Shown here: in pieces, positions 1-64,000 of the stretch
Position numbering within the stretch: the first letter of the stretch is position 1
Layout: every line of letters starts with the position of its first letter
Source: Bacteroidales bacterium
GTDB lineage: Bacteria > Bacteroidota > Bacteroidia > Bacteroidales > TTA-H9
Direction of reading: 5' to 3'
Length of the DNA stretch: 64,000 nucleotides
Assembly (NCBI GenBank): GCA_030656615.1
Contig: JAUSOY010000005.1
Span: 1 to 64,000 of the forward strand
The notes under the pieces: model-generated
The model's database searches: none
Seen by the model: the letters and a program-made list of their open reading frames with translations, nothing else
Told to the model about the DNA's origin: nothing
Program-made: the position numbers and the translations under genes

Positions 1-24
1 CTTAGTACATGACAAAAATCACAA
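1..24 (+). repeat. IS left terminal inverted repeat
   Basis: Starts CTTAGTACATGACAAAAAT and matches the complement of the right end with one mismatch over 19 bases, with weaker similarity beyond. Confidence 0.85.
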
Positions 25-109
25 ACAATTAATAATCAATAGTATATGTTAATAACTTAGTGATAACTATTGATGATAAAAATGATTTAAAATACTGATA
101 TTCAGTATC

Positions 110-1237
110 TTGAGTGAAATACTTGCAGGTATGGCACCAAGATACATGAACACCAGTATTGAGAGTAAAAATAGTATTTTACTCTCAACGTTATCAGAAG
201 TTTTCGGGGATAAAATGAATTTTGCCCGAATAAGGTTCTTTGGCTTATTTATTATGGCTCTTTGCAAAGTCCAAACCGTATGTTTTGAGAAATTGGCTAC
301 CAGTTTTGAGAATGAAGTGAAAGTAAATTCATCACTTCGAAGGATTCAGCGCTTTATGTCAGATTATCTGTTAGATACCAATCTGATAGCTCGATTAGTT
401 TTTGCACTACTTCCGCATAAACCGCCCTATCGTCTAGCGATGGATAGAACTAACTGGAAATTTGGTTCTGCAAACATCAATGTTCTGGTTGTTGCAATTG
501 TTTACCAAGGTGTTGCGTTCCCAATCCTGTTTACGATGATGCCTAAATTTGGCAATTCATCAACAAATGAAAGGATTGACCTGATGAACCGCTACATAGG
601 ATTGTTTGGCAAAGAGAGTATTGATTGCCTGTTGGCAGACAGAGAGTTTATTGGAGAGCATTGGCTGGGTTATCTTAATGCTAATCGAATTAGATACCAC
701 ATTCGCATTCGAGATAATTTCTGGGTCGACATTCCAAGAAATGGTCATCGGGTAAAAGCTTCATGGTTATTTAATAATATGAAAATCAATCAATATGCTT
801 TTTACAGCGGGATTGTTTATGTCAACGGCCAACTCTGTTATCTATCAGCTTCGAAAGTCAAAAACAAAAAAGGCGTACCTGAATTTCAGATTATTGTTTC
901 CTTTAACAAACCTGAGCAGGCGCAGTCATTGTATAAAGAACGATGGCAGATTGAGACTGCTTTTAAAGCTCTAAAGTCAAGTGGGTTCAACATTGAGGAC
1001 ACACATTTGACCGAAATGGAAAGGATAAGCAAGCTCTTCGCTCTATTTTTTGTCGCATTTGTTTGGGCGTACAAAGCAGGCATATACTTGAATGAAATTT
1101 GCCCTATCAAAATTAAAAAACATGGTAGAAAAGCAAAGAGCCTTTTTAAATATGGTCTGACATTCCTTGCTAATGTGTTATTTGGTAATGATTTAGATAA
1201 ATTTAAAGAATGTTGTAAATTTTTGTCATGTACTTAG
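110..1237 (+). CDS. IS4-family DDE transposase
   Basis: This transposase cuts and joins the ends of the surrounding insertion sequence. The RNase H-like catalytic triad is visible as D112 (in MDRTNW), D177 (in LLADREF) and E282. E282 belongs to the IS4 hallmark Y-x2-R-x3-E-x6-K (Y275, R278, E282, K289). All three acidic residues are present and the frame is open, so the enzyme could be active. The first possible start is TTG at 110; ATG at 131 (residue 8) is a likelier start. The TAG stop lies within the right terminal inverted repeat. No second IS gene is present, and the only neighbour is the gene it interrupts. Confidence 0.9.
   Translation: MSEILAGMAPRYMNTSIESKNSILLSTLSEVFGDKMNFARIRFFGLFIMALCKVQTVCFEKLATSFENEVKVNSSLRRIQRFMSDYLLDTNLIARLVFALLPHKPPYRLAMDRTNWKFGSANINVLVVAIVYQGVAFPILFTMMPKFGNSSTNERIDLMNRYIGLFGKESIDCLLADREFIGEHWLGYLNANRIRYHIRIRDNFWVDIPRNGHRVKASWLFNNMKINQYAFYSGIVYVNGQLCYLSASKVKNKKGVPEFQIIVSFNKPEQAQSLYKERWQIETAFKALKSSGFNIEDTHLTEMERISKLFALFFVAFVWAYKAGIYLNEICPIKIKKHGRKAKSLFKYGLTFLANVLFGNDLDKFKECCKFLSCT
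1214..1237 (-). repeat. IS right terminal inverted repeat
   Basis: Read on the minus strand it begins CTAAGTACATGACAAAAAT. It contains the transposase stop codon and also supplies the premature stop of the interrupted metalloprotease gene on the other strand. Confidence 0.85.
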
Positions 1238-1953
1238 AATTTGTTGATTTTGTCTACACCATAGGTATCTAACATCCAACGGATTAAACATCCGATCTGT
1301 GGATAATAGGCATATTCGGGTATGGAGTCGTTGTATAACAAATCAGAGGGCTTTAATAATTTCCCATGTTTCTTAATCCTAACCAAGGTTGAATCGATGC
1401 GCTGGCGGGTCAGAATACCATTTTTGTTTTCGGTTCCATAATTTCCATCAAGTGCATTTGAATACCCTTCCCCGAAAAATCGTGTTTTTATATTTCCTAA
1501 TTCACTAAGTGTGATGATATGAACCATTTCATGAACACCCAGATAATCCGTTTTATTCATTACGCTATTGTAGTATGGCTCCAGATGAAACGTAAGATAA
1601 ATATGTTTTTTAAATTTATTGAGACTTGCAAAACCACCACCATTTGTCCCGATTTTTTCCTGAGCTTCATCCGTATTGTAAAGAAATATCTTAACCTTTG
1701 AATCAAAATGGGTATTTAGTCGCTCATTGATAAAATCAATCACCAGCTCCTGCTCGTTTATAATGGCCTGAATGCTTGCGGAGTCCGGTGAAGTAGATTG
1801 GCTATAATTCAGGGGTCTTGTATACAAAATGATTCTTTTGCTCTTTGTTATAATCCACGGTCCTTTTATATCTGCTTTCCAGGCGCTTAGGCTTAAAATC
1901 AAAATTAGTAATATAATTATTTGTTTCAGCCCCCCCTGTATGTTTGCACGCAT
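1234..1953 (-). pseudogene. Secreted gluzincin-like metalloprotease, truncated by the IS
   Basis: The N-terminus carries a hydrophobic segment (IIILLILILSLSAW, residues 12-25) that looks like a signal peptide. Near the middle is a zinc-metalloprotease HExxH motif (HEMVH, within LGVHEMVHI), followed by a glutamate-rich FFGEGYSNAL that could supply the third ligand, as in gluzincins. The frame is open for 239 residues and ends at the insertion boundary: the last codon uses the final base of the IS and the TAA stop is in its inverted repeat. The terminal RWMLDTYGVDKINKF resembles the helix seen before the C-terminus of such proteins, so a modest C-terminal piece is probably missing. The exact family is uncertain; a secreted peptidase is well supported. 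Confidence 0.7.
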
Positions 1954-2182
1954 AACCGCTCAGTTTTGTAAAGAATTAAAATTACAAAATACTTTTTACT
2001 TATAAATGGTGTGTACAATTTTTGAGAGCATCGGCAGGGAATAACCGCTGTGGTTATTCATAAAAACTGAAAGAGCTGTAAATGCCAAATGTTGGAAGGC
2101 ATTCACAGAACGTGCATTTTAAGTGCAGATTTAACAAAACTTAGTTTTGCTATAAGCGATTGTAAAACCGTCCCCTCAAAAA

Positions 2183-2220
2183 AAGACCCTCTGATAATTT
2201 GATGATAATCAGAGGGTCTT
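2183..2220 (-). terminator. Rho-independent terminator after the GIY-YIG gene
   Basis: A perfect 13-bp stem (AAGACCCTCTGAT / ATCAGAGGGTCTT) with a 12-nt loop. On the minus strand it runs into seven T residues, so it should end the tRNA-Arg/GIY-YIG transcript. The rest of 1954-2228 shows no gene. Confidence 0.8.
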
Positions 2221-2228
2221 GGCTTAAT

Positions 2229-2297
2229 TTTGTAGCCCCAACAGGACTCCCTGCCTGCGTGTCTGCGTCAGCAGTCAGGCAGGGAACCTGTATTTAA
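2229..2297 (-). repeat. Copy of the tRNA-Arg 3' end (T arm and acceptor), interrupted
   Basis: Positions 2229-2249 are identical to 2566-2586, and 2284-2297 are identical to 2587-2600. Together they reproduce the last part of the tRNA-Arg gene at 2570-2641 plus a few flanking bases. The copy lies 337 bp downstream of the tRNA in the same orientation, with the GIY-YIG gene between. This is the arrangement left by integration at a tRNA 3' end. The copy is broken in the T loop by a 34-bp palindromic insertion. Confidence 0.85.
2250..2283. repeat. 34-bp palindromic insertion in the tRNA copy
   Basis: The insert begins CCTGCCTG and ends CAGGCAGG, a perfect 8-bp stem around an 18-nt loop. It sits exactly between the C and G of the T-loop sequence TTCGAGT in the duplicated tRNA segment, while the true tRNA is uninterrupted. 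It looks like a REP-type mobile palindrome. Confidence 0.75.
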
Positions 2298-2537
2298 TTT
2301 TAGTCTGTATTGTTTAAGCCATCGTCTTCCGGTGGTAGATTTGAAATAAATTTCAGGTTTTCTGGCAGAAGGGTAGTCGTGGCATTGCTCAGAGTACAGT
2401 AATTTCCATGGTTTGAAAGCCTTGGTATATCTGTTTTTCCCAGCATTATGTTCTTTGAGTCTTCGTTCTAAATCCGAAGAAATACCGATATAAATTTCGG
2501 CGTTAATGTCGTTGGTAAGAGCATATAGATAAACCAT
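2268..2537 (-). CDS. GIY-YIG nuclease domain protein beside tRNA-Arg
   Basis: An 89-residue single-domain protein with the GIY-YIG fold signature: the first motif near the N-terminus (YLYAL, with YIG about 12 residues later), the arginine-containing helix ERRLKEHN, and the conserved glutamate in PEIYFKS. Stand-alone proteins of this size belong to the UPF0213-like group, whose substrate is generally unknown; UvrC and homing nucleases share the fold. The gene lies 32 nt downstream of tRNA-Arg on the same strand, so the two may be cotranscribed. Its last codons (NTGSLPDC) run into the copied T arm. Without the 34-bp palindrome the frame would continue NTGSSPVGAT through the acceptor stem, so the present C-terminus is a product of that insertion. 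Confidence 0.8.
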   Translation of the reverse strand: MVYLYALTNDINAEIYIGISSDLERRLKEHNAGKNRYTKAFKPWKLLYSEQCHDYPSARKPEIYFKSTTGRRWLKQYRLKLNTGSLPDC

Positions 2538-2569
2538 ACAAAGAAGGCTCCCTTTTATGGCAGCCTTTG

Positions 2570-2641
2570 TAGCCCCAACAGGACTCGAACCTGTATTTAA
2601 AGTTTAGGAAACTTCCGTTCTATCCCTTGAACTATGGGGCC
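2570..2641 (-). tRNA. tRNA-Arg (anticodon CCU)
   Basis: On the minus strand the sequence folds as a 7-bp acceptor (GGCCCCA with TGGGGCT, first pair G-U), D stem GTTC/GAAC, anticodon stem GAAGT/ACTTT with loop TTCCTAA (anticodon CCT), a 4-nt variable loop, T stem ACAGG/CCTGT with loop TTCGAGT, and discriminator A. CCA is not encoded. This reads AGG codons. Confidence 0.93.
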
Positions 2642-2757
2642 TTCTTTTCAGGCTGCAAATTTCGATATTTTTTTCCATTCTAACAATCCTGATTTTCATT
2701 AACAAGCATTTTAAACGCCTTATGCCATAATCTTCCTTTTTTAACCTCCGAAATCCG

Positions 2758-2765
2758 TATTTTTG
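2758..2765 (+). promoter_or_regulatory. Candidate -7 promoter element upstream of ispF
   Basis: TATTTTTG matches the Bacteroidota -7 consensus TAnnTTTG, 24 bp before the first ATG. No clear -33 TTTG is seen. Confidence 0.35.
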
Positions 2766-2788
2766 TTTCTTACCCTAATACCTGTGTT

Positions 2789-3271
2789 ATGATGATGCCC
2801 CGGATTGGATTTGGATACGATGTACATGGCTTTGCCGATGATAGAGAATTATGGCTGGGTGGAATTAAGATTGACCACGAGAAGGGCTTATTAGGCCATT
2901 CGGATGCCGATGTCCTTATTCACGCTATTTGCGATGCGCTGCTTGGTGCTGCTGCCCTGGGCGATATCGGAAAGCATTTTCCGGATACTTCTTCCGATTT
3001 TAAAAACATCGATAGTAAAATTCTTCTGACTCACACCATCAAACTGATATCCCAAAAGGGATATGTCCCCGGGAATGTTGATGTCACCATCGCTCTGCAA
3101 AGACCCAAAATTGCTCCCCATATCGAAGCCATGCGCAAAACACTGGCCGGAATTATGAAAATGGATGTGGATGCTGTTTCCATCAAGGCCACTACCACCG
3201 AAAAGTTGGGCTTCGAAGGCCGCGAAGAGGGTGTTTCTGCCTATGCCATCGTAATGATTTTCCCTGTATAA
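2789..3271 (+). CDS. ispF: 2-C-methyl-D-erythritol 2,4-cyclodiphosphate synthase
   Basis: Cyclises CDP-ME 2-phosphate to MEcPP with release of CMP in the cytosolic MEP pathway for isoprenoids. The 160-residue length is normal. Visible hallmarks are GYDVH (the metal-binding Asp and His), GHSDADV with the third metal ligand, DIGKHFPD, and the C-terminal TTTEKLGFEGREEG substrate loop. Three consecutive ATG codons (2789, 2792, 2795) make the exact start ambiguous; the protein is complete with any of them. It is followed 37 nt later by ldcA on the same strand and may share its transcript. Confidence 0.96.
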   Translation: MMMPRIGFGYDVHGFADDRELWLGGIKIDHEKGLLGHSDADVLIHAICDALLGAAALGDIGKHFPDTSSDFKNIDSKILLTHTIKLISQKGYVPGNVDVTIALQRPKIAPHIEAMRKTLAGIMKMDVDAVSIKATTTEKLGFEGREEGVSAYAIVMIFPV

Positions 3272-3308
3272 GTTTAATAATATCCATGGATGATTACTGT
3301 AATGCATT

Positions 3309-4229
3309 ATGAATAAACCATATATAGCACCGCCTTCGTTAAAACCGGGGGATTTGATTCGCATTCTGGCTCCTTCAGGATACATACAAGCCAATAAAGT
3401 GGATGCCGCAATCCACAGCTTGCATAATGCAGGATTTATTACACTGGCATCGCCTACGGCCTATAAACAGCATTATATTTTCTCGGGAACGGATGAAGAA
3501 CGATTACTTGATTTACAAAATGCTCTGGATGATCCACAATGCAAAGCCATACTGATGACTCGCGGAGGATATGGGCTGCTTCGTATTATCGACAGACTCA
3601 ATTTTGAGAAGTTTCATCAATTTCCCAAATGGATTATTGGTTTTAGCGATATCACCGTTTTGCATTCGCGACTGCATCAACTAGGTTTTCAATCATTGCA
3701 TGCAACGATGTGTGCCGGGTTTTATGAAGAAGATACCTCGCCGGAAACCCTCCAAACCTTCTTCACGGCTTTGAAAGGCGGGGTTTTGAATTATACGGTA
3801 CCTTATGATGCGGCCAATGTTTTGGGAGATGCCGACGCGGTTTTATGTGGTGGAAATGCTGCCATGCTTTCTTCACTTTCGGGCAGCAAAGATGACATCA
3901 ATACGGATGGAAAGGTTTTATTTCTGGAAGAAGTGGGGGAGTACCTGTATCGTTTCGACCGTATTTTTTATACACTGAAACGCTCCGGCAGGCTCGAAAA
4001 CATCGCAGGACTTATTGTAGGCGGGCTGTCGGATATGAAAAATGGCGACACTCCTTTTGGCAAAACGCCCCATGAGCTCATACGGGATATTCTGGGCGAT
4101 AAAAAGATTCCCATTTGTTTTAATTTCCCCGCAGGACATATTTCTGATAATCGTGCCTTGATTTTTGGAAGAAAAATTCAATTAAAGGTCGATAAAAATC
4201 AATCACATATTATCTTTGTGAATGATTAA
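3309..4229 (+). CDS. ldcA: LD-carboxypeptidase (peptidase S66, muropeptide recycling)
   Basis: Cytoplasmic serine peptidase that removes the terminal D-Ala from tetrapeptide stems during murein recycling. The nucleophile is S113 in GFSDIT; the conserved glutamate is in FLEEVGE (around residue 208) and the histidine is H278 in FPAGHISDN, giving the S66 Ser-Glu-His triad. The 306-residue length is normal. There is no signal peptide, which fits the cytosolic role. It sits between ispF and yraN with a 12-nt gap to yraN, suggesting one operon. Confidence 0.93.
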   Translation: MNKPYIAPPSLKPGDLIRILAPSGYIQANKVDAAIHSLHNAGFITLASPTAYKQHYIFSGTDEERLLDLQNALDDPQCKAILMTRGGYGLLRIIDRLNFEKFHQFPKWIIGFSDITVLHSRLHQLGFQSLHATMCAGFYEEDTSPETLQTFFTALKGGVLNYTVPYDAANVLGDADAVLCGGNAAMLSSLSGSKDDINTDGKVLFLEEVGEYLYRFDRIFYTLKRSGRLENIAGLIVGGLSDMKNGDTPFGKTPHELIRDILGDKKIPICFNFPAGHISDNRALIFGRKIQLKVDKNQSHIIFVND

Positions 4230-4241
4230 AAAGTACTATCT

Positions 4242-4604
4242 ATGGCCGAACATAACGAACTGGGAAAGAATGGAGAAGAGCTTGCTCTTTTGCATTTGAA
4301 ATCTTTGAATTATGAAATTTTAGCCACGAATTACAAAGCGGGCCGCGACGAGCTGGATATTGTAGCCCGTGATGGCCAGATGTTGGTTGTGGTGGAGGTT
4401 AAAACGCGGGGCTCGGCTTTCTTTGGTGAACCCGAAACCTTTGTTTCGCGGCAAAAGCAAAGGACAATTATACGGGCGGCCAATCATTTTATCGAACGGA
4501 AAAACTTCTTCGGCGAAACCCGTTTCGACATCGTTTCTGTATTAGTTACGCCAAAAGGAAATCAATTGAATCATATAAAAGATGCTTTTTATCCTTTGGT
4601 GTAG
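4242..4604 (+). CDS. YraN/UPF0102 family predicted nuclease
   Basis: A 120-residue restriction-endonuclease-like protein. It shows the family pattern GKNGEELALLHLKSLNYEIL, then DELDIVARDG and VVVEVKTRG, which form a PD-(D/E)xK-type active site (Asp in ELDI, Glu-x-Lys in EVK). UPF0102 proteins are very widely conserved and their cellular substrate is not firmly established. The gene lies 12 nt after ldcA, and the repair gene downstream starts within 20 nt, so these three are probably transcribed together. Confidence 0.88.
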   Translation: MAEHNELGKNGEELALLHLKSLNYEILATNYKAGRDELDIVARDGQMLVVVEVKTRGSAFFGEPETFVSRQKQRTIIRAANHFIERKNFFGETRFDIVSVLVTPKGNQLNHIKDAFYPLV

Positions 4605-4618
4605 ATTTGCAAAAAATC

Positions 4619-5323
4619 ATGTTAAATTTTCACCCATTGACGCATTTAGTACTAAGTCCTCAGGAATATTGTCAAAGTTTAAGTCAGATATTTTCTTCTC
4701 ATGCTGACCCTCATCGTGCGGCAGCCAAGGAAAAATATATGCGTAATCTGTTTTCTTTTTATGGATTGCCTTCGCCTGTGCGTAAAGCACTGCAAGCCGA
4801 TTTCGTTAAAACCTACGGAAAACCTGCTGCTCATCAGTGGAAAGAAATTGTTGGTCTTTTATGGAAAGCTGAGCAGCGTGAATTACAATACGCCGCCCTC
4901 GAAATAAGTCTTCCGTTTATGAAAAAGGCATCGCCGCAGGATATTTTCTTTTTGGAAGAATTGATTATTTCCAAATCGTGGTGGGATACGGTGGATGGAT
5001 TGGCTGCTCAACATGCCGGCGCTTATTTTAAAAAATATTCGGAGCGGATTCCTGAAATTACAGAGCGCTGGATGCTTTCAGGAAACTTCTGGCTTCAACG
5101 ATCCTGCTTGCTGTTTCAGTTGAAGTATAAGGAAAAGACGGATTTTGACTTGTTATCCTCTTTCATCAATCGATTAAAACCGGATAAGGAGTTTTTTATT
5201 CAAAAGGCGATTGGATGGTCGTTGCGTGAGTACGCTAAAACACAAGCAGAAACTGTGAGAAGTTTTGTTGATGAAGCCGGTATCATTGGTCTGGCACGCC
5301 GCGAAGCCTTAAAACATTTGTAA
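4619..5323 (+). CDS. DNA alkylation repair protein, AlkD-like
   Basis: HEAT-repeat DNA glycosylase of the AlkD type, which excises bulky or cationic alkylated purines. The signature segments KSWWDTVDGLA and FIQKAIGWSLREYAKT are both present, with the WWD aspartate in the position of the catalytic Asp. I start it at ATG 4619 (234 residues) rather than TTG 4607, because the extra four residues have no support. It follows yraN closely on the same strand and ends at a terminator hairpin. Confidence 0.9.
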   Translation: MLNFHPLTHLVLSPQEYCQSLSQIFSSHADPHRAAAKEKYMRNLFSFYGLPSPVRKALQADFVKTYGKPAAHQWKEIVGLLWKAEQRELQYAALEISLPFMKKASPQDIFFLEELIISKSWWDTVDGLAAQHAGAYFKKYSERIPEITERWMLSGNFWLQRSCLLFQLKYKEKTDFDLLSSFINRLKPDKEFFIQKAIGWSLREYAKTQAETVRSFVDEAGIIGLARREALKHL

Positions 5324-5326
5324 AAA

Positions 5327-5357
5327 AAAGGCCATCCGGGGGATTTGGATGACCTTT
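5327..5357 (+). terminator. Terminator-like hairpin after the alkD-like gene
   Basis: Stem AAAGGCCATCC / GGATGACCTTT with one mismatch and a short GC-rich loop lies just after the stop codon. A-rich and T-rich flanks make it usable from both sides, where two convergent genes meet. Confidence 0.55.
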
Positions 5358-5381
5358 AAAAGCAGAAAAATGGTTTGATAA

Positions 5382-5837
5382 CTACTTTACGGCCGGATGA
5401 CGGTAATAGATTTTACCAACAATCTTCCAACCGTCCTCGAATTGATATAACGACAACCAATCGGTAAATATTTTCTCATTGTTACGCCAAAGTTCAAGTT
5501 TTACGATAGCGGCATCACCCACAATATCAAAATTCAGATATTTACAGAGAGTTGTTGGCGCATTTTGAAGGCTTTCCGGATTTTTTACCCTTCGCTCGGC
5601 AGCTGATTGTATCCAATTGTAAATCGGAAGTTTTTCGAGCATATTATTTTTGATAATCAACAGATCGAATCCCGGATGAAAACCTTTACGGGCTTCTTCC
5701 AAATCACCATTATTGTGAATGGCTTCAACATAGGCTTTATCGATAAGACTTTTGATGGCCAATTCATCGTTTTGCGCTTGTGCGGTGACGAACAGTGATA
5801 AAAAACCGGCAAAAACAAGAATAAAATACTTTTTCAT
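5382..5837 (-). CDS. Secreted NTF2-like (putative lumazine-binding) protein
   Basis: A 151-residue protein with a clear signal peptide (MKKYFILVFAGFLSLFVTAQAQ, split here as residues 1-22). The mature part has the cone-like NTF2 pattern: an N-terminal helix (ELAIKSLIDKAYVEAI), a central FHPGFDLLIIKNN, and a C-terminal strand pair ending LSLYQFEDGWKIVGKIYYRHP. This matches the Bacteroidota family annotated Lumazine_bd_2, for which no catalytic role is assigned. It follows the small gene at 5850 by 12 nt on the same strand. Confidence 0.75.
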   Translation of the reverse strand: MKKYFILVFAGFLSLFVTAQAQNDELAIKSLIDKAYVEAIHNNGDLEEARKGFHPGFDLLIIKNNMLEKLPIYNWIQSAAERRVKNPESLQNAPTTLCKYLNFDIVGDAAIVKLELWRNNEKIFTDWLSLYQFEDGWKIVGKIYYRHPAVK

Positions 5838-5849
5838 GGTGTGATTGTT

Positions 5850-6101
5850 TCAGGTCAATTTTTTTCTAAATGTAAGAACAATATCGGTACCACGATCTCC
5901 TTGAATATTGATGCATTCCCAATCTGATATGAGGCTTTCGATACGGTTTTTTATTCTTTGGACTATAGCATCCTCTAATGAATTTCTTTCCAGCATTTCT
6001 ACCCGAAATTTTAAAATGCCGGGACTTCCGGTGATGTTTACATCAATATTCAATTCGTGACCGGGTTCAGGTTTTGGGACCAAAATGGTGATTTCCTGCA
6101 T
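5850..6101 (-). CDS. Conserved small protein of unknown function
   Basis: I do not recognise this 83-residue protein. It has no signal peptide or membrane segment and reads as a small alpha/beta domain: strand ITILVP, a second strand (LNIDVNITGS), then a charged helix (LEDAIVQRIKNRIESLISDW) and a final strand with DIVLTFRKK. The frame is clean, has an ATG start, and sits 12 nt upstream of the secreted NTF2-like gene, which supports a real two-gene transcript. Confidence 0.55.
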   Translation of the reverse strand: MQEITILVPKPEPGHELNIDVNITGSPGILKFRVEMLERNSLEDAIVQRIKNRIESLISDWECINIQGDRGTDIVLTFRKKLT

Positions 6102-6254
6102 TGGCTCTGTTTTTTTTAGTCAATTCAATAAGTGTACCTGAATTGATAAACAAAAGAATTTCAATAACTTGTGAATGTGTAACCAGTCATTCATCTTGAT
6201 AAATGTCCGATGGAGTAAAAGCAAGTGTTCGTTATCGTACAGCAAATGAGGGTA

Positions 6255-6284
6255 TTGCAATATTGAGGGATACCATTATCTTTG
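6255..6284 (+). promoter_or_regulatory. Candidate promoter for msrC
   Basis: TTG at 6255-6257 and TATCTTTG at 6277-6284, 19 bp apart, match the Bacteroidota -33/-7 pattern. The predicted start of transcription (near 6291) lies downstream of the longest ORF start, so translation should begin at ATG 6302. Confidence 0.5.
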
Positions 6285-6301
6285 CTTTAAGACTTTATAC
6301 C

Positions 6302-6766
6302 ATGGATAAACGAAAAGAAGGACGATATTCGAGAATTTATGAGCAATTGAAGGGCTTATTAATCAAAACTTCAAACCCCGAAGCCCGTATGGCTACCATT
6401 TGTGCGGTACTCCACCATAAAATGGATGATTTTTTCTGGACGGGTTTTTATTGTCTTACAGAGGGTCAATTAATTGTTCGTACCTATCAGGGGCCGGTGG
6501 CATGTCAGGTTTTGGCTAAAGATACCGGGGTTTGCTGGGCAGCTATCAATCAGGGTAAAACTATGATTGTTCCGGATGTTGAAAAATTTCCGGGCCATAT
6601 CGCCTGCGATTCCCGCTCTAAATCTGAAATTGTTGTCCCATTATGCGATAAGAATAAAAAGATTGTTGGCGTTTTAGATGTTGACTCCGACAAATACGAA
6701 ACTTTTGATGAGATGGATGCCCTTTGGCTTGGTAAGATAGTTGATTTGATATATGAGCGTTCATAG
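6302..6766 (+). CDS. msrC: Free methionine-(R)-sulfoxide reductase (GAF domain)
   Basis: Reduces free L-methionine-(R)-sulfoxide using a thioredoxin-linked cysteine relay. The single GAF domain shows all three cysteines of the family: QGPVAC, GVCWAA and GHIACDS, followed by SEIVVPL and GVLDVDSD. Length from ATG 6302 is 154 residues, as usual for this enzyme. An upstream ATG at 6203 would add 33 residues with no counterpart in the family, and a promoter lies inside that extension. The 3' end overlaps the next gene by 14 nt, implying coupled translation. Confidence 0.92.
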   Translation: MDKRKEGRYSRIYEQLKGLLIKTSNPEARMATICAVLHHKMDDFFWTGFYCLTEGQLIVRTYQGPVACQVLAKDTGVCWAAINQGKTMIVPDVEKFPGHIACDSRSKSEIVVPLCDKNKKIVGVLDVDSDKYETFDEMDALWLGKIVDLIYERS

Positions 6767-7292
6767 CCTCATATCGTCGTTTTTCAGAGTATTGATTTTT
6801 TCGGTACTGTTGACTTCCTGTAATGTCATTTCTAATAGTGAACCAGAGGAGGCACTCGATTTTATTCATCAGCGCCAGGAAGGATTGGTAGAACCTCTTT
6901 TTACCTATCTTCAGAATATGGAAGTTTATGATTCAGCACAACTTGAAGAAGCTTACCGTTTGGTTTTAAACATTGCTGAGGGTTCGCTGGATGAAATTCG
7001 GCAGATGCCTCCCCCCGAAGGTGACACCGTATTTGTTTCGGCGGCCATTGAATTATTTTTTCAATACCATCAGGCTGTTATCATTGAACTTGATAGTATG
7101 AAAACACACATATTACGTTCAAAAACAGGACATCAATACACCGTTTTTCACCGTAGTTTGAGTGAACGTATCCGCGAAGCGGAGAAAAATTATATCAAGG
7201 CACAAAACAATTTCCGCCGTGAACACGTACCGCATTGGTCTCCCATAAAGGCCGATACCCTTGAATTTTCAGCCGATTCGATTCCTCATTAA
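6753..7292 (+). CDS. Lipoprotein of unknown function
   Basis: A 179-residue protein with a lipoprotein signal: hydrophobic stretch FFRVLIFSVLL then LTSC, so Cys23 is the likely lipidation site. The mature part is mostly helical and acidic (EEALDFIHQRQEGLVEP, SERIREAEKNYIKAQNNFRREH). I recognise no domain. It overlaps the 3' end of msrC by 14 nt. The last codons are followed by 65 nt before the convergent macroglobulin gene. Confidence 0.7.
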   Translation: MSVHSLISSFFRVLIFSVLLTSCNVISNSEPEEALDFIHQRQEGLVEPLFTYLQNMEVYDSAQLEEAYRLVLNIAEGSLDEIRQMPPPEGDTVFVSAAIELFFQYHQAVIIELDSMKTHILRSKTGHQYTVFHRSLSERIREAEKNYIKAQNNFRREHVPHWSPIKADTLEFSADSIPH

Positions 7293-7357
7293 CCGATTGA
7301 TTTCCTGAAGGTTAATAACCTATGAAGCGGAACTGAAATCAGGAAAACCGTTTCTTT

Positions 7358-10300
7358 TTATTCGACTTCAATTTTTCGTGATTCGGATCGAGCCGAGAAA
7401 CCCGGTGTGTACAAGCATTGTGCTGTAGCATATCCTGCATTGTAATTACCTGATGCCTGCACAAATACGGAGTATTCGATGATGTGTTTTCCCTTGGTTA
7501 AAAAATCGAAGAAGAAATCGCTGCTTGCATCACGGCTTACCTGATAATAATTGCCGCCACTGCCCCAACGATAGCCCGAGATCACATCCACAGGTTCTAC
7601 ACCCGAGGCCCGGAAATCGCGCAAATGAACAAAATCAAGACTTCGGTCGCTGCTCATTATCAATCGAATGGTTAATTTATCGCCTTTATGAAGTTTTTGA
7701 TTTCCGGTAACAGGTACAAGTATTTTTCCCGTTCTACTGTTTTTTTCGAGATATAATTCCCGTCGGATTTGAAGCCCCGTCTGCTGACTCTCAACATTTG
7801 AAATGTCATCGAAATATTGAAGGTAGACAGCTCCCCAGGCGATACCCGAATCGGGATTGATAATTTTTAGTTCAGCAAAATCGTCAATCGACTTTTTACC
7901 GGTATACACTTTTTTAAAATATCCGGTACCAACCTGAGCATTAGCAGGGATTTCAAGTGGTTTACCGGAGGTTAGAATTTTGATGCGTTTTCCGGTATTC
8001 AGTAAATCGCCGCCACCGCTCATCAGGGCAAATACGGCATCGGCTGTGCCGGGTCCATTTTCCCACATTCGGGTTTGCTTTTGTTTAAGAAGCCATTTTT
8101 TTAATTCATTGGCGGCCTTCCGATTCTGAACGATTTTCTGGAAAGCTTCAATTAACACAGACTGCGATTGAACGGCAAATGCATTGCGGTAAGCACGCGC
8201 ATTTTCACGCCAGAACATTCCCATTTCCTGATCAGATAATGAACGTTCCTGCAAAGATTTCATGATGAGGCCGGCCGTTACCTGATCCTTATGTTGCCAT
8301 AATGCAATGGCCATCAATGCCTGAAGATAGTTGTCCTGTTCTTTCCAGTTTTTTGTGCATAATCCAAAATAGTGGTCCATCATCTTCGAATATTTTTCAT
8401 TCAAAGGAAATTCGCCGGTCAGTTTTGTGCGACTATATAAATACTGCACATGAACAGGGAAAAGCATATCGCGGTAGTTCGCGGGTTTTTCGCGGGTATA
8501 ATCATCCATCATTCGTTCATCAAGATAATTTACCGCATCCTCAATGGTGATTTTTAAGTCGGGATATTTCTCGGTTTTAATAATGCCGTTTTCGAGGAGC
8601 TTACTGATTCCGGTGATGATTATTTGTGTGATGTAGCGGGAATCAGGCATTCCTTCGAACCATGAAAAACCACCATTGCTCAGTTGCATTCTGCTGAGGG
8701 TCTTCAGATTTTCTGCAATATCGTTCTGCAAACGGTTGTGATTAAACAGCTCTCCCAGATTTTGTCTTTGTTCTGTTTCAATGATAGCATCAGCAACCCA
8801 GGGGGATTCATTCAGTAATATCTGTTTCAGTGATTCATTTTTATTCAATTCCGACTTTAAATCACCGGGCGTGGCTTTCCATGATGCAATAACCTCCTGA
8901 ATGCCCGGATTGGATTCGGCGATATAATTCGCCAGCCAATTGGCATATAAAGCCCTGAAAACAGCATCTGCACTTTTGTATTCTGGAATTCGCAGCCATG
9001 GAAGTGCCTGTATGGCGTACCAGGCCGGGTTAGTGGCAAACTCTATGGTCAGGCGTGTATTCTCATCCCCGGTAACTAATGGAGGGAGATTGGGTCGGAA
9101 TTCGGAAATGGAATTGGGATTAACGTATAGCGGTAAGGTGTTTGTAAGCCAAACTTTCCCGGGCAGAACGGCAATGGCATCTTCCATCGCATCTGTATAG
9201 GTTTTTGTGTGGGCTTCTATGGTATACACCAGCATTCCCGGCCTTGCATTTACATTGAGCCACTCCTCAATCGTCTGTGTTTCACGAGGCAGCAAGAGTA
9301 ATTGCTTTTCTTCAGGAATTTTCCCCATGATATCTTTTGAGGCATTTTCTCCACCGGGATATCGGAATCCAATATTTAATCTGCAGGGAAGGGTATCATC
9401 TGTTTGGTTGATGACGCGTACGGCAAATTTAATCTGATCGCCTTGACGAAGAAAGCGGGGTGCATTGGGTAAAACCATCAGAGGTTTGCTGGTAGTGATT
9501 TCCAGAGTTTTTGAGCCGTTGGCCATATCGGGGGTATGGGCTAAAAGCATAAGCTTCCACTTCGTAAGAGCATCCGGTGCTTTAAACTGCAGAACAATAT
9601 TTCCGGAGTCATTCGTGCGCATAAAAGGATAGAAAAATGCCGTTTCGGCGAAATTCTTTCGGATTTCGGGAAGGGGTTCTGATTGGGTAGAGACTTCCTT
9701 GTCTGCTTCCATTACTGCAGAAGATTCCACAACCATATCATCATTCATCTGCATAATAACTTCTGGATTTCGGGACGATTTTGAAAGCCCACCTACCATT
9801 CGGAAATCACCCCTTTGGTTCATGTAGGAACCAATCCCATACCAGTTGTATTGATTATATCCTTTATCAGGAATATCAGGCAGTCTGATTTCTTCTGACC
9901 ACCACTGGCTTGCATGGGCCTTGCCAAAATTCCCCATACTTTGCCAGTCAATACTGTTCTGACGCAGCTGAAAAACGCGGATATTCCACTGATGAGGCAT
10001 AAATGCATCCAGAGAGGCATCGTACATACATCCGAGTACTTCTGCATTCTTAATCGTTTTTCCTTCCGATTTCAGGGTAAATCGGTATTCGTTACTGCTG
10101 CCTGGAAGTATGTTGCTGCGAAAATGCCTGGTGTGAATTTGTAGTTGTTTTGATTTATCTTCAACAGTAAGGTTTGTTTGTCCTGTGTAGAAACGCCCGT
10201 TTTTCACCATGAGATACCGGAGGCTGTGGATTCCAAAGTCGTTTTCGGGAAAATTTACGTTGATTTTGATTTGATTATTCTGAAGTGTTTTCCATGTTCT

Positions 10301-13300
10301 TTCAGTGATTCCATCGGGACGAATTACTTCGAAAAGCATTTTTGCATTCTCGAAGGAAGATCCCAACAGCACACTTACTTCGGAGCCAGCTTCCGGATTT
10401 TCGGAAGGCCACACAACCCATTCGGGAGTTTGGTAAGGATTTTTTGTGCCCTGAGCATCATAAAGAATAAAATACTGTTCGCTTTCCCCAACTTTTTGCT
10501 TGTCTTGCAATACAGTGCTAATGATTTTATATACACCGGGTTCCCATTGTTGCATTTTAGATGGTTTAAAAAGGCTGTCAGCAGGCATACGGAAGTTTTG
10601 AAACCAAACCCTTCCACGAGGGATATAATTGCTGAAATTGGTCATATTCACTGGCAACCAATCGCTGTACATTTTGATGATATCGTCATCGATGGTCTGT
10701 AAAGTTTCAACAAAAACCGGATTATTTAGTGGAGCTTCCATGCGGATTATCTCAATGCTTCCACCCAATGGGAGCGCTTTTCCGGCGAGGTTATTCACCT
10801 GGATTTTCATTTTTCCGGGATTCGCTCGGTCCACTTTTTCTTCAATGCTTATTCCGATGAGAATATTTTTTTCGGCGATTTGTAAATGAGCCATAGCTGA
10901 ACGGGTTTCTCCACTTTCGTCACTAATACGGGCCTCAACCGAAAATGTATAAATGGGATTTGGAAGTTTCAGCATCTTATCGGGTAAAGCTTTAAAGCGG
11001 ATTACAAATTCTCCCTTTTCGTTGGTTTGTGTTTCTCCGGAATAAATGACGGATTCTCCTCTGGATGGAATATACGAGCGCAGATAATAGTATGGATCCA
11101 TCTGCGTACGATTTACACTAAACTTTACCATTGCTTTGGAAATTCCAAATCCCGCCAGGGCTTTTGCATCTCCCTTCAGAATTACAGAATCGCCGGGTTT
11201 GTAAGCCGAGTCGGGCGTCATTATTTTAACTTCAAAAGTAGGACGCTTATATTCTTCTACCGAAAATACCACTGATCCATTTTCCGATTGAATATTAAAC
11301 CGTCCGTTAAGGCTTCCTTCTGGAAGGATAAACTGACCGCTAGCCGACCCAAAAGCATTGGTAAGCAGTTCCACATCCTTCACGTTTTGTCCATTCGCGT
11401 CCCGGAGCGTAAAGGTGATTTTTCTCTCTTTTTCGACACGATATGTATCCAGTTTTCCCCGAATGGCAATGGTTTTAAAATACACCGTTTGCCCCGGACG
11501 GTAAAGGCTTCGATCGGTAAAAATCAGGACACGGCTTATTCCGCTATTATCTTCTCCGCCCGGTCGGCGGTATATATTATCAAGGATAAGCGTATCGTTA
11601 CGATACGTAATAATTTGTTGGTATTGGTGCCACTGCTTATCGCCGATCGGTTTCCAGATTCCGAAACCCTGTTCATTACTGACGAAAGATTGAACTAATT
11701 CATGTTTCCAGGCTCTTGTTTTGGGGACATATTTTTTCTGGTACAGACCGATAGTGGCTTTTGCAATGGGTTGACCTCCTTTGCGGTCCATCACCAGTGT
11801 CTGTGTTTCTTTGCCTTTTCCGCTGGTAAGGGCACTGAGGCTACTCACCTGAAATCCCACCAGGGAAATAATGCGTGGTGGATTTTTTTTCTCTTTTTCG
11901 GAGGATAAAAGCATCACATAATGGCCATTCTTCAGAGCAGGAATGGTAAATTTTTGATGGAAGATCAATGGCGAATTAAGACTGTCGGGAAGAAATAGAA
12001 GTGTTTTAACAGCCGTATATGCATCGAATTGTTTGAAGTTGTCTTCCGGATTTTTATTCTGCATTTGTTGAAATACATCCGGATGAACTCTTACCACTTT
12101 AATATGGATATTATCAATATTTTTATAATTTGCCTGAATTTCAAAATTGATGTCTGGCATTAGGATTTCATGAATGTCGAAGCTTAATTCCGGAGTCATT
12201 AATTGATGAAGCAGATGCTGACACAGACGGCTACCCCTTGATTCCGGGAAGCGATGAATGGCATTCTTACAGAGGTTTATGGCTTCAAATATTTTTCCGG
12301 GTTTTAAGGGGTCATTGATAATCAGCGAAGCCAGGGTATACTGGATTTCTGTACTCACCTCATCTGTATAAAATTTAGATAAAAGTTTTTCGAGGGAGAC
12401 AACATATAAACTATCACTTTCTGTAAGGGTATTATTTTGGGAAACATAGGCCAGCCGTTGTAAATCCGTATCAACCAGACTATAAATGTCTTTTTGCTCA
12501 ATTCTGAATTTGAGCCATTGCTGCATTATGCCAAGTGCCTGAATTGTAAAATCGTGGTTTAATTCTTTCGGCGATTTAATTTTTACAAATTCAGCTGCTT
12601 CATCGAAATAGTATGGATGATCGATTTGAAATTGTTTGACAGGGCGGGTTAGGCCCGATTCGGGATTCATGAAAAACTGAAAGGCGGTGTAGGCCAGAAA
12701 GTCGTACAGTTTTGGCTGAGCGTGAAATCCCTGCGCTGCCGTGTCGAGTATCGGCAGGTATTCGGTGGAAGCAATATTTTGAGTTATTTCCGGTGCCGTT
12801 AATGAAAGCTGATAATGAGCCGCAATGGTGTCGATAAGAATTCGGGCGTCCCATTCTTTGATGTCCTCCGGAATTTTACCACTTAAGCGGCTGCGTTGTA
12901 AAATCGACCAACGGTTTTGATTGTAAAACGAATAATACAATCCGCCCATAATGCTATGCAAAACCTGTGTAAGTGGTGGTTTTGATGAATCCAGAAGCTT
13001 AAGTGTTTCTGAAAGTGCTTTTTCATACGTGTCTTCACCAAAATCAGCATACATGCCATTGGTAAACATTAGTGCTTTAATGAGTTGAGGATGATTTTGA
13101 TCGACCAGCGCTTGTTTCTTTATTTTTTCAACGATTTCTATTGCTGAGCGAGGCTGCCTCAGGTTTTTCAAGCTATCAGCCTTTTTCCATTCCTTGATAT
13201 AATCGAAGGGTTTAGAAGATTTTTCAATGGAATTCAGTGAAGTAAGAGCAAAAAGCCCAAAACTGACAGAAAGCAGTATGAGAAAGAATATTCGTGTACG

Positions 13301-13327
13301 CATGGCTTTCGATTTTTGTTTTTTCAA
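7358..13327 (-). CDS. Giant alpha-2-macroglobulin family protein, no thioester
   Basis: A 1989-residue exported protein of the bacterial alpha-2-macroglobulin family. It starts with a signal or anchor segment (residues about 11-28) and a long helical/TPR-like N-terminal region (to about 400). An MG2 domain carries the hallmark TDRSLYRPGQTVYFK near residue 600. Further macroglobulin domains follow, then the A2M domain near residue 1240 (APDALTKWKLMLLAHTPD), an alpha/alpha-toroid-like region around 1400-1750 with GGFSWFEG, and a C-terminal receptor-binding-like domain. The CGEQ thioester motif is not present, so covalent trapping by that chemistry is unlikely. In Bacteroidota such genes are common; a role in protease inhibition or envelope protection is inferred. 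Alternative start: M9. Confidence 0.9.
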   Translation of the reverse strand: MKKQKSKAMRTRIFFLILLSVSFGLFALTSLNSIEKSSKPFDYIKEWKKADSLKNLRQPRSAIEIVEKIKKQALVDQNHPQLIKALMFTNGMYADFGEDTYEKALSETLKLLDSSKPPLTQVLHSIMGGLYYSFYNQNRWSILQRSRLSGKIPEDIKEWDARILIDTIAAHYQLSLTAPEITQNIASTEYLPILDTAAQGFHAQPKLYDFLAYTAFQFFMNPESGLTRPVKQFQIDHPYYFDEAAEFVKIKSPKELNHDFTIQALGIMQQWLKFRIEQKDIYSLVDTDLQRLAYVSQNNTLTESDSLYVVSLEKLLSKFYTDEVSTEIQYTLASLIINDPLKPGKIFEAINLCKNAIHRFPESRGSRLCQHLLHQLMTPELSFDIHEILMPDINFEIQANYKNIDNIHIKVVRVHPDVFQQMQNKNPEDNFKQFDAYTAVKTLLFLPDSLNSPLIFHQKFTIPALKNGHYVMLLSSEKEKKNPPRIISLVGFQVSSLSALTSGKGKETQTLVMDRKGGQPIAKATIGLYQKKYVPKTRAWKHELVQSFVSNEQGFGIWKPIGDKQWHQYQQIITYRNDTLILDNIYRRPGGEDNSGISRVLIFTDRSLYRPGQTVYFKTIAIRGKLDTYRVEKERKITFTLRDANGQNVKDVELLTNAFGSASGQFILPEGSLNGRFNIQSENGSVVFSVEEYKRPTFEVKIMTPDSAYKPGDSVILKGDAKALAGFGISKAMVKFSVNRTQMDPYYYLRSYIPSRGESVIYSGETQTNEKGEFVIRFKALPDKMLKLPNPIYTFSVEARISDESGETRSAMAHLQIAEKNILIGISIEEKVDRANPGKMKIQVNNLAGKALPLGGSIEIIRMEAPLNNPVFVETLQTIDDDIIKMYSDWLPVNMTNFSNYIPRGRVWFQNFRMPADSLFKPSKMQQWEPGVYKIISTVLQDKQKVGESEQYFILYDAQGTKNPYQTPEWVVWPSENPEAGSEVSVLLGSSFENAKMLFEVIRPDGITERTWKTLQNNQIKINVNFPENDFGIHSLRYLMVKNGRFYTGQTNLTVEDKSKQLQIHTRHFRSNILPGSSNEYRFTLKSEGKTIKNAEVLGCMYDASLDAFMPHQWNIRVFQLRQNSIDWQSMGNFGKAHASQWWSEEIRLPDIPDKGYNQYNWYGIGSYMNQRGDFRMVGGLSKSSRNPEVIMQMNDDMVVESSAVMEADKEVSTQSEPLPEIRKNFAETAFFYPFMRTNDSGNIVLQFKAPDALTKWKLMLLAHTPDMANGSKTLEITTSKPLMVLPNAPRFLRQGDQIKFAVRVINQTDDTLPCRLNIGFRYPGGENASKDIMGKIPEEKQLLLLPRETQTIEEWLNVNARPGMLVYTIEAHTKTYTDAMEDAIAVLPGKVWLTNTLPLYVNPNSISEFRPNLPPLVTGDENTRLTIEFATNPAWYAIQALPWLRIPEYKSADAVFRALYANWLANYIAESNPGIQEVIASWKATPGDLKSELNKNESLKQILLNESPWVADAIIETEQRQNLGELFNHNRLQNDIAENLKTLSRMQLSNGGFSWFEGMPDSRYITQIIITGISKLLENGIIKTEKYPDLKITIEDAVNYLDERMMDDYTREKPANYRDMLFPVHVQYLYSRTKLTGEFPLNEKYSKMMDHYFGLCTKNWKEQDNYLQALMAIALWQHKDQVTAGLIMKSLQERSLSDQEMGMFWRENARAYRNAFAVQSQSVLIEAFQKIVQNRKAANELKKWLLKQKQTRMWENGPGTADAVFALMSGGGDLLNTGKRIKILTSGKPLEIPANAQVGTGYFKKVYTGKKSIDDFAELKIINPDSGIAWGAVYLQYFDDISNVESQQTGLQIRRELYLEKNSRTGKILVPVTGNQKLHKGDKLTIRLIMSSDRSLDFVHLRDFRASGVEPVDVISGYRWGSGGNYYQVSRDASSDFFFDFLTKGKHIIEYSVFVQASGNYNAGYATAQCLYTPGFSARSESRKIEVE

Positions 13328-13346
13328 TGCAATAACAATACCAATT

Positions 13347-13354
13347 CAAAGGTA
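13347..13354 (-). promoter_or_regulatory. Candidate -7 element for the macroglobulin gene
   Basis: On the minus strand this reads TACCTTTG (consensus TAnnTTTG), 20 bp before the ATG. A -33 partner is not obvious. Confidence 0.4.
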
Positions 13355-13371
13355 ACTAATCAAATAGGGTA

Positions 13372-13403
13372 TTTGTTTTCGTTTTTTCAAAAGATTACAT
13401 TTG
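13372..13403 (+). promoter_or_regulatory. Candidate promoter for the ArsC-like gene
   Basis: TTTG (13372-13375), 20-bp spacer, TACATTTG (13396-13403). Both elements match the Bacteroidota consensus. The 5' leader to ATG 13496 would be about 85 nt. Confidence 0.45.
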
Positions 13404-13495
13404 TTTTTGCCAAAAGTGATCCCTTGTAGCGGATAATTTTTTTACATTGAATCCAAAGTGCACACATTTGACTGACATTAAAAAAAGGTTTGTTT

Positions 13496-13855
13496 ATGAT
13501 CAAAATATATCACAATTCGCGCTGCAGGAAATCCCGTGCAGGATACGATTTACTAAAAGCTGCGGGATATAATCCTGAGGTCGTAGAGTATTTAAAAACC
13601 CCATTAACCTTGGCCGATTTTAACCGCATCCTCTCAAAATTGAATGTGCCGGTCCAAAATCTTGTACGGACTCAGGAAGAATATTTCAAAAAGCAATTGA
13701 AGGGTAAGAAATTTTCTGAGCGGGAATGGATACAGATATTAATCGAAAATCCTAAGCTTTTGCGCCGTCCGATTATCGAAACAAAACTTAGGGCTGTAAT
13801 AGGCGACGATGCTGAGAATCTGGAAGATTTTATAAAAAATCTGGATATCCCTTAA
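13496..13855 (+). CDS. ArsC/Spx-family arsenate reductase-like protein
   Basis: A 119-residue thioredoxin-fold protein. The active-site cysteine is in NSRCRKSRAG near the N-terminus, and the family arginine is in LLRRPII, as in glutathione/glutaredoxin-dependent arsenate reductases (ArsC). YfgD-like relatives share this pattern, and no other ars gene is nearby, so arsenate may not be the physiological substrate. I use ATG 13496; the frame also opens at TTG 13490, two codons earlier. Confidence 0.85.
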   Translation: MIKIYHNSRCRKSRAGYDLLKAAGYNPEVVEYLKTPLTLADFNRILSKLNVPVQNLVRTQEEYFKKQLKGKKFSEREWIQILIENPKLLRRPIIETKLRAVIGDDAENLEDFIKNLDIP

Positions 13856-13956
13856 ACAAGACCAACAAATAGTGGTTTCTACTTCATTATGCCAATTACC
13901 CGGTTTTATAGAAATAATAGACATACCAAAATCAAAGCAAATAAAATCCAATCAAC

Positions 13957-15351
13957 ATGAAAACTCGTACCGAAAAAGACACCATGGGGCTGGTAGAAGT
14001 TCCTGCCGAAAGATACTGGGGCGCACAAACGGAACGTTCGCGCGGTAACTTTAAAATTGGCCCTGAGGCATCCATGCCCACAGAAATTATTCATGCTTTT
14101 GCCATCCTCAAAAAAGCGGCTGCTCTGGCAAATTTTGAGCTGGGGGTTCTGGCTGCTGAGAAAAAAGACCTTATCGCCCAGGTTTGTGATGAAATACTAC
14201 GTGGCGATCTTTCCGGTGAATTTCCTTTAGTAATATGGCAAACCGGCTCCGGAACACAAAGCAATATGAATCTGAATGAGGTCATTGCGAACAGAGCCGA
14301 AGTACTGCACGGGGGTATTCTTGATGGAAATAAGACCTTTATTCATCCCAATGATGATGTCAATAAATCTCAGTCCTCCAACGATACCTTTCCTACGGCT
14401 ATGCACATTGCAGCCTACAAATCGGTGATGGAAATTACGATTCCGGGTATCGAAAAATTGAGGGATACTTTGGCAGCTAAGGCTGAAGCCTTTAAAAACG
14501 TTGTTAAAACGGGCCGTACACATCTGATGGATGCTACTCCTCTAACACTTGGGCAGGAGTTCTCTGGCTATGTAGCTCAACTGAATCATGGATTGCGAAG
14601 CATGCGTAATGCGCTCCCGCATCTTTCGGAACTGGCTTTGGGAGGAACCGCTGTAGGAACAGGATTGAATACACCCAAAGGCTACGATGTTTTGGTAGCA
14701 AAGAAAATTGCTGAATTGTCGGCTTATCCATTGGTAACAGCTCCCAATAAATTTGAAGCTCTTTCGGCTCACGATGCCATAGTGGAGGCTTCTGGTGCTC
14801 TTAAAACTCTGGCTGTAAGCCTGATGCATATTGCAAATAATATACGTTTATCGGCTTCCGGCCCCCGTTGTGGAATCGGTGAACTTCATCTTCCTGAAAA
14901 TGAGCCCGGTTCGTCCATTATGCCTGGTAAGGTAAATCCAACACAAAACGAAGCTTTGTCAATGGTTTGCTGTCAGGTGATAGGTAATGATGCTGCGATT
15001 GCAGTTGCAGGTACGCATGGACATTTTCAGCTGAATGTATTTAAGCCGGTTATGATATCCAATTTTCTGCAGTCGGCCCGTTTATTGGGCGATGCAGCAG
15101 TATCTTTCAACGATAATTGCGCTATTGGTATTGAGCCCAATGAAGCTTTCATCAAGAAAAATATGGAAAATAGTTTGATGTTGGTCACGGCACTAAATAC
15201 CCATATCGGTTATGAAAATGCGGCAAAAATTGCCAAAAAGGCGCATCACGAAGGATTAACATTAAAGGAATCAGCAATGGCTTCCGGATTGTTATCTTCA
15301 GAAGATTTCGATAAATGGGTTGACCCATCAAAGATGACAGGAAGCTTATAA
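13957..15351 (+). CDS. fumC: Class II fumarate hydratase
   Basis: Interconverts fumarate and (S)-malate in the TCA cycle; iron-independent homotetramer. The 464-residue length is typical. Visible family segments: [14 protein letters not shown] (98-109), [29 protein letters not shown], and the signature [11 protein letters not shown] at 318-328 containing the catalytic serine loop. It stands alone on the plus strand and is followed by a strong terminator, so it is probably monocistronic. Confidence 0.97.
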
Positions 15352-15372
15352 GATTATTGTTTTTAACGATTT

Positions 15373-15405
15373 ATGCCGTTTCCTTTTTCAGGGAACGGCA
15401 TTTTT
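15373..15405 (+). terminator. Terminator of fumC
   Basis: Hairpin ATGCCGTTTCC / GGGAACGGCAT followed by five T residues, 21 bp after the fumC stop codon. Confidence 0.8.
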
Positions 15406-15578
15406 GCTATTTTAGAAAGTGTTTTCAATAAACAATTGGTCAATGAAATTCAACAATTCATCCATAAAATCTACAGTTCATCGCTTTTAACTTTTTTCTA
15501 CTTCACATCTTTTTCACTTTTGTACAATCAAAAGCACAGATTCGCAAGAATTGTCAATTATTTTGTAAACCTGATCGA

Positions 15579-15586
15579 TAAATTTG
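15579..15586 (+). promoter_or_regulatory. Candidate -7 element for the TonB receptor gene
   Basis: TAAATTTG matches TAnnTTTG, 18 bp before ATG 15604. It supports the short start over the upstream in-frame extension. Confidence 0.4.
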
Positions 15587-15603
15587 TACTTAAAAAATAC
15601 ATT

Positions 15604-17745
15604 ATGAAGTATATAGGATTATTTCTTTTTTTAATCATCTTGAATCCGCTGTACGCTCAAACGAAATTGTCGGGCAGTGTAAAATCAGGAAATGGGAAAA
15701 CGATACCGGGTGTTAATGTTTACCTTAAAGGAACTTTCGACGGAGCCTCCAGCAATGAATCCGGAATGTGGTCTTTTAATACCGATGAAAAAGGACAACA
15801 AGTATTGGTATTGAGTATGTTGGGCTTTAAAACAAAAGAAATTGATGTAAATCTTTCCTCAGCATCGATGAAATGGGACGTAGTTTTGGAAGAAACATTC
15901 AATGCCCTCGAAGCCGTTGTAATTTCTGCCGGAACTTTTGAAGCCTCCGATGAACGTAAGGCCGTTATTTTAAAACCACTCGATATTGTCACAACTGCCA
16001 GCTCTGCAGGCGATATTTATGGTGCCCTCCGCACTTTACCCGGAACACAACAGGTAGGGGAGGATGGTCGATTATTCGTACGGGGTGGCGAAGCTTACGA
16101 AACCCGTACGTATATGGATGGTATGCTTATTCAAAATCCCTACGGGTCGCAAGTTCCCGATATTCCCGCAAGGGGAAGGTTTTCGCCCATGATGTTCACC
16201 GGAACTATTTTTAGTACCGGAGGTTATTCGGCGGAGTATGGTCAGGCATTATCATCAGCATTGGTTTTAAAAACTGCCGGATTGGCTGAGAAAACGCAAT
16301 CAGGCGTTTCTATCATGAGCGTTGGTGGAGGTTTGTCACATACTTACCGTGCCGATAAAAATTCCATATCCGGAAGCATCGACTATGCTCATCTGGGGCC
16401 ATACTTTGCGGCAGTAAAACAAAATCTGACCTATGATAAGGCTCCGCAGGGATTTTCAGGAAATGTAATGCATCGCTGGCAGAATGGAAACGATGGAATG
16501 CTGAAGGTTTTTGCTTCATTTGATATGGGTGATGTATCCATTCAATATCCTTCGTATGACAGTGTCGGAACGATTGTTCCGGTGAATTTATCGAATCGTT
16601 CGTCTTACGTAAATTCAGTATATACAGGCAGTCTGGGACCGGGGACCACCTGGCAGGCCGGTACTGCTGCCTCATATAATTTTGACGATAGGGCTATTGA
16701 CGGCGATAAAATCAAGAATTCCCAAAAAGCGATACAGGGTCGATTTACCGTAACGCATGAGTTTTCTCCTCAATATCGCTTGAAATCGGGTATGGAATAC
16801 AATCTGAATCACGAAATTCAGGATTATACAGCAAAAGCTTCAACACAAACTTATAGTACACTGGTGGAAGATCATACGCTGGCCGGATTTGCCGAGGCGG
16901 AAGCAACACCATCCATGGGTTTTGCCATTCGTGCCGGCATACGTTCAGAATATTCGAACCTGATTAACAAAGCCAATATAGCACCACGTTTGTCGATGTC
17001 GTTGAAGACAGGAGCCAATGCACAGATTTCCGCGGCTTATGGGCGCTTCTTTCAAACACCCATCAACGATTATGTGCGCTTTACCCATGATCTGGATTTT
17101 GAAGTGGCCAATCATTACATCCTGAATTATCAGTTTGCCGCCAACGACCGCATTTTACGGGCTGAGGTCTGGCATAAAACCTATGATAAAATGGTGCGTT
17201 ACACCTCGCTCTATAATCCTGATCCCAACGCTTATTCTTCTGATGGATATGGTAAAGCCAGTGGTTTTGACCTGTTCTGGCGCGATCAGAAAAGTATTTC
17301 CATGCTCGATTACTGGGTTTCATATTCTTATACCGACACCAAACGCCTGTATCGCGATTATCCGGTTGAAGCAACACCGTATTACGTTAGCAAGCATTTA
17401 TTGAGTATCGTTTCAAAATATTATGTCGGGAAAATTAATACACAGTTTGGACTTACCTGGACCATGGCTTCCGGCAGACCATTCAACAACCCCAATGATA
17501 CAGAGTTTATGAACGGGAAAACAAAGCCTTATTATGATTTAAGTGCCAATGCCAGTTACCTAACAGAACTTTTCGGACAGTTTACCATTATTCATTTATC
17601 AGTAAGTAATATTACAGGTTTTGAGCCGGAGTATGGATTCCATTTTAGTTCAGCCCCCGGCCCCGACGGGCAATACCGTTCATTTGCCATTAGTTCACCG
17701 GCCAAGCGGTTTATCTTTCTTGGTGTTTTCATTTCAATCGATTAA
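15604..17745 (+). CDS. TonB-dependent outer-membrane receptor with carboxypeptidase-like N-domain
   Basis: A 713-residue outer-membrane protein. Order: signal peptide (residues 1-18, ending LNPLYAQ); carboxypeptidase-D regulatory-like domain (LSGSVKSGNGKTIPGVNVYL through about residue 95); plug domain with LRTLPGTQQVGEDGRLFVRGG and a GGYSAEYGQALSS segment; then a beta-barrel ending FIFLGVFISID, whose final residues fit a barrel end. The 77-residue extension to an upstream start covers AT-rich leader DNA and the fumC terminator, so ATG 15604 is preferred. The next gene begins 31 nt after the stop codon and is probably cotranscribed. The transported ligand cannot be told from sequence. Confidence 0.9.
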   Translation: MKYIGLFLFLIILNPLYAQTKLSGSVKSGNGKTIPGVNVYLKGTFDGASSNESGMWSFNTDEKGQQVLVLSMLGFKTKEIDVNLSSASMKWDVVLEETFNALEAVVISAGTFEASDERKAVILKPLDIVTTASSAGDIYGALRTLPGTQQVGEDGRLFVRGGEAYETRTYMDGMLIQNPYGSQVPDIPARGRFSPMMFTGTIFSTGGYSAEYGQALSSALVLKTAGLAEKTQSGVSIMSVGGGLSHTYRADKNSISGSIDYAHLGPYFAAVKQNLTYDKAPQGFSGNVMHRWQNGNDGMLKVFASFDMGDVSIQYPSYDSVGTIVPVNLSNRSSYVNSVYTGSLGPGTTWQAGTAASYNFDDRAIDGDKIKNSQKAIQGRFTVTHEFSPQYRLKSGMEYNLNHEIQDYTAKASTQTYSTLVEDHTLAGFAEAEATPSMGFAIRAGIRSEYSNLINKANIAPRLSMSLKTGANAQISAAYGRFFQTPINDYVRFTHDLDFEVANHYILNYQFAANDRILRAEVWHKTYDKMVRYTSLYNPDPNAYSSDGYGKASGFDLFWRDQKSISMLDYWVSYSYTDTKRLYRDYPVEATPYYVSKHLLSIVSKYYVGKINTQFGLTWTMASGRPFNNPNDTEFMNGKTKPYYDLSANASYLTELFGQFTIIHLSVSNITGFEPEYGFHFSSAPGPDGQYRSFAISSPAKRFIFLGVFISID

Positions 17746-17776
17746 TTATTTAAAAACCCTATTAAATTCTACAATT

Positions 17777-18421
17777 ATGAAAACCAAAATTATTTTTCTT
17801 TTTGCCTTGATGGCTCTGTTTTTAAGTGCTAATGCACAAAGCGTTTCTTACGATTCGGCCATGATTAAATCAATCCGAAAAATTCATAATCCGGAAAATG
17901 CGGATAAACTCATTGATTTGGCCGGACGCTTCGAACGAATTGCACAGGCAAAACCTGCCGAATGGCTGCCTTTGTATTACAGTGCCTACTGTTATATTTT
18001 TCAGGCTTTTGCCGAAAAAGATGGTAAGCAGATCGATTTAAATGTGGATAAAGCCCAGGTTCATATCGAAAAAGCCATGGCGATGGCACCTACCGAATCA
18101 GAATTACTGGTATTACAGGCCATGGCATATCAGGCACGTATCGGGGTAAATCCAATGATGCGGGGAATGAAATACTCCGGTATGGCTGCCGATGCTCTTG
18201 ATATGGCTGAAAAACTCAATGCATCCAATCCCAGGATTTATTTTATCAGAGGTCAATCGGCCTTTAATACGCCCAAAATGTTTGGCGGTGGTAAAGATGC
18301 TGCAAAACCTCATTTCGTAAAGGCCGCATCTTTATTTGAAAAGGAAAACATGGAGAATCCCTTGGCCGTTCATTGGGGACTTGAAGCCAACGAACAAATG
18401 CTGATGGCCTGCGAACAGTAG
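17777..18421 (+). CDS. Secreted TPR-like protein paired with the TonB receptor
   Basis: A 214-residue protein with signal peptide (MKTKIIFLFALMALFLSANA, residues 1-20). The mature part is all helical with tandem TPR-like helices (KLIDLAGRFERIAQAKPAEWLPLYYSAY is spread over residues 38-65; a second set around VHIEKAMAMAPTESELLVLQAM). A distinctive MFGGGKDAAKPHF lies before the last helix pair. It starts 31 nt after the receptor gene. Function unknown; a periplasmic helper of the receptor is an inference from linkage. An in-frame upstream start at 17621 would overlap the receptor gene and lose the signal peptide, so I rejected it. Confidence 0.75.
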   Translation: MKTKIIFLFALMALFLSANAQSVSYDSAMIKSIRKIHNPENADKLIDLAGRFERIAQAKPAEWLPLYYSAYCYIFQAFAEKDGKQIDLNVDKAQVHIEKAMAMAPTESELLVLQAMAYQARIGVNPMMRGMKYSGMAADALDMAEKLNASNPRIYFIRGQSAFNTPKMFGGGKDAAKPHFVKAASLFEKENMENPLAVHWGLEANEQMLMACEQ

Positions 18422-18490
18422 GTAGCTCATAAAATTCCCTTTAAAATCAGCAGTGTGTAAAACGAAAATTATTGAATACGATTCATTGGA

Positions 18491-18522
18491 TTTGAGTTTT
18501 AACTGCTGATTTTGTACCTTGG
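18491..18522 (+). promoter_or_regulatory. Candidate promoter of the H-NOX operon
   Basis: TTTG (18491-18494), 20-bp spacer, TACCTTGG (18515-18522), one base off TAnnTTTG. Start of transcription would lie about 13 nt before ATG 18542. Confidence 0.4.
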
Positions 18523-18541
18523 TCTTTTAAATAAAAATGGT

Positions 18542-19078
18542 ATGAAAGGATTGGTCTTTACAGAATTCATGGAAATGGTTGAACAAAAGTTTGGTTTTGT
18601 CATGGCCGATGAAATCGTTCAAATGGTTCAGCCCGCTTCAGGTGGTGTGTATACAGGAGTTGGAACATATCCCAGTGAGGAACTCGTTGCTCTTGTAGTG
18701 GCTCTGCATAAAAAGACCGGAATTCCGGTTCCGGATTTAATAGAAGCCTTTGGACGTCACCTCTTTTTATATTTTTTAAGTACGTTCAGTCACTTTTTTG
18801 AAACGGATAAAAACACCTTTAGTTTTTTATCCAAAATCGAAGGCTACATTCATGTGGAGGTAAAAAAACTCTATCCCGATGCTGAACTCCCGCATATTAA
18901 GGCGGAAATTGTTGATAATCAGCTGATATTGTTGTACAAATCCAATCGTCGGTTTTCAAAACTTGCCGAAGGCTTAATGAAGGAATGTGCAGTCTATTAT
19001 AAAGAAAACATCGATATACATGCGGAATACCTAAAAGAAGATGGATCAGAAGTGAAGTTCACCTTAATAAAATCGTAA
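18542..19078 (+). CDS. H-NOX heme nitric oxide/oxygen sensor
   Basis: A 178-residue stand-alone H-NOX (HNOB) domain that binds heme and senses NO or O2. The proximal heme ligand H104 is in YIHVEVKKLYPDAELP, and the heme-propionate motif Y-x-S-x-R is Y132-S134-R136 (YKSNR). Start chosen at ATG 18542 (MKGLVFTEFM), the usual beginning of H-NOX proteins, rather than ten codons upstream. The gene is followed 1 nt later by a hybrid histidine kinase, the classic partner in H-NOX two-component signalling, so the sensor probably controls that kinase by direct contact. Confidence 0.93.
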   Translation: MKGLVFTEFMEMVEQKFGFVMADEIVQMVQPASGGVYTGVGTYPSEELVALVVALHKKTGIPVPDLIEAFGRHLFLYFLSTFSHFFETDKNTFSFLSKIEGYIHVEVKKLYPDAELPHIKAEIVDNQLILLYKSNRRFSKLAEGLMKECAVYYKENIDIHAEYLKEDGSEVKFTLIKS

Positions 19079-19079
19079 A

Positions 19080-20435
19080 ATGGACGAGTTAGAAGCCCTT
19101 AAAAAGATATTGGAAAGAGAGCGTCTGGCCCGTAAGGCAGCAGAGCAGGTAATCGAGCAAAAATCCCTTGAAATTTATCAGGCCAATCAGCAGTTAATAC
19201 AATTGAATGAGAGCCTCGAATCGCGAATTAAGGTGCGAACGATGGAAATTGAAGCATCTCACCATGAAGTGTTAAAAGCGAAAGAAACTGCCGAGAAAGC
19301 TACCATGGCCAAATCAATGTTTTTATCGAATATGAGTCATGAAATCCGTACTCCTTTGAATGGCATTATCGGAATTACTGATCTGATGGCCGGCGTTAAT
19401 TGTAATGAAGCCATGGATGAAATGCTAGAAAAGGTGAAGGCTTCGGCGGATAATCTGCTCGAAATCATTAACGATATCCTGGATATTTCTAAAATTGAAG
19501 CCGGAAAGATATCATTCGAAGCCATCCCATTTTCTTTGTCTGATATGATGAATACCATTGAATCAACCTTCGAACAACGGTTTAAGGTTAAAAGTCTTGA
19601 TTATGATTTTTTACTCGATGAATCAATTAATTACCACGTCATTGGTGATAAAACCAAATTATATCAGGTAATGAATAACCTCATCGGAAATGCTATAAAA
19701 TTTACTGAAACAGGAAAAATTGATGTTTCCATCAAGATTTTGTCTCAAACCAAAACACGGGTATGGCTTAGGGGAGAAGTTTGTGATACGGGAATTGGAG
19801 TTCCTGAAGACCGGCAAGATATGATTTTTGAACAATTCACACAATCGGATGTAAATACAACCAGAAAATATGGAGGCACAGGTCTGGGGCTTTCAATTAC
19901 AAAGCAATTCATCGAATTACAAGGCGGAGAAGTGGGATTGATTAGTAAACCTGGATATGGTTCTACTTTTTGGTTTGAAATCTCCTATGAAAAAGGTGAA
20001 AGGATTAGTTCTACTAAACTAAAATCCCCGGTATGTCTTGATTATAATTTTCAAGGGAAAAGAGTATTACTGGTGGAGGATAATAAGATCAATCAATTCG
20101 TGGCCCTTAAATTTTTAAGCATGTACAATCTTGTGGTCGATGTGGCCAATAACGGCATTGAAGCGCTGGATTATCTCTCGGCACACTCTTATAATATTAT
20201 CCTCATGGATCTTCATATGCCCGAAATGGATGGTTTTGAAACGGTATTGAATATCCGTAAAGGAAATGTTGGGATTAAACAACCTGATATTCCTATCATT
20301 GCTCTTTCCGCCGACGCATTTACCGAAACTCGCGATCAGGTGTTGGCGGTTGGTATGGATGATTTCGCTACCAAACCTTTTAAACCGGCTGAATTTCTTT
20401 TAATCCTTGATAAATGGCTGAATCATGAAAAATAA
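19080..20435 (+). CDS. H-NOX-associated hybrid histidine kinase (HnoK-like)
   Basis: A soluble 451-residue kinase: N-terminal coiled coil (residues 1-70), HisKA domain with phosphoacceptor H87 in SNMSHEIRTPL, HATPase_c with N box around 200-205 (NNLIGNAIKF), DTGIG and GGTGLGLSI, and a C-terminal receiver with phosphoacceptor D377 (ILMDLHMPEMDG) and K432. There is no membrane segment or sensory domain of its own, which fits control by the adjacent H-NOX protein. The start is 1 nt after the H-NOX stop codon and the 3' end overlaps the PAS gene by 11 nt, so the three are translationally coupled. No output domain is present; a phosphorelay partner is needed. Confidence 0.92.
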   Translation: MDELEALKKILERERLARKAAEQVIEQKSLEIYQANQQLIQLNESLESRIKVRTMEIEASHHEVLKAKETAEKATMAKSMFLSNMSHEIRTPLNGIIGITDLMAGVNCNEAMDEMLEKVKASADNLLEIINDILDISKIEAGKISFEAIPFSLSDMMNTIESTFEQRFKVKSLDYDFLLDESINYHVIGDKTKLYQVMNNLIGNAIKFTETGKIDVSIKILSQTKTRVWLRGEVCDTGIGVPEDRQDMIFEQFTQSDVNTTRKYGGTGLGLSITKQFIELQGGEVGLISKPGYGSTFWFEISYEKGERISSTKLKSPVCLDYNFQGKRVLLVEDNKINQFVALKFLSMYNLVVDVANNGIEALDYLSAHSYNIILMDLHMPEMDGFETVLNIRKGNVGIKQPDIPIIALSADAFTETRDQVLAVGMDDFATKPFKPAEFLLILDKWLNHEK

Positions 20436-20865
20436 TAACCTACCCGATTTTATTTTAAGTAACCTATCACTGGGAGTTTATTTGCTCGATGAGAATAATC
20501 ACCTGCTCTATTTTAATGAAGCCTTCCGATCACTCTTTGGTGCCGGGGATAATTCTATTGGATTATATGTTGGCCATGTGTTATCCTGTGGTTTTGATTC
20601 TGATAACAAAGAAGGTCAGGGTACGCATTGCAGATATTGTGGCTTCTCAAAAGCGTATCAGGAAGTACGTAAAACAGGGAATCCTTCTTTACTTCAGAAG
20701 CAGGTACTCAAGCAAACCAATACAAAAGGTGGTATTTATTATCTTGAAATATCGGTGTTTCCTATGCCCGAAAACCGTTTGCTTGTTTTTGTAAATGACC
20801 AAACCCACGAAATGGAAGGTCTTGTTAAACGGAGCATTCTCCAAAACAACGATTTAATTCTCTGA
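20425..20865 (+). CDS. PAS-domain protein with clustered cysteines
   Basis: A 146-residue single PAS domain (LSLGVYLLDENNHLLYFNEAFRSLF at the start of the fold). It contains C55 (SCGF), C69 and C72 (HCRYCGF). A similar CG...CRxCG insertion occurs in other bacterial PAS proteins and may bind a metal or act as a redox switch; the ligand here is unknown. No output domain. It overlaps the hybrid kinase gene by 11 nt and so belongs to the H-NOX operon; it could be a second sensory input to that kinase. Confidence 0.75.
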   Translation: MKNNNLPDFILSNLSLGVYLLDENNHLLYFNEAFRSLFGAGDNSIGLYVGHVLSCGFDSDNKEGQGTHCRYCGFSKAYQEVRKTGNPSLLQKQVLKQTNTKGGIYYLEISVFPMPENRLLVFVNDQTHEMEGLVKRSILQNNDLIL

Positions 20866-20930
20866 TTAAACATCACTCCTGCTAATTATGGCTTTCGCAG
20901 TTTCATTCAAACGTATATTATAAAAATGTT

Positions 20931-22013
20931 ATGCATATTAAAGTTTCTCCTAAAATACTTCAAACTCATATAATTATCATATTGATGTGCGTTGGCATCG
21001 GATTAATTATTTCTACCATTCTTCGTGAAAGTTTTCAGTGGAAATTTTTCATCCCCAATGCACTCTTTGGAATTTTAATTGGATATCCACTTTTTGTTGG
21101 CAACGGCTGGGTGTCTGTTTCTGTTTCAAAATATTTCCCCTGGACTCAAAAACCCATGAAAACAATGATTTTGAGCTGGATAGGAACCGTTACCTTTTCA
21201 TTCGTCTGGCTGGTAATTATCAACTGGAGTCTGATTAATTATTGGAATGAAGAATACATAAGCCTTCGTCAGGTATTTCAATACGCTTATTTTACCATCA
21301 TCATCGAAATGCTGGTGGTGATTATCATCTCGCAAATCTATTTTCTCAGGCACTTTTTTCAGTCGTGGCGAAAACTTCTTGTGGGAAAAGAAGCGATGAA
21401 GCAGCAGGCGCTTCTACAACAGTTCGAAACCCTGAAAAGTCAGGTGAATCCACATTTTTTATTCAATAGCCTGAATGTACTTACCTCTTTGGTAGAAACG
21501 GATCATACAAAGGCGGTTACATTTATCCGCAGACTATCTGACGTTTACCGTTACGTACTCGATAGCCGCGATAAAGATATCGTTGATATTGCCACCGAGA
21601 TGAAGTTTGTAGAATCATGGTTATATCTGGCAAAGATGCGCTTTGGAGATGCGCTTGAAACCAGTATAAATATCCGTGGTGGTGATTTTGGCGTTCTGCC
21701 CTTAGCCATGCAGATGCTCGTCGAAAATGCCATCAAGCATAATGTAATTTCTGCTACCCGCCCCTTGCACATACATATTTATGATGACGAAGACGCATTA
21801 ATCATATCCAACAATCTTCAAATCAAGTCGAGCCCATCGGATGGTTCCAATCTGGGCCTGGCAAATATTACCGAACGCTATCGTATCGTATGCGGAAAGG
21901 AACCCGAAGTTCTTAATCTGGATAATGAATTTACCGTCCGCTTACCTAAAATCCCTTTAAATTTGAACACAGATGCTAAAATCAACTCCGACAATGAATA
22001 TTCTCGTAGTTGA
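20931..22013 (+). CDS. LytS/YesM-type membrane histidine kinase
   Basis: A 360-residue protein with four predicted membrane segments (about 14-32, 42-58, 78-100, 120-138), a short coiled linker, and a His_kinase domain of the LytS class: phosphoacceptor H175 in SQVNPHFLFNSLN, then an ATP-binding region with MLVENAIKHN. It has no extracellular sensor domain. It overlaps the LytTR regulator gene by 20 nt, forming a two-component pair. It starts 65 nt after the PAS gene, so read-through from the H-NOX operon is possible. Confidence 0.9.
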   Translation: MHIKVSPKILQTHIIIILMCVGIGLIISTILRESFQWKFFIPNALFGILIGYPLFVGNGWVSVSVSKYFPWTQKPMKTMILSWIGTVTFSFVWLVIINWSLINYWNEEYISLRQVFQYAYFTIIIEMLVVIIISQIYFLRHFFQSWRKLLVGKEAMKQQALLQQFETLKSQVNPHFLFNSLNVLTSLVETDHTKAVTFIRRLSDVYRYVLDSRDKDIVDIATEMKFVESWLYLAKMRFGDALETSINIRGGDFGVLPLAMQMLVENAIKHNVISATRPLHIHIYDDEDALIISNNLQIKSSPSDGSNLGLANITERYRIVCGKEPEVLNLDNEFTVRLPKIPLNLNTDAKINSDNEYSRS

Positions 22014-22746
22014 AGATGAGGGACTTGCTAGTAGTCGTTTATGCAAAATGATTAAGCAATGTGCTGCAGATGCCCATATTTTATTTGTTGCCGATGGTGT
22101 AGAATCATCCCTTAAATGGCTGTCAGAAGGTGGTAATCCCGATTTGGCTTTCTTTGATATCCAATTGGGTGATGGTTTGAGTTTCGAGATATTTGAAAAG
22201 ACAAACATTTCTTTTCCAGTGATTTTTACCACCGCCTATGACGAATTTGCTCTTAAAGCTTTTAAAGTTCATAGCATCGATTATATACTTAAACCCATCG
22301 TTAAAGAAGAGCTTGATGCAGCCATTCAGAAGTTCAGAAAATTTCATTCAGGAAATGCTGTCAGCAATGATTCCATAAAAGAAGTGATAGAACTCATCCG
22401 GCCTTCCCGAAAATCCCGCTTTCTGGTGAAAGTAGGCGAACACCTGCGGAGCATAGCAATTGCCGATGTTCACTACTTTTATTCGAGCAATAAATTTACG
22501 TTTCTAAATACCGATGATAATAAGCATTACGACTTATCTCATTCGCTTGACGAGATTGAGCAAATGCTTGAACCCGGAAGTTTTTTCAGAGTAAATCGTC
22601 AATTTTTGCTTAGTCTTAAAAGTATATCGGATATTGTAATGTACAGCCAGTCGAGGCTAATCATACGTTTGCATCATCCTTCGGATGAGGAGGTGATTGT
22701 TAGCCGCGAAAAAGTCAGTCTTTTTAAGGAGTGGCTCAATCAATAA
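21994..22746 (+). CDS. LytTR-family response regulator
   Basis: A 250-residue regulator: receiver domain (1-120) with acidic pocket VVEDEG and phosphoacceptor D55 (FFDIQ), and a LytTR DNA-binding domain at about 145-250 (FLVKVGEHLRSIAIADVHYFYS; SFFRVNRQFLLSL). Start at ATG 21994 (MNILVVEDEG) is the usual receiver start; ATG 21973 seven codons upstream is also possible. Partner of the LytS-type kinase it overlaps. Confidence 0.92.
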   Translation: MNILVVEDEGLASSRLCKMIKQCAADAHILFVADGVESSLKWLSEGGNPDLAFFDIQLGDGLSFEIFEKTNISFPVIFTTAYDEFALKAFKVHSIDYILKPIVKEELDAAIQKFRKFHSGNAVSNDSIKEVIELIRPSRKSRFLVKVGEHLRSIAIADVHYFYSSNKFTFLNTDDNKHYDLSHSLDEIEQMLEPGSFFRVNRQFLLSLKSISDIVMYSQSRLIIRLHHPSDEEVIVSREKVSLFKEWLNQ

Positions 22747-22768
22747 GTCACAGGCGATTTAGATTTTA

Positions 22769-22776
22769 TACTTTTG
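22769..22776 (+). promoter_or_regulatory. Candidate -7 element immediately before the DAHP synthase start
   Basis: TACTTTTG fits TAnnTTTG and ends 4 bp before the GTG at 22781, so a transcript from here would be almost leaderless. Confidence 0.35.
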
Positions 22777-22780
22777 CAGT

Positions 22781-23899
22781 GTGAATTGCAAAGAATTAGA
22801 TATAACACCGCTGGGAGCCTGGACCAAGGGTCAGGATACTCCACTGATAATTGCCGGACCATGCAGTGCCGAAAGTCACGGGCAAATGTTGGAAATCGCC
22901 AAAGGACTTGCAGAAATTCCTGCTGTACGTATCTTTCGTGCCGGAATCTGGAAACCCCGGACGCGTCCCGGACAGTTTGAAGGAATGGGAGTAGAAGCAT
23001 TGCCTTGGCTCAAGGAAGTAAAAGAACAATTTGGTTTTCTTACAGCGGTAGAGGTGGCAAATCCACAACATATCGAAGCGGCATTGAAACATGATGTGGA
23101 TATTTTATGGATTGGTGCCCGCACATCCGTGAATCCGTTTACCGTCTCCGAACTGGCTGAAACTCTGAGAGGAACGGATGTAGGTGTGATGATTAAAAAT
23201 CCGGTCAATCCCGATATACAATTATGGATGGGAGCCATCGAACGCTTTCATGCAGCCGGCATACGGAAACTGGCCGCCATACATCGCGGATTTTCCTATT
23301 TCCGAAAAAGTCCCTTCCGCAATGCACCCATGTGGGAATTGCCTATCGAATTGAAACGTATCTGTCCGGCCTTGCCCGTCATTACCGATCCCAGTCATAT
23401 TTGTGGAAATACGTCCATGTTGCTGGCTGTGGCTCAAAAAGCCCTCGATCTCGAAATGGACGGACTGATGATAGAAACCCATGACAATCCGGAGATTGCC
23501 CTTACTGACAAGGAACAACAAATCACCCCGGCAAATTTAAAACTGCTTCTTTCACAGCTTATTATACGAAAGAAAAGCGGAACACCCAATTTTCAAGATA
23601 AACTCGAACAAATGCGTTCCGAAATCGATCGCCTAGACCATGAAATGCTAGAAATCCTTTCGCGGCGAATGGAAATTATTGATGAAATCGGTCATTATAA
23701 AAAGGATAATAATATTACCATTCTTCAGTTAAAGCGCTGGCGCGAAATGCTTCAGGAAAGAATAGACAGCGGCCTGGCAAGCGGACTTTCAAGACCCTTT
23801 TTAATGGATATGCTACAGTTACTCCACGACGAAAGTATACGGAGGCAAGAGGTTATTTTTAGAAATGAAAACGAAGATGCGAAATTGGATGGAGCCTAA
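22781..23899 (+). CDS. Bifunctional DAHP synthase (type Ibeta) / chorismate mutase
   Basis: First step of the shikimate pathway (PEP plus erythrose 4-phosphate to DAHP) fused to chorismate mutase. The N-terminal aldolase-class domain (residues about 10-260) shows IIAGPCSAES, RAGIWKPRTRPGQFEG, GARTSVNPF, MIKNPVNPD and DPSHICGN. A type II chorismate mutase (AroQ) helix bundle covers about 265-365, starting LEQMRSEIDRLDHEMLEILSRRMEIIDEIGHYK. The fusion is usual in Bacteroidota and gives prephenate-type feedback control in relatives. Start is GTG, 35 nt after the response regulator gene; no in-frame ATG precedes the aldolase domain. Confidence 0.93.
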   Translation: MNCKELDITPLGAWTKGQDTPLIIAGPCSAESHGQMLEIAKGLAEIPAVRIFRAGIWKPRTRPGQFEGMGVEALPWLKEVKEQFGFLTAVEVANPQHIEAALKHDVDILWIGARTSVNPFTVSELAETLRGTDVGVMIKNPVNPDIQLWMGAIERFHAAGIRKLAAIHRGFSYFRKSPFRNAPMWELPIELKRICPALPVITDPSHICGNTSMLLAVAQKALDLEMDGLMIETHDNPEIALTDKEQQITPANLKLLLSQLIIRKKSGTPNFQDKLEQMRSEIDRLDHEMLEILSRRMEIIDEIGHYKKDNNITILQLKRWREMLQERIDSGLASGLSRPFLMDMLQLLHDESIRRQEVIFRNENEDAKLDGA

Positions 23900-23980
23900 G
23901 GTTTGGCATAAGTACTTCGCTGCGCTTCTTTCAGGAACACATCGGCAAGCTCAGTGCACCGCTCAGGGAGCGGAAATTCC

Positions 23981-24054
23981 GGACGTTGAGCCTTCCTCGG
24001 CTGACGCCCGGTAGGTAAATGTTCTGAACAAAGTAAAGAACGTATCGAAACGGC
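23981..24054. repeat. Dispersed repeat, copy 1
   Basis: About 74 bp, nearly identical to 39410-39482 (shared blocks CGTTGAGCCTTCCTCGGCTG, ACGCCCGGTAGGTAAATGTT and GAACGTATCGAAACGG). It contains an imperfect hairpin GGACGTTGAGCC / GGCTGACGCCC. No coding potential. It lies between a plus-strand gene and a minus-strand gene. Confidence 0.7.
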
Positions 24055-24069
24055 CGATGAGTTACCAAA

Positions 24070-24102
24070 AAAAAAGCCCTTCCTTCCCGGAGGGGCTTTT
24101 CA
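24070..24102. terminator. Bidirectional terminator between convergent genes
   Basis: Stem AAAAGCCCTTCC / GGAGGGGCTTTT with an A tract on one side and a T tract on the other, between the DAHP synthase gene and the minus-strand PKD gene. Confidence 0.75.
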
Positions 24103-24125
24103 GATGTTACTAAAAAAACCTTGAT

Positions 24126-26369
24126 TTAGAACTTGATAAATCGATGGTTTGAAACACTTCCCCCGGAGGTTTGTAACCGGAGAATATAGATTCCGGGAGA
24201 TAGATGATGAATGTTAAGACTGAATTGCAAATCTTTTGAAGTAATAGCCTTTTCTATAAGAATATTTCCACTCATGCCATAGATTCGGATTTCCTGAACG
24301 AAATCGGTAGCGGAGCTTAATTCAATATTTAGAATTTCAAGGGCGGGTGATGGGTATATTTTTACAACAGGCTGTGGAACTGCACTTTGGCCAATGCCTG
24401 ATATGGTATTGCTGTTGATGCTCATATTTATAATGGCATTGGGATTGTTTTCGCTGATGACCACCGGAATGGCCTGAGTATTCATTCCGTTCATTTCTGC
24501 CCAAATTTTGTAAGCACCAAAAGCGATGTCCCCAAAATTATAGTTGCCGTTCTCATTCAGTCGGCGGAATGCTAATACCTCGTTGGCATCGTTCATGATA
24601 AAAATATTCACCTTATCATAAGTGCTGCTTTTGAGTCCGCCATTGACTATTCCACCAATGTTTCCATTACCAGCCAGCAGCCCTGGTGCCGCGATCAACT
24701 GAATGTTGTATGGATTATTCGCCGTACCCAAGACGATGTTGGTGGCCTGTTGCCAGAACAAAACGTTTCCGTAATAGGTTGGCAGCCATGCTCCTGAATC
24801 GCCGTTTACACTGAAAGGAATGGCCTGAATCCTGTATGAGCCATCCGGTACAGAATCGAAATGGTAGGTTCCATTGGCAGTAAAGCCTGAATTATCGAAC
24901 CAGCTGTTGGAAACCGCTGTTGAATTGATACCATAAAGCATGGCCATTCCATTGGTAAGCGGGAGATTACCGGCCCACACATTTCCCCAAAGATTCTGAG
25001 TATTAATACTATCGCCAACAAAAATGGTCTGGCTACTTGTAAACTGGCAACCGCTGATATCAACCGAATTCAGAGTTACCGTATAACTTCCGGCCGTGCT
25101 GTATGTGTGCGTAATATTACTGCCTGTTAAAGTAAGTCCGTCACCGGTATTCCATGTATATTGTGCTGATTGGCCGTTGATCATGTAAGCTGAAAAACTT
25201 GCTGAAAATCCGGATACGGTGTAAGTAAAACTGCTTTCGCAGCCTGTAATAACATTTCCTACATTGATTTCTGCACAATAGGTATCATAGCAAGAGGTAT
25301 TTGCATTTCCTATGGTCAGGCAGACATTGTATATGCCAGGCTGGGCGTAAGTATGCAGAGGATTTTGCATGGCCGATGTCTGTCCGTCGCCAAAACTCCA
25401 CGACCAATTCTGAGGATTTCCGGTCGATAAATCCTGAAAGTGATAAATTAAAGCTGCGGCGGTACTATCGGTTGTATAATTGAAATATGCCTGACATCCC
25501 GGAGGATTATTTCCTACGATCACCGTTTTGCAATACGTATCATTGCAAAGGCTGTCGCCGGTAATGTTAAGGCATACACTATATTGGCCAGCAGCTGTAT
25601 AAATATGAACAGGGTTTTGTTGGGTTGATGAGGTGCCATCGCCAAACGACCAGCTCCAGGTATTCGGATTTCCTTGTGATTGGTCAAAGAAACTTACCTG
25701 CATAGGATTAACTGCTGTAGAATCAAAATGATACGAAAAATACGCCTGACATCCTGCCGGTGGAGTGTTAATGGCAATGGTCTGGCAATATGTATCAAAG
25801 CAACTACTGTCGTTGCGGCTGATGCTTAAACAAACCTGAAATTGCCCAAATGAATTGTATGAATGAATCGGATTCTGGAGTGTAGAAGATTGTCCATCTC
25901 CAAAATTCCAGTACCAGTTTTGCGGATTTCCTGATGAGGTATCGGTAAACTGATAGGTGGTGCTTCCATTCGGACTTAATGCATAGGTAAAGGCCGCCTG
26001 ACAGGAAGTTGGATTTCCGCTGCAGATGTAAAAGTTGGCAGCCAGGTTCATCGCATTGGGCCCGTACTGAAGATATTGTGTAAAACTCTGAGAATTACAG
26101 TCGGTAACCGTCACGTTCATCACTCCGGTAGCTGAAACATTGGTGAAGAGGATGCTGTCAGCATAATATCCATCGGCATCGGTCTGAATAGTATTGTAGT
26201 AAAAGAACACAGTACCGGCAGCAGAATCGGAGTGAATAAAAACGTCGTGATTCGCCAGAGGCTGAGTGTTGATATCCCTGACATATCCACTGATATACAA
26301 AAGATTCTGAGCTGAAACGGAAAAAATGGTAAGGAAAAAGAGAAAGAATCCAAAGAAAGAGTTTTTCAT
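24126..26369 (-). CDS. T9SS-exported protein with four PKD domains
   Basis: A 747-residue secreted protein: signal peptide (residues 1-20, FFLFFLTIFSVSAQ), a carboxypeptidase-like domain (about 25-115), and four consecutive PKD repeats marked by NFGDGQSS, SFGDGTSS, SFGDGQTS and NTGDGLTL. Cys pairs between repeats (CxxxYC pattern) probably form disulfides. Then come further beta-sandwich regions and a C-terminal type A sorting domain (KIYPSPALEILNIEL ... GIYILRLQTSGGSVSNHRFIKF) directing type IX secretion and cell-surface attachment. No enzymatic domain is seen, so a structural or adhesive role is inferred. It is the last gene of the minus-strand cluster that starts with the ECF sigma factor, 180 nt after the previous gene. 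Confidence 0.9.
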   Translation of the reverse strand: MKNSFFGFFLFFLTIFSVSAQNLLYISGYVRDINTQPLANHDVFIHSDSAAGTVFFYYNTIQTDADGYYADSILFTNVSATGVMNVTVTDCNSQSFTQYLQYGPNAMNLAANFYICSGNPTSCQAAFTYALSPNGSTTYQFTDTSSGNPQNWYWNFGDGQSSTLQNPIHSYNSFGQFQVCLSISRNDSSCFDTYCQTIAINTPPAGCQAYFSYHFDSTAVNPMQVSFFDQSQGNPNTWSWSFGDGTSSTQQNPVHIYTAAGQYSVCLNITGDSLCNDTYCKTVIVGNNPPGCQAYFNYTTDSTAAALIYHFQDLSTGNPQNWSWSFGDGQTSAMQNPLHTYAQPGIYNVCLTIGNANTSCYDTYCAEINVGNVITGCESSFTYTVSGFSASFSAYMINGQSAQYTWNTGDGLTLTGSNITHTYSTAGSYTVTLNSVDISGCQFTSSQTIFVGDSINTQNLWGNVWAGNLPLTNGMAMLYGINSTAVSNSWFDNSGFTANGTYHFDSVPDGSYRIQAIPFSVNGDSGAWLPTYYGNVLFWQQATNIVLGTANNPYNIQLIAAPGLLAGNGNIGGIVNGGLKSSTYDKVNIFIMNDANEVLAFRRLNENGNYNFGDIAFGAYKIWAEMNGMNTQAIPVVISENNPNAIINMSINSNTISGIGQSAVPQPVVKIYPSPALEILNIELSSATDFVQEIRIYGMSGNILIEKAITSKDLQFSLNIHHLSPGIYILRLQTSGGSVSNHRFIKF

Positions 26370-26549
26370 CTGTATATTTTTTTAATAGGTTAGATGGAAT
26401 TTGCCATAAAAAACATTCACAATGGGTATGTATGAATTCTTGTTCTCATGGCTCATTTCATTATTGAGTTTTTTGTTGAGTAATTCTGTTTCAACAGTGA
26501 TACTATGTAAACAAGAAAAAAGTGAAAGGTTGCCTATAAAGCGAAAATT

Positions 26550-28037
26550 TTATTGAATAATAATTTTCATAATCTGCTGATGGGCTTTTTTATCACTGAT
26601 TATCACATAATACAGACCATTTGACAGTCCATTAAGTTGTAAGGCCTCCGAAAACTGACCAGGACTGATATCCTTAATAAATACCTGTCGGCCATCCGGA
26701 GTAATAAACCTTAAGAGAATATTCCCAATATGATTTGCACTTGGTTTTATAAAAATCTGATCTCGTGCCGGATTTGGATACATCGAATTAATAATTCTCG
26801 AAATGGACACTGTATTTTCATCAATCCCGTAGGTAATACTCATTTCTCGAATTGTAAAAACAATATTTGATGCCGTAGGAGCGGCGGCTGTCAAAGTAAG
26901 CTGATAGGCTATGGCGCTTTTACCGGTATATTCGGGAAGAATTTTGTAGTCTCCGTAAGGGATGTTTTTAAATGAGAAATTTCCGAGCGAATCGCTGTAA
27001 GTGAATTTGAGTAGATTGTTGTTTGTTCCAAGTAAGAGTATTGGAATTCGTTGAGCTGGGTCGCTGGTGATGTCTGACAGATTATTCCCATAAAAAATTC
27101 CTCCACTGATATTGGCATAACCTTTTTGAATATCTGGATTAGCAATCAGCATGATTTGGGAATTAAAAATGTTTGTGTACAGGTTAATTTCCTGTGCCAT
27201 GCTCCAAAGAGCTTTATTACCCGAATACGTAGGGAGGTATTTAGTGTAATTGTTTGAGCCTGGAAGGGGTTCAGCTTTAAGGATGTATCTGCCGGCAGGT
27301 ATTCCGTAAAAGTAATACGCTCCAATATTGGAAGTAAACGTGGAATCCATCAAACTTAATCCAGTTGCTTTTTTTTGGTACAACCAAATCTGACATGGCC
27401 ATGCAGGATACATCCCAGAAAATATTTGTCCGGCCAGTGAATGATACTGTCCGGGTTGTGCCATCACGGTCTTACAGATACTATCACCGCATTGAGGTTC
27501 ATAACAACTGTACACGGTCAAACACACCTGATAATCGCCTTCCGTAAGATATTGATGGGAAGGGTTTTGTGCATTCGATTGTTGTCCATCGCCAAAGTCC
27601 CATTCCCATGCGATAATATTTTCGGTCGAAAGGTCTGTAAAATGAAAAAGTAGAGGATTTCCCGGATCGACTAAATACGAGAACTCCGCGTTAATATCAG
27701 GAGGTTGCCCAATCGTTATGAAACTGGAATAGGTATAGCTGCAACCGAACGAATCGGCAGTATATAATGTTACCAGAAAGTCGCCTGTTGTGTTGTATAT
27801 ATGTTGTGTGGTTTGTCCCGAATCGGTTTCGCCATCACCAAAATCCCATTCCCAGATTGTAGTGTATGGAGACATTGAATAGGCCGTAAAATCGGCTGAA
27901 TTATTCGTTATAACAACAGAAAAGTAGCTTTGGCAGGAGTCGGCCGTAGGATAATTTTGCGGAAGGGCTTTTAAGGCCATTCCATTCGTTGCAAAAAATG
28001 TAAGAATCAGTAGTGTTGGAAAGTATTTCATGGCCAT
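26550..28037 (-). CDS. T9SS-exported protein with two PKD domains
   Basis: A 495-residue relative of the protein encoded downstream. Signal peptide at residues about 1-22, two PKD repeats (WDFGDGETD and WDFGDGQQS), two carboxypeptidase-like beta domains with paired patterns (GAYYFYGIPAGRYILKAE; GNFSFKNIPYGDYKILPE), and a sorting domain (SMYPNPARDQIFIKP ... GLYYVIISDKKAHQQIMKIIIQ). Start at ATG 28037 or 28031. It lies 4 nt after the membrane/beta-barrel gene, so it is in the sigma-factor operon. Confidence 0.9.
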   Translation of the reverse strand: MAMKYFPTLLILTFFATNGMALKALPQNYPTADSCQSYFSVVITNNSADFTAYSMSPYTTIWEWDFGDGETDSGQTTQHIYNTTGDFLVTLYTADSFGCSYTYSSFITIGQPPDINAEFSYLVDPGNPLLFHFTDLSTENIIAWEWDFGDGQQSNAQNPSHQYLTEGDYQVCLTVYSCYEPQCGDSICKTVMAQPGQYHSLAGQIFSGMYPAWPCQIWLYQKKATGLSLMDSTFTSNIGAYYFYGIPAGRYILKAEPLPGSNNYTKYLPTYSGNKALWSMAQEINLYTNIFNSQIMLIANPDIQKGYANISGGIFYGNNLSDITSDPAQRIPILLLGTNNNLLKFTYSDSLGNFSFKNIPYGDYKILPEYTGKSAIAYQLTLTAAAPTASNIVFTIREMSITYGIDENTVSISRIINSMYPNPARDQIFIKPSANHIGNILLRFITPDGRQVFIKDISPGQFSEALQLNGLSNGLYYVIISDKKAHQQIMKIIIQ

Positions 28038-28041
28038 ATTA

Positions 28042-29286
28042 TTACAATTGAATTAAAACGGAGGCACGCATTCCAAAGGCAAAGGGTTTATCGGTGGTGG
28101 CTTTTTCGTACACCGAATTGAAGTAATATTTCAGGTGGGGTTCTAGTTGAAGGCTGAGCCCTTTACCAAACCACATATTGCAAATGGGTCCTGCGGTAAA
28201 TTGCCAGTTAGTTTTTAGTCGGTCAGGACTAATATTCGTCATTGAAATTACCCTATTATTTCCGGCGTCATATGTAGGTTCTGAATTTGATGCATCTATC
28301 AGCAAAGAAAGTTGTGGCCCGGCTCTTAATCCGAAACTCAGGTTTTTCCATTCGGCGAAATCATAACCCATCACCAATGGGATCTGAAGATACGTATATG
28401 TTGAGGAGACGATGCTTTTTTCATTTTCGATTCTTTCATCGTAAATTGTAACATCGCTTAAATAGTATTTTGGTACAAGAACATGATTTTCGGCATCATA
28501 CATAAAACTCATCGAATCGAGTTTTTGATAGGAACCAAGATATGATTGGTAAGCCATATCCCACTCTTCATTGCTGCGGTTATGGCTGATTCCCATTCCC
28601 ATTCGTATGGAATACCGATGAAGCTGGTAGTTTATTTCAAGCCCGGCCGAACGCATATTTTTGGCATCAAGGCCAGTGGTATTAAAAAGCCATTCCGGAG
28701 TAAAAAATAATCCGGCAGAAAGACTTTGTTCGGGCCTGGTTTTAACACGGATAGCTGAAGAATTTGTTTCATCGGTTGTTTTAGGGAGCATCACCCGTAA
28801 ATCAGTCTTTCGGTTTAAAAGGGTTTTTGGTACTAAAGAAAAGCGTTGCTCACGAAGAGGTATCATATTAATTCGCTGAAATTCAGCAAGAATTATGCGT
28901 GATGCAGGTTGATCAATAATCTCTTTTTGATTCGCTTGATTGTTTATAGGTTTATTTAGAGGTTGAAGAGGAAAATTTTCGTCCGGTAATGATGCTTCTT
29001 TGGTTAATAATTCGGTATTAGCTTCCTTATCAACACTTTGTATAGTGTTTTTATGTACAGGTAAAACGCTATTTGACGCTGTTTGCTTATTTTGAAATAT
29101 GATTAGTATGCCCGAAATAAAAATTGCGACTATCAAAACGGCGGCAATGAATATCGTATTTCTAAACCACGGTTTTGAAATCGGTACGGGCACAGGCAGC
29201 TTACCAGCCTGATAGGGAGGAGGTAAAATCTCATGCCCATCAAGACGCTGCCGTAAATAGTCGTCAAAATTGTTATTAGCTTCCAT
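28042..29286 (-). CDS. Inner-membrane-anchored protein with C-terminal outer-membrane beta-barrel, putative anti-sigma partner
   Basis: A 414-residue protein with an unusual layout: a short N-terminal cytoplasmic part (1-41, DDYLRQRLDGHEILPPP), one membrane helix (about 43-64), a long linker rich in Asn, Gln and Lys (65-180), and a C-terminal region of amphipathic strands (about 200-414) resembling outer-membrane beta-barrel proteins, with LQIPLVMGYDF and GLRAGPQLSLLI and ending RASVLIQL. The gene overlaps the ECF sigma gene by 11 nt, the position of an anti-sigma factor. A role in holding the sigma factor and sensing the outer membrane is inferred; no canonical zinc anti-sigma motif is visible. 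Confidence 0.75.
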   Translation of the reverse strand: MEANNNFDDYLRQRLDGHEILPPPYQAGKLPVPVPISKPWFRNTIFIAAVLIVAIFISGILIIFQNKQTASNSVLPVHKNTIQSVDKEANTELLTKEASLPDENFPLQPLNKPINNQANQKEIIDQPASRIILAEFQRINMIPLREQRFSLVPKTLLNRKTDLRVMLPKTTDETNSSAIRVKTRPEQSLSAGLFFTPEWLFNTTGLDAKNMRSAGLEINYQLHRYSIRMGMGISHNRSNEEWDMAYQSYLGSYQKLDSMSFMYDAENHVLVPKYYLSDVTIYDERIENEKSIVSSTYTYLQIPLVMGYDFAEWKNLSFGLRAGPQLSLLIDASNSEPTYDAGNNRVISMTNISPDRLKTNWQFTAGPICNMWFGKGLSLQLEPHLKYYFNSVYEKATTDKPFAFGMRASVLIQL

Positions 29287-29857
29287 AGTGTTGTAAAACC
29301 TTTTTACGGTTTAAAGTTTCTTCCATATATTTTTTAAGCAATGCTCTGGCTTTTAAAAGCTGGGTTTTGCTTGTGCTTTCTGTAATTTCCAGAAGACTGG
29401 CTATTTCTTTATGCGAATAGTCTTCGAAAATATAAAGATTGAAGACTGTGCGATATCCATCCGCTAAGCGTCCGATGCAGCGATGTATTTCATCTGTATC
29501 AAGACTATTGAAATTTTCAGTAGAATTATCCGGATGTTTAATTTTCATTGGATTAACTGTTTCGAGGTCGATAAGGTGAAGGCTTTTGTCTTTATTTCGC
29601 AGATAATTAAGGGCTTGATTAACGATGATTCGGGTCATCCAGGCTTGAAGAGCGCCTTTGTTTCGGAATTCGAACGAAGGGAGGTGTTGAAAAACTTTGA
29701 TAAAAGTCTCCTGCAGCACATCCTCCGCCACATCTTGCTGAGGGATATACCGTAAACATATGCTCAGCAAACGGCCGGCATAGCGGTAATATAAGGCCTC
29801 ACAGGCCTTTTGATTACCTCTGATACATTCCTTAACGAGGGATTGTTCTGATTCCAT
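29276..29857 (-). CDS. ECF-type RNA polymerase sigma factor
   Basis: A 193-residue sigma-70 family protein with region 2 (YRYAGRLLSICLRYIPQQDVAEDVLQETFIKVF) for -10 recognition and core binding, and region 4 (GYRTVFNLYIFEDYSHKEIASLLEITESTSKTQLLKARALLKK) with the helix-turn-helix. It is the first gene of a minus-strand cluster that includes a membrane partner and two surface PKD proteins, which are likely targets. No TAnnTTTG element is seen upstream. Confidence 0.93.
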   Translation of the reverse strand: MESEQSLVKECIRGNQKACEALYYRYAGRLLSICLRYIPQQDVAEDVLQETFIKVFQHLPSFEFRNKGALQAWMTRIIVNQALNYLRNKDKSLHLIDLETVNPMKIKHPDNSTENFNSLDTDEIHRCIGRLADGYRTVFNLYIFEDYSHKEIASLLEITESTSKTQLLKARALLKKYMEETLNRKKVLQHYGS

Positions 29858-30080
29858 AGCTATGTGCTATTAAAATAACACAAAAAAACAGGAAGGTTGC
29901 CTGAAGAAGTGAAATAATTATCGAAATTCTTAAAATAATCTTAAAATGTACCCGATTTCAGATTCCAATCCGTAAAAATGATGGAATTATTGTCTGCGGA
30001 ATTCATGGAATTGAAAAATCATCCGTCAGCTGCAATCGTTAACTTTTTTCACTCGGGCATATTTACTTCTGGAATATTCG

Positions 30081-32504
30081 CTATTCATATTTAATGGCTT
30101 CGGCCGGAATAGAAACGGCTGCCTTCCAGGTATGCCAGCTGGTAGTTAACAGAGCGATAGACAATGCTAACATTCCTGATAAAAGATATATGTCCCAGCT
30201 AATGGGTATATGGAAGGCGAAATTTGCCAGCCATTGTTGCAATAACCAGGTTCCTGCCGGGGCAGCAATCAGGAAAGCAATGGCAACCAATACTGTAAAT
30301 TCCCGATATAACATCCTCATAATAATATTGTTGGGAGCTCCCATAATTTTTCGGATACCAATTTCGCGTGAGCGGCGCTCAGTAACAAAAGAAGAGAGGC
30401 CAAGCAAACCCAACAGTGCAATAAAAATGGATAATATCCCTGAAATACGAAAGATACTGGCGGTTTTCTTCTCGGCTGAGTACATTTCCAACATATTCTG
30501 CTCCAGAAAGCGGAATTCGAAAGGATTTTGAGATCCAAGGGTGGCCCAAACTTTTCCTGCGTGGTCAATGACATTCTGATTGTTTATTCCGTCTGTTTTG
30601 ATGGTCAAGTAATATCCGGGTCTGTCCTGAAGAAAGAATAAAAGGGGCTCTATTTCATTATGCAAGGATACGTAATGGAAATCCTTCACAACGCCAACTA
30701 CTTTGGTATGATAGCGTGCTGTTCCATCAAGTTCAATATCAAAATCGATCTTTTTACCCAGAGGATTATCGGTCCAACCCAACTTACGGGCGGCGGCTTC
30801 ATTAATAATCACTGCTTTTTGGGCATCGGTACCCATTCGGGGGTCAAAATCACGACCCATAATTATATGATATTTCATTAACCCAACTTGGCTGGTATCC
30901 ATCAGAATCCAATTAAGAGCCATATCCTGCATTTTTTCTTTTTGTTCGACTCTTACAACGGAAATGGCGTTTACAGATCCCGGAATTCCATTAGAGGTTG
31001 ATACCTCAAGAACGTGTGGATTTTTTAGTAATTCATTACGCATCACCGGAGCTTTTTTTCGGAATGTAGAATCGGTAAGTTCACATATCATAACATTCTC
31101 CTTTTCAAATCCCAGTTCTTTATTCTGCAGGAAATATATTTGTTTGGCTACTGTAATGCTGGCCATTATCATGATAATTGAAATTACAAACTGAAAAACA
31201 ACTAGGGTTTTACGTAAAAACCCTTTACTGCTTCGGCCTTTTGTGGTGGTGCCTCTTAATACAACCATAGGTTCAAATGATGACAGATATAATGCAGGGT
31301 AAGCGCCAGAAATAATCCCGGTAATAATGGCAATTCCGGCAATAATACTTAGCATAAATGGCTTAAACATCAGGCTGTAACTTAGTTCTTTGCCACTAAG
31401 TTGATTAAATGAGGGGAGTAGAATAAAAAGTAATGCCAAAGCTATTATTGTACTTATTACTGATAGCAGCATGGATTCGCCGAAAAATTGAGACATAATC
31501 TGTAAGCGGTGTCCGCCAACAACTTTTCGGATACCTACTTCACGGGCACGGGCACTTGAGCGGGCCGTGGCCATATTCATGTAGTTAATGGCTGCCAGTA
31601 AAAGGATAAATACCGATACCCCAAGAAAAATCCAGACATATGATTTATTGCCGGTCGGTAGATCCCCCATGAGATGTTCCCGATGGTGGGTACTATCTAA
31701 ACGGGTGGTCATTAAGTTAAAGGATGCGTTGATTTGCTTTCCGACAGGTTCCATAAACTTCGTGTAAAATGCCGGAATCCGGTCATGAATCTGCTGGATA
31801 TTACTGTTTTCGTTTAACAGGATGTAGGTATAGGCTCCAAGATTCCAGAATGCCACAGGCTCCATTGAATTAAAACGTTCGGTACCAATTGCGTTTCCAA
31901 TGGTTACCGTTGAGATCAGTCCATCAAATTTTAGGTGGGAGTTAGAGGAGCAGTCCTTGACCACTCCGGTAACCTTAAGGTTCCTTTTTTGCTCGGTCTG
32001 CACACTGAGCCCTATCGGATTTTTATCCCCGAAGTATTTTAAGGCCATACTTTGGGTCATAACAATGGAATTTATATCCTTTAGTGCATCATCCGGATTC
32101 CCGTAAATGAACGTATGATCAAAAATGGAGAAAAGGGTGCTGTCGGCGTAAAATATCCTCTTTTCGGTAAACTGATTATTTTCATAACTCAGTCGGATAT
32201 TGTCATCGGCATAAAGGCGGACAAAACTTTCGACTTCAGGAAATTCCAGTTTAAAAGCGGGCCCCATGGGCGTAGCAGCCAAGGCGAAACGGTCGTGTTT
32301 TCCACTAATCGTAAAATCAGATTCTATGCGATAAATTCGTTTATATTTATTGTTATGCTGATCGAAACTTAACTCATCCCATACATAAAGCATGAGAAAA
32401 AGGGCTGTAATAATACCCGCCGATAATCCGGCAATATTGATAAAAGCATAAAACCGGTTTCGTGTTATACTTCGAAAGGCTGATCGCAGGTAACTATAAA
32501 ACAT
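30081..32504 (-). CDS. MacB/FtsX-type ABC transporter permease
   Basis: An 807-residue protein of the FtsX family as found in Bacteroidota: N-terminal membrane helix (about 18-42), a periplasmic MacB_PCD domain (about 45-250), three helices (about 285-440), a second periplasmic domain (about 460-640), and three C-terminal helices. The repeated cytoplasmic motif AREVGIRKVVGG / SREIGIRKIMGA precedes each helix set. Eight helices in two halves is typical. It lies 28 nt after its ATPase gene. Members use mechanical work on periplasmic or outer-membrane substrates; the substrate here is unknown. Confidence 0.92.
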   Translation of the reverse strand: MFYSYLRSAFRSITRNRFYAFINIAGLSAGIITALFLMLYVWDELSFDQHNNKYKRIYRIESDFTISGKHDRFALAATPMGPAFKLEFPEVESFVRLYADDNIRLSYENNQFTEKRIFYADSTLFSIFDHTFIYGNPDDALKDINSIVMTQSMALKYFGDKNPIGLSVQTEQKRNLKVTGVVKDCSSNSHLKFDGLISTVTIGNAIGTERFNSMEPVAFWNLGAYTYILLNENSNIQQIHDRIPAFYTKFMEPVGKQINASFNLMTTRLDSTHHREHLMGDLPTGNKSYVWIFLGVSVFILLLAAINYMNMATARSSARAREVGIRKVVGGHRLQIMSQFFGESMLLSVISTIIALALLFILLPSFNQLSGKELSYSLMFKPFMLSIIAGIAIITGIISGAYPALYLSSFEPMVVLRGTTTKGRSSKGFLRKTLVVFQFVISIIMIMASITVAKQIYFLQNKELGFEKENVMICELTDSTFRKKAPVMRNELLKNPHVLEVSTSNGIPGSVNAISVVRVEQKEKMQDMALNWILMDTSQVGLMKYHIIMGRDFDPRMGTDAQKAVIINEAAARKLGWTDNPLGKKIDFDIELDGTARYHTKVVGVVKDFHYVSLHNEIEPLLFFLQDRPGYYLTIKTDGINNQNVIDHAGKVWATLGSQNPFEFRFLEQNMLEMYSAEKKTASIFRISGILSIFIALLGLLGLSSFVTERRSREIGIRKIMGAPNNIIMRMLYREFTVLVAIAFLIAAPAGTWLLQQWLANFAFHIPISWDIYLLSGMLALSIALLTTSWHTWKAAVSIPAEAIKYE

Positions 32505-32531
32505 TGCTCCTAATGATTAGAAAATGAAAGA

Positions 32532-33221
32532 TTAAAGGGCAAATTTCCGATTGATGTTTTCGTTGATAATCTGACCATCAAACAGTCGTAATATGCGTTG
32601 TGAGTATTCAGCATCACGCAGGCTGTGTGTAACCATAATGATGGTCGTACCGGCTTTGTTTAATTGGTCAAGGAGTTCCATAACTTCTTCGCCATGAGCA
32701 GAATCCAGATTTCCCGTGGGTTCATCCGCTAAAATCAGTCGTGGCTTAACCACTACGGCTCTTGCCACGGCTACACGCTGCTGCTGCCCACCAGATAGTT
32801 GTAGAGGAAAATGATTCCGGCGGTGAGCAATATTCATTTGTTCCATCACCTCAATTACCCGTTTTTTACGTTCCTGGCTGCCAATGCCAAGGTACAACAG
32901 AGGTAATTCGATATTTTCAAATACACTCAGGTCTTCTATCAGATTAAAATTCTGGAATATGTAACCAAGGTTTTGTTTGCGGAGATTGGCCCTGCTTTTT
33001 TCAGGAAGACTTGAAACTTCCTCATTCATAAATTGATAGGAACCACTACTACAGCGGTCAAGCATGCCAAGTATATTTAGAAGTGTCGACTTTCCACATC
33101 CGGAAGGCCCCATTATGGCTACAAATTCACCTTCTTTTACTTCTATGCTTACACGATCGAGTGCCGTCGTTTCAATTTCGTCGGTGCGAAATATTTTAAT
33201 AAGCTCGGAGGTCTTTATCAT
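32532..33221 (-). CDS. ABC transporter ATP-binding protein (LolD/MacB type)
   Basis: A 229-residue ATPase with Walker [11 protein letters not shown] loop, signature [14 protein letters not shown], Walker [14 protein letters not shown] and H-loop TH in MVTHS. It is the energising subunit for the downstream permease, and the pair forms a two-gene minus-strand operon. Divergent from lysC. Confidence 0.95.
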
Positions 33222-33335
33222 AATGTTGCTTATGTGATTACTTATAGAAGACGCAAATTTTTATTATTTGTTACATTTCGTGATGCTTAAAAAGGTTAAA
33301 TTCAGGTTAAAGTTTATACAAAGCTTTCTGGTTTT

Positions 33336-33365
33336 TTTGCTTTTCGTCGATTGCACTTACCTTTG
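33336..33365 (+). promoter_or_regulatory. Promoter of lysC
   Basis: TTTG (33336-33339), 18-bp spacer, TACCTTTG (33358-33365): a full match to the Bacteroidota -33/-7 consensus. Transcription would start near 33371, which rules out the upstream in-frame start at 33351. Confidence 0.65.
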
Positions 33366-33386
33366 CTTGGATTAAATCTCAACGAA

Positions 33387-34673
33387 ATGAAGGTTTTTAA
33401 ATTTGGTGGTGCCTCTGTTAAGGATTACGGGGCCGTACAAAATTTGGGTCGTATTCTTGATATGTATTCGAGCAGCCCTTTGTTGGTGGTTATTTCTGCC
33501 ATGGGAAAAATGACCAATGCGCTTGAATTGTTGTTGAATTTGGTGTTGAAAGGCCAGAAGGAAGACGCCAAACAAAAACTCAGCGAAATATCTTCCTTTC
33601 ATCTTACCATTGCTTTTGAATTGTTTGAAGATAAAAATCACCCCGTTTTTGAAATCATTCGTAATTATATACAAGCACTGGAAGATTTTTGTAATCAGGA
33701 TGAATTTCTTCCCTATGATATTCAATACGATAGCATCGTTTGTTATGGTGAACTCTTGTCAACAGCCATTGTATCTCAATACCTCAACGATACATCCCGC
33801 ACCAATGTTTTTATGGATGCCCGAAAGCTCATCGAAACAGATAATACCTGGCGAAATGCCCGGATATTTTGGGATGAAACAACAGAAAAGATTCGAACTG
33901 ATGTTCTTCCCATTCTTAGTAAAGGAAATAGCATTGTTACTCAGGGATTTATAGGCGCTGATAAAAATGGAAATTCCACCACACTCGGGCGGGAAGGTTC
34001 CGATTTTTCTGCTGCAATTTTTGCCTTTGCGATCGATGCGGATGATGTTACCATATGGAAGGATGTGCCCGGTGTACTGAATGCTGACCCAAAGTACTAT
34101 CCAAATGCCGTAAAGCTGGGTGAAATTTCTTATGAAGAAGCCGTTGAGCTGGCCTATTACGGCGCCACCATCATCCATCCTAAAACTATTAAACCACTCG
34201 AAAACAAACAGATACCTTTGTATGTGAAGTCTTTTATAAATCCTAAAACCCCGGGTTCAGTAATTCAGAATCCGAAGGATGATTACCAAAGTACTCCATC
34301 TTATATTTTCAAAATTAATCAGGTATTAATTTCCATTTCGCCCCGTGATTTTTCATTCATTGCCGAAGACAATCTCAAGGAGATTTTCGAAGTGTTCGGG
34401 AAATATGGTTTGCGTATCCATTTGATGCAGAATTCAGCTGTCAGTTTTTCAGTGGTGACGGATGATACGGAAGGAAGAACCTTGGCGGCCATCGAAGAAC
34501 TGATGAAGCAATACCGAGTACGCTATAATACCGGATTGATGTTGACCACTATACGTCATTACAATCAGGAGACCATTGCAAAAGTATTGCAATGCAGAAC
34601 AATATTGCTCGAACAACGAAGTCGTGTTACGGTGCAGTTTGTAACGGCGGAATCTTCAATCAGGGATTTTTAG
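33387..34673 (+). CDS. lysC: Aspartate kinase
   Basis: Phosphorylates L-aspartate, opening the pathway to lysine, threonine, methionine and diaminopimelate. The 428-residue monofunctional enzyme starts MKVFKFGGASVKD with the family KFGG motif, and continues with GREGSDFSAAIFA and ITIIHPKTIKPLE-like residues (actual ATIIHPKTIKPLE). C-terminal ACT domains from about 310 onward (VLISISPRDFSFIAEDNL) suggest feedback control. Start at ATG 33387 is supported by the promoter position. It is monocistronic as far as can be seen. Confidence 0.94.
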   Translation: MKVFKFGGASVKDYGAVQNLGRILDMYSSSPLLVVISAMGKMTNALELLLNLVLKGQKEDAKQKLSEISSFHLTIAFELFEDKNHPVFEIIRNYIQALEDFCNQDEFLPYDIQYDSIVCYGELLSTAIVSQYLNDTSRTNVFMDARKLIETDNTWRNARIFWDETTEKIRTDVLPILSKGNSIVTQGFIGADKNGNSTTLGREGSDFSAAIFAFAIDADDVTIWKDVPGVLNADPKYYPNAVKLGEISYEEAVELAYYGATIIHPKTIKPLENKQIPLYVKSFINPKTPGSVIQNPKDDYQSTPSYIFKINQVLISISPRDFSFIAEDNLKEIFEVFGKYGLRIHLMQNSAVSFSVVTDDTEGRTLAAIEELMKQYRVRYNTGLMLTTIRHYNQETIAKVLQCRTILLEQRSRVTVQFVTAESSIRDF

Positions 34674-34700
34674 GAAATCGAAATAGGATTCTTTAACAGT

Positions 34701-35021
34701 TTATTCGGAACGTTCGTCACTCCAACGACTAATATTTTTCTGAATGTATTTGGCGATACGATGATATTCTCCTTTATTGCGGATGATACGATCGTGAAAG
34801 CGTTCCTGCCAAACCATGAAACCGGGTGTTCTATTTAGTAGATTTATTTGTTTGGTAGCCGACGATTTAAACCCGGCAACAAAAGATGAAATGGATTTTG
34901 GTGGCCTGTATGCAACACCGTAATTCTTTATATCTGTCAATGGAATTATACCATAAATTTCAGGGTTGTTCTCAAAATGATGGTTTATAGATTGAATGGA
35001 TTCGACCGTTTGGGATGCCAT
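34701..35021 (-). pseudogene. RAYT (REP-associated tyrosine transposase) fragment
   Basis: A 106-residue frame matching the C-terminal half of Y1/RAYT transposases: SSFVAGFKSSATKQINLL, then VWQERFHDRIIRNKGEYHRIAKYIQKNISRW. The tyrosine in KYIQKN corresponds to the catalytic Tyr of this family. The N-terminal HUH (His-x-His) metal site expected in a full-length protein is missing. Just upstream of the frame are palindromic and tandem repeats, so the gene end has been replaced or lost at that point. Probably inactive. Confidence 0.75.
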
Positions 35022-35024
35022 GCC

Positions 35025-35056
35025 AGCTTGAGACGCACGGCCGTGCGTCTCAAGCT
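35025..35056. repeat. 32-bp perfect palindrome (REP-like)
   Basis: AGCTTGAGACGCACGG followed by its exact reverse complement CCGTGCGTCTCAAGCT. It sits 3 bp from the RAYT fragment, as expected for the substrate of such a transposase. Confidence 0.85.
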
Positions 35057-35172
35057 GCGAAATCGGATATTCGATATTATTTTGAGGTACCGGAAGGCCG
35101 TGCGTCTCAAGCTGCGAAATCGGATATTCGATATTATTTTGAGATACCGGAAGGCCGTGCGTCTCAAGCTAT
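35039..35172. repeat. 57-bp tandem repeat carrying REP half-sites
   Basis: Units begin GGCCGTGCGTCTCAAGC at 35039, 35096 and 35153, exactly 57 bp apart. The first two are complete and differ at one visible base (GAGGTACC / GAGATACC); the third is partial and diverges after GTCTCAAGCT. The units contain the AT-rich block CGGATATTCGATATTATTTT. Confidence 0.85.
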
Positions 35173-35197
35173 GAAATTGGTATAAACCGTTGTTTGT

Positions 35198-36334
35198 TTA
35201 TACAGGGCGGGAATAAAATCTATTTACGGCCTTGCATACACGTTTTATTTTGCTTTGGTTGATGGCGGTATAAAAGGGCAGACGTAGTATGCATTCCGAG
35301 AAATTTACGGTATTGGGTAATTCGCGGCCATCGTGTTTATTAATGAAATAGGGACTTTGATGCAGCGGCAAATAATGAAAAACAGCATGTATATCCTGAG
35401 ATTTTAAGAAATCGAGGAGGGAATTTCTTTCATCCTCATTTTTAGCCAAAATATAAAACATATTGCCATTGACGTGAGCATAATAGGGAATAACAGGAAG
35501 ACGGATTTTACCGCTATCTTCCAGGGGTTTCAATAGTTTATAGTAAGATTTCCAGGCGTTTATGCGCTTTTTTTGGATTCGCTTAAATGCACTGAGCTGG
35601 GCAAAAAGAAAAGCAGAAACCATTTCAGACGGAAGAAAAGAAGAGCCTAAATCTACCCAACCGTATTTATCCACTTCGCCCCGATAAAATGCGGCACGAT
35701 TTGTTCCTTTTTCCCAAATAATTTCTGCCCTGGCAGAATACGTCTCATCGTTAATGCTCAGCATACCGCCTTCGCCGGAAATGATGTTTTTCGTTTCATG
35801 AAACGAAAAAGTACCAAACTGTCCAATGCTGCCCAGTACCTTTCCCTTGTAATAGCTTCCGATGGCATGGGCGGCATCTTCAATCACCATCAGATTATGT
35901 TTACGGGCAATATTCATAATGGCATCCATATCGCAGGCGATGCCTGAATAATGCACCACAACAATGGCTTTGGTGGACTGATTGATTAATGCTTCGATAC
36001 CGGCCGGGTCAATATTGGGAACATCAGGCAGGGTATCGGCAAAGCGTATGACGGCTCCTCTCAATAAAAAAGCATTGGCCGTCGACATAAAAGTAAAGGA
36101 TGGCATGATTACCTCATCGCCGGGCTTTATTTCGCTGAGGATGGCTGTCATTTCGAGGGCATCGGTGCAGGAGGATGTCAGTAAACTTTTTTTGAAGCCA
36201 AATTCCCTTTCAAAAAAACGGTGACATTTCTTTGTAAATATTCCATTCCCTGAAATATGACCGGAAACGGCCGCCCTCACAAGATTAAAAATCTCGCGGC
36301 CACTATAATAAGGTTTATTGAATGGAATTTTCAT
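35198..36334 (-). CDS. wecE: dTDP-4-amino-4,6-dideoxygalactose transaminase-like (DegT/DnrJ family)
   Basis: PLP-dependent sugar aminotransferase acting on a nucleotide 4-keto-6-deoxyhexose. 378 residues. The PLP lysine is K182 in FSFHETKNIISGEGG, which is the WecE/RffA form of the motif. Also present are SSCTDALEMTA, PGDEVIMPSFTFMSTANA and VIEDAAHAIGS. It is likely to make an amino sugar for O-antigen, capsule or a surface glycan. It is divergent from a flippase gene 83 bp away, which supports that role. The symbol reflects closest resemblance; the sugar product is not proven. Confidence 0.85.
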   Translation of the reverse strand: MKIPFNKPYYSGREIFNLVRAAVSGHISGNGIFTKKCHRFFEREFGFKKSLLTSSCTDALEMTAILSEIKPGDEVIMPSFTFMSTANAFLLRGAVIRFADTLPDVPNIDPAGIEALINQSTKAIVVVHYSGIACDMDAIMNIARKHNLMVIEDAAHAIGSYYKGKVLGSIGQFGTFSFHETKNIISGEGGMLSINDETYSARAEIIWEKGTNRAAFYRGEVDKYGWVDLGSSFLPSEMVSAFLFAQLSAFKRIQKKRINAWKSYYKLLKPLEDSGKIRLPVIPYYAHVNGNMFYILAKNEDERNSLLDFLKSQDIHAVFHYLPLHQSPYFINKHDGRELPNTVNFSECILRLPFYTAINQSKIKRVCKAVNRFYSRPV

Positions 36335-36391
36335 TTTTATCGGTTTTTCCGTCGGCTAAGGTAAGAATTCATTCTTTTGCGATGAATACCG

Positions 36392-36399
36392 TACCTTTG
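36392..36399 (+). promoter_or_regulatory. Candidate -7 element for the flippase gene
   Basis: TACCTTTG, a full -7 match, 18 bp before ATG 36418. A TTTG lies upstream with a short 12-bp spacer. Confidence 0.45.
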
Positions 36400-36417
36400 C
36401 ATCCAATATAAAAAAGC

Positions 36418-37737
36418 ATGTCCCAACGATCATTTTTCAGAGATATTGCCGGCGTTTTCAGCAGTAATATAATGGCCATGATGGGTATTTTGCTGATTAG
36501 CGTAGTACTCGGCCGAATTCTGAAACCGGAGGGTTATGGTGTGTTTACCGCTATTTTCGTTATTCCACAGATTGTTCTCGGAATAATTCAACTGGGCATG
36601 GGACGTTCGGCAGTCTTTCATCTCGGCCAAAAACTATTTTCTGACGATCGAACCGTTTCTTCCATTTTGTTTATTTTGATTTGTACCAGTGTTTTCGGAG
36701 TGTTGGCCAGCAGTGCAACATACGCCATCATCGATAATCCAAATTATAAATTAATCGATATTGCAATTATTTTGATGGGAGTGCCCCTAATGCTCGCTAA
36801 TATATACATGGGTGGTATTTTTATAGGTAAAGAAAAAATCAGGTTGTATAATATAATGCACTGGTTACCCGTGCTCATCAATCTTGGTTTTATTTTAGTG
36901 ATTGTCTGGGGATTCGGACTGGGAGTTACCGGGGCATTATTGGCAATGATGCTGGCAACGCTCATCGTATTTATTTATGCCCTGAGGATAATTCGCCGCA
37001 GTTTCACCATCCGTTTACGATTTGATAAAGAAGCGATAAAAAGCCTGGCCGGGCTGGGGTCTGTTTATGCCCTGACTTATTGGATGTTGTATCTGAATTA
37101 TAAGGTTGATGTTTTGATATTATCACAAATGCTTCCCCATCAGATGGCCGAAGTAGGGTATTATAATCTGGGTGTCTCCATCACCGAACAATTATGGATT
37201 TTACCGTATGCCGTGGGCGTTGTTGTAATGAGCCGAACGGCCAATTCGAAAGATACCCAAAGAACGGTGGAAACCACGGCCCAGTTGCTGAGATTTCTTG
37301 TGCCCATCGGGATTATGGCCGCATTGGTTTTGTTTTTAGTAGCTCCGCTCGCCATTCCCATTGTTTGGGGTCAGGCGTATGAGCCAAGCATATCCATCGT
37401 ACAATCCATACTTCCCGGTATTATTATTTTCATTGTTTTTAGGGTTCTCGAAAGTCATTTTGCCGGAATGGGTAAGCCCTGGATTACGGTTCTGATTTTA
37501 TTTCCTGCCGTAATTCTTAATGTTCTTTTAAACCTTCTTTGGATACCCATATATGGTACTTTGGGCTCGGTTTGGGCAACCAACATTAGTTATACCCTTT
37601 CAACCATCGTTTGTGTGGGTGTATTCTGTCATATAACAGGAGCAAGGGTTGTTAATCTGTTTATTATCAACAGAACCGACATAAAATTGATGGTGGAATT
37701 CGTTCGCAAAAAATGGAAATCAAGAAATAATTCCTGA
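36418..37737 (+). CDS. Polysaccharide biosynthesis flippase (Wzx/MATE-like)
   Basis: A 439-residue integral membrane protein with about 12 predicted helices throughout and small cytosolic loops. The N-terminal FRDIAGVFSSNIMAMMGILLISVVLGRIL and GPE-like RILKPEGYGVFTAIF pattern is typical of oligosaccharide flippases that move lipid-linked sugars across the inner membrane. The C-terminus overlaps the convergent mnmA gene by 18 nt. The partner sugar aminotransferase is divergent. No polymerase or glycosyltransferase cluster follows. Confidence 0.85.
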   Translation: MSQRSFFRDIAGVFSSNIMAMMGILLISVVLGRILKPEGYGVFTAIFVIPQIVLGIIQLGMGRSAVFHLGQKLFSDDRTVSSILFILICTSVFGVLASSATYAIIDNPNYKLIDIAIILMGVPLMLANIYMGGIFIGKEKIRLYNIMHWLPVLINLGFILVIVWGFGLGVTGALLAMMLATLIVFIYALRIIRRSFTIRLRFDKEAIKSLAGLGSVYALTYWMLYLNYKVDVLILSQMLPHQMAEVGYYNLGVSITEQLWILPYAVGVVVMSRTANSKDTQRTVETTAQLLRFLVPIGIMAALVLFLVAPLAIPIVWGQAYEPSISIVQSILPGIIIFIVFRVLESHFAGMGKPWITVLILFPAVILNVLLNLLWIPIYGTLGSVWATNISYTLSTIVCVGVFCHITGARVVNLFIINRTDIKLMVEFVRKKWKSRNNS

Positions 37738-38928
37738 ACCCAATAATTCTTCCTGATCATACCAGGCAGCAAATTGTCCGGGGGTAATACCCCGCTGGGG
37801 CTCTTTAAAAACGATAAATAATCCGTTTTCTCTGAATAATAGCATTGCTTCCTGGAGAGGCTGACGGTAACGCACCCTGACCAGTAATTCATACTGCTTG
37901 CCAGACGTTGGATTTAACTGCGTTGTAATATGGTGAATTTCTTCAGGCAAAATGTGCAATATGCTTCTGTAAAGACCCGGATGATCCTGCCCCTGACCTA
38001 CGAAAACCAGATTGTTAACAACATCGGTTTCGAGTACGAATAAAGGTTCGAGCTTACCACCAATGTTTAATCCTTTTCGTTGTCCAATAGTCAGGAAATG
38101 TGCCCCCTGATGCTTCCCTGTTAACAGACCGTCTTTTTCAGAATGCTGATAGGGTTTCGATAAATGCAAAAGGTCTTCGTTTGATAGCGTTTCCGGCTGC
38201 AAAACGGGGGAATGGGAAGGGGGATAGGCGAAAGATTTGGCAATTTCGATGACTTTTCCCTCTTTCGACTTGAGTTTTTGCTGAAGAAATACGGGTAAAT
38301 CCACTTTTCCTACGAAACATATTCCCTGCGAATCCTTACGTTCAGCAGTGGCAAGGCCCAGTTCAGAGGCAATTTTTCGTACCTCGGGTTTCAATAAATG
38401 ACCAATCGGAAAGAGTACTTTTTCGAGTTGTTGCTGCGAAAGCTGACAAAGAAAATAGCTCTGATCTTTTCCCGGATCGCTCCCGGCTAAAAGATGATGG
38501 GTCGTTGTTCCGTTTTCAGTAGTTTCCGTTTTGCGGCAGTAATGACCCGTAGCGAAATAGTCGGCACCAAGTTCCAATGCTTTTTTAATGAAAGGATCGA
38601 ATTTTATTTCACGGTTGCAGAGAACATCCGGATTGGGCGTACGGCCTTTTTCATATTCGCTGAACATATAATCCACCACACGTTCCGAATATTCTTTACT
38701 AAAATCAGCTTCGTATAAGGGAATATTCAGTTTGCGGGCTACCAGACGTGCCAGCAACAAATCATGCTCGGCGGGGCAGTCGCCTTCGAGCAATCCGGTT
38801 GTATCGTGCCAGTTGACCATAAAAAGTCCACTAACCTGATATCCCTGTTGCAATAACATCCAGGCCGCCACGCTCGAATCAACGCCTCCGGAGAGGCCTA
38901 TCACCACATGTTTTTTAATGGTTTCCAT
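37720..38928 (-). CDS. mnmA: tRNA-specific 2-thiouridylase
   Basis: Thiolates U34 of tRNAs for Lys, Glu and Gln. 402 residues. The ATP pyrophosphatase P-loop is SGGVDS (13-18). The two catalytic cysteines are C104 (PNPDVLCN) and C204 (DSQGICFVG). Also present: TGHYCR and KDQSYFLCQL. This is slightly longer than the common 360-380 residues, with a longer C-terminal beta-barrel. Its 3' end overlaps the convergent flippase gene by 18 nt. Confidence 0.95.
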   Translation of the reverse strand: METIKKHVVIGLSGGVDSSVAAWMLLQQGYQVSGLFMVNWHDTTGLLEGDCPAEHDLLLARLVARKLNIPLYEADFSKEYSERVVDYMFSEYEKGRTPNPDVLCNREIKFDPFIKKALELGADYFATGHYCRKTETTENGTTTHHLLAGSDPGKDQSYFLCQLSQQQLEKVLFPIGHLLKPEVRKIASELGLATAERKDSQGICFVGKVDLPVFLQQKLKSKEGKVIEIAKSFAYPPSHSPVLQPETLSNEDLLHLSKPYQHSEKDGLLTGKHQGAHFLTIGQRKGLNIGGKLEPLFVLETDVVNNLVFVGQGQDHPGLYRSILHILPEEIHHITTQLNPTSGKQYELLVRVRYRQPLQEAMLLFRENGLFIVFKEPQRGITPGQFAAWYDQEELLGSGIIS

Positions 38929-39221
38929 TTCGCTGCAAAATTAGGATTTTTAGCGCTGTCAGCTCTACAGTGGCTAATTAATTTGATTACAGTCATTTAT
39001 TCCTGTTTTTGCATTTTAGGCTCTTGACTGAACTTGAAAGACAGTACGTTTCATTCTCTGTGCATTAATCTAGAGAAACAGTATATTTCTTAAAAATTAT
39101 TAAATCATGTGTTTAAGGAGTTTCCCTTTGAAAGAGTCATTTGATGAATGCTATAGAAATGAATAATAATAGTTAGTTTTACCTAAAAAAGGCATAATCT
39201 ATTACGTTTAACCAAAAATAT

Positions 39222-39403
39222 ATGAATCGGATTTCGTTATTGGTTTTCGCCGCTCTGATGGCAGAAAGGTTTTTGATACAAACCTCAAGACTAGCCAGAA
39301 TGAAATCCGGCTCAGCATAAATCATTGGCCACCGGGCTTATACCTGGTGAGGGTGGTATTAAAGTCGGGCAGTGTGATTGCAGGGAAAATTTTGAAGGAG
39401 TAA
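39222..39403 (+). pseudogene. Relic of a T9SS-secreted protein
   Basis: ATG 39222 begins a signal-peptide-like stretch (MNRISLLVFAALMA). In a different frame the following DNA encodes DGRKVFDTNLKTSQNEIRL, SINHWPPGLYLVRVVLKSG and SVIAGKILKE then TAA at 39401, a typical type A sorting-domain end. The two pieces are out of frame and the whole middle of the protein is absent, so a large internal deletion joined start and end. Confidence 0.65.
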
Positions 39404-39409
39404 AATCCC

Positions 39410-39482
39410 GGGCGTTGAGCCTTCCTCGGCTGACGCCCGGTAGGTAAATGTTCTGAACGAAAGGAAGAACGTATCGAAACGG
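39410..39482. repeat. Dispersed repeat, copy 2
   Basis: Matches 23981-24054 with few differences. The hairpin is better preserved here: GGGCGTTGAGCC / GGCTGACGCCC around TTCCTC. It ends GAACGTATCGAAACGGG. Confidence 0.75.
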
Positions 39483-40262
39483 GCGTTGTTGGTATCGCTC
39501 CATTCGATACTCCACTCGATGACTCGTGGCACACTTCAGCGAGTTCAGTGCACTGCTCAGTGGAACTGTTCAGGCACTTCGCTTCGCTCAGTGCGACAGT
39601 TCCGGGTTTAGCGTTCTTATCTTTTAGTTTTTAGTTCACTGTGCACATCTGTTTTCATCATTAGTGTCATCTGTGGATTTGTATTTCCTCAGCTTCTCCT
39701 ACCTCGTAATTCGTAATTGTTAATTCGTAATTTCTTTAATTCTCTACTTCACTCCATCACTTCATCACTTCATCACGCCATCACCCTTCACTATAATATG
39801 TAAACAGTCTAAACAGCGATTTTAAATATCAGAAATTCAAAATATAACAAGCATCTTGAATATTTCATATTTTAAAAACGACGAAAAAATTTAATAAAGG
39901 GGGGGTTACCTTTTGCCCGCTCATCATATTAATTGTATTAGAGCCAGTATTTTGCCCAATAAGAGAGTTTGGTAAAATTAAGGATTAAAATGAATGTATA
40001 TGATTATCAATCAGCGAATTACCCCCCCCCCGTGCAAATTGTGCACGACCTGCGGCTTTTACTTTAGGTAATAGGGTAGAATTCGTTATCCATTTTTGGC
40101 TTGCAAAGGCTGGTTGGTTTAGATTATCCTTTCTATTCAGAAATGGTTTTTTTGAGCCAGGGCATATTTGAGGATCATCAATTTTAGTTTCAAATATCAA
40201 CTAATATTACGTTTTGCTTTAGGTTTGAATAAGTTAGTTTTAATAATTATATACAAATTAAT

Positions 40263-40895
40263 ATGAAAAATAAATTCATTATTGCATTATCATTTAGTGT
40301 AATTGCAACAGTAATAATGTTTCACGCATGTTCAAAGGATACCAACAGACACGAAGAGAATAATGGTAATTTTAAGACTTCTGACACCTGTCTTGTTAAA
40401 GTAGCTTATATTGATCCAAATGGGATTGTTACCTTATCAGTGACCGATTCTATAATAGTAAATGCGTTTGAAAGCGCTTTGGATCAGTATTATAAAACTC
40501 AAAATTCTAACTATATTTTTAATATTGATTCTTTGCAGTTTAAGCCTTTTTACAATCAGGCAGATGATACTGTTAATATTAAGTTACGTCAATATTATCT
40601 AACACTGTACGGAGTTGTATCACTTAATGCTAAGGATGTACTTAGCGTTCATTCAGCAATTGAACTTATACGTATTGGGGATGATTTATATGTAAATAAA
40701 TGTTCGGACGGAGATGGCCCAGGTATAGTTATTAAACATTCGTGCGAATCAGTCCTTCCATGCACAGGTTGTGGGTTTACGTATGCATGGAGTTTTTGGT
40801 TTTTTAATGGAAAAATTACCGGCTGTGTATGTACTAGTGGTGAGGGAGTATGTACACATAAAGTCGAACGTACCGTAAGTATTTCACTTTTGTAA
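40263..40895 (+). CDS. Orphan Cys-rich secreted or lipoprotein
   Basis: A 210-residue protein with an N-terminal export signal (residues 1-22) ending MFHACSKD; C23 could be lipidated although the lipobox is weak. The mature part has no domain I recognise. The last third is rich in Cys and aromatic residues: VNKCSDGDGPG, SCESVLPCTGCGF and GCVCTSGEGVCTHK, suggesting disulfides or a bound metal. The DNA is visibly richer in A and T than the neighbours, in line with acquisition. The next gene encodes a similar style of protein. Confidence 0.65.
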   Translation: MKNKFIIALSFSVIATVIMFHACSKDTNRHEENNGNFKTSDTCLVKVAYIDPNGIVTLSVTDSIIVNAFESALDQYYKTQNSNYIFNIDSLQFKPFYNQADDTVNIKLRQYYLTLYGVVSLNAKDVLSVHSAIELIRIGDDLYVNKCSDGDGPGIVIKHSCESVLPCTGCGFTYAWSFWFFNGKITGCVCTSGEGVCTHKVERTVSISLL

Positions 40896-40990
40896 ATCGC
40901 ATGACCGGTTTTTTACCAATCAGTCTATAAAGCCGTAAATTTGGTATTTGTATTAAGAAAGCTTGTCCATAGATTTATTCTTTCTTATAT

Positions 40991-40998
40991 TATCTTTG
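40991..40998 (+). promoter_or_regulatory. Candidate -7 element for the 41038 gene
   Basis: TATCTTTG fits TAnnTTTG, 39 bp before ATG 41038. A -33 partner is unclear. Confidence 0.4.
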
Positions 40999-41037
40999 GC
41001 AAGCTTTCAATTGTTGCACGATATAAAATAATATAGT

Positions 41038-41808
41038 ATGATAAATTTGAAATCAATAGGGTTTATTTTAGTTTGCCTGATGTTGATGAATGGCTATGCC
41101 CAAAAAGTAGAGATTGCAAAGAGAAGCTCTAAATTGGATTCCTGGGTTTTTAATATAAATCCAGAACGCATTAAAAAGCTGTTAGTTGAAGATGTGGATG
41201 TTCATATGACAAAAACACATCTTTTGGTAAGTCCAGATGGAATATATCAAATGGAATTGCCCGACGGAGATACTAGTATGGCTGCCGTAAAGACTTTTAT
41301 GAAAAGGGTTTATCCGGATAATTCATTAAGAAATTTCGACGTGATAAAATCTAATTATATAAGTGGGGATACTACAAAAAAAGGTAAATTACTTGTTGTA
41401 TCTTCAGTGGTACCCCCTTCCGGTACGAAATTGCAATTGCTTCCACCCGAAACACGAATCGATAGTATTAAAATTGTTAAAATTAAGCATGCATGGTTTC
41501 TAGCAGCTTCTGGACAATATCAATCACGAAAAATTGGGATTTATTATCGTCTGCATAAGTCCGGGGAAAGGATTTTTTTGAAATATGATAAGAGACCAAG
41601 AATGCAAACAAGTAGTTTTTGTTTGCAAAGAGATCCCAAATTTGATTGTGTACCTATTTTATCATATGACTTTACATGCTATTGTGAGGGGACACTACCC
41701 CCGAAATACCTATGTAATCCTGATATTGAAGCATGGTATGGAATTGGTGGCATCTCCAATTACGGATTAGAATCGTTGCTGAATTCTGAATCTTTACTCC
41801 GGAAATAG
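41038..41808 (+). CDS. Orphan secreted protein, Cys-containing C-terminus
   Basis: A 256-residue protein with signal peptide (residues 1-21, ILVCLMLMNGYAQ). I recognise no family. It has a repeated basic/hydrophobic pattern and a late Cys cluster: SSFCLQRDPKFDCVP, FTCYCEG and KYLCNPD. It is AT-rich like the preceding gene and separated from it by 142 nt with its own -7 element. The pair may be related in function; the only evidence is the shared style and location. Confidence 0.65.
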   Translation: MINLKSIGFILVCLMLMNGYAQKVEIAKRSSKLDSWVFNINPERIKKLLVEDVDVHMTKTHLLVSPDGIYQMELPDGDTSMAAVKTFMKRVYPDNSLRNFDVIKSNYISGDTTKKGKLLVVSSVVPPSGTKLQLLPPETRIDSIKIVKIKHAWFLAASGQYQSRKIGIYYRLHKSGERIFLKYDKRPRMQTSSFCLQRDPKFDCVPILSYDFTCYCEGTLPPKYLCNPDIEAWYGIGGISNYGLESLLNSESLLRK

Positions 41809-41874
41809 TAATTCAATGGTGGGGTTTATCCTCACCATTGTTTTTCGCAGGGTATGCTATCCGCTTGTTGAGCT

Positions 41875-41942
41875 GCTCCCTGAGCTTGTCGAAGGGGGGC
41901 CGAAACGAGCACAGGCGAAGTGAAGAACGTATCGAAACGGCC
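41875..41942. repeat. Dispersed repeat, partial copy 3
   Basis: Contains CCCTGAGCTTGTCGAAGGGG, a near-palindrome common in REP-like elements, and ends GAAGAACGTATCGAAACGGC, shared with the repeats near 24.0 and 39.4 kb. Confidence 0.65.
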
Positions 41943-42057
41943 AGGGATTGAAGTTCAATCTGCTCATACCGTTTTTGTGTTTTATGCTGTTTTTATCAAG
42001 CTACTACAGAACAGGAAGGGATTTTTCCCGAACTTTGTATTTCCAAAACCAAAACCA

Positions 42058-43617
42058 ATGAAAATCATTTCCCGATTCATTCTTATTGCCTTGTTGTTGC
42101 CCCTCGTTTCAATGGCACAATACACCAACGTGATGATTACTGACCAGAATAATCCCTGCGAACCCAGCATCTTTGTTGATCCTTCCAATACCAACCGCAT
42201 CATTGCCGGTACCATTATCGACCGGTACGCTTATTCCGATGATGGTGGATACACATGGACCCAGGGGCGTTTAACTTCCTCTCATGGCGTTTGGGGAGAC
42301 CCCTGCTTGTTGGTTGATACCGCCGGCGATTTGTATTATCTGCATTTGTCGAATCCTGCTGTAGGAAACTGGATAGACCGTATCGTCTGTCAGAAATCAA
42401 GCGATAACGGACAAACCTGGAGTGATGGAAGTTATACCTTCCTTAATGGAACCAAGGCTCAGGATAAACAATGGGGCGTTTTTAACCGCGCTGATAATTC
42501 GTTGCATGTCACCTGGACACAGTTTGACGATTATGGAACTTCTAATCCTGCTGATAGTTCATTAATCCTTTATGCACGCTCAGACGATACCGGTTTAAGT
42601 TGGAATCCTGCCATACGCTTGAGTCAACGGGCCGGTGATTGTGTCGATAGCGACAATACCGTTGAAGGTGCCGTTCCGGCCATTGGACCAAATAATGAAG
42701 TGTACGTTTCGTGGGTTGGACCGCTCGGACTGATGTTTGACAGAAGTCTCGATGGTGGAAATACCTGGATGCAAAACGATACGCAATTGCTTGATATCCC
42801 CGGAGGATGGGATTTTAATATTCCCGGCATTAACCGATGCAATGGTTTCCCCATTACTGTTTGCGATCTCAGTGGAGGTCCCAATCATGGTACCATCTAT
42901 ATTTCATGGGCCGATCAGCGGAATGGAAGCAGTGATACAGATATTTGGTTGATTAAATCGACCGACGGAGGCAACACCTGGAGTGATATGAAACGTGTAA
43001 ATGATGATGAACCGGGCAAACAACAGTTTTTCCATTGGATGGCCATTGACCAAGTGACGGGTCATTTATGGTTTGTTTTTTACGACCGCCGTAATTATAC
43101 CAATAATCAAACGGATGTGTATTGTGCCGTTTCAAAAGATGCCGGAGAAACCTATCGCAACTTCCGGATTAGCGAAAGCCCTTTTATACCGACCTCCAGC
43201 ATTTTCTTTGGCGATTACAGTTGTATTTCAGTACATGATAACGTCGTAAGACCCATATGGACACGTCTTCACAGCAATAAATTGTCGGTGTGGACGGCCA
43301 TTATCGACGGACTTACCGTGGGACAAACGGATATCGTCGATGAAATGTCGCCCCGTCTTGAGCAGAATTATCCCAATCCGTTTACAAGCAAAAGTGCATT
43401 CAGCTTTAAGCTGCATAAACCCGCCCGGGTTAGTTTGATTATTTATGATTTGTTTGGAAGGGAAGTAGCGCGGTTAATTGATAATCAATACATGACCGAG
43501 CTTAGAAATGTAATCGAGTATGATAATGCTTCCTACGGTCTTAAACCCGGAGTGTATTACCAGGGCCTTATCAGTAATGAGAAAATGATGAAACGCAAGA
43601 TTGTTATTGCGGAGTAG
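42058..43617 (+). CDS. Sialidase-like BNR-repeat protein with T9SS sorting domain
   Basis: A 519-residue secreted protein: signal peptide (residues 1-20, FILIALLLPLVSMAQ), a six-bladed propeller-type region with Asp-box (S-x-D-x-G-x-T-W) motifs YSDDGGYTW, SSDNGQTW, SDDTGLSW, SLDGGNTW, STDGGNTW and SKDAGETY, then a type A sorting domain (LEQNYPNPFTSKSAF ... GVYYQGLISNEKMMKRKIVIAE). The arginine triad needed for sialidase catalysis was not verified, so enzymatic activity is open. I use ATG 42058; the upstream in-frame region overlaps the repeat at 41875-41942 and has no support. Confidence 0.87.
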   Translation: MKIISRFILIALLLPLVSMAQYTNVMITDQNNPCEPSIFVDPSNTNRIIAGTIIDRYAYSDDGGYTWTQGRLTSSHGVWGDPCLLVDTAGDLYYLHLSNPAVGNWIDRIVCQKSSDNGQTWSDGSYTFLNGTKAQDKQWGVFNRADNSLHVTWTQFDDYGTSNPADSSLILYARSDDTGLSWNPAIRLSQRAGDCVDSDNTVEGAVPAIGPNNEVYVSWVGPLGLMFDRSLDGGNTWMQNDTQLLDIPGGWDFNIPGINRCNGFPITVCDLSGGPNHGTIYISWADQRNGSSDTDIWLIKSTDGGNTWSDMKRVNDDEPGKQQFFHWMAIDQVTGHLWFVFYDRRNYTNNQTDVYCAVSKDAGETYRNFRISESPFIPTSSIFFGDYSCISVHDNVVRPIWTRLHSNKLSVWTAIIDGLTVGQTDIVDEMSPRLEQNYPNPFTSKSAFSFKLHKPARVSLIIYDLFGREVARLIDNQYMTELRNVIEYDNASYGLKPGVYYQGLISNEKMMKRKIVIAE

Positions 43618-43624
43618 ATTTTTG

Positions 43625-43850
43625 AAGTGTCGAAAGTCCAATGCCGAAAGTCAAAGGTCAAAAGTCCCATGTCAAAGGTCAAAAGTCAAATGTCAAAGAG
43701 CAATTCCCATCATTCCATGTTCACGACCTTCCACTTTCGACTTTTCACTTTTAACGTCCAATGTCAAAAGTCAAATGTCAAAGAGCAATTCCCATTCGAC
43801 TTTCAACCTTCGACCTTCAATCTTCGACCTTCAACCTTAAGTCTATTTAT
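43625..43850. repeat. Degenerate AAAGTC/GACTTT repeat region
   Basis: Dozens of variants of AAAAGTCAAAGGTC, and their inverted forms CTTTCGACTT and CCTTCGACCTT, form a low-complexity stretch. A 30-bp unit is repeated exactly at 43681-43710 and 43766-43795 (it starts AAAAGTCAAATGTCAAAGAG). No gene; it lies between the sialidase-like gene and the TetR operon. Confidence 0.75.
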
Positions 43851-44001
43851 ATCCGTAATTCTTAGTTGAGTAAATTTTCTTTTTAAAAAGTTAAGCTGAG
43901 ATTGTAACATTTTCAGTTTCGATGCGTCTTTAGAAACGTTCGGCATGCAAAAACGATGGAAACTTTTTTAGTGAAAAGTGTTTCCATTTTAAAATAAATG
44001 T

Positions 44002-44009
44002 TAATTTTG
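44002..44009 (+). promoter_or_regulatory. Candidate -7 element of the TetR/RND operon
   Basis: TAATTTTG fits TAnnTTTG, 19 bp before ATG 44029. No good -33 TTTG is seen. Confidence 0.45.
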
Positions 44010-44028
44010 CCGAAATTTTTTTAGCCGC

Positions 44029-44649
44029 ATGAACGAAGAACTGAAAAGCATACTCGAAAAAATACGTGGTCTTAGCAATCAATACGCTATCCGAAGCTTA
44101 TCGATGGATGAAATTTGCTTAAAAATTGGTGTCTCAAAGCAATGTCTCTATAAGCATGTAAAAGGCAAAACCGATTTGGTAGAAGTTGTATTGCAAAACG
44201 AACGCGATTCGTTTGAAGAAATTTTCACAGAATTCAGCTTTGTAAATACTAATGCTATCGATATTCTTTTTATTGTGAGCCGTGAAGTTAGTCGCCGGTT
44301 TTTAATGGTAAACCCTTCAGTAACTTTTGATTTGGCGAAATATTACCCAGAAATCTATCAAAAACATTTGTTATTGCGCAGCGAATTCATTTTTGATAAG
44401 ATGAATATCAACATCAGAAAAGGCATTCAACAGGGAATGTACCGGCCCGATTTGAGCCAGGAACTTGTAGCCAGGCTTTATATCCGCCGATTGATGGATA
44501 TTCATAACCCCGAGTATTTTCCGCCTGAAAAATATTCTTTTTCTATGCTTTTTGAAGTAATGCTCGAGAGTTTTGTACGCAGTATTGCAACACCCGAAGG
44601 GATTGCCTATTTCGAAGAAAAAAAACGTAATGCCGATTTTGCCTTATGA
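44029..44649 (+). CDS. TetR-family regulator, first of a tandem pair
   Basis: A 206-residue regulator. The N-terminal helix-turn-helix (about 12-55) reads QYAIRSLSMDEICLKIGVSKQCLYKHVKGKTDLVEVVL. The C-terminal ligand/dimer domain shares PSVTFDLAKYYPEIYQKHL with the next protein, so the two are duplicates. It overlaps the second regulator by 4 nt and heads the RND efflux operon, so both are likely to control it. Confidence 0.9.
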   Translation: MNEELKSILEKIRGLSNQYAIRSLSMDEICLKIGVSKQCLYKHVKGKTDLVEVVLQNERDSFEEIFTEFSFVNTNAIDILFIVSREVSRRFLMVNPSVTFDLAKYYPEIYQKHLLLRSEFIFDKMNINIRKGIQQGMYRPDLSQELVARLYIRRLMDIHNPEYFPPEKYSFSMLFEVMLESFVRSIATPEGIAYFEEKKRNADFAL

Positions 44650-45278
44650 TAATGGACGAAAAATTTAAGTTGATATTAAGTAAGACCGAGCAGCTGTTTA
44701 AATCGTATGGCATCCGTAGCCTGTCGATGGACGATATCAGCCGTAATTTAGGAATATCAAAAAAAACCCTTTATCAATATGTGAACAGTAAGGATGAACT
44801 AGTAGAAAAAGTTTTTCAGAATGAGCAGGATGAGATGAATATGTTCATGGAAGAAAATATCACTCCGGATATGAATGCCATTGATGTATTGTTAAAAGCC
44901 AGTACCAAAGTTTCTGCCAATTTGAAAAACTATAATCCCATTGTTATTTTTGATTTGCAAAAATATTATCCTGAACTCTATAACCGGCATTTACAAAATC
45001 ATGTAAGCATGCTTCAGGATAAAATATTCTTCAATATAGAACAAGGGAAAAATGAGGGGCTTTACCGCTCCGAAGTGAATGCAAAGCTGGTAGCGCACTT
45101 GTATATCACCAATTTAATAGAAATTCATCGTTCTGAAATTGTGATGACAAACAACTTTTCTTTTAAGGATATTTTTCAGATAATGTTTGAGAATCATATT
45201 CGTGCTATCAGCAGTCGTAAAGGCGTCGAGTACTTCGAACAGGAAGTTCAATCGCTGTACAATTTTGAAAATCAATAG
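44646..45278 (+). CDS. TetR-family regulator, second of a tandem pair
   Basis: A 210-residue paralogue of the preceding regulator. HTH: SYGIRSLSMDDISRNLGISKKTLYQYVNSKDELVEKVF; the C-terminal region has PIVIFDLQKYYPELYNRHL. The recognition helix differs from its neighbour (SKKTLYQY against SKQCLYKH), so the two may have different operators or form heterodimers. It is followed 26 nt later by the TolC-like gene. Confidence 0.9.
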   Translation: MIMDEKFKLILSKTEQLFKSYGIRSLSMDDISRNLGISKKTLYQYVNSKDELVEKVFQNEQDEMNMFMEENITPDMNAIDVLLKASTKVSANLKNYNPIVIFDLQKYYPELYNRHLQNHVSMLQDKIFFNIEQGKNEGLYRSEVNAKLVAHLYITNLIEIHRSEIVMTNNFSFKDIFQIMFENHIRAISSRKGVEYFEQEVQSLYNFENQ

Positions 45279-45304
45279 TATTTAAAATAGAATTATTCCA
45301 ATAA

Positions 45305-46624
45305 ATGATGAAATCTCCAATTACATTTTTTCTGCTGGCGTTTTTTGTTTCTGTCAGCTCAATGGTAAGTGCGCAGGAAAAGCTCGAATTGTCGATGGAG
45401 CAGGCCCGTCAGTATGCACTCAATAACAATACGGATATTAAAAACTCCATTTTATCGCTTGAATCGGCGAATAAGAAAATTTGGGAAACTACCGCCATTG
45501 GGCTACCTCAGGTAACGGCCAAGGCTGCTTACCAAAATATCTTTAAGGTGCCCACGGTTATGTTTGGCGATCCAAATGATCCGAATACACAAGAAATTGC
45601 TTTGGGTGTTAAAGAAAACACAACCGTCGATTTTACCGTTTCTCAGCTTTTATTTAGCGGAGCGTATATTGTTGGTTTACAAGCCTCACGGATTTATTAT
45701 CAACTTTCTAACCAGTCACTTACAAAAACCCGTACCGAGATTGTTGAAACCATCAACGATACCTACACCATGATTCTGGTAGCCGAAGAAAGTTCGAAAA
45801 TTCTGCGCGATAATCTGACCAATGTATCCAAAACGCTGGATGAAATTAAAGCGATGCATCAGGAAGGCTTTGTTGAAATTACCGATGTTGATCAACTGGA
45901 ACTCAGCCTGAATAGTATTAAAAATAGTTTGGCTCAGGTTGATAATAATACTGATTTGGGTTATCGTCTGTTAAAAATCCAACTTGGCATTGATCCGGCA
46001 CAGCAGATTGTTTTAACCAACAAACTTGAAGAGGTTGTAAATGTGGATGCTATTAGTAATGCAATTTCATCTGAATTTAATATTGAAAAAAACATCGATT
46101 TCCAGTTGGTAAAGACGCAGGAAAAACTGGCTTTGCTTGATTTACGTCGCGAACGTACGGAATACCTTCCTACGGTATCTGCTTTCTATAATCGTACAGA
46201 AAAGATGAATAAGCCAGAATTCGATTTTGCTCCCAAGGATGTGTTTGGCGTAAATGTTAGTTTGCCCATCTTTTCGAGTGGACAACGTATGGCCAAGGTG
46301 AGTCAGAAAAAACTGGCCTATAAACAGGTTCAGAATAGCCGTGAATTTGTATCACGCAGCCTGAGCCTACAGGCCCAGCAATACCAGTATGATTTGGGAA
46401 TTAAAATGTCGATGTACCAGAATCAGAAGAAAAGTATGGATCTTTCAAAGCAAATTTATGAACGCACACTCCTTAAGTATAAAGAAGGTGTGTCGTCAAG
46501 CATGGATTTGATGAATGCGCAGAATCAGTATCTGTTATCCTTATCATCATACTACCAATCCATTTTTGATATGATTAAGTCTAAAAACAAACTCGATAAA
46601 ACCTTCAGCAATTATGCATTATAA
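45305..46624 (+). CDS. TolC-family outer-membrane efflux protein
   Basis: A 439-residue protein with signal peptide (residues 1-24, FLLAFFVSVSSMVSAQ) and two repeats of the outer-membrane efflux domain (about 35-230 and 245-430) with long helical stretches such as LSMEQARQYALNNNTDI. It forms the exit channel of the RND complex. The 3' end overlaps the longest frame of the adaptor gene, but the adaptor probably starts 49 nt later. Confidence 0.92.
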   Translation: MMKSPITFFLLAFFVSVSSMVSAQEKLELSMEQARQYALNNNTDIKNSILSLESANKKIWETTAIGLPQVTAKAAYQNIFKVPTVMFGDPNDPNTQEIALGVKENTTVDFTVSQLLFSGAYIVGLQASRIYYQLSNQSLTKTRTEIVETINDTYTMILVAEESSKILRDNLTNVSKTLDEIKAMHQEGFVEITDVDQLELSLNSIKNSLAQVDNNTDLGYRLLKIQLGIDPAQQIVLTNKLEEVVNVDAISNAISSEFNIEKNIDFQLVKTQEKLALLDLRRERTEYLPTVSAFYNRTEKMNKPEFDFAPKDVFGVNVSLPIFSSGQRMAKVSQKKLAYKQVQNSREFVSRSLSLQAQQYQYDLGIKMSMYQNQKKSMDLSKQIYERTLLKYKEGVSSSMDLMNAQNQYLLSLSSYYQSIFDMIKSKNKLDKTFSNYAL

Positions 46625-46673
46625 TGTTGAAAATGAAACTGTAAAACAAATAGGAAAAGATAAATATACAACC

Positions 46674-47786
46674 ATGAAAAAGTACTCCATTTTTGCCGTC
46701 CTGATCATTTTTCTTGCATCCTGCGGCAGCCCTGATAAACAGGCTCAAATAAATAAACTTAAAGTAGAACGTGATGCTTTAAACGAGCAAATTGCCAGTC
46801 TTGAAAAAGAACTCGATACAAACCTTGTAATCGCTGGTAATTCTACTAAAATTCAATTATTCGAATTACAAACGACCGAATTCAGGCATTTTATCGAAGT
46901 TCAGGGAAAAGTCGATGGTGAGCAAAATACCGAAGTTACTTCACAGTCTCCTGGTGTTGTTACGAATATTTTCATTAAAGAAGGCGATAATGTTAAAAAA
47001 GGTCAGGTTTTAGCGGAACTCGATTACCAGGTTTTAAAGCAAAGTCTGGAAGAGGTTAAGGGTCAGCTCGATTTTGCCACCAATATGTACCTCAAACAGA
47101 AAAATCTGTGGGAAAAAAATATTGGTTCAGAAGTTCAGTATCTGACGGCTAAAAACAATAAAGAATCACTCGAGAGACGTGTAGCCACCTTAAAAGATCA
47201 GATAATTCTTTCGAAATATATATCACCCATTAATGGTACGGTAGAGTTGATTCCTTTTAAGGTCGGACAAATGGTATCACCAGGAATGCCTGGCTCAGGA
47301 ATCAGAGTGGTTAACATGAGTACTGTAAAGGTTCAGGCCGATTTGGCCGAAGCATATGCTCCTTTGATTAAAACGGGTGATGCGGTTAAAATTGGTTTCC
47401 CCGATATTGATAAGGAAATTGATGCAAAAGTGACCTTCGCCAGCCGTTATATCGATCCGGTTAACCGCACATTTAAAGTCGAAACCCGATTGGGTGCCAA
47501 TGGTACTACGTATCGCGCAAATATGATAGCCCTTCTTCGGATTAACGATTATACAAACCGTGAAGCTTTGGTTGTTCCTATCAATATTATCCAACGTTCG
47601 ATGAATGAAAAATATATTATGGTAGTCGAAGTGAAGGATGGTAAAATGTATGCTGCTAAACGCATTATCGAGTACCAAAACACCTATAACAGCATGGCTG
47701 AGGTTGTTTCAGGTCTTAAAGAAGGCGATAAAATTATAAGTGTTGGTTATCAAAATCTTAAACCTGGCGATGTCGTCAGTCTTTAA
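46674..47786 (+). CDS. RND efflux periplasmic adaptor (lipoprotein)
   Basis: A 370-residue membrane-fusion protein. Lipoprotein signal: hydrophobic stretch then LASCGSPD, Cys17 being lipidated. Coiled coil (25-50), barrel-sandwich hybrid with GVVTNIFIKEGDNVKKGQVLAELD, alpha-hairpin, second lipoyl half (YISPINGTVELIPFKVGQMV), and a beta-barrel domain. ATG 46674 is chosen because it gives a canonical lipoprotein signal; the 20 upstream in-frame residues do not. It bridges the TolC channel and the pump. Confidence 0.92.
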   Translation: MKKYSIFAVLIIFLASCGSPDKQAQINKLKVERDALNEQIASLEKELDTNLVIAGNSTKIQLFELQTTEFRHFIEVQGKVDGEQNTEVTSQSPGVVTNIFIKEGDNVKKGQVLAELDYQVLKQSLEEVKGQLDFATNMYLKQKNLWEKNIGSEVQYLTAKNNKESLERRVATLKDQIILSKYISPINGTVELIPFKVGQMVSPGMPGSGIRVVNMSTVKVQADLAEAYAPLIKTGDAVKIGFPDIDKEIDAKVTFASRYIDPVNRTFKVETRLGANGTTYRANMIALLRINDYTNREALVVPINIIQRSMNEKYIMVVEVKDGKMYAAKRIIEYQNTYNSMAEVVSGLKEGDKIISVGYQNLKPGDVVSL

Positions 47787-47806
47787 TATATAATACTTTA
47801 TACGAT

Positions 47807-50800
47807 ATGAAGTCGAAAGTAATAAAAGAGTTTTTTGCCACAAGCTGGGCTATTAATAACCGAACGAGTGTATGGGTTCTCACGGTATTTATAACCATCA
47901 TGGGCTTGATGAGCTATTATACCATACCCAAAGAACAATTCCCGGAAGTTGTCATTCCATATATTATGGTAAATACGCCATATCCGGGAACCTCACCCGA
48001 GGATATGGAAAATCTGGTTACAAGGCCACTCGAAAAACAGCTGAAATCTATTGGCGACGTTAAGAAAATACAGAGTAATTCGGTACAGGATTTTTCCAGT
48101 ATTTTTATTGAATTCACTACGGATATTGATATTGCTGAAGCAAAACAGCGGGTAAGAGACGCGGTTGATAAAGCTAAAAGCGATCTTCCAACCGATTTGC
48201 CCGATGACCCTTCCATTGCCGATATCGACTTATCTGAAATTCCCATCATGTTTATCAATATTTCCGGGAATTATGATTTGGAACGTCTGAAAAAATTTGC
48301 TGAATTAGCGCAGGACCGTATCGAGATGCTTCCGGAAATTACCCGCGTGGATATTGTGGGAGCACTTGAGCGCGAAATCCATGTGGATGTTGATATGTAT
48401 AAGATGCAGGCCGCCACGGTCACCATGAGCGATATACAGCGTGCTGTTGCTTCTGAAAACATGACAATCTCCGCAGGTACTGTCACCAATATGGGAATGA
48501 AAAGAGCCATCCGTATCAAGGGGCAGTTTAATCAAACAGAAACCTTGAAGAATCTGGTGATTCAAACCTCGAACGGCGGTCATGTTTACCTGAAAGATAT
48601 CGCCTTGGTAAAGGACGGTTTTAAGGAACAGGAAAGTTTTTCGCGTTTGAATGGAAGAAATGTTATCACTTTGAATATTATTAAGAAGAAAGGCCAGAAT
48701 TTACTGGATGCTTCGGATAAAATAAAAGTGATAATGGACCATGATTTAAGAGGTAAAGCATTTCCGGAGGATCTGATAGTTACCCTCACAGGTGATCAGA
48801 GCAGGCATACCAGAAATACGCTGGATGAATTGAATAATACCATAATAATTGGATTTATTCTCGTGGTTATTGTATTGATGTTCTTCATGGGCTTTAGCAA
48901 TGCCTTCTTTGTGGCTATGGCGGTTCCTTTATCCATTTTCCTGGCTTACATGGTTATTCCCGGCCTGGGCTTTACCATGAATATGATTGTAATGTTTGCT
49001 TTCATTTTCGCTCTTGGAATTGTAGTGGATGATGCCATCGTTGTTATTGAAAACACTCACCGTATTCACCGGTATGAACCGGATATTGATAAAGCGGCAA
49101 AATATGCTGCTGGCGAGGTGTTTATGCCGATCTTATCGGGTACGCTTACCACGCTGGCTCCCTTCTTTCCATTGGCATTTTGGCCGGGTATTGTTGGTGA
49201 TTTCATGTATTATTTACCTGTGGTTCTGATAATTACCCTGTTTGCTTCATTGTTTGTGGCTTATATCATTAATCCGGTGTTTGCTGTTACTTTTATGAAA
49301 CATGAATATGATGACAACAGAAAGAAAACAAACTATCGCCATCTGATGATTTGGGGCGCTGTACTTCTTTCAATTGCTGCGGTTGCCTATGCCTCGGGTA
49401 TTTATATGCTTGGCAATTTCATCATCATTATGATTGTTTTAGTTGCTAATTATCATTTATTCATGAAACATGCGATTTTGTGGTTTCAGAATAAAGCTTG
49501 GCCTGCTACTATGGCTGCCTATGAAAAGCAATTACGGTATGTCCTTCATGGAAACCGTCCAACCTGGCTGCTTGTAGGAATTATTGGTTTATTCATCTTT
49601 ACGTTTTTTCTGGTAGGATTACGTTCACCCAAGGTTTTGTTTTTCCCGGATAACGACCCCAACAATATTTTTGTATTTGTTAAAATGCCGGAAGGAACCG
49701 ATCAGAAGGTTACTGATAGTGTAACAAAATTAGCCGAAGAACGCGTTTTTGATGTCATAGGTCGTGATAATCCAAATATCGAATCTGTAGTAGCTAATGT
49801 GGCAATCGGTGCCGGTGAAAATGAATTTGATCAGTCTTTAGCTTTTAACCGCGGAAAAGTAACCATCAATTTTGTGGAGTATAAATCGCGTACACCGGGG
49901 ACAAATACATCGGAGTATATCGAAAATCTTCGTAATAATATTAAGGGAATTCCAGGTGCAGAAATTACCGTGGGTAAAAATGCGATGGGTCCACCCACCG
50001 GAAAACCAGTAAATATCGAAATCAGTTCCGAAAATCTGGAGGATTTGATTCGTGATGCGGCTCGTTTTCATGCGTATCTTGATTCGTTACAGATACCCGG
50101 AATAGAGGAACTGAAGTCTGACTTTATGGCCAATACACCGGAGATTGTCATCAATATTGACCGCGAAAGGGCAAACCGTGAAGGAATCAGTACAGGACAG
50201 ATTGGAATGGAAATCCGTACGGCTGTTTTTGGAAATGAAGTTTCGAAGTATAAAGAAAATGAAGATGAGTTTCCGATTATTCTTCGTTACGATGAAAATA
50301 CCCGTACCAATATCAATAATCTGATAAACCTGCGAATTACTTTCCGTGATATGAATAGTGGTAAGATACGCAGTATTCCGCTATCAAGTGTTGCAAAAGC
50401 CGAATACTCGGATAGTTTTAGCGGTATCAAACGTAAGGATCTCAAGAGGGTCATTACCTTGTACTCCAATGTCAGAACAGGTTATTCAGCCAATGAAATT
50501 GTTGCTGTTGTTAAAAAACAAGCCGCGACCTTCCAGGTTAGTCAGGGTGTTATTATCAAGCTTACCGGAGAACAGGAAGATCAGGCCGAAACAACTGCCT
50601 TCTTTATGAAGGCCATGATTATTGCCCTTGGTATTATCTTCTTCATTCTTATTTCTCAGTTTAACTCATTCAGTAAGACATTGATTATTCTTTCAGAAGT
50701 ATTATTCAGCATCATTGGTGTTCTTTTGGGTGTTGTGATTTTCGACATGGACATCGTTATTCTGATGACCGGACTGGGCATTGTTGCTTTGGGAGGTATC

Positions 50801-51184
50801 GTGGTGCGAAATGGTATTCTGATTGTAGAGTTTACCGATGTGTTAAAAGCGCAGGGCGTAAAAACAAGGATTGCTATCATAGAAGCAGGAAAGACGCGTA
50901 TTACGCCGGTTATCCTTACAGCTACCGCAACCATTCTCGGCTTAATTCCTTTGGCAGTGGGTATGAATGTCGATTTTGTCAGTATCTTCCAGTCCTTGGA
51001 TCCCAAACTGCATTTTGGTGGTGATAATGTGGCTTTTTGGGGACCCTTATCATGGACCATCATTTTTGGCCTGAGTTTTGCAACCTTTTTAACATTGCTC
51101 TTTGTTCCTGCCATGTATCTTATGGCTCATAAAATGAAAATAGGCATAGCGCGCAGGCGCTCTAACCGTATCGCAAGGCGATAA
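47807..51184 (+). CDS. RND multidrug efflux pump (AcrB/HAE1 type)
   Basis: A 1125-residue inner-membrane proton-driven pump with the duplicated AcrB layout: TM1 near 20-38, large periplasmic loop, TM2-6 (about 340-560), a second loop, and TM8-12 (about 920-1110). Characteristic segments: PEVVIPYIMVNTPYPGTSPEDMENLVTRPLE, the TM4 proton-relay region GIVVDDAIVVIENTHR, and GGIVVRNGILIVEFTDV. It is the last gene of the TetR-TetR-TolC-adaptor-pump operon, followed by a terminator. Substrate range is unknown. Confidence 0.95.
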   Translation: MKSKVIKEFFATSWAINNRTSVWVLTVFITIMGLMSYYTIPKEQFPEVVIPYIMVNTPYPGTSPEDMENLVTRPLEKQLKSIGDVKKIQSNSVQDFSSIFIEFTTDIDIAEAKQRVRDAVDKAKSDLPTDLPDDPSIADIDLSEIPIMFINISGNYDLERLKKFAELAQDRIEMLPEITRVDIVGALEREIHVDVDMYKMQAATVTMSDIQRAVASENMTISAGTVTNMGMKRAIRIKGQFNQTETLKNLVIQTSNGGHVYLKDIALVKDGFKEQESFSRLNGRNVITLNIIKKKGQNLLDASDKIKVIMDHDLRGKAFPEDLIVTLTGDQSRHTRNTLDELNNTIIIGFILVVIVLMFFMGFSNAFFVAMAVPLSIFLAYMVIPGLGFTMNMIVMFAFIFALGIVVDDAIVVIENTHRIHRYEPDIDKAAKYAAGEVFMPILSGTLTTLAPFFPLAFWPGIVGDFMYYLPVVLIITLFASLFVAYIINPVFAVTFMKHEYDDNRKKTNYRHLMIWGAVLLSIAAVAYASGIYMLGNFIIIMIVLVANYHLFMKHAILWFQNKAWPATMAAYEKQLRYVLHGNRPTWLLVGIIGLFIFTFFLVGLRSPKVLFFPDNDPNNIFVFVKMPEGTDQKVTDSVTKLAEERVFDVIGRDNPNIESVVANVAIGAGENEFDQSLAFNRGKVTINFVEYKSRTPGTNTSEYIENLRNNIKGIPGAEITVGKNAMGPPTGKPVNIEISSENLEDLIRDAARFHAYLDSLQIPGIEELKSDFMANTPEIVINIDRERANREGISTGQIGMEIRTAVFGNEVSKYKENEDEFPIILRYDENTRTNINNLINLRITFRDMNSGKIRSIPLSSVAKAEYSDSFSGIKRKDLKRVITLYSNVRTGYSANEIVAVVKKQAATFQVSQGVIIKLTGEQEDQAETTAFFMKAMIIALGIIFFILISQFNSFSKTLIILSEVLFSIIGVLLGVVIFDMDIVILMTGLGIVALGGIVVRNGILIVEFTDVLKAQGVKTRIAIIEAGKTRITPVILTATATILGLIPLAVGMNVDFVSIFQSLDPKLHFGGDNVAFWGPLSWTIIFGLSFATFLTLLFVPAMYLMAHKMKIGIARRRSNRIARR

Positions 51185-51216
51185 GCTTTGCGTTTTAACA
51201 TCCCAATATATCTCCT

Positions 51217-51246
51217 GGGTCGGAAATTTTTCCGGCCCTTTTTTAT
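51217..51246 (+). terminator. Terminator of the RND operon
   Basis: Stem GGGTCGGAA / TTCCGGCCC (one G-T pair) with a 4-nt loop, followed by seven T residues, 33 bp after the pump gene. Confidence 0.8.
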
Positions 51247-51354
51247 GGGTAAATCCATGATTATCTGATAAAAGATACAGATATCTAATTCTCAAATGGG
51301 TCAATGAAGTCCGGATATTGGAAATATTAATGCTGCGATAATATTATTAATGGC

Positions 51355-52923
51355 TTAGTTTTTAAGCACATCCTCAGGAAGGTGTTGCATATTTAACAGT
51401 CGATAAACAAGAAAATACATGACTGTATCGCCCGCTCGAATGACTGGAATGGTATCAGAGGCCTGAATTTTTTCGAAATACTGAAGATATTCTTCAGGCT
51501 GTTTGTAATCGCGTGAAGAAGTGATAAACCAGGCATCCATACCTTCTTTAAAACCATCGCGTTCTTTGTTTATCCAAGCATATTTATGGATGCGTTCAAG
51601 ACTGCCGATGGCCAGAACATGGGTTGATGCTGGTTTTGCAAAATAATAATCCAAATTGGCCGCCGGAAACCATCGAAAACTGATTATGGGAGCCTGGGTG
51701 GGCATTTCTGAATTTATTATCGCCTTATCCTGAATTATTTTAAACGTTTGTCCGGCTTGTTTCCAACCATATAAATCGAGGGAAAAATCATGGACTCCTT
51801 TACGGGTAATTTCCTGTTTTTTCGGACGTATAAAACTACCATAGCGGATTTGAATAAAGCCCGTAATGATGATTATCCCTAAAAGAATGATGGGAATAGT
51901 ACGCCAGAGCCTTGTCGTTTTTTCGTTTTTCCATGTATTCATCCACAAGGCAGCCATGATGATTAATCCGGTATAACCTGGCGCACTCCAGTGTGGAAGG
52001 GTCTGTCGGAATATTGAAAACCCGATAAAGGTGAAAATGATGGGTAAAGATGTCCAAATCAGCAGGCTTACCGACTTTGACTGAAACGTGGAGCGTTTGT
52101 TAAGAAAAGCTATCAGGCCTGCAAAGCCCAGAATGACAATCAAAGGATTATTATACAATAATTGACCGCCCAATTCGGTAAAAAGATAATCGGGTCGGAA
52201 ACCGCCTTGAGTGATGTCGACTCTTTCGCCTTGATACGTGAAACTGATGAAATGATTTTGCCAATTCCAGTAGAGTACCGGAAGTAAACAAATGACACTT
52301 ATGAATATGGCTGCATAGAGTGATGGTTTTTTTAACCAGATTCTTTTATGAAAAACAATAAATAATCCTACCCCTAACCAGAGGTATATTGAAGTAAACT
52401 TTGATATAATTGCCATTCCGGAGAAAAGTCCGGCCAGCAGCATATAGCTGTTTTCGTTTTTTTGAGGCAGAGGGTTTTCGAAGCTTCGAATAAAAAACCA
52501 CAAAGAAATAAGCCAGAATGTATTTTGGGGCGCATCAGGAAGAATGAATGTTCCGCTGATAATAAATGCGTAAACTGAGGCTGTATATAGCATGGCAGCT
52601 GTAAAACCTGCTTTTTCGTTGCTGATGCGGCTCGTGATGAGAAATACCATCCATGTATTGACGAGGCCACCAATAATTGCCGGGAGTCGGATAAAAAATT
52701 CATTATCGAGTGTGAGATTCAGGGTAAAAAGCTGAATCAGATACCCGAGCAGGGGAGGATGATCAAAATGGCCCCAATCAGGGTACATGGCGTACAAACG
52801 GTAGTACACTTCATCGTTTCCGAATTCGAGAAAAATGGCCAATAGGCTTCTTACTCCGAATGAAATCAGCAGCAGGAGAATAAAGGCTTTACGCAGAGAT
52901 GGTTTTTCCGGAAACAGTTTCAT
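51355..52923 (-). CDS. PMT/ArnT-family glycosyltransferase (GT39-like)
   Basis: A 522-residue membrane protein with about 11-12 helices. The N-terminal loop FGNDEVYYRLYAMYPDWGHFDHPPLLGYLIQL carries the acidic DE motif of GT-C enzymes that use lipid-linked sugar donors. A soluble C-terminal part (about 390-522) ends in a periplasmic domain. It transfers a sugar to a protein, lipid A or glycan; the acceptor is unknown. It stands alone between the RND operon and the cassette island. Confidence 0.9.
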   Translation of the reverse strand: MKLFPEKPSLRKAFILLLLISFGVRSLLAIFLEFGNDEVYYRLYAMYPDWGHFDHPPLLGYLIQLFTLNLTLDNEFFIRLPAIIGGLVNTWMVFLITSRISNEKAGFTAAMLYTASVYAFIISGTFILPDAPQNTFWLISLWFFIRSFENPLPQKNENSYMLLAGLFSGMAIISKFTSIYLWLGVGLFIVFHKRIWLKKPSLYAAIFISVICLLPVLYWNWQNHFISFTYQGERVDITQGGFRPDYLFTELGGQLLYNNPLIVILGFAGLIAFLNKRSTFQSKSVSLLIWTSLPIIFTFIGFSIFRQTLPHWSAPGYTGLIIMAALWMNTWKNEKTTRLWRTIPIILLGIIIITGFIQIRYGSFIRPKKQEITRKGVHDFSLDLYGWKQAGQTFKIIQDKAIINSEMPTQAPIISFRWFPAANLDYYFAKPASTHVLAIGSLERIHKYAWINKERDGFKEGMDAWFITSSRDYKQPEEYLQYFEKIQASDTIPVIRAGDTVMYFLVYRLLNMQHLPEDVLKN

Positions 52924-53039
52924 ACAAAAGCGATGGCGTTATAGTCTGCAAAAGTATGAAATTAATGATCTTCTGCTTTGTCTGGTTCATCAACAATCAT
53001 AAATCCAGAAAAGACAATCAATATACCACCAAACCATTG

Positions 53040-53117
53040 AATATCAATTATCCATCGTCAATGGTCATTTGCCAATAATCAATCATCAGTAGTCAATCGT
53101 CAATAATCAATAGTCAA
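53040..53117. repeat. Low-complexity AATCAATAGTC-type region
   Basis: Degenerate repeats of AATCAATCATCAGTAGTCAA and AATAATCAATAGTC immediately precede the cassette island. There is no gene in 52924-53117. Confidence 0.6.
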
Positions 53118-53307
53118 CCCGTTCGGCTTAGGCAGTGCCTGAGTCGGGGTGTCAAAGCAGGCTGCGCCTGATTTTCCGGTGTAAAAATGCACCAACACAA
53201 AATATCCGGAATATCACATCACTTTTTATTTTGTTTTCAAAAAACAGCATATATTTGATACACAGGAATTATAAAAGAAGATTTTAAGACGAACTGCCGT
53301 TACCAAC
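53118..53307 (+). repeat. Island repeat R1, copy a (promoter-bearing module)
   Basis: 190 bp, closely similar over its full length to 54581-54770. It begins with an imperfect hairpin around TTAGGCAGTGCCTGAG, contains CAGGCTGCGCCTG and a promoter-like pair, and ends GACGAACTGCCGTTACCAAC. The end marks the start of the first payload unit. Confidence 0.9.
53230..53257 (+). promoter_or_regulatory. Promoter-like sequence inside R1a
   Basis: TTTG (53230-53233), 16-bp spacer, TATATTTG (53250-53257). It points into the DUF1016 gene and is conserved in R1b. Confidence 0.45.
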
Positions 53308-53344
53308 CATGGACGAAAGAAGAATTAAGGATTATAAAATTGAT

Positions 53345-53352
53345 TAAATTTG
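53345..53352 (+). promoter_or_regulatory. Candidate -7 element of the DUF1016 gene
   Basis: TAAATTTG lies 23 bp before ATG 53376 and after the longer TTG start, so it supports the shorter protein. Confidence 0.4.
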
Positions 53353-53375
53353 ATTTTTACAATTTAAATAATCAA

Positions 53376-54386
53376 ATGATTAGCAAAGATTACAAAGGAA
53401 CTCTTGAATTAATAAAACATGAAATCCAAACTGCACGATTTCAAGTTGTAAAAACAATTACAAAAGAACATATTGAACTTTATTGGAAAATCGGGAAAAT
53501 AATTGTAGAAAAACAACAAGAAGAAGGCTGGGGAAAATCAGTAGTTGAAAAAATATCAAATGATTTACAAAAAGATTATCCGGAAAGTAATGGGTACTCT
53601 GCAAGAAATCTATGGGATATGAGAAGGTTCTATTCCCGATATTCAAATAATGAAAAACTGCGACAGCTTGTCGCAGAAATTCCTTGGGGGCAAAATTTAT
53701 TAATCCTTATAAAAATAAAAGACGATAAAGAAGCTGAATTTTACTTGAATGCAACAAAAGAATTCGGCTGGAGCAGGAATGTATTATTGAATCAGATAAA
53801 AGCACAAGCTTACCGAAGGGCACTATCTGAACATAAATCTCATAATTTTGAGAGGGCACTCCCTGAATACCTTTCAGAACAAGCTGAAGAAGCTTTAAAA
53901 AGTGAATACAACCTTGAATTTCTTGGATTAAAAGAAGGTGTAAAAGAGCGGGAACTTGAAAATAAAATGATTGAAAAAATCCGTGATGTAATAATGGAAT
54001 TTGGAGCAGGATTTGCCTTTCTCGGAAATCAATTCAAATTAAAATTAGGCGATAAAGAATATTTTATCGACCTTTTATTTTATCACCGGAAACTACAATG
54101 CCTTGTTGCTGTTGAATTAAAAGTTGGAGAATTTAAACCTGAATACGCTGGAAAATTAAACTTCTACCTTGAAATTTTAGATAATACGGAAAAAACGGAA
54201 AATGAAAATCCTTCAATTGGAATTTTACTTTGTGCGGAGAAAGACACATTAGAAGTTGAATATGCCTTGAGGACAACAAATAAGCCAATTGGGGTTGCAG
54301 AATATCAATTAACAAAGGATTTACCTAAAAAATATAAAAAATATTTACCAGACGATAAATTGATAATTAGAAAATTGAAAGAGTAA
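53376..54386 (+). CDS. DUF1016/YhcG-family PD-(D/E)xK nuclease
   Basis: A 336-residue protein with an N-terminal DUF1016 helical domain (KTITKEHIELYWKIGKIIVE, then SARNLWDMRRFYSRY) and a C-terminal nuclease domain (about 190-320): FIDLLFYHRKLQCLVAVELKVGEFKPEYAGKLNFYL has the D...ExK active site. Family members are often found in defence or mobile regions; biochemical function is poorly defined. Start at ATG 53376 is preferred over TTG 53340. It is the first payload of the repeat-bounded island, on the plus strand like the other two. Confidence 0.9.
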   Translation: MISKDYKGTLELIKHEIQTARFQVVKTITKEHIELYWKIGKIIVEKQQEEGWGKSVVEKISNDLQKDYPESNGYSARNLWDMRRFYSRYSNNEKLRQLVAEIPWGQNLLILIKIKDDKEAEFYLNATKEFGWSRNVLLNQIKAQAYRRALSEHKSHNFERALPEYLSEQAEEALKSEYNLEFLGLKEGVKERELENKMIEKIRDVIMEFGAGFAFLGNQFKLKLGDKEYFIDLLFYHRKLQCLVAVELKVGEFKPEYAGKLNFYLEILDNTEKTENENPSIGILLCAEKDTLEVEYALRTTNKPIGVAEYQLTKDLPKKYKKYLPDDKLIIRKLKE

Positions 54387-54391
54387 CCCAC

Positions 54392-54578
54392 GGTTGGTAA
54401 TAAATAGGAATATGAGTAGTGCGCAATTCCGAAAGCTTTCGTGATCTAGCGATTAAACCCGGAATCATTAAATCTCTGAATCTTTGAATTTCAGAATCTT
54501 TGAATTCTTGTAAACAATTTCACCCATCACTCATTAACCATCGGGTTAGGGATTGGCACTATATCACAAAGGAATATT
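54392..54578 (+). repeat. Island repeat R2, copy a (complete)
   Basis: Begins GGTTGGTAATAAATAGGAAT just after the payload. It contains the palindrome CGAAAGCTTTCG (54430-54441) and ends with 21 bp (ACTATATCACAAAGGAATAT plus T) that equal 56997-57017, including the last codons of the carboxylase gene. The 3' 125 bp match 56894-57017. Confidence 0.88.
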
Positions 54579-54580
54579 GC

Positions 54581-54770
54581 CCCGTTCAGCTTAGGCTGTG
54601 CCTGAGTCGGGGTATCAAAGCAGCTTGCGCCTGATTTTCCGATGTAAAAATGCACCAACACAAAATATCCGGAATATCACATCACTTTTTATTTTGTTTT
54701 CAAAAAACAGCATATATTTGATACACAGTAATTACAAAAGAAGGTTTTAAGACGAACTGACGTTAGCAAC
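54581..54770 (+). repeat. Island repeat R1, copy b
   Basis: 190 bp matching R1a across its length. It ends GACGAACTGACGTTAGCAAC; relative to R1a the end differs at CCGTTACC / ACGTTAGC, and the same base change is mirrored in the downstream R2 copy. Confidence 0.9.
54693..54720 (+). promoter_or_regulatory. Promoter-like sequence inside R1b
   Basis: TTTG (54693-54696), 16-bp spacer, TATATTTG (54713-54720); the same spacing as in R1a. It points into the toxin-antitoxin genes. Confidence 0.45.
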
Positions 54771-54810
54771 TATTTTAAAAAAAATCTGACCGAATTACAA
54801 TATTTCACTT

Positions 54811-54844
54811 TTTGTACTTATATTTGTACTCCTAAACGTACAAA
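54811..54844 (+). promoter_or_regulatory. Phd-YoeB operator and -7 element
   Basis: TTTGTAC at 54811-54817 and 54823-54829, with its complement GTACAAA at 54838-54844, form paired half-sites. They overlap TATATTTG (54819-54826), a good -7 element. This fits autorepression by the antitoxin/toxin complex. Confidence 0.55.
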
Positions 54845-54856
54845 ACAACTAATATC

Positions 54857-55111
54857 ATGTTAACAACAACAATTTCCGATTTTAGAAAAGATATTAAAAA
54901 GTATCTTGACCGTGTGACTGAGAACTTTGAAACCTTGATAATTAACAGAGGCAAAGACAGCGGTGTGGTCATTATGTCATTAGACGAATATAATTCGCTT
55001 AATGCAACCTATCACGAATTGTCTTCTAAGACAAATGAAAAAAGATTAGATTCTGCCATTGAAAAACTCAAAACAGGTTCATCATTTCAGAAAGACCTTA
55101 TAGAACTATGA
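54857..55111 (+). CDS. Phd/YefM-family antitoxin
   Basis: An 84-residue antitoxin: N-terminal DNA-binding fold (ISDFRKDIKKYLDRVTENFETLIINRGKDSGVVIMSLDEYNSL), then a C-terminal helix (EKRLDSAIEKLKTGSSFQKDLIEL) that would wrap the toxin. It overlaps the YoeB gene by 4 nt, the classic antitoxin-first order. Confidence 0.92.
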   Translation: MLTTTISDFRKDIKKYLDRVTENFETLIINRGKDSGVVIMSLDEYNSLNATYHELSSKTNEKRLDSAIEKLKTGSSFQKDLIEL

Positions 55112-55365
55112 GATACATATTTGTAGATGAGTCTTGGGAGGATTATTTGTATTGGCAAAAGACTGACAAGAAAATTTTATCGAAAATAAATGATTTGTTA
55201 AAAGACATTTCACGAACACCTTTTTCAGGCATTGGAAAACCAGAGCCATTGAAGCATAAATATAAAGGATTTTGGTCGCGCAGAATTGATGGTGAACACA
55301 GATTGATTTATAAAGTGAAAGACGATGATATATTAATTGCGAAATGCAGATTTCATTACGACTGA
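55108..55365 (+). CDS. yoeB: YoeB/Txe toxin (ribosome-dependent mRNA endonuclease)
   Basis: An 85-residue toxin that cleaves mRNA at the ribosomal A site. The catalytic residues known for E. coli YoeB are all present at the same positions: E46 (GKPEPLKH), R65 (EHRLIY) and H83-Y84 at the C-terminus (RFHYD). The similarity along the whole length is strong. It is paired with the preceding antitoxin. The toxin is apparently intact. Confidence 0.95.
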   Translation: MRYIFVDESWEDYLYWQKTDKKILSKINDLLKDISRTPFSGIGKPEPLKHKYKGFWSRRIDGEHRLIYKVKDDDILIAKCRFHYD

Positions 55366-55379
55366 AGTTGAATAAAAAC

Positions 55380-55425
55380 AGTTGCTAATAAATAGGAATA
55401 TGAGTGGTGCGCAGCACCCAGCGAT
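55380..55425 (+). repeat. Island repeat R2, copy b (5' part only)
   Basis: Begins AGTTGCTAATAAATAGGAAT after the toxin gene and includes the hairpin GGTGC-GCA-GCACC. It ends at GCGAT, where R3a begins; in R2a the corresponding place continues into ATTAAACCC. Confidence 0.85.
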
Positions 55426-55553
55426 TATTACATGTTGAAATATATCTCGACTTCGCTCGATAAAGCGCATTTGCAAGATTTCCAGCATTTTTTCAGAACT
55501 TCGTTACCAGAAGAATTTCTTTTCCTTCGCCAAGAGGAAATGACTATTTTTAT
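55426..55553 (+). repeat. Island repeat R3, copy a
   Basis: About 128 bp, similar to 56765-56893. Shared blocks include TATCTCGACTTCGCTCGATA, TTTTTTCAGAACTTCGTTAC and AGAGGAAATGACTATTTTTA. It contains GAACTTCGTTACCA (GTT at 55503), resembling the R1 end GAACTGCCGTTACCA. Confidence 0.88.
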
Positions 55554-55570
55554 TGCTTGATATAGAAACA

Positions 55571-56584
55571 GTGAACAACAATCAACAAAATATAATCATT
55601 TATGAAACGGCCGATGGCAAAGCATCCGTAGCATTGTATGCCAAAGACGGCAATATTTGGATGAACCAAAATCAACTTGCAGAACTTTTTGCCACCTCTG
55701 TTCCAAACATTAGCATGCACATATCAAATATACTGAAAGAAGGAGAGTTAGAGCAAAATTCAGTTGTTAAGGATTACTTAACAACTGCCGCCGACGGCAA
55801 AGAATACAACGTTACTTTTTATTCCCTCGATATTATTTTGGCAATTGGTTTTCGGGTTCGGAGCAAACGTGGCACACAGTTTAGAATTTGGGCAAATAAA
55901 AACCTGAAAGAATATATGGTAAAAGGGTTTGTGATGGATGATGAACGTTTAAAAAATCCAGACGGCAGACCCGACTATTTCGATGAATTATTGGAACGAA
56001 TACGGGATATTCGTGCATCGGAAAAACGTTTTTATCAAAAAATCAGAGATATGTTTGCACTTAGCAGCGATTATGATGCAGATGATAAATCAACGCAAAT
56101 GTTCTTTGCTGAAACGCAAAATAAACTTCATTATGCTGTAACCGGACAAACGGCTGCCGAGTTGATAGTTTCAAGGGCAAATGCTGAAAAACCGAATATG
56201 AATTTAAGCTCGTGGAAAGGTTCTATTGTAAGAAAACAAGACATTTATATTGCCAAAAATTACCTGACCCACGACGAAATAGATACGTTAAATCGATTAG
56301 TTGTTATCTTTCTTGAAAGTGCCGAATTGAGAGCCAAAAACAGAATGGACATTACAATGGATTTTTGGCGTGAGAATGTTGACAGAATCCTCGATTTTCA
56401 GGACAAGAAAATATTGAAACACCAGGGTTCGATAAGTAAGGCAGAGATGGAAAAGCAAGTAAGTGAGATTTATATAAGCTTTGACAAAAGGAGAACGGAA
56501 TTTGAGGCACTTCAAGCTGACCAGGAAGATTTGGAAGAATTAAAAAAATTAGAACAAGAGGTAAAAAACAAAAAGAAGGAATAA
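55571..56584 (+). CDS. RhuM-family protein
   Basis: A 337-residue protein of the RhuM virulence-associated family, found on islands and near restriction or toxin genes; molecular role not known. N-terminal winged-helix-like region (IYETADGKASVALYAKDGNIWMNQNQLAELFATSVPNISMHISNILKEGEL), a central EYNVTFYSLDIILAIGFRVRSKRGTQFRIWANKNLKEYMVKGFVMDDERL, and a helical C-terminus. GTG 55571 gives the family-like start (MNNNQQNIIIYE); TTG 55553 is an alternative. Third payload of the repeat-bounded island. Confidence 0.88.
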   Translation: MNNNQQNIIIYETADGKASVALYAKDGNIWMNQNQLAELFATSVPNISMHISNILKEGELEQNSVVKDYLTTAADGKEYNVTFYSLDIILAIGFRVRSKRGTQFRIWANKNLKEYMVKGFVMDDERLKNPDGRPDYFDELLERIRDIRASEKRFYQKIRDMFALSSDYDADDKSTQMFFAETQNKLHYAVTGQTAAELIVSRANAEKPNMNLSSWKGSIVRKQDIYIAKNYLTHDEIDTLNRLVVIFLESAELRAKNRMDITMDFWRENVDRILDFQDKKILKHQGSISKAEMEKQVSEIYISFDKRRTEFEALQADQEDLEELKKLEQEVKNKKKE

Positions 56585-56669
56585 TGAGCTTATTGGATTG
56601 AGCTTGCCAACCCCAACGCACAGGGCACTGCAAAATTGATAGCTAATTGATTGAAAATGAATAAATGCC

Positions 56670-56764
56670 AGTTGGCAATAAATAGGAATATGTGGAGTGC
56701 CCAATTCCGAAAGCTTTCGGAAGCAGCGATGCTTCGATACGCCCTTCGGGCTACTCAGTAATCT
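56670..56764 (+). repeat. Island repeat R2, copy c (5' part, with extra sequence)
   Basis: Begins AGTTGGCAATAAATAGGAAT and contains the 14-bp palindrome CCGAAAGCTTTCGG. It then carries a common CGATACGCCCTTCGGGCTAC block not present in R2a, and runs into R3b. Confidence 0.85.
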
Positions 56765-56893
56765 TATTACATGTTGAACCATATCTCGACTTCGCTCGAT
56801 ACAGCGCATTTTCAAGATTTCCAGCGTTTTTTCAGAACTTCGTTACCAGAAAAGTTTCTTTTCCTATGCCCAGAGGAAATGACTATTTTTATT
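56765..56893 (+). repeat. Island repeat R3, copy b
   Basis: Matches R3a over about 128 bp and splits R2c from R2d. It contains GAACTTCGTTACCA with GTT at 56842. No gene follows it before the carboxylase end. Confidence 0.88.
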
Positions 56894-57017
56894 CAGGTGA
56901 TTAAACCCAGAATCATTAAATCTCTGAATCTCAGAATCTTTGAATTCTTGTAAACAATTTCACCCATCACTCATTAACCATCGGGTTAGGGATGGCACTA
57001 TATCACAAAGGAATATT
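56894..57017 (+). repeat. Island repeat R2, copy d (3' part)
   Basis: Matches the 3' part of R2a (54453-54578) with small indels, through TCACCCATCACTCATTAACC and CACTATATCACAAAGGAATA. It overlaps the final 15 bp of the carboxyltransferase gene. Confidence 0.88.
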
Positions 57018-58538
57018 CCCATGTTTCCGGGGTGGATTGGGTTTGTTTTTATTCTGAGACATTTCCAGTGCCTGTATCAATTTCTGACGGGTTTGGCGAG
57101 GATAGATAATTTCATCAATATATCCCAGACTGGCAGCTTTATAAGGACTGGCGAAGGTTGTTTTATAATCATCCACAGCTTTCGCTCTTTCTTCAGGGTT
57201 TAATTTGTTTTTGTAAATGATGTTAACGGCTCCTTCCGGGCCCATAACGGCTATTTCGGCTGTGGGATAGGCATAGTTTACATCAGCTCCAATATGTTTG
57301 CTCGACATTACATCATAAGCGCCACCATAAGCTTTTCGGGTAATTAATGTTATTTTTGGTACAGTAGCCTCTGCAAATGCATATAAAAGTTTGGCTCCCT
57401 GACGGATAATCCCACCAAATTCCTGAACAGTACCGGGTAAGAAGCCTGGAACATCCACAAATGTAATTAGTGGAATATTAAAGGCATCGCAGAAACGGAC
57501 AAAGCGTGCTGCTTTTACCGATGCATTGATATCGAGCACACCTGCCAGCATTGCGGGCTGGTTGGCAACAATACCTACAGAGCGTCCGCCAAGTCTTCCA
57601 AATCCACAGATAATGTTCTCGGCATAATATGGCATCACTTCAAAGAAATTATGTTCATCCACTACTGTGGTGATAATTTCCTTCATATCATAGGGTTTGT
57701 TTGGGTCTTCCGGAACAAGGCCCTGAAGTTTTTCATCTTCGCGGGTAATACTGTCAGAGCAGGGTTTTATGGGAGGATCTTCCATGTTGTTCGATGGCAG
57801 GAAGCTGATCAGTTCGCGCAGCATAATCATGGCCTGTTCATCATCATCGGCTAAAAAATGAGCCACACCACTTTTGGAATTATGAGTCAGTGCGCCACCC
57901 AATTCGTCTTTGGTTACTTCTTCGTGGGTAACGGTTTTGATAACATCGGGGCCGGTAACAAACATATAACTCGAGTCTTTTACCATCAGGATAAAATCGG
58001 TAATGGCCGGAGAATAGACAGCTCCACCGGCACAAGGGCCGAGTATGGCCGAAATTTGAGGAACTACTCCCGACGACATAACATTTCGGTAAAAAATATC
58101 AGCGTATCCGCCAAGACTTTCCACGCCTTCCTGAATACGTGCACCTCCAGAATCGTTAAGACCAATAATGGGGGAGCCCATACGTATGGCTAAATCCATT
58201 ACTTTAACAATTTTGTCAGCATTGGCACGGCTTAAAGAACCGCCAAATACCGTAAAATCCTGAGCGAATACAAAAATTTGCCTTCCGTCTATTTTTCCAT
58301 AACCGGTTACAACTCCATCACCCATTACTTTTTGCTTGTCCATGTCGAAGTCGGTGGCCCTATGGGTCACGAATTTGTCGAGTTCAACAAAGGAACCAGG
58401 GTCCAGTAAATCATTTAATCGCTCGCGGGCTGTTTTACGGCCAGCAGCATGTTGTTTATCAATTCTATCTTGTCCGCCGCCCAATTCGGCCGCGAGGTGA
58501 TTTTTCTCGAGCTGTTCTAATTTTTTTTCAATTGACAT
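57003..58538 (-). CDS. Acyl-CoA (propionyl-CoA) carboxylase carboxyltransferase subunit
   Basis: A 511-residue crotonase-fold carboxyltransferase: N-half with [36 protein letters not shown] and [17 protein letters not shown]-half with [13 protein letters not shown] and [13 protein letters not shown]. It matches the PccB/MmdA-type beta subunit, which moves CO2 from biotin to propionyl-CoA or a similar acyl-CoA. It is the last gene of a minus-strand operon and lies 26 nt after the biotin carrier. Its last codons overlap the island repeat copy R2d. A decarboxylase use (MmdA) cannot be excluded, but the biotin carboxylase gene in the operon favours carboxylation. Confidence 0.92.
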
Positions 58539-58564
58539 GTTTAACTATGAATTGGTGGTGATTT

Positions 58565-59068
58565 TTACTCCATTACAATAAGAACCTGTTTTCCGTCAAC
58601 GGTATCATTTTCTTTCACTCTTACTTCGGTGACAATACCGTCCGATTTGGCTTTAAATTCGCTTTCCATTTTCATGGCCGAAATAATGATGAGTGTTTGA
58701 CCCTCTTTTACTTCATCTCCTGGTTTTGTGAGAATACTAATGACTTTACCAGGCATTGGGGAGATGATGGATTTTTCGCCTTCGAGGGCTAATCCTTTTT
58801 CTCTGTTCTGACGGTAACGGGTTTCGGCGTCAATAATCTCGGCTTCGTAAGAATGCCGATATGTATTTACGGTATATTGTTTTAAATTGTTTCCGGGAAT
58901 TAGTTCAATATTAAAGGAAATTCCATTAAGCAAAACGGAATATACGTCTTGTTCTACCATCAGAATGTCAGCTTCATATTCTTTTCCATCCACGCGTATA
59001 ATCGCTCGTGATTCGGCCCGGCTCATCAGCTCCACATTGGCTATTCGATCGTTTAGTTTTATTTCCAT
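58565..59068 (-). CDS. Biotin carboxyl carrier protein
   Basis: A 167-residue protein whose C-terminal biotinyl domain (about 98-167) contains the biotinylation site K133 in IISAMKMESEF, with the preceding thumb-like SPMPGKVISILTKPGDEV. The N-terminal ~95 residues form an extra beta-rich domain that probably contacts the other subunits. It overlaps the DoxX gene by 10 nt and is followed 26 nt later by the carboxyltransferase. Confidence 0.93.
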   Translation of the reverse strand: MEIKLNDRIANVELMSRAESRAIIRVDGKEYEADILMVEQDVYSVLLNGISFNIELIPGNNLKQYTVNTYRHSYEAEIIDAETRYRQNREKGLALEGEKSIISPMPGKVISILTKPGDEVKEGQTLIIISAMKMESEFKAKSDGIVTEVRVKENDTVDGKQVLIVME

Positions 59069-59529
59069 ATTCCGTTGTTTGGATGTTCGGTATCCTGTAA
59101 GGACTTATTTTTATTTGAAAAGTAACGGTCCAGTGAAAATTTTCCGGGACCTGTAAATAATAGCATTACATAAATGAAAAGGTAAACAAATGCCAGCTCT
59201 TTTTGCTGAAATGCATCACCACTATGAATAAGGCTTATCGCCACAATCATGGTTATTATTAGCGGGATTATAGCCAGGCGTGTAAATAGTCCAAAAATCA
59301 ATAACAGGCTGCAAAATACTTCGGCAAAAATGGTGAGCATGAGTGAGAGGGTACTTCCAATCCCCAGTGGATCGGGAAATGCAATAAATAATACAGTATA
59401 ATTCATGTATTTTGGCCATCCATGAGATGACAACATCACCATACCTGTAGCTATCCGTAGTATATTAATAACTATTTCGTTGGCCCAGGAGGGACGCCAT
59501 GCGCTGAAGAAGATTTTTTTGGAATTCAT
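59059..59529 (-). CDS. DoxX-family membrane protein
   Basis: A 156-residue protein with four membrane helices (about 15-35, 60-85, 88-108, 118-137) and the family pattern RIATGMVMLSSHGWPKYMNY. It overlaps the biotin carrier gene by 10 nt and starts 10 nt after the biotin carboxylase, so it is inside the carboxylase operon. DoxX proteins are linked to quinone or redox systems in some species; no link to carboxylation is known to me. Confidence 0.85.
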   Translation of the reverse strand: MNSKKIFFSAWRPSWANEIVINILRIATGMVMLSSHGWPKYMNYTVLFIAFPDPLGIGSTLSLMLTIFAEVFCSLLLIFGLFTRLAIIPLIITMIVAISLIHSGDAFQQKELAFVYLFIYVMLLFTGPGKFSLDRYFSNKNKSLQDTEHPNNGIWK

Positions 59530-59539
59530 TTTGCGATTA

Positions 59540-61048
59540 TCAGATTCTTAAAACGGACCGTCTTCTTCCGTATTCTTTCCATAGATTTCCTCTGAGACCC
59601 GAAGGTCGGCTGGGTTCCACTTTTTTGAGCTCGTCCAGGTAGTGGATAAAGGCGGTCATTATGGCAACGTCTTCACACTGCATATTACAGGTATCTTTGG
59701 ATAGAAGGAAGTCGATATTATTTTCGATGAAATGTGTATTGTACTTTGCATTAACAAAGTCAGGAGCCAGCATTATACGTTCGAGGAATGGGATGGATGT
59801 TTTTACACCGGTTATTTTATACGCCAGTAAAGCCCTTCGCATGCGGGCGATGGCTTCATCTCTGGTTCCAGCCCATACAATGAGTTTAGAAATCATTGGA
59901 TCATAAAACATCGGTATTTCATAGCCTTCATAAACATAACCATCATGACGTATTCCTAGGCCAAGCGGTTCAGTGATATGACGTATTTTTCCGGGAGAAG
60001 GCATAAAATTATTCTCCGGGTCTTCGGCATAAATTCTGCATTCAATGGCATGGCCATTTTGTCGGAGTTCGCTTTGTTTCAGCGTTAAAACATCGCCATT
60101 GGCAATACGTATTTGTTCTTTTACTAGATCAACACCAACCACCCTTTCGGTAATGGGATGCTCAACCTGTAGGCGGGTGTTCATTTCCAGGAAGTAATAG
60201 TTTAAATTATCATCCACGATAAACTCAATGGTTCCTGCACCATAATAATTTACAGCACGTGCTGCCGCAACGGCTTGTGCACCCATTTCATTCCTGATTT
60301 TGTCGGTCATAATGGGGGAGGGCGTTTCCTCTACCACTTTTTGATGCCGACGCTGAACGGAGCATTCTCTTTCAAATAAATGAATGGTGTTTCCGTGTTT
60401 GTCGGCCAGAATTTGAAATTCGATATGGTGAGGCGATTCGATATATTTTTCGATGTACACAGAATCGTCGCCAAAAGATGATTTTGCTTCGGAGCGGGCA
60501 GCCCTTAATGACGATTTAATACTATCATTATCCTTAACCATGCGCATTCCTTTTCCACCACCCCCGGCTGAGGCTTTAATCATCACGGGTAGACCAATCT
60601 CACCAATAATTCGTAATGCTTCTTCTTCTGAATTAATCGCTTCCATAGTTCCAGGAACTACTGAAACACCTGCGGCCATCATGGTTTTACGTGCTGTAAT
60701 TTTATCGCCCATGGTTGAAATGGCGTAAGCCGACGGGCCAATGAATATAATATCCTCTTCTTCGCAGCGCGATGAAAATTTCGCATTTTCTGACAAAAAG
60801 CCATAACCAGGATGTATGGCATCTGATCCGCATTCTTTCGCCACATTTATTATGGCCTCCATATTTAAATAGGATTGTGAGGATGGTGCAGGTCCAATGC
60901 AATAGGCTTCATCAGCATAACGAACATGATAGGATGAACGGTCAGCTTCTGAAAAAACAGCTACAGACCTGATACCCAGTTCGCGGCAGGAACGCATTAC
61001 TCGTACAGCGATTTCGCCGCGGTTGGCAACTAAAACTTTATTAATCAT
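59540..61048 (-). CDS. accC: Biotin carboxylase subunit of acyl-CoA carboxylase
   Basis: A 502-residue ATP-grasp enzyme that carboxylates biotin using ATP and bicarbonate. Motifs: MINKVLVANRGEIAVRVMR at the N-terminus, the glycine-rich lid MIKASAGGGGKGMRM, EKYIESPHHIEFQILADKHG, EMNTRLQVEHPITE with the catalytic Glu and Arg, and a C-terminal biotin carboxylase domain. The ~50 extra C-terminal residues are seen in PccA-like subunits. First gene of the operon on the minus strand; no clear promoter recognised upstream. Confidence 0.94.
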   Translation of the reverse strand: MINKVLVANRGEIAVRVMRSCRELGIRSVAVFSEADRSSYHVRYADEAYCIGPAPSSQSYLNMEAIINVAKECGSDAIHPGYGFLSENAKFSSRCEEEDIIFIGPSAYAISTMGDKITARKTMMAAGVSVVPGTMEAINSEEEALRIIGEIGLPVMIKASAGGGGKGMRMVKDNDSIKSSLRAARSEAKSSFGDDSVYIEKYIESPHHIEFQILADKHGNTIHLFERECSVQRRHQKVVEETPSPIMTDKIRNEMGAQAVAAARAVNYYGAGTIEFIVDDNLNYYFLEMNTRLQVEHPITERVVGVDLVKEQIRIANGDVLTLKQSELRQNGHAIECRIYAEDPENNFMPSPGKIRHITEPLGLGIRHDGYVYEGYEIPMFYDPMISKLIVWAGTRDEAIARMRRALLAYKITGVKTSIPFLERIMLAPDFVNAKYNTHFIENNIDFLLSKDTCNMQCEDVAIMTAFIHYLDELKKVEPSRPSGLRGNLWKEYGRRRSVLRI

Positions 61049-61193
61049 TTGGGTCTTGATTGATTTAGGACGGCAAAATACACATTGTTTCTAAAACAAA
61101 TGTAAATATGTATATTAATAAATGTTAAAAAATAATACAGCAAATATTACCGGCTTATCGATACAATGCTACACTGTCTTAACAATTCTTCAC

Positions 61194-61201
61194 TATATTT
61201 G
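61194..61201 (+). promoter_or_regulatory. Candidate -7 element of the small membrane protein
   Basis: TATATTTG matches TAnnTTTG, 45 bp before ATG 61247. No -33 partner is recognised. Confidence 0.3.
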
Positions 61202-61246
61202 TTTATTATTAATGATGTTGTTATCTTAGCCTCTCATCCACAAGAA

Positions 61247-61387
61247 ATGAAAAGAGAAACGGCCGAAAATAGTAAATTCCTGAGGGTCATAGTAATCGTG
61301 TTCGTAATGGAGCAGGTAATATTTATGGCTTATGTTATCATGAAAAAGGGTACTGCTATTATTGATTATATTTCGAGCTTGTTTTAA
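61247..61387 (+). CDS. Small single-pass membrane protein, hypothetical
   Basis: A 46-residue frame: short charged N-terminus (MKRETAENSKF), one hydrophobic helix (LRVIVIVFVMEQVIFMAYVIM), then KKGTAIIDYISSLF. It lies in a 537-bp gap and has a -7 element upstream. The longer frame from 61166 adds residues of no clear meaning. Coding is plausible but unproven. I see nothing else in 61388-61585. Confidence 0.35.
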   Translation: MKRETAENSKFLRVIVIVFVMEQVIFMAYVIMKKGTAIIDYISSLF

Positions 61388-61585
61388 TGATCATACCCTC
61401 CGTTCAGTTTATTTAAGCAGTTTTAATCGAGTAGTGCAGGCATTTGTACGATTTGGCAGACTTTATAGTGTGCCAATTTTTTTGTGGCAGCTACAAATCT
61501 TATGCAATAGTTCTGAATAAATTTTAGGAAAGAATGCCCACTATTCTTATCGCCTGATTCGATAAAAGGATCGTTTTCAGCGGAC

Positions 61586-62359
61586 TTAAATGTCTTTATT
61601 ATCGGTCAAAATCAGATTGTGAAGAAAATATATCTCAGGAGATTTTACTGGTTTTGGTGATGAAAACGCCATAAAAAAACTCTTATATTTCATGCTTAAA
61701 ACCTCATAGTCTGTATTAAAGGCCTTATGAAGTCCTTTGTCATTGGGGCTAATTGGATTTTCACCATTTAATACCTGAATACGGTGCAGATACTCTGTTA
61801 TCCCAAGACCGCATGCTTTTAGTGCGGCTTCTTTTCGGGTCCAGTATCGATAAAACTGATCCTGTCCTTTTTCGATGATGCTTTTACATTCAGCCATGCT
61901 GAAGAATTTTCCCGATATGGCATGAAAATCGGTTTCCGGAGATATTTTCTCAATGTCGGCGCCTATGGGTGATTGCGTAGAGAAGGCTATTAATATTTGA
62001 TGATCAGAGTCGGAAATATTGAAATGAATGGGCAGAGGATAATCCAGAATGGGTTTCCCATTCGAACCCTGAATAATGGGCACTTCCTTTTCTGAAATAT
62101 TAAGTTTTCTTGATAATACCATACGGAGTAGCGCATGATTAAGAATGTATGCAGAACGTTGAACCGGCCTTCGGTATGCCATAGCCCGTGCGGCCTCCTG
62201 TGTTGTTAGCTTCGCATATAATATACTCTCATCAACTCCAATACTTTGTGTTGACGCAAGTATAAGAATAGGAGTGCCTGAAGATGGAATATCTGAAATA
62301 TAGCGGGTTTCGATGATGGGCAGTTCAATATCCCCGCAAAATAAAGCAACAGTTTTCAA
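61586..62359 (-). CDS. 4'-phosphopantetheinyl transferase superfamily protein
   Basis: A 257-residue Sfp-type enzyme that moves phosphopantetheine from CoA to carrier proteins. Metal and substrate motifs: GADIE (D135, E137) and WTRKEA (W173-A178) with KACGLGI. The upstream F-N-x-S-H motif is FNISDSD here, so the usual His is Asp. Sfp-type enzymes serve fatty acid, polyketide or non-ribosomal peptide carriers; none is visible nearby. It is likely to be the cell's general transferase or a paralogue of AcpS. It is monocistronic as far as can be seen. Confidence 0.88.
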   Translation of the reverse strand: MKTVALFCGDIELPIIETRYISDIPSSGTPILILASTQSIGVDESILYAKLTTQEAARAMAYRRPVQRSAYILNHALLRMVLSRKLNISEKEVPIIQGSNGKPILDYPLPIHFNISDSDHQILIAFSTQSPIGADIEKISPETDFHAISGKFFSMAECKSIIEKGQDQFYRYWTRKEAALKACGLGITEYLHRIQVLNGENPISPNDKGLHKAFNTDYEVLSMKYKSFFMAFSSPKPVKSPEIYFLHNLILTDNKDI

Positions 62360-62472
62360 AATGGCGAATTTACCTTTTTCGGCTGCAAAAATACGGATAC
62401 TTCATGGCTCATTGATTATTGAATTGTAAATTCTTTATATCTTTTCTCTGGTGTATGACTTGATATAAAAAA

Positions 62473-62498
62473 CGAATGCCGGTATTTACCAGCATTCG
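62473..62498 (-). terminator. Terminator after the EEP-family gene
   Basis: Stem CGAATGCCGGT / ACCAGCATTCG with one mismatch, 4-nt loop. On the minus strand it is followed by six T residues. Confidence 0.75.
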
Positions 62499-62518
62499 TG
62501 TACATTATAGAATAAAAC

Positions 62519-63556
62519 TTATAATTCTTTTACCAAAAAAAGATAGACGGGAAAATGATCGCTATACCCACCAATATACGTTCCGCCAGCAAAACTTCTC
62601 CAGGGATAACCGGCATATTGTCCTTCTTTCTGCAATAAAAAGCGCTCGTTAAATACACGGGCTTTGTAAAATTTATATGAATTGCGGTCTTTTCCGAGTA
62701 GAGGTTCGCTGACAATGATTTGGTCGAAAAGATTCCAGGCGTCGCGGTAAGCCAGCGAACCAATTCCATCTTTAAAGAGCTGGTAATATGGGTTGAATAA
62801 ACCGCCTTTTTGTACATCTTTTTCTTTGCCACTGACTTTTAAATGCTCGATCAGGCTTGGGTCGATGGGGTCATCATTTAAATCGCCCATGACCATAATT
62901 TTTGATTGTGGATCAATGGCATAGAGTGAATCAACAATTTTACGGGTCAGTTTACCTGCTTCTGCACGGTATTCGGGGCCGGCGCGTCGCGATGGCCAAT
63001 GATTGACAATAAAATGAACTTTATCACCATCCAGTTTTCCGCTAACAACCAATTGGTCGCGCGATTTCCAGCTATTATTCCATGGAACACTTAATCGGAC
63101 TGAGGTGGCTGCTTCGGGCCGGAATGCTGTTTTTTTATAGAGAAGTCCCACATCTACACCACGGCCATCCGGAGAATCAAAATGAATGATACCATATCCA
63201 AGCTTTTTCATCTCGGGGGTATTAATCAGGTCTTCCATAACCTGACGGTTTTCTATTTCGCTTAATCCAATGATTGTTGGACCATTCTTTACCAATTCAC
63301 TGCCAATTTTACTCAGGACTTCCGAAAGGTGGCTTAGCTTTTCATTGTATTTGGAAGAATTCCAACGGTTTGCACCATTGGGTAAAAACTCGGCATCATC
63401 GGTATCGGGACTATCGATGGTATCGAAAAGATTTTCTACATTGTAAAAGGCAATGCAAGCCGTACGGATTTTATTTTGCTGTGCCTGGCATGAATAATTG
63501 AGCAAAAATCCAGCAAACAGTAGGAGTGTAAAGAGTCGGTTTGGATAGAATTTCAT
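62519..63556 (-). CDS. Exported endonuclease/exonuclease/phosphatase-family protein
   Basis: A 345-residue metallophosphodiesterase fold with a signal peptide (residues 1-25, LLLFAGFLLNYSCQAQ; lipidation of C23 is possible but the lipobox is weak). Fold motifs in order: ACIAFYNVENLFDTID, GLSEIENRQ (metal-binding Glu), HFIVNHWPSRRAG, MVMGDLNDDPIDPS and the final SDHFPVYLFL (catalytic Asp-His). Such secreted members may degrade DNA or phosphoesters; the substrate is open. Divergent from the partial receptor-like gene to the right. Confidence 0.9.
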   Translation of the reverse strand: MKFYPNRLFTLLLFAGFLLNYSCQAQQNKIRTACIAFYNVENLFDTIDSPDTDDAEFLPNGANRWNSSKYNEKLSHLSEVLSKIGSELVKNGPTIIGLSEIENRQVMEDLINTPEMKKLGYGIIHFDSPDGRGVDVGLLYKKTAFRPEAATSVRLSVPWNNSWKSRDQLVVSGKLDGDKVHFIVNHWPSRRAGPEYRAEAGKLTRKIVDSLYAIDPQSKIMVMGDLNDDPIDPSLIEHLKVSGKEKDVQKGGLFNPYYQLFKDGIGSLAYRDAWNLFDQIIVSEPLLGKDRNSYKFYKARVFNERFLLQKEGQYAGYPWRSFAGGTYIGGYSDHFPVYLFLVKEL

Positions 63557-63743
63557 GGAGTCGTTTATGAAAAATTGTTCGCAAAGATAATTCTTTGGTA
63601 AAGACCATTATAAGAATCATAATTATTCTTTTACTATTTTTATCATATATTATCGTTAAAAGCGATATTGATGCGTTTTTTTTCGTTCATTTGCAGTCCT
63701 TTTTTTAAAAAAGGATAAAATATAGCCAGATTAATTCAAGCAC

Positions 63744-64000
63744 ATGAGATCAACTTTATTAATCACATTTCTCGCATTATTCCTTGGAGCAAATGTTTTT
63801 GCCCAATCCGATGTCCTGCGTGGGCGGGTTGTTGATGAACTGACGGATCAGGCCTTAAACCAGGCCAGTGTCAGTACAAACGGGAAGATTGCCATGACCG
63901 ATAATGACGGTCTGTTCAGCCTTACAGATGTTGGGGCTGGTAATTTATTAATCGTTATCCTTGCTGACGGTTTTGATGAAGAAGTAATTACCGTAAAATA
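63744..64000 (+). CDS. Start of a TonB-receptor-like protein (partial)
   Basis: The frame from ATG 63744 is open to the window edge (85 codons). It encodes a signal peptide (about 1-21, LALFLGANVFAQ) and a carboxypeptidase-regulatory-like domain: VLRGRVVDELTDQALNQASV, then MTDNDGLFSLTDVGAGNLLI. This is the usual N-terminus of Bacteroidota TonB-dependent receptors or other outer-membrane proteins. The 3' end lies outside the window. A short perfect A/T palindrome (CCTTTTTTTAAAAAAGG) lies upstream near 63700. Confidence 0.75.
   Translation, partial: MRSTLLITFLALFLGANVFAQSDVLRGRVVDELTDQALNQASVSTNGKIAMTDNDGLFSLTDVGAGNLLIVILADGFDEEVITVK

Follow-up and report, generated by a model that had tools for sequence, protein, structure and literature searches.

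What is a short nuclease gene doing between an intact tRNA gene and a second, incomplete copy of that same tRNA? The question is raised by a locus in the genome of a Bacteroidales bacterium (assembly GCA_030656615.1, contig JAUSOY010000005.1), of which a stretch of 64,000 bp (positions 1-64,000, called the window hereafter) was analysed. An initial annotation of this DNA had seen there a minimal mobile unit using a tRNA 3' end as its target, and had proposed searching for the same arrangement at other tRNAs.

Organisation of the tRNA-Arg unit

All parts of the unit lie on the minus strand, in the order tRNA-Arg(CCT) (2641-2569), 89-codon open reading frame (2537-2268) and partial copy of the tRNA 3' end (2297-2229). 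The tRNA gene (2569-2641) is intact, as called by ARAGORN and as judged from its Rfam tRNA score of 65.5 bits, and is followed by a spacer (2538-2568) whose sequence holds an imperfect hairpin and a weak T run (AAAGGCTGCC..GGGAGCCTTCTTTG); a scan called neither a terminator nor a strong promoter in this spacer, and the nuclease gene is probably expressed by read-through from the tRNA. The initial annotation had described a direct-repeat spacing of 337 bp between the tRNA 3' end and its copy, and this is real: a perfect repeat of 21 nt (2229-2249 and 2566-2586) scores 21 compared with at most 14 in shuffled controls. Equally well founded is its view of a one-gene unit devoid of an integrase, as the sole open reading frame between the repeats (2268-2537) encodes, on the strand of the tRNA, an 89-residue single-domain GIY-YIG nuclease (open reading frame call; Pfam, E=3e-16; AlphaFold2).

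The copy consists of two blocks that are contiguous in the tRNA. The first (2284-2297, tRNA nt 42-55) lies within the 3' end of the reading frame and repeats 2587-2600 perfectly over 14 nt at a spacing of 303, while the second (2229-2249, tRNA nt 56-73 plus AAA) belongs to the 21-nt repeat. The difference of 34 bp between the two spacings is due to extra sequence in the copy (2250-2283; CCTGCCTG...CAGGCAGG when read along the minus strand), a 34-nt hairpin (CCTGCCTGACTGCTGACGCAGACACGCAGGCAGG) that parts the blocks in the T loop (GGTTC^GAGT) and was overlooked by the initial annotation. The nuclease frame enters the copy, as had been noticed; it reads through the first block and finds its stop codon inside the hairpin. 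Past the copy, an inverted repeat forms a strong hairpin followed by a T run (2183-2220, minus strand; AAGACCCTCTGATTAT..ATAATCAGAGGGTCTTTTTTT), a probable terminator.

A complete insertion sequence occupies the start of the contig (window positions 1-1237), just past the gene that follows the tRNA-Arg unit; it encodes a DDE transposase and is bounded by terminal inverted repeats of 19 bp that are 95% complementary. For the tRNA-Arg locus of the window, same-family relatives provide no empty-site control, as no tRNA lies close to the ispF homologue in them.

A bare GIY-YIG domain

The product of the gene is a bare domain that belongs to the GIY-YIG superfamily by its catalytic Glu and its conserved Tyr, Arg and His; Y, G, R, H, E and K are invariant in an alignment of 29 proteins. 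Structure prediction from the single sequence gave a pLDDT of 39 and was hence repeated with an alignment of 29 relatives, which raised the value to 90. The closest solved folds in a fold search are UPF0213 BH0048, the catalytic domain of I-TevI and Slx1; by sequence, the matches among structures are 1YWL and 1ZG2, and distant profile matches lead to intron and homing endonucleases. With a dN/dS of about 0.1 where synonymous sites are unsaturated, the nuclease is under purifying selection.

Recurrence at many tRNAs

The genome of the window contains seven GIY-YIG genes, five of them short, and three of these five directly follow a tRNA on the same strand and precede a partial, palindrome-bearing copy of that tRNA: the Arg unit of the window, a tRNA-Met unit (C83, TCCGCCAGCTGGCGGA) and a tRNA-Asn unit (C46, CCCCGATAGCTATCGGGG), the latter two missed by the initial annotation. 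These three tRNAs are unlinked. Chance adjacency is estimated at about 0.7% per gene, given 39 tRNAs, each counted with 0.66 kb, in a genome of 3.56 Mb. The survey was extended to short GIY-YIG genes of 40 relatives and about 300 Bacteroidota genomes, with regions taken mostly in order of Pfam score, which favours high Pfam scores, and with a single genus covered in greater depth. A tRNA on the same strand lies within 330 bp of 64 of 210 short GIY-YIG reading frames, a count that still includes a few loci entered twice, and none has a tRNA on the opposite strand only. After removal of duplicates, 56 tRNA-linked units were left, of which 49 carry a partial cognate tRNA copy at the far side of the gene and seven, some of them at contig ends, have none; 14 isotypes are represented among the tRNA-linked units of the tree set. 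The recurrence at different tRNAs with matching duplicates, proposed at the outset as a check, is thus borne out.

When 84,980 species were scanned with Arg/Leu-type nucleases, 80 loci were obtained, most of them adjoining a tRNA, and the taxa with tRNA-adjacent loci comprise Bacteroidota, Chlorobiota, Omnitrophota and many Patescibacteria. The same 20-nt palindrome (CCTGCCTGCCGGCAGGCAGG, described below) interrupts the broken copies of, for example, Yanofskybacteria, Kaiserbacteria, Shapirobacteria and Omnitrophota. Sequence comparison strongly supports a recurrent tRNA-linked element. A single relative was found in IMG/VR, and a viral vector was rejected on this ground.

Two geometries and tandem arrays

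In the first geometry (type A), which is that of the window, the intact tRNA is followed by the nuclease and a 3' copy; in the mirror-image type B (L020, L041, L081), a promoter and a 5' copy precede the nuclease, which is followed by a promoter and the intact tRNA. The unit leaves an intact tRNA next to a disarmed copy, and both types would be the expected leftovers of a small-circle single crossover, or of repair, through the shared tRNA sequence. The initial annotation had taken the tRNA 3' end as target; the 3' end is nevertheless not a mere attachment site, since the copy is interrupted by a hairpin and the mirror-image units duplicate the 5' part together with the promoter.

Tandem arrays are common, with three repeats of 354 bp (L018), three of 317 bp (L081) and five of 450 bp (L089, in a one-contig genome); units in the one-contig genomes G172, G228 and G276 argue against assembly artefacts. 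Apart from these, four loci (L362, L363, L376 and L383) have tRNA-Pro 3' pieces after the intact tRNA and no nuclease gene nearby, the pieces at L362 being a tandem array of hairpin-swapped copies with a terminator on each. A row of full-length tRNA-Val-like copies at L021, all with an identical swapped anticodon arm (TTCCGTCTTAAAACGGAA), includes some that ARAGORN misnames as tRNA-Phe or as unknown.

The hairpin in the tRNA copy

The position of the hairpin is precise in the 44 copies mapped and is specific to the family. For many tRNAs (Asn, Gly, Lys, Pro, Thr, Val and Ile), the 17-nt anticodon arm is exactly exchanged for a hairpin of the type TCCCG..CGGGA or TCCG..CGGA; for others a 20-nt palindrome (CCTGCCTGCCGGCAGGCAGG) is added without any loss of bases, the site being the D loop in type B and GG^TTC within the T arm in type A. 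In mapped copies of the Met family, TCCGCC-N4-GGCGGA stands at the identical place in the genome of the window and in a distant genus. Perfect inverted repeats with an arm of at least 6 are present in 37 of 49 copies (shuffles: mean 4.8, maximum 9), and since 21 of the intact tRNAs in these units reach the threshold as well, placement carries more weight. A test for compensatory changes within the hairpin exchanged in the tRNA-Pro family gave an unconvincing result: 63 of 70 cells were paired, compared with 58 on average and at most 64 after shuffling. The most likely effect of the hairpin is that the carried copy would lose both its nuclease target and its tRNA function.

Outside these units, the CCTGCCTG palindrome is present in 30 of 148 Bacteroidota genomes, at up to 18 per genome; dispersed palindromes are often found in the loops of REP-like repeats and occur away from GIY-YIG genes. 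Perfect short palindromes (CCCCGATAGCTATCGGGG, CCTGCCTGCCGGCAGGCAGG) dispersed in Bacteroidota genomes were also observed at L009:1501-1518, L122, L136, L142 and L143, in contexts that include a CACTTTT microsatellite and REP-like hairpin loops.

Nuclease families and their tRNAs

In a tree of 182 short GIY-YIG proteins, those linked to a tRNA cluster together (15 changes compared with a shuffled mean of 46 and minimum of 39), and the same holds for tRNA identity, with 20 changes compared with 37.5 on average and at least 33 after shuffling. Members of a given family (Met, Leu, Arg, Cys, Gly or Lys) mostly fall together, and the Met group covers distant genera. That the tree follows tRNA identity favours recognition of the cognate tRNA gene by its sequence.

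The initial annotation had held that GIY-YIG relatives lacking a tRNA duplicate would speak against mobility, and here the outcome is divided: most tRNA-linked units do have the copy, but about two thirds of the surveyed short GIY-YIG genes have no tRNA. Many of the latter lie between direct REP-like palindromic repeats, some with palindromes in the loops of these repeats. At L003, L013, L048, L107, L165, L192, L197 and other loci, the tRNA-less gene is often flanked by long direct REP-like copies, and some such genes are arranged as GIY-REP-GIY-REP tandems. An explanation driven by REPs alone was rejected, as one REP motif is equally frequent in G336, a genome with almost no short GIY-YIG genes, and in G302, and does not track their presence in this pair.

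Presence and absence at orthologous sites

Descent of the arrangement at a single tRNA, which would have spoken against mobility, does not describe these units: they occupy many tRNAs and are present or absent between close species. In genus g106, G302 has a unit at tRNA-Leu(CAA) (L148), whereas the corresponding site of G336 (L149), with flanks 96% identical, consists solely of the same tRNA and the terminator; the site is likewise unoccupied in three other species of the genus. The intact tRNA-Leu is not recoded relative to the empty allele, and the broken copy carries CTTCGG in its variable arm, unlike the CTCCGG of the local tRNA and like other species, which suggests, as far as this arm can tell, a foreign source. 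Eight further GIY-YIG loci of G302 have no such gene in G336; a decayed remnant at the tRNA-Gly locus of G336 indicates that part of the presence/absence pattern is loss. At tRNA-Pro(TGG) in genus g43, 16 of 28 loci show no trace, three have the nuclease and nine have nuclease-less hairpin-swapped copies, some of them in tandem arrays. Presence/absence polymorphism at orthologous sites is a mark of Seg-type free-standing homing endonucleases, as is an intergenic, intron-free position, which these genes also have.

Proposed mechanism and alternative explanations

The reading that best accommodates these observations, with a probability of about 0.6, is that of a minimal selfish element of homing type, in which a single bare GIY-YIG gene would be joined to a partial, hairpin-disarmed copy of the host tRNA. 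The likeliest mechanism, as far as it can be read from sequence, is homing by cleavage. The nuclease, whose transcription would come from read-through or from a second copy of the tRNA promoter, would recognise its cognate tRNA gene, as is suggested by the families keeping their tRNA across genera, and would break unoccupied alleles; repair or single-crossover recombination via the shared tRNA sequence would then insert the unit. Insertion would always spare one intact tRNA, the only viable product for an essential gene. Self-cutting must somehow be avoided, given that the presumed target is still present in the intact tRNA next to the unit. This puzzle, the tRNA-less relatives in REP-like repeats, the seven of 56 units that have no copy, some loss and the palindromes away from GIY-YIG genes all count against this selfish-element reading.

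Also put forward here, tentatively and as a less likely reading, is a new class of minimal mobile elements spanning several phyla, in which a bare GIY-YIG domain devoid of a separate DNA-binding domain would move by hairpin exchange: tRNA arms would be swapped, or loops plugged, by mobile palindromes, and the resulting disarmed tRNA copies would amplify with or without the nuclease. The enzyme might be a structure-specific hairpin exchanger, an analogue of RAYT/REP that, like Slx1, would act on cruciforms or on the bases of hairpins, as in tRNA arms and REP repeats, and would spread short palindromes; we consider this rather unlikely. Hairpin-for-hairpin replacement would be its signature, as in the exact 17-nt anticodon-arm swap and the loop insertions, and the presence of Slx1 in the fold-search list, the many non-tRNA relatives flanked by REP-like direct repeats and the dispersal of palindromes are in keeping with it; the nuclease families that follow tRNA identity, the equal frequency of the REP motif in G336 and G302 and the weak covariation of the hairpin (63/70 compared with a maximum of 64) are not. 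A RAYT/REP system proper was rejected, the protein being a GIY-YIG nuclease and not an HuH-type tyrosine transposase.

An addiction or home-and-rescue module, in which the nuclease attacks the tRNA gene so that loss of the arrangement is punished, would fit the intact tRNA that always remains, the purifying selection and the tandem arrays, but it is improbable given the many species that lack the unit at the same locus, footprints that represent loss with no evident harm, and an intact tRNA that is not recoded compared with the empty allele. The chance neighbourhood of an ordinary GIY-YIG gene and the tRNA remnant of a lost island deserves a thought in view of how common tRNA remnants of integrated islands are (PMC9897764); the recurrence with cognate copies, the single strand, the precise hairpins and the tandem units leave it practically no room. 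Just as hard to sustain is the idea that a tRNA gene here houses a group I intron, now degenerate, together with its homing endonuclease: GIY-YIG is a family of intron endonucleases, to which the distant profile matches also point, but no Rfam intron match was obtained in 16 units, the tRNA is intact and unsplit, and the spacers are short, usually tens of bases, which excludes such an intron for the units examined. An island driven by an integrase is likewise excluded for the units examined, there being no integrase between the repeats.

If the preferred reading of a homing-type selfish element is true, an element of about 300-450 bp with a single enzyme of 85 aa is carried by essential tRNA genes in several phyla and ranks among the smallest autonomous selfish elements known. 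It would account for many partial tRNA copies in bacterial genomes, connect the short and poorly explained palindromes dispersed in Bacteroidota with GIY-YIG genes, and offer a simple system in which to study how a nuclease can parasitise an essential gene and yet spare its host. The sites, empty alleles and footprints on which a test would draw are now identified.

Comparison with known systems

We know of no tRNA unit for the UPF0213 GIY-YIG proteins. These (PDB 1ZG2, 1YWL) have the same single-domain fold and are the nearest solved structures, with weak sequence similarity. In the open-access literature no description of such tRNA-GIY units was found, most subscription papers lying outside this coverage, and the units apparently form a family of minimal selfish elements that has so far gone undescribed. 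Integrative islands at tRNA 3' ends (PMC9897764) also combine an intact tRNA with a displaced partial tRNA as a direct repeat; by comparison, the units described here have no integrase, measure hundreds of bases instead of kilobases, carry a hairpin in the copy and exist in 5' versions. RAYT and REP/REPIN systems (PMC2817692, PMC3116915) likewise associate a small enzyme gene with short palindromic repeats and enzyme-less copies, but pair a tyrosine HuH-type enzyme with REPs, whereas a GIY-YIG enzyme is here paired with tRNA-derived units, sister GIY-YIG genes lying in REP-like repeats. The nearest known system is SegB of T-even phages, a free-standing GIY-YIG homing endonuclease encoded between tRNA genes (PMC2988022), which co-localises with tRNAs in phages and drives the tandem segmental amplification of tRNAs and its own gene (PMC13096335). 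Both systems have a free-standing, tRNA-linked GIY-YIG gene with no intron, tandem amplification of tRNA and nuclease, and many isotypes. How SegB spares its own genome has been left open (PMC13096335), and this is the same puzzle as for the bacterial tRNA units. SegB belongs to phage genomes and their tRNA clusters, whereas the units described here reside in bacterial chromosomes at one tRNA each, and differ by their bare domain of about 85 aa, their hairpin-tagged partial tRNA copy and their arrays of GIY-less copies.
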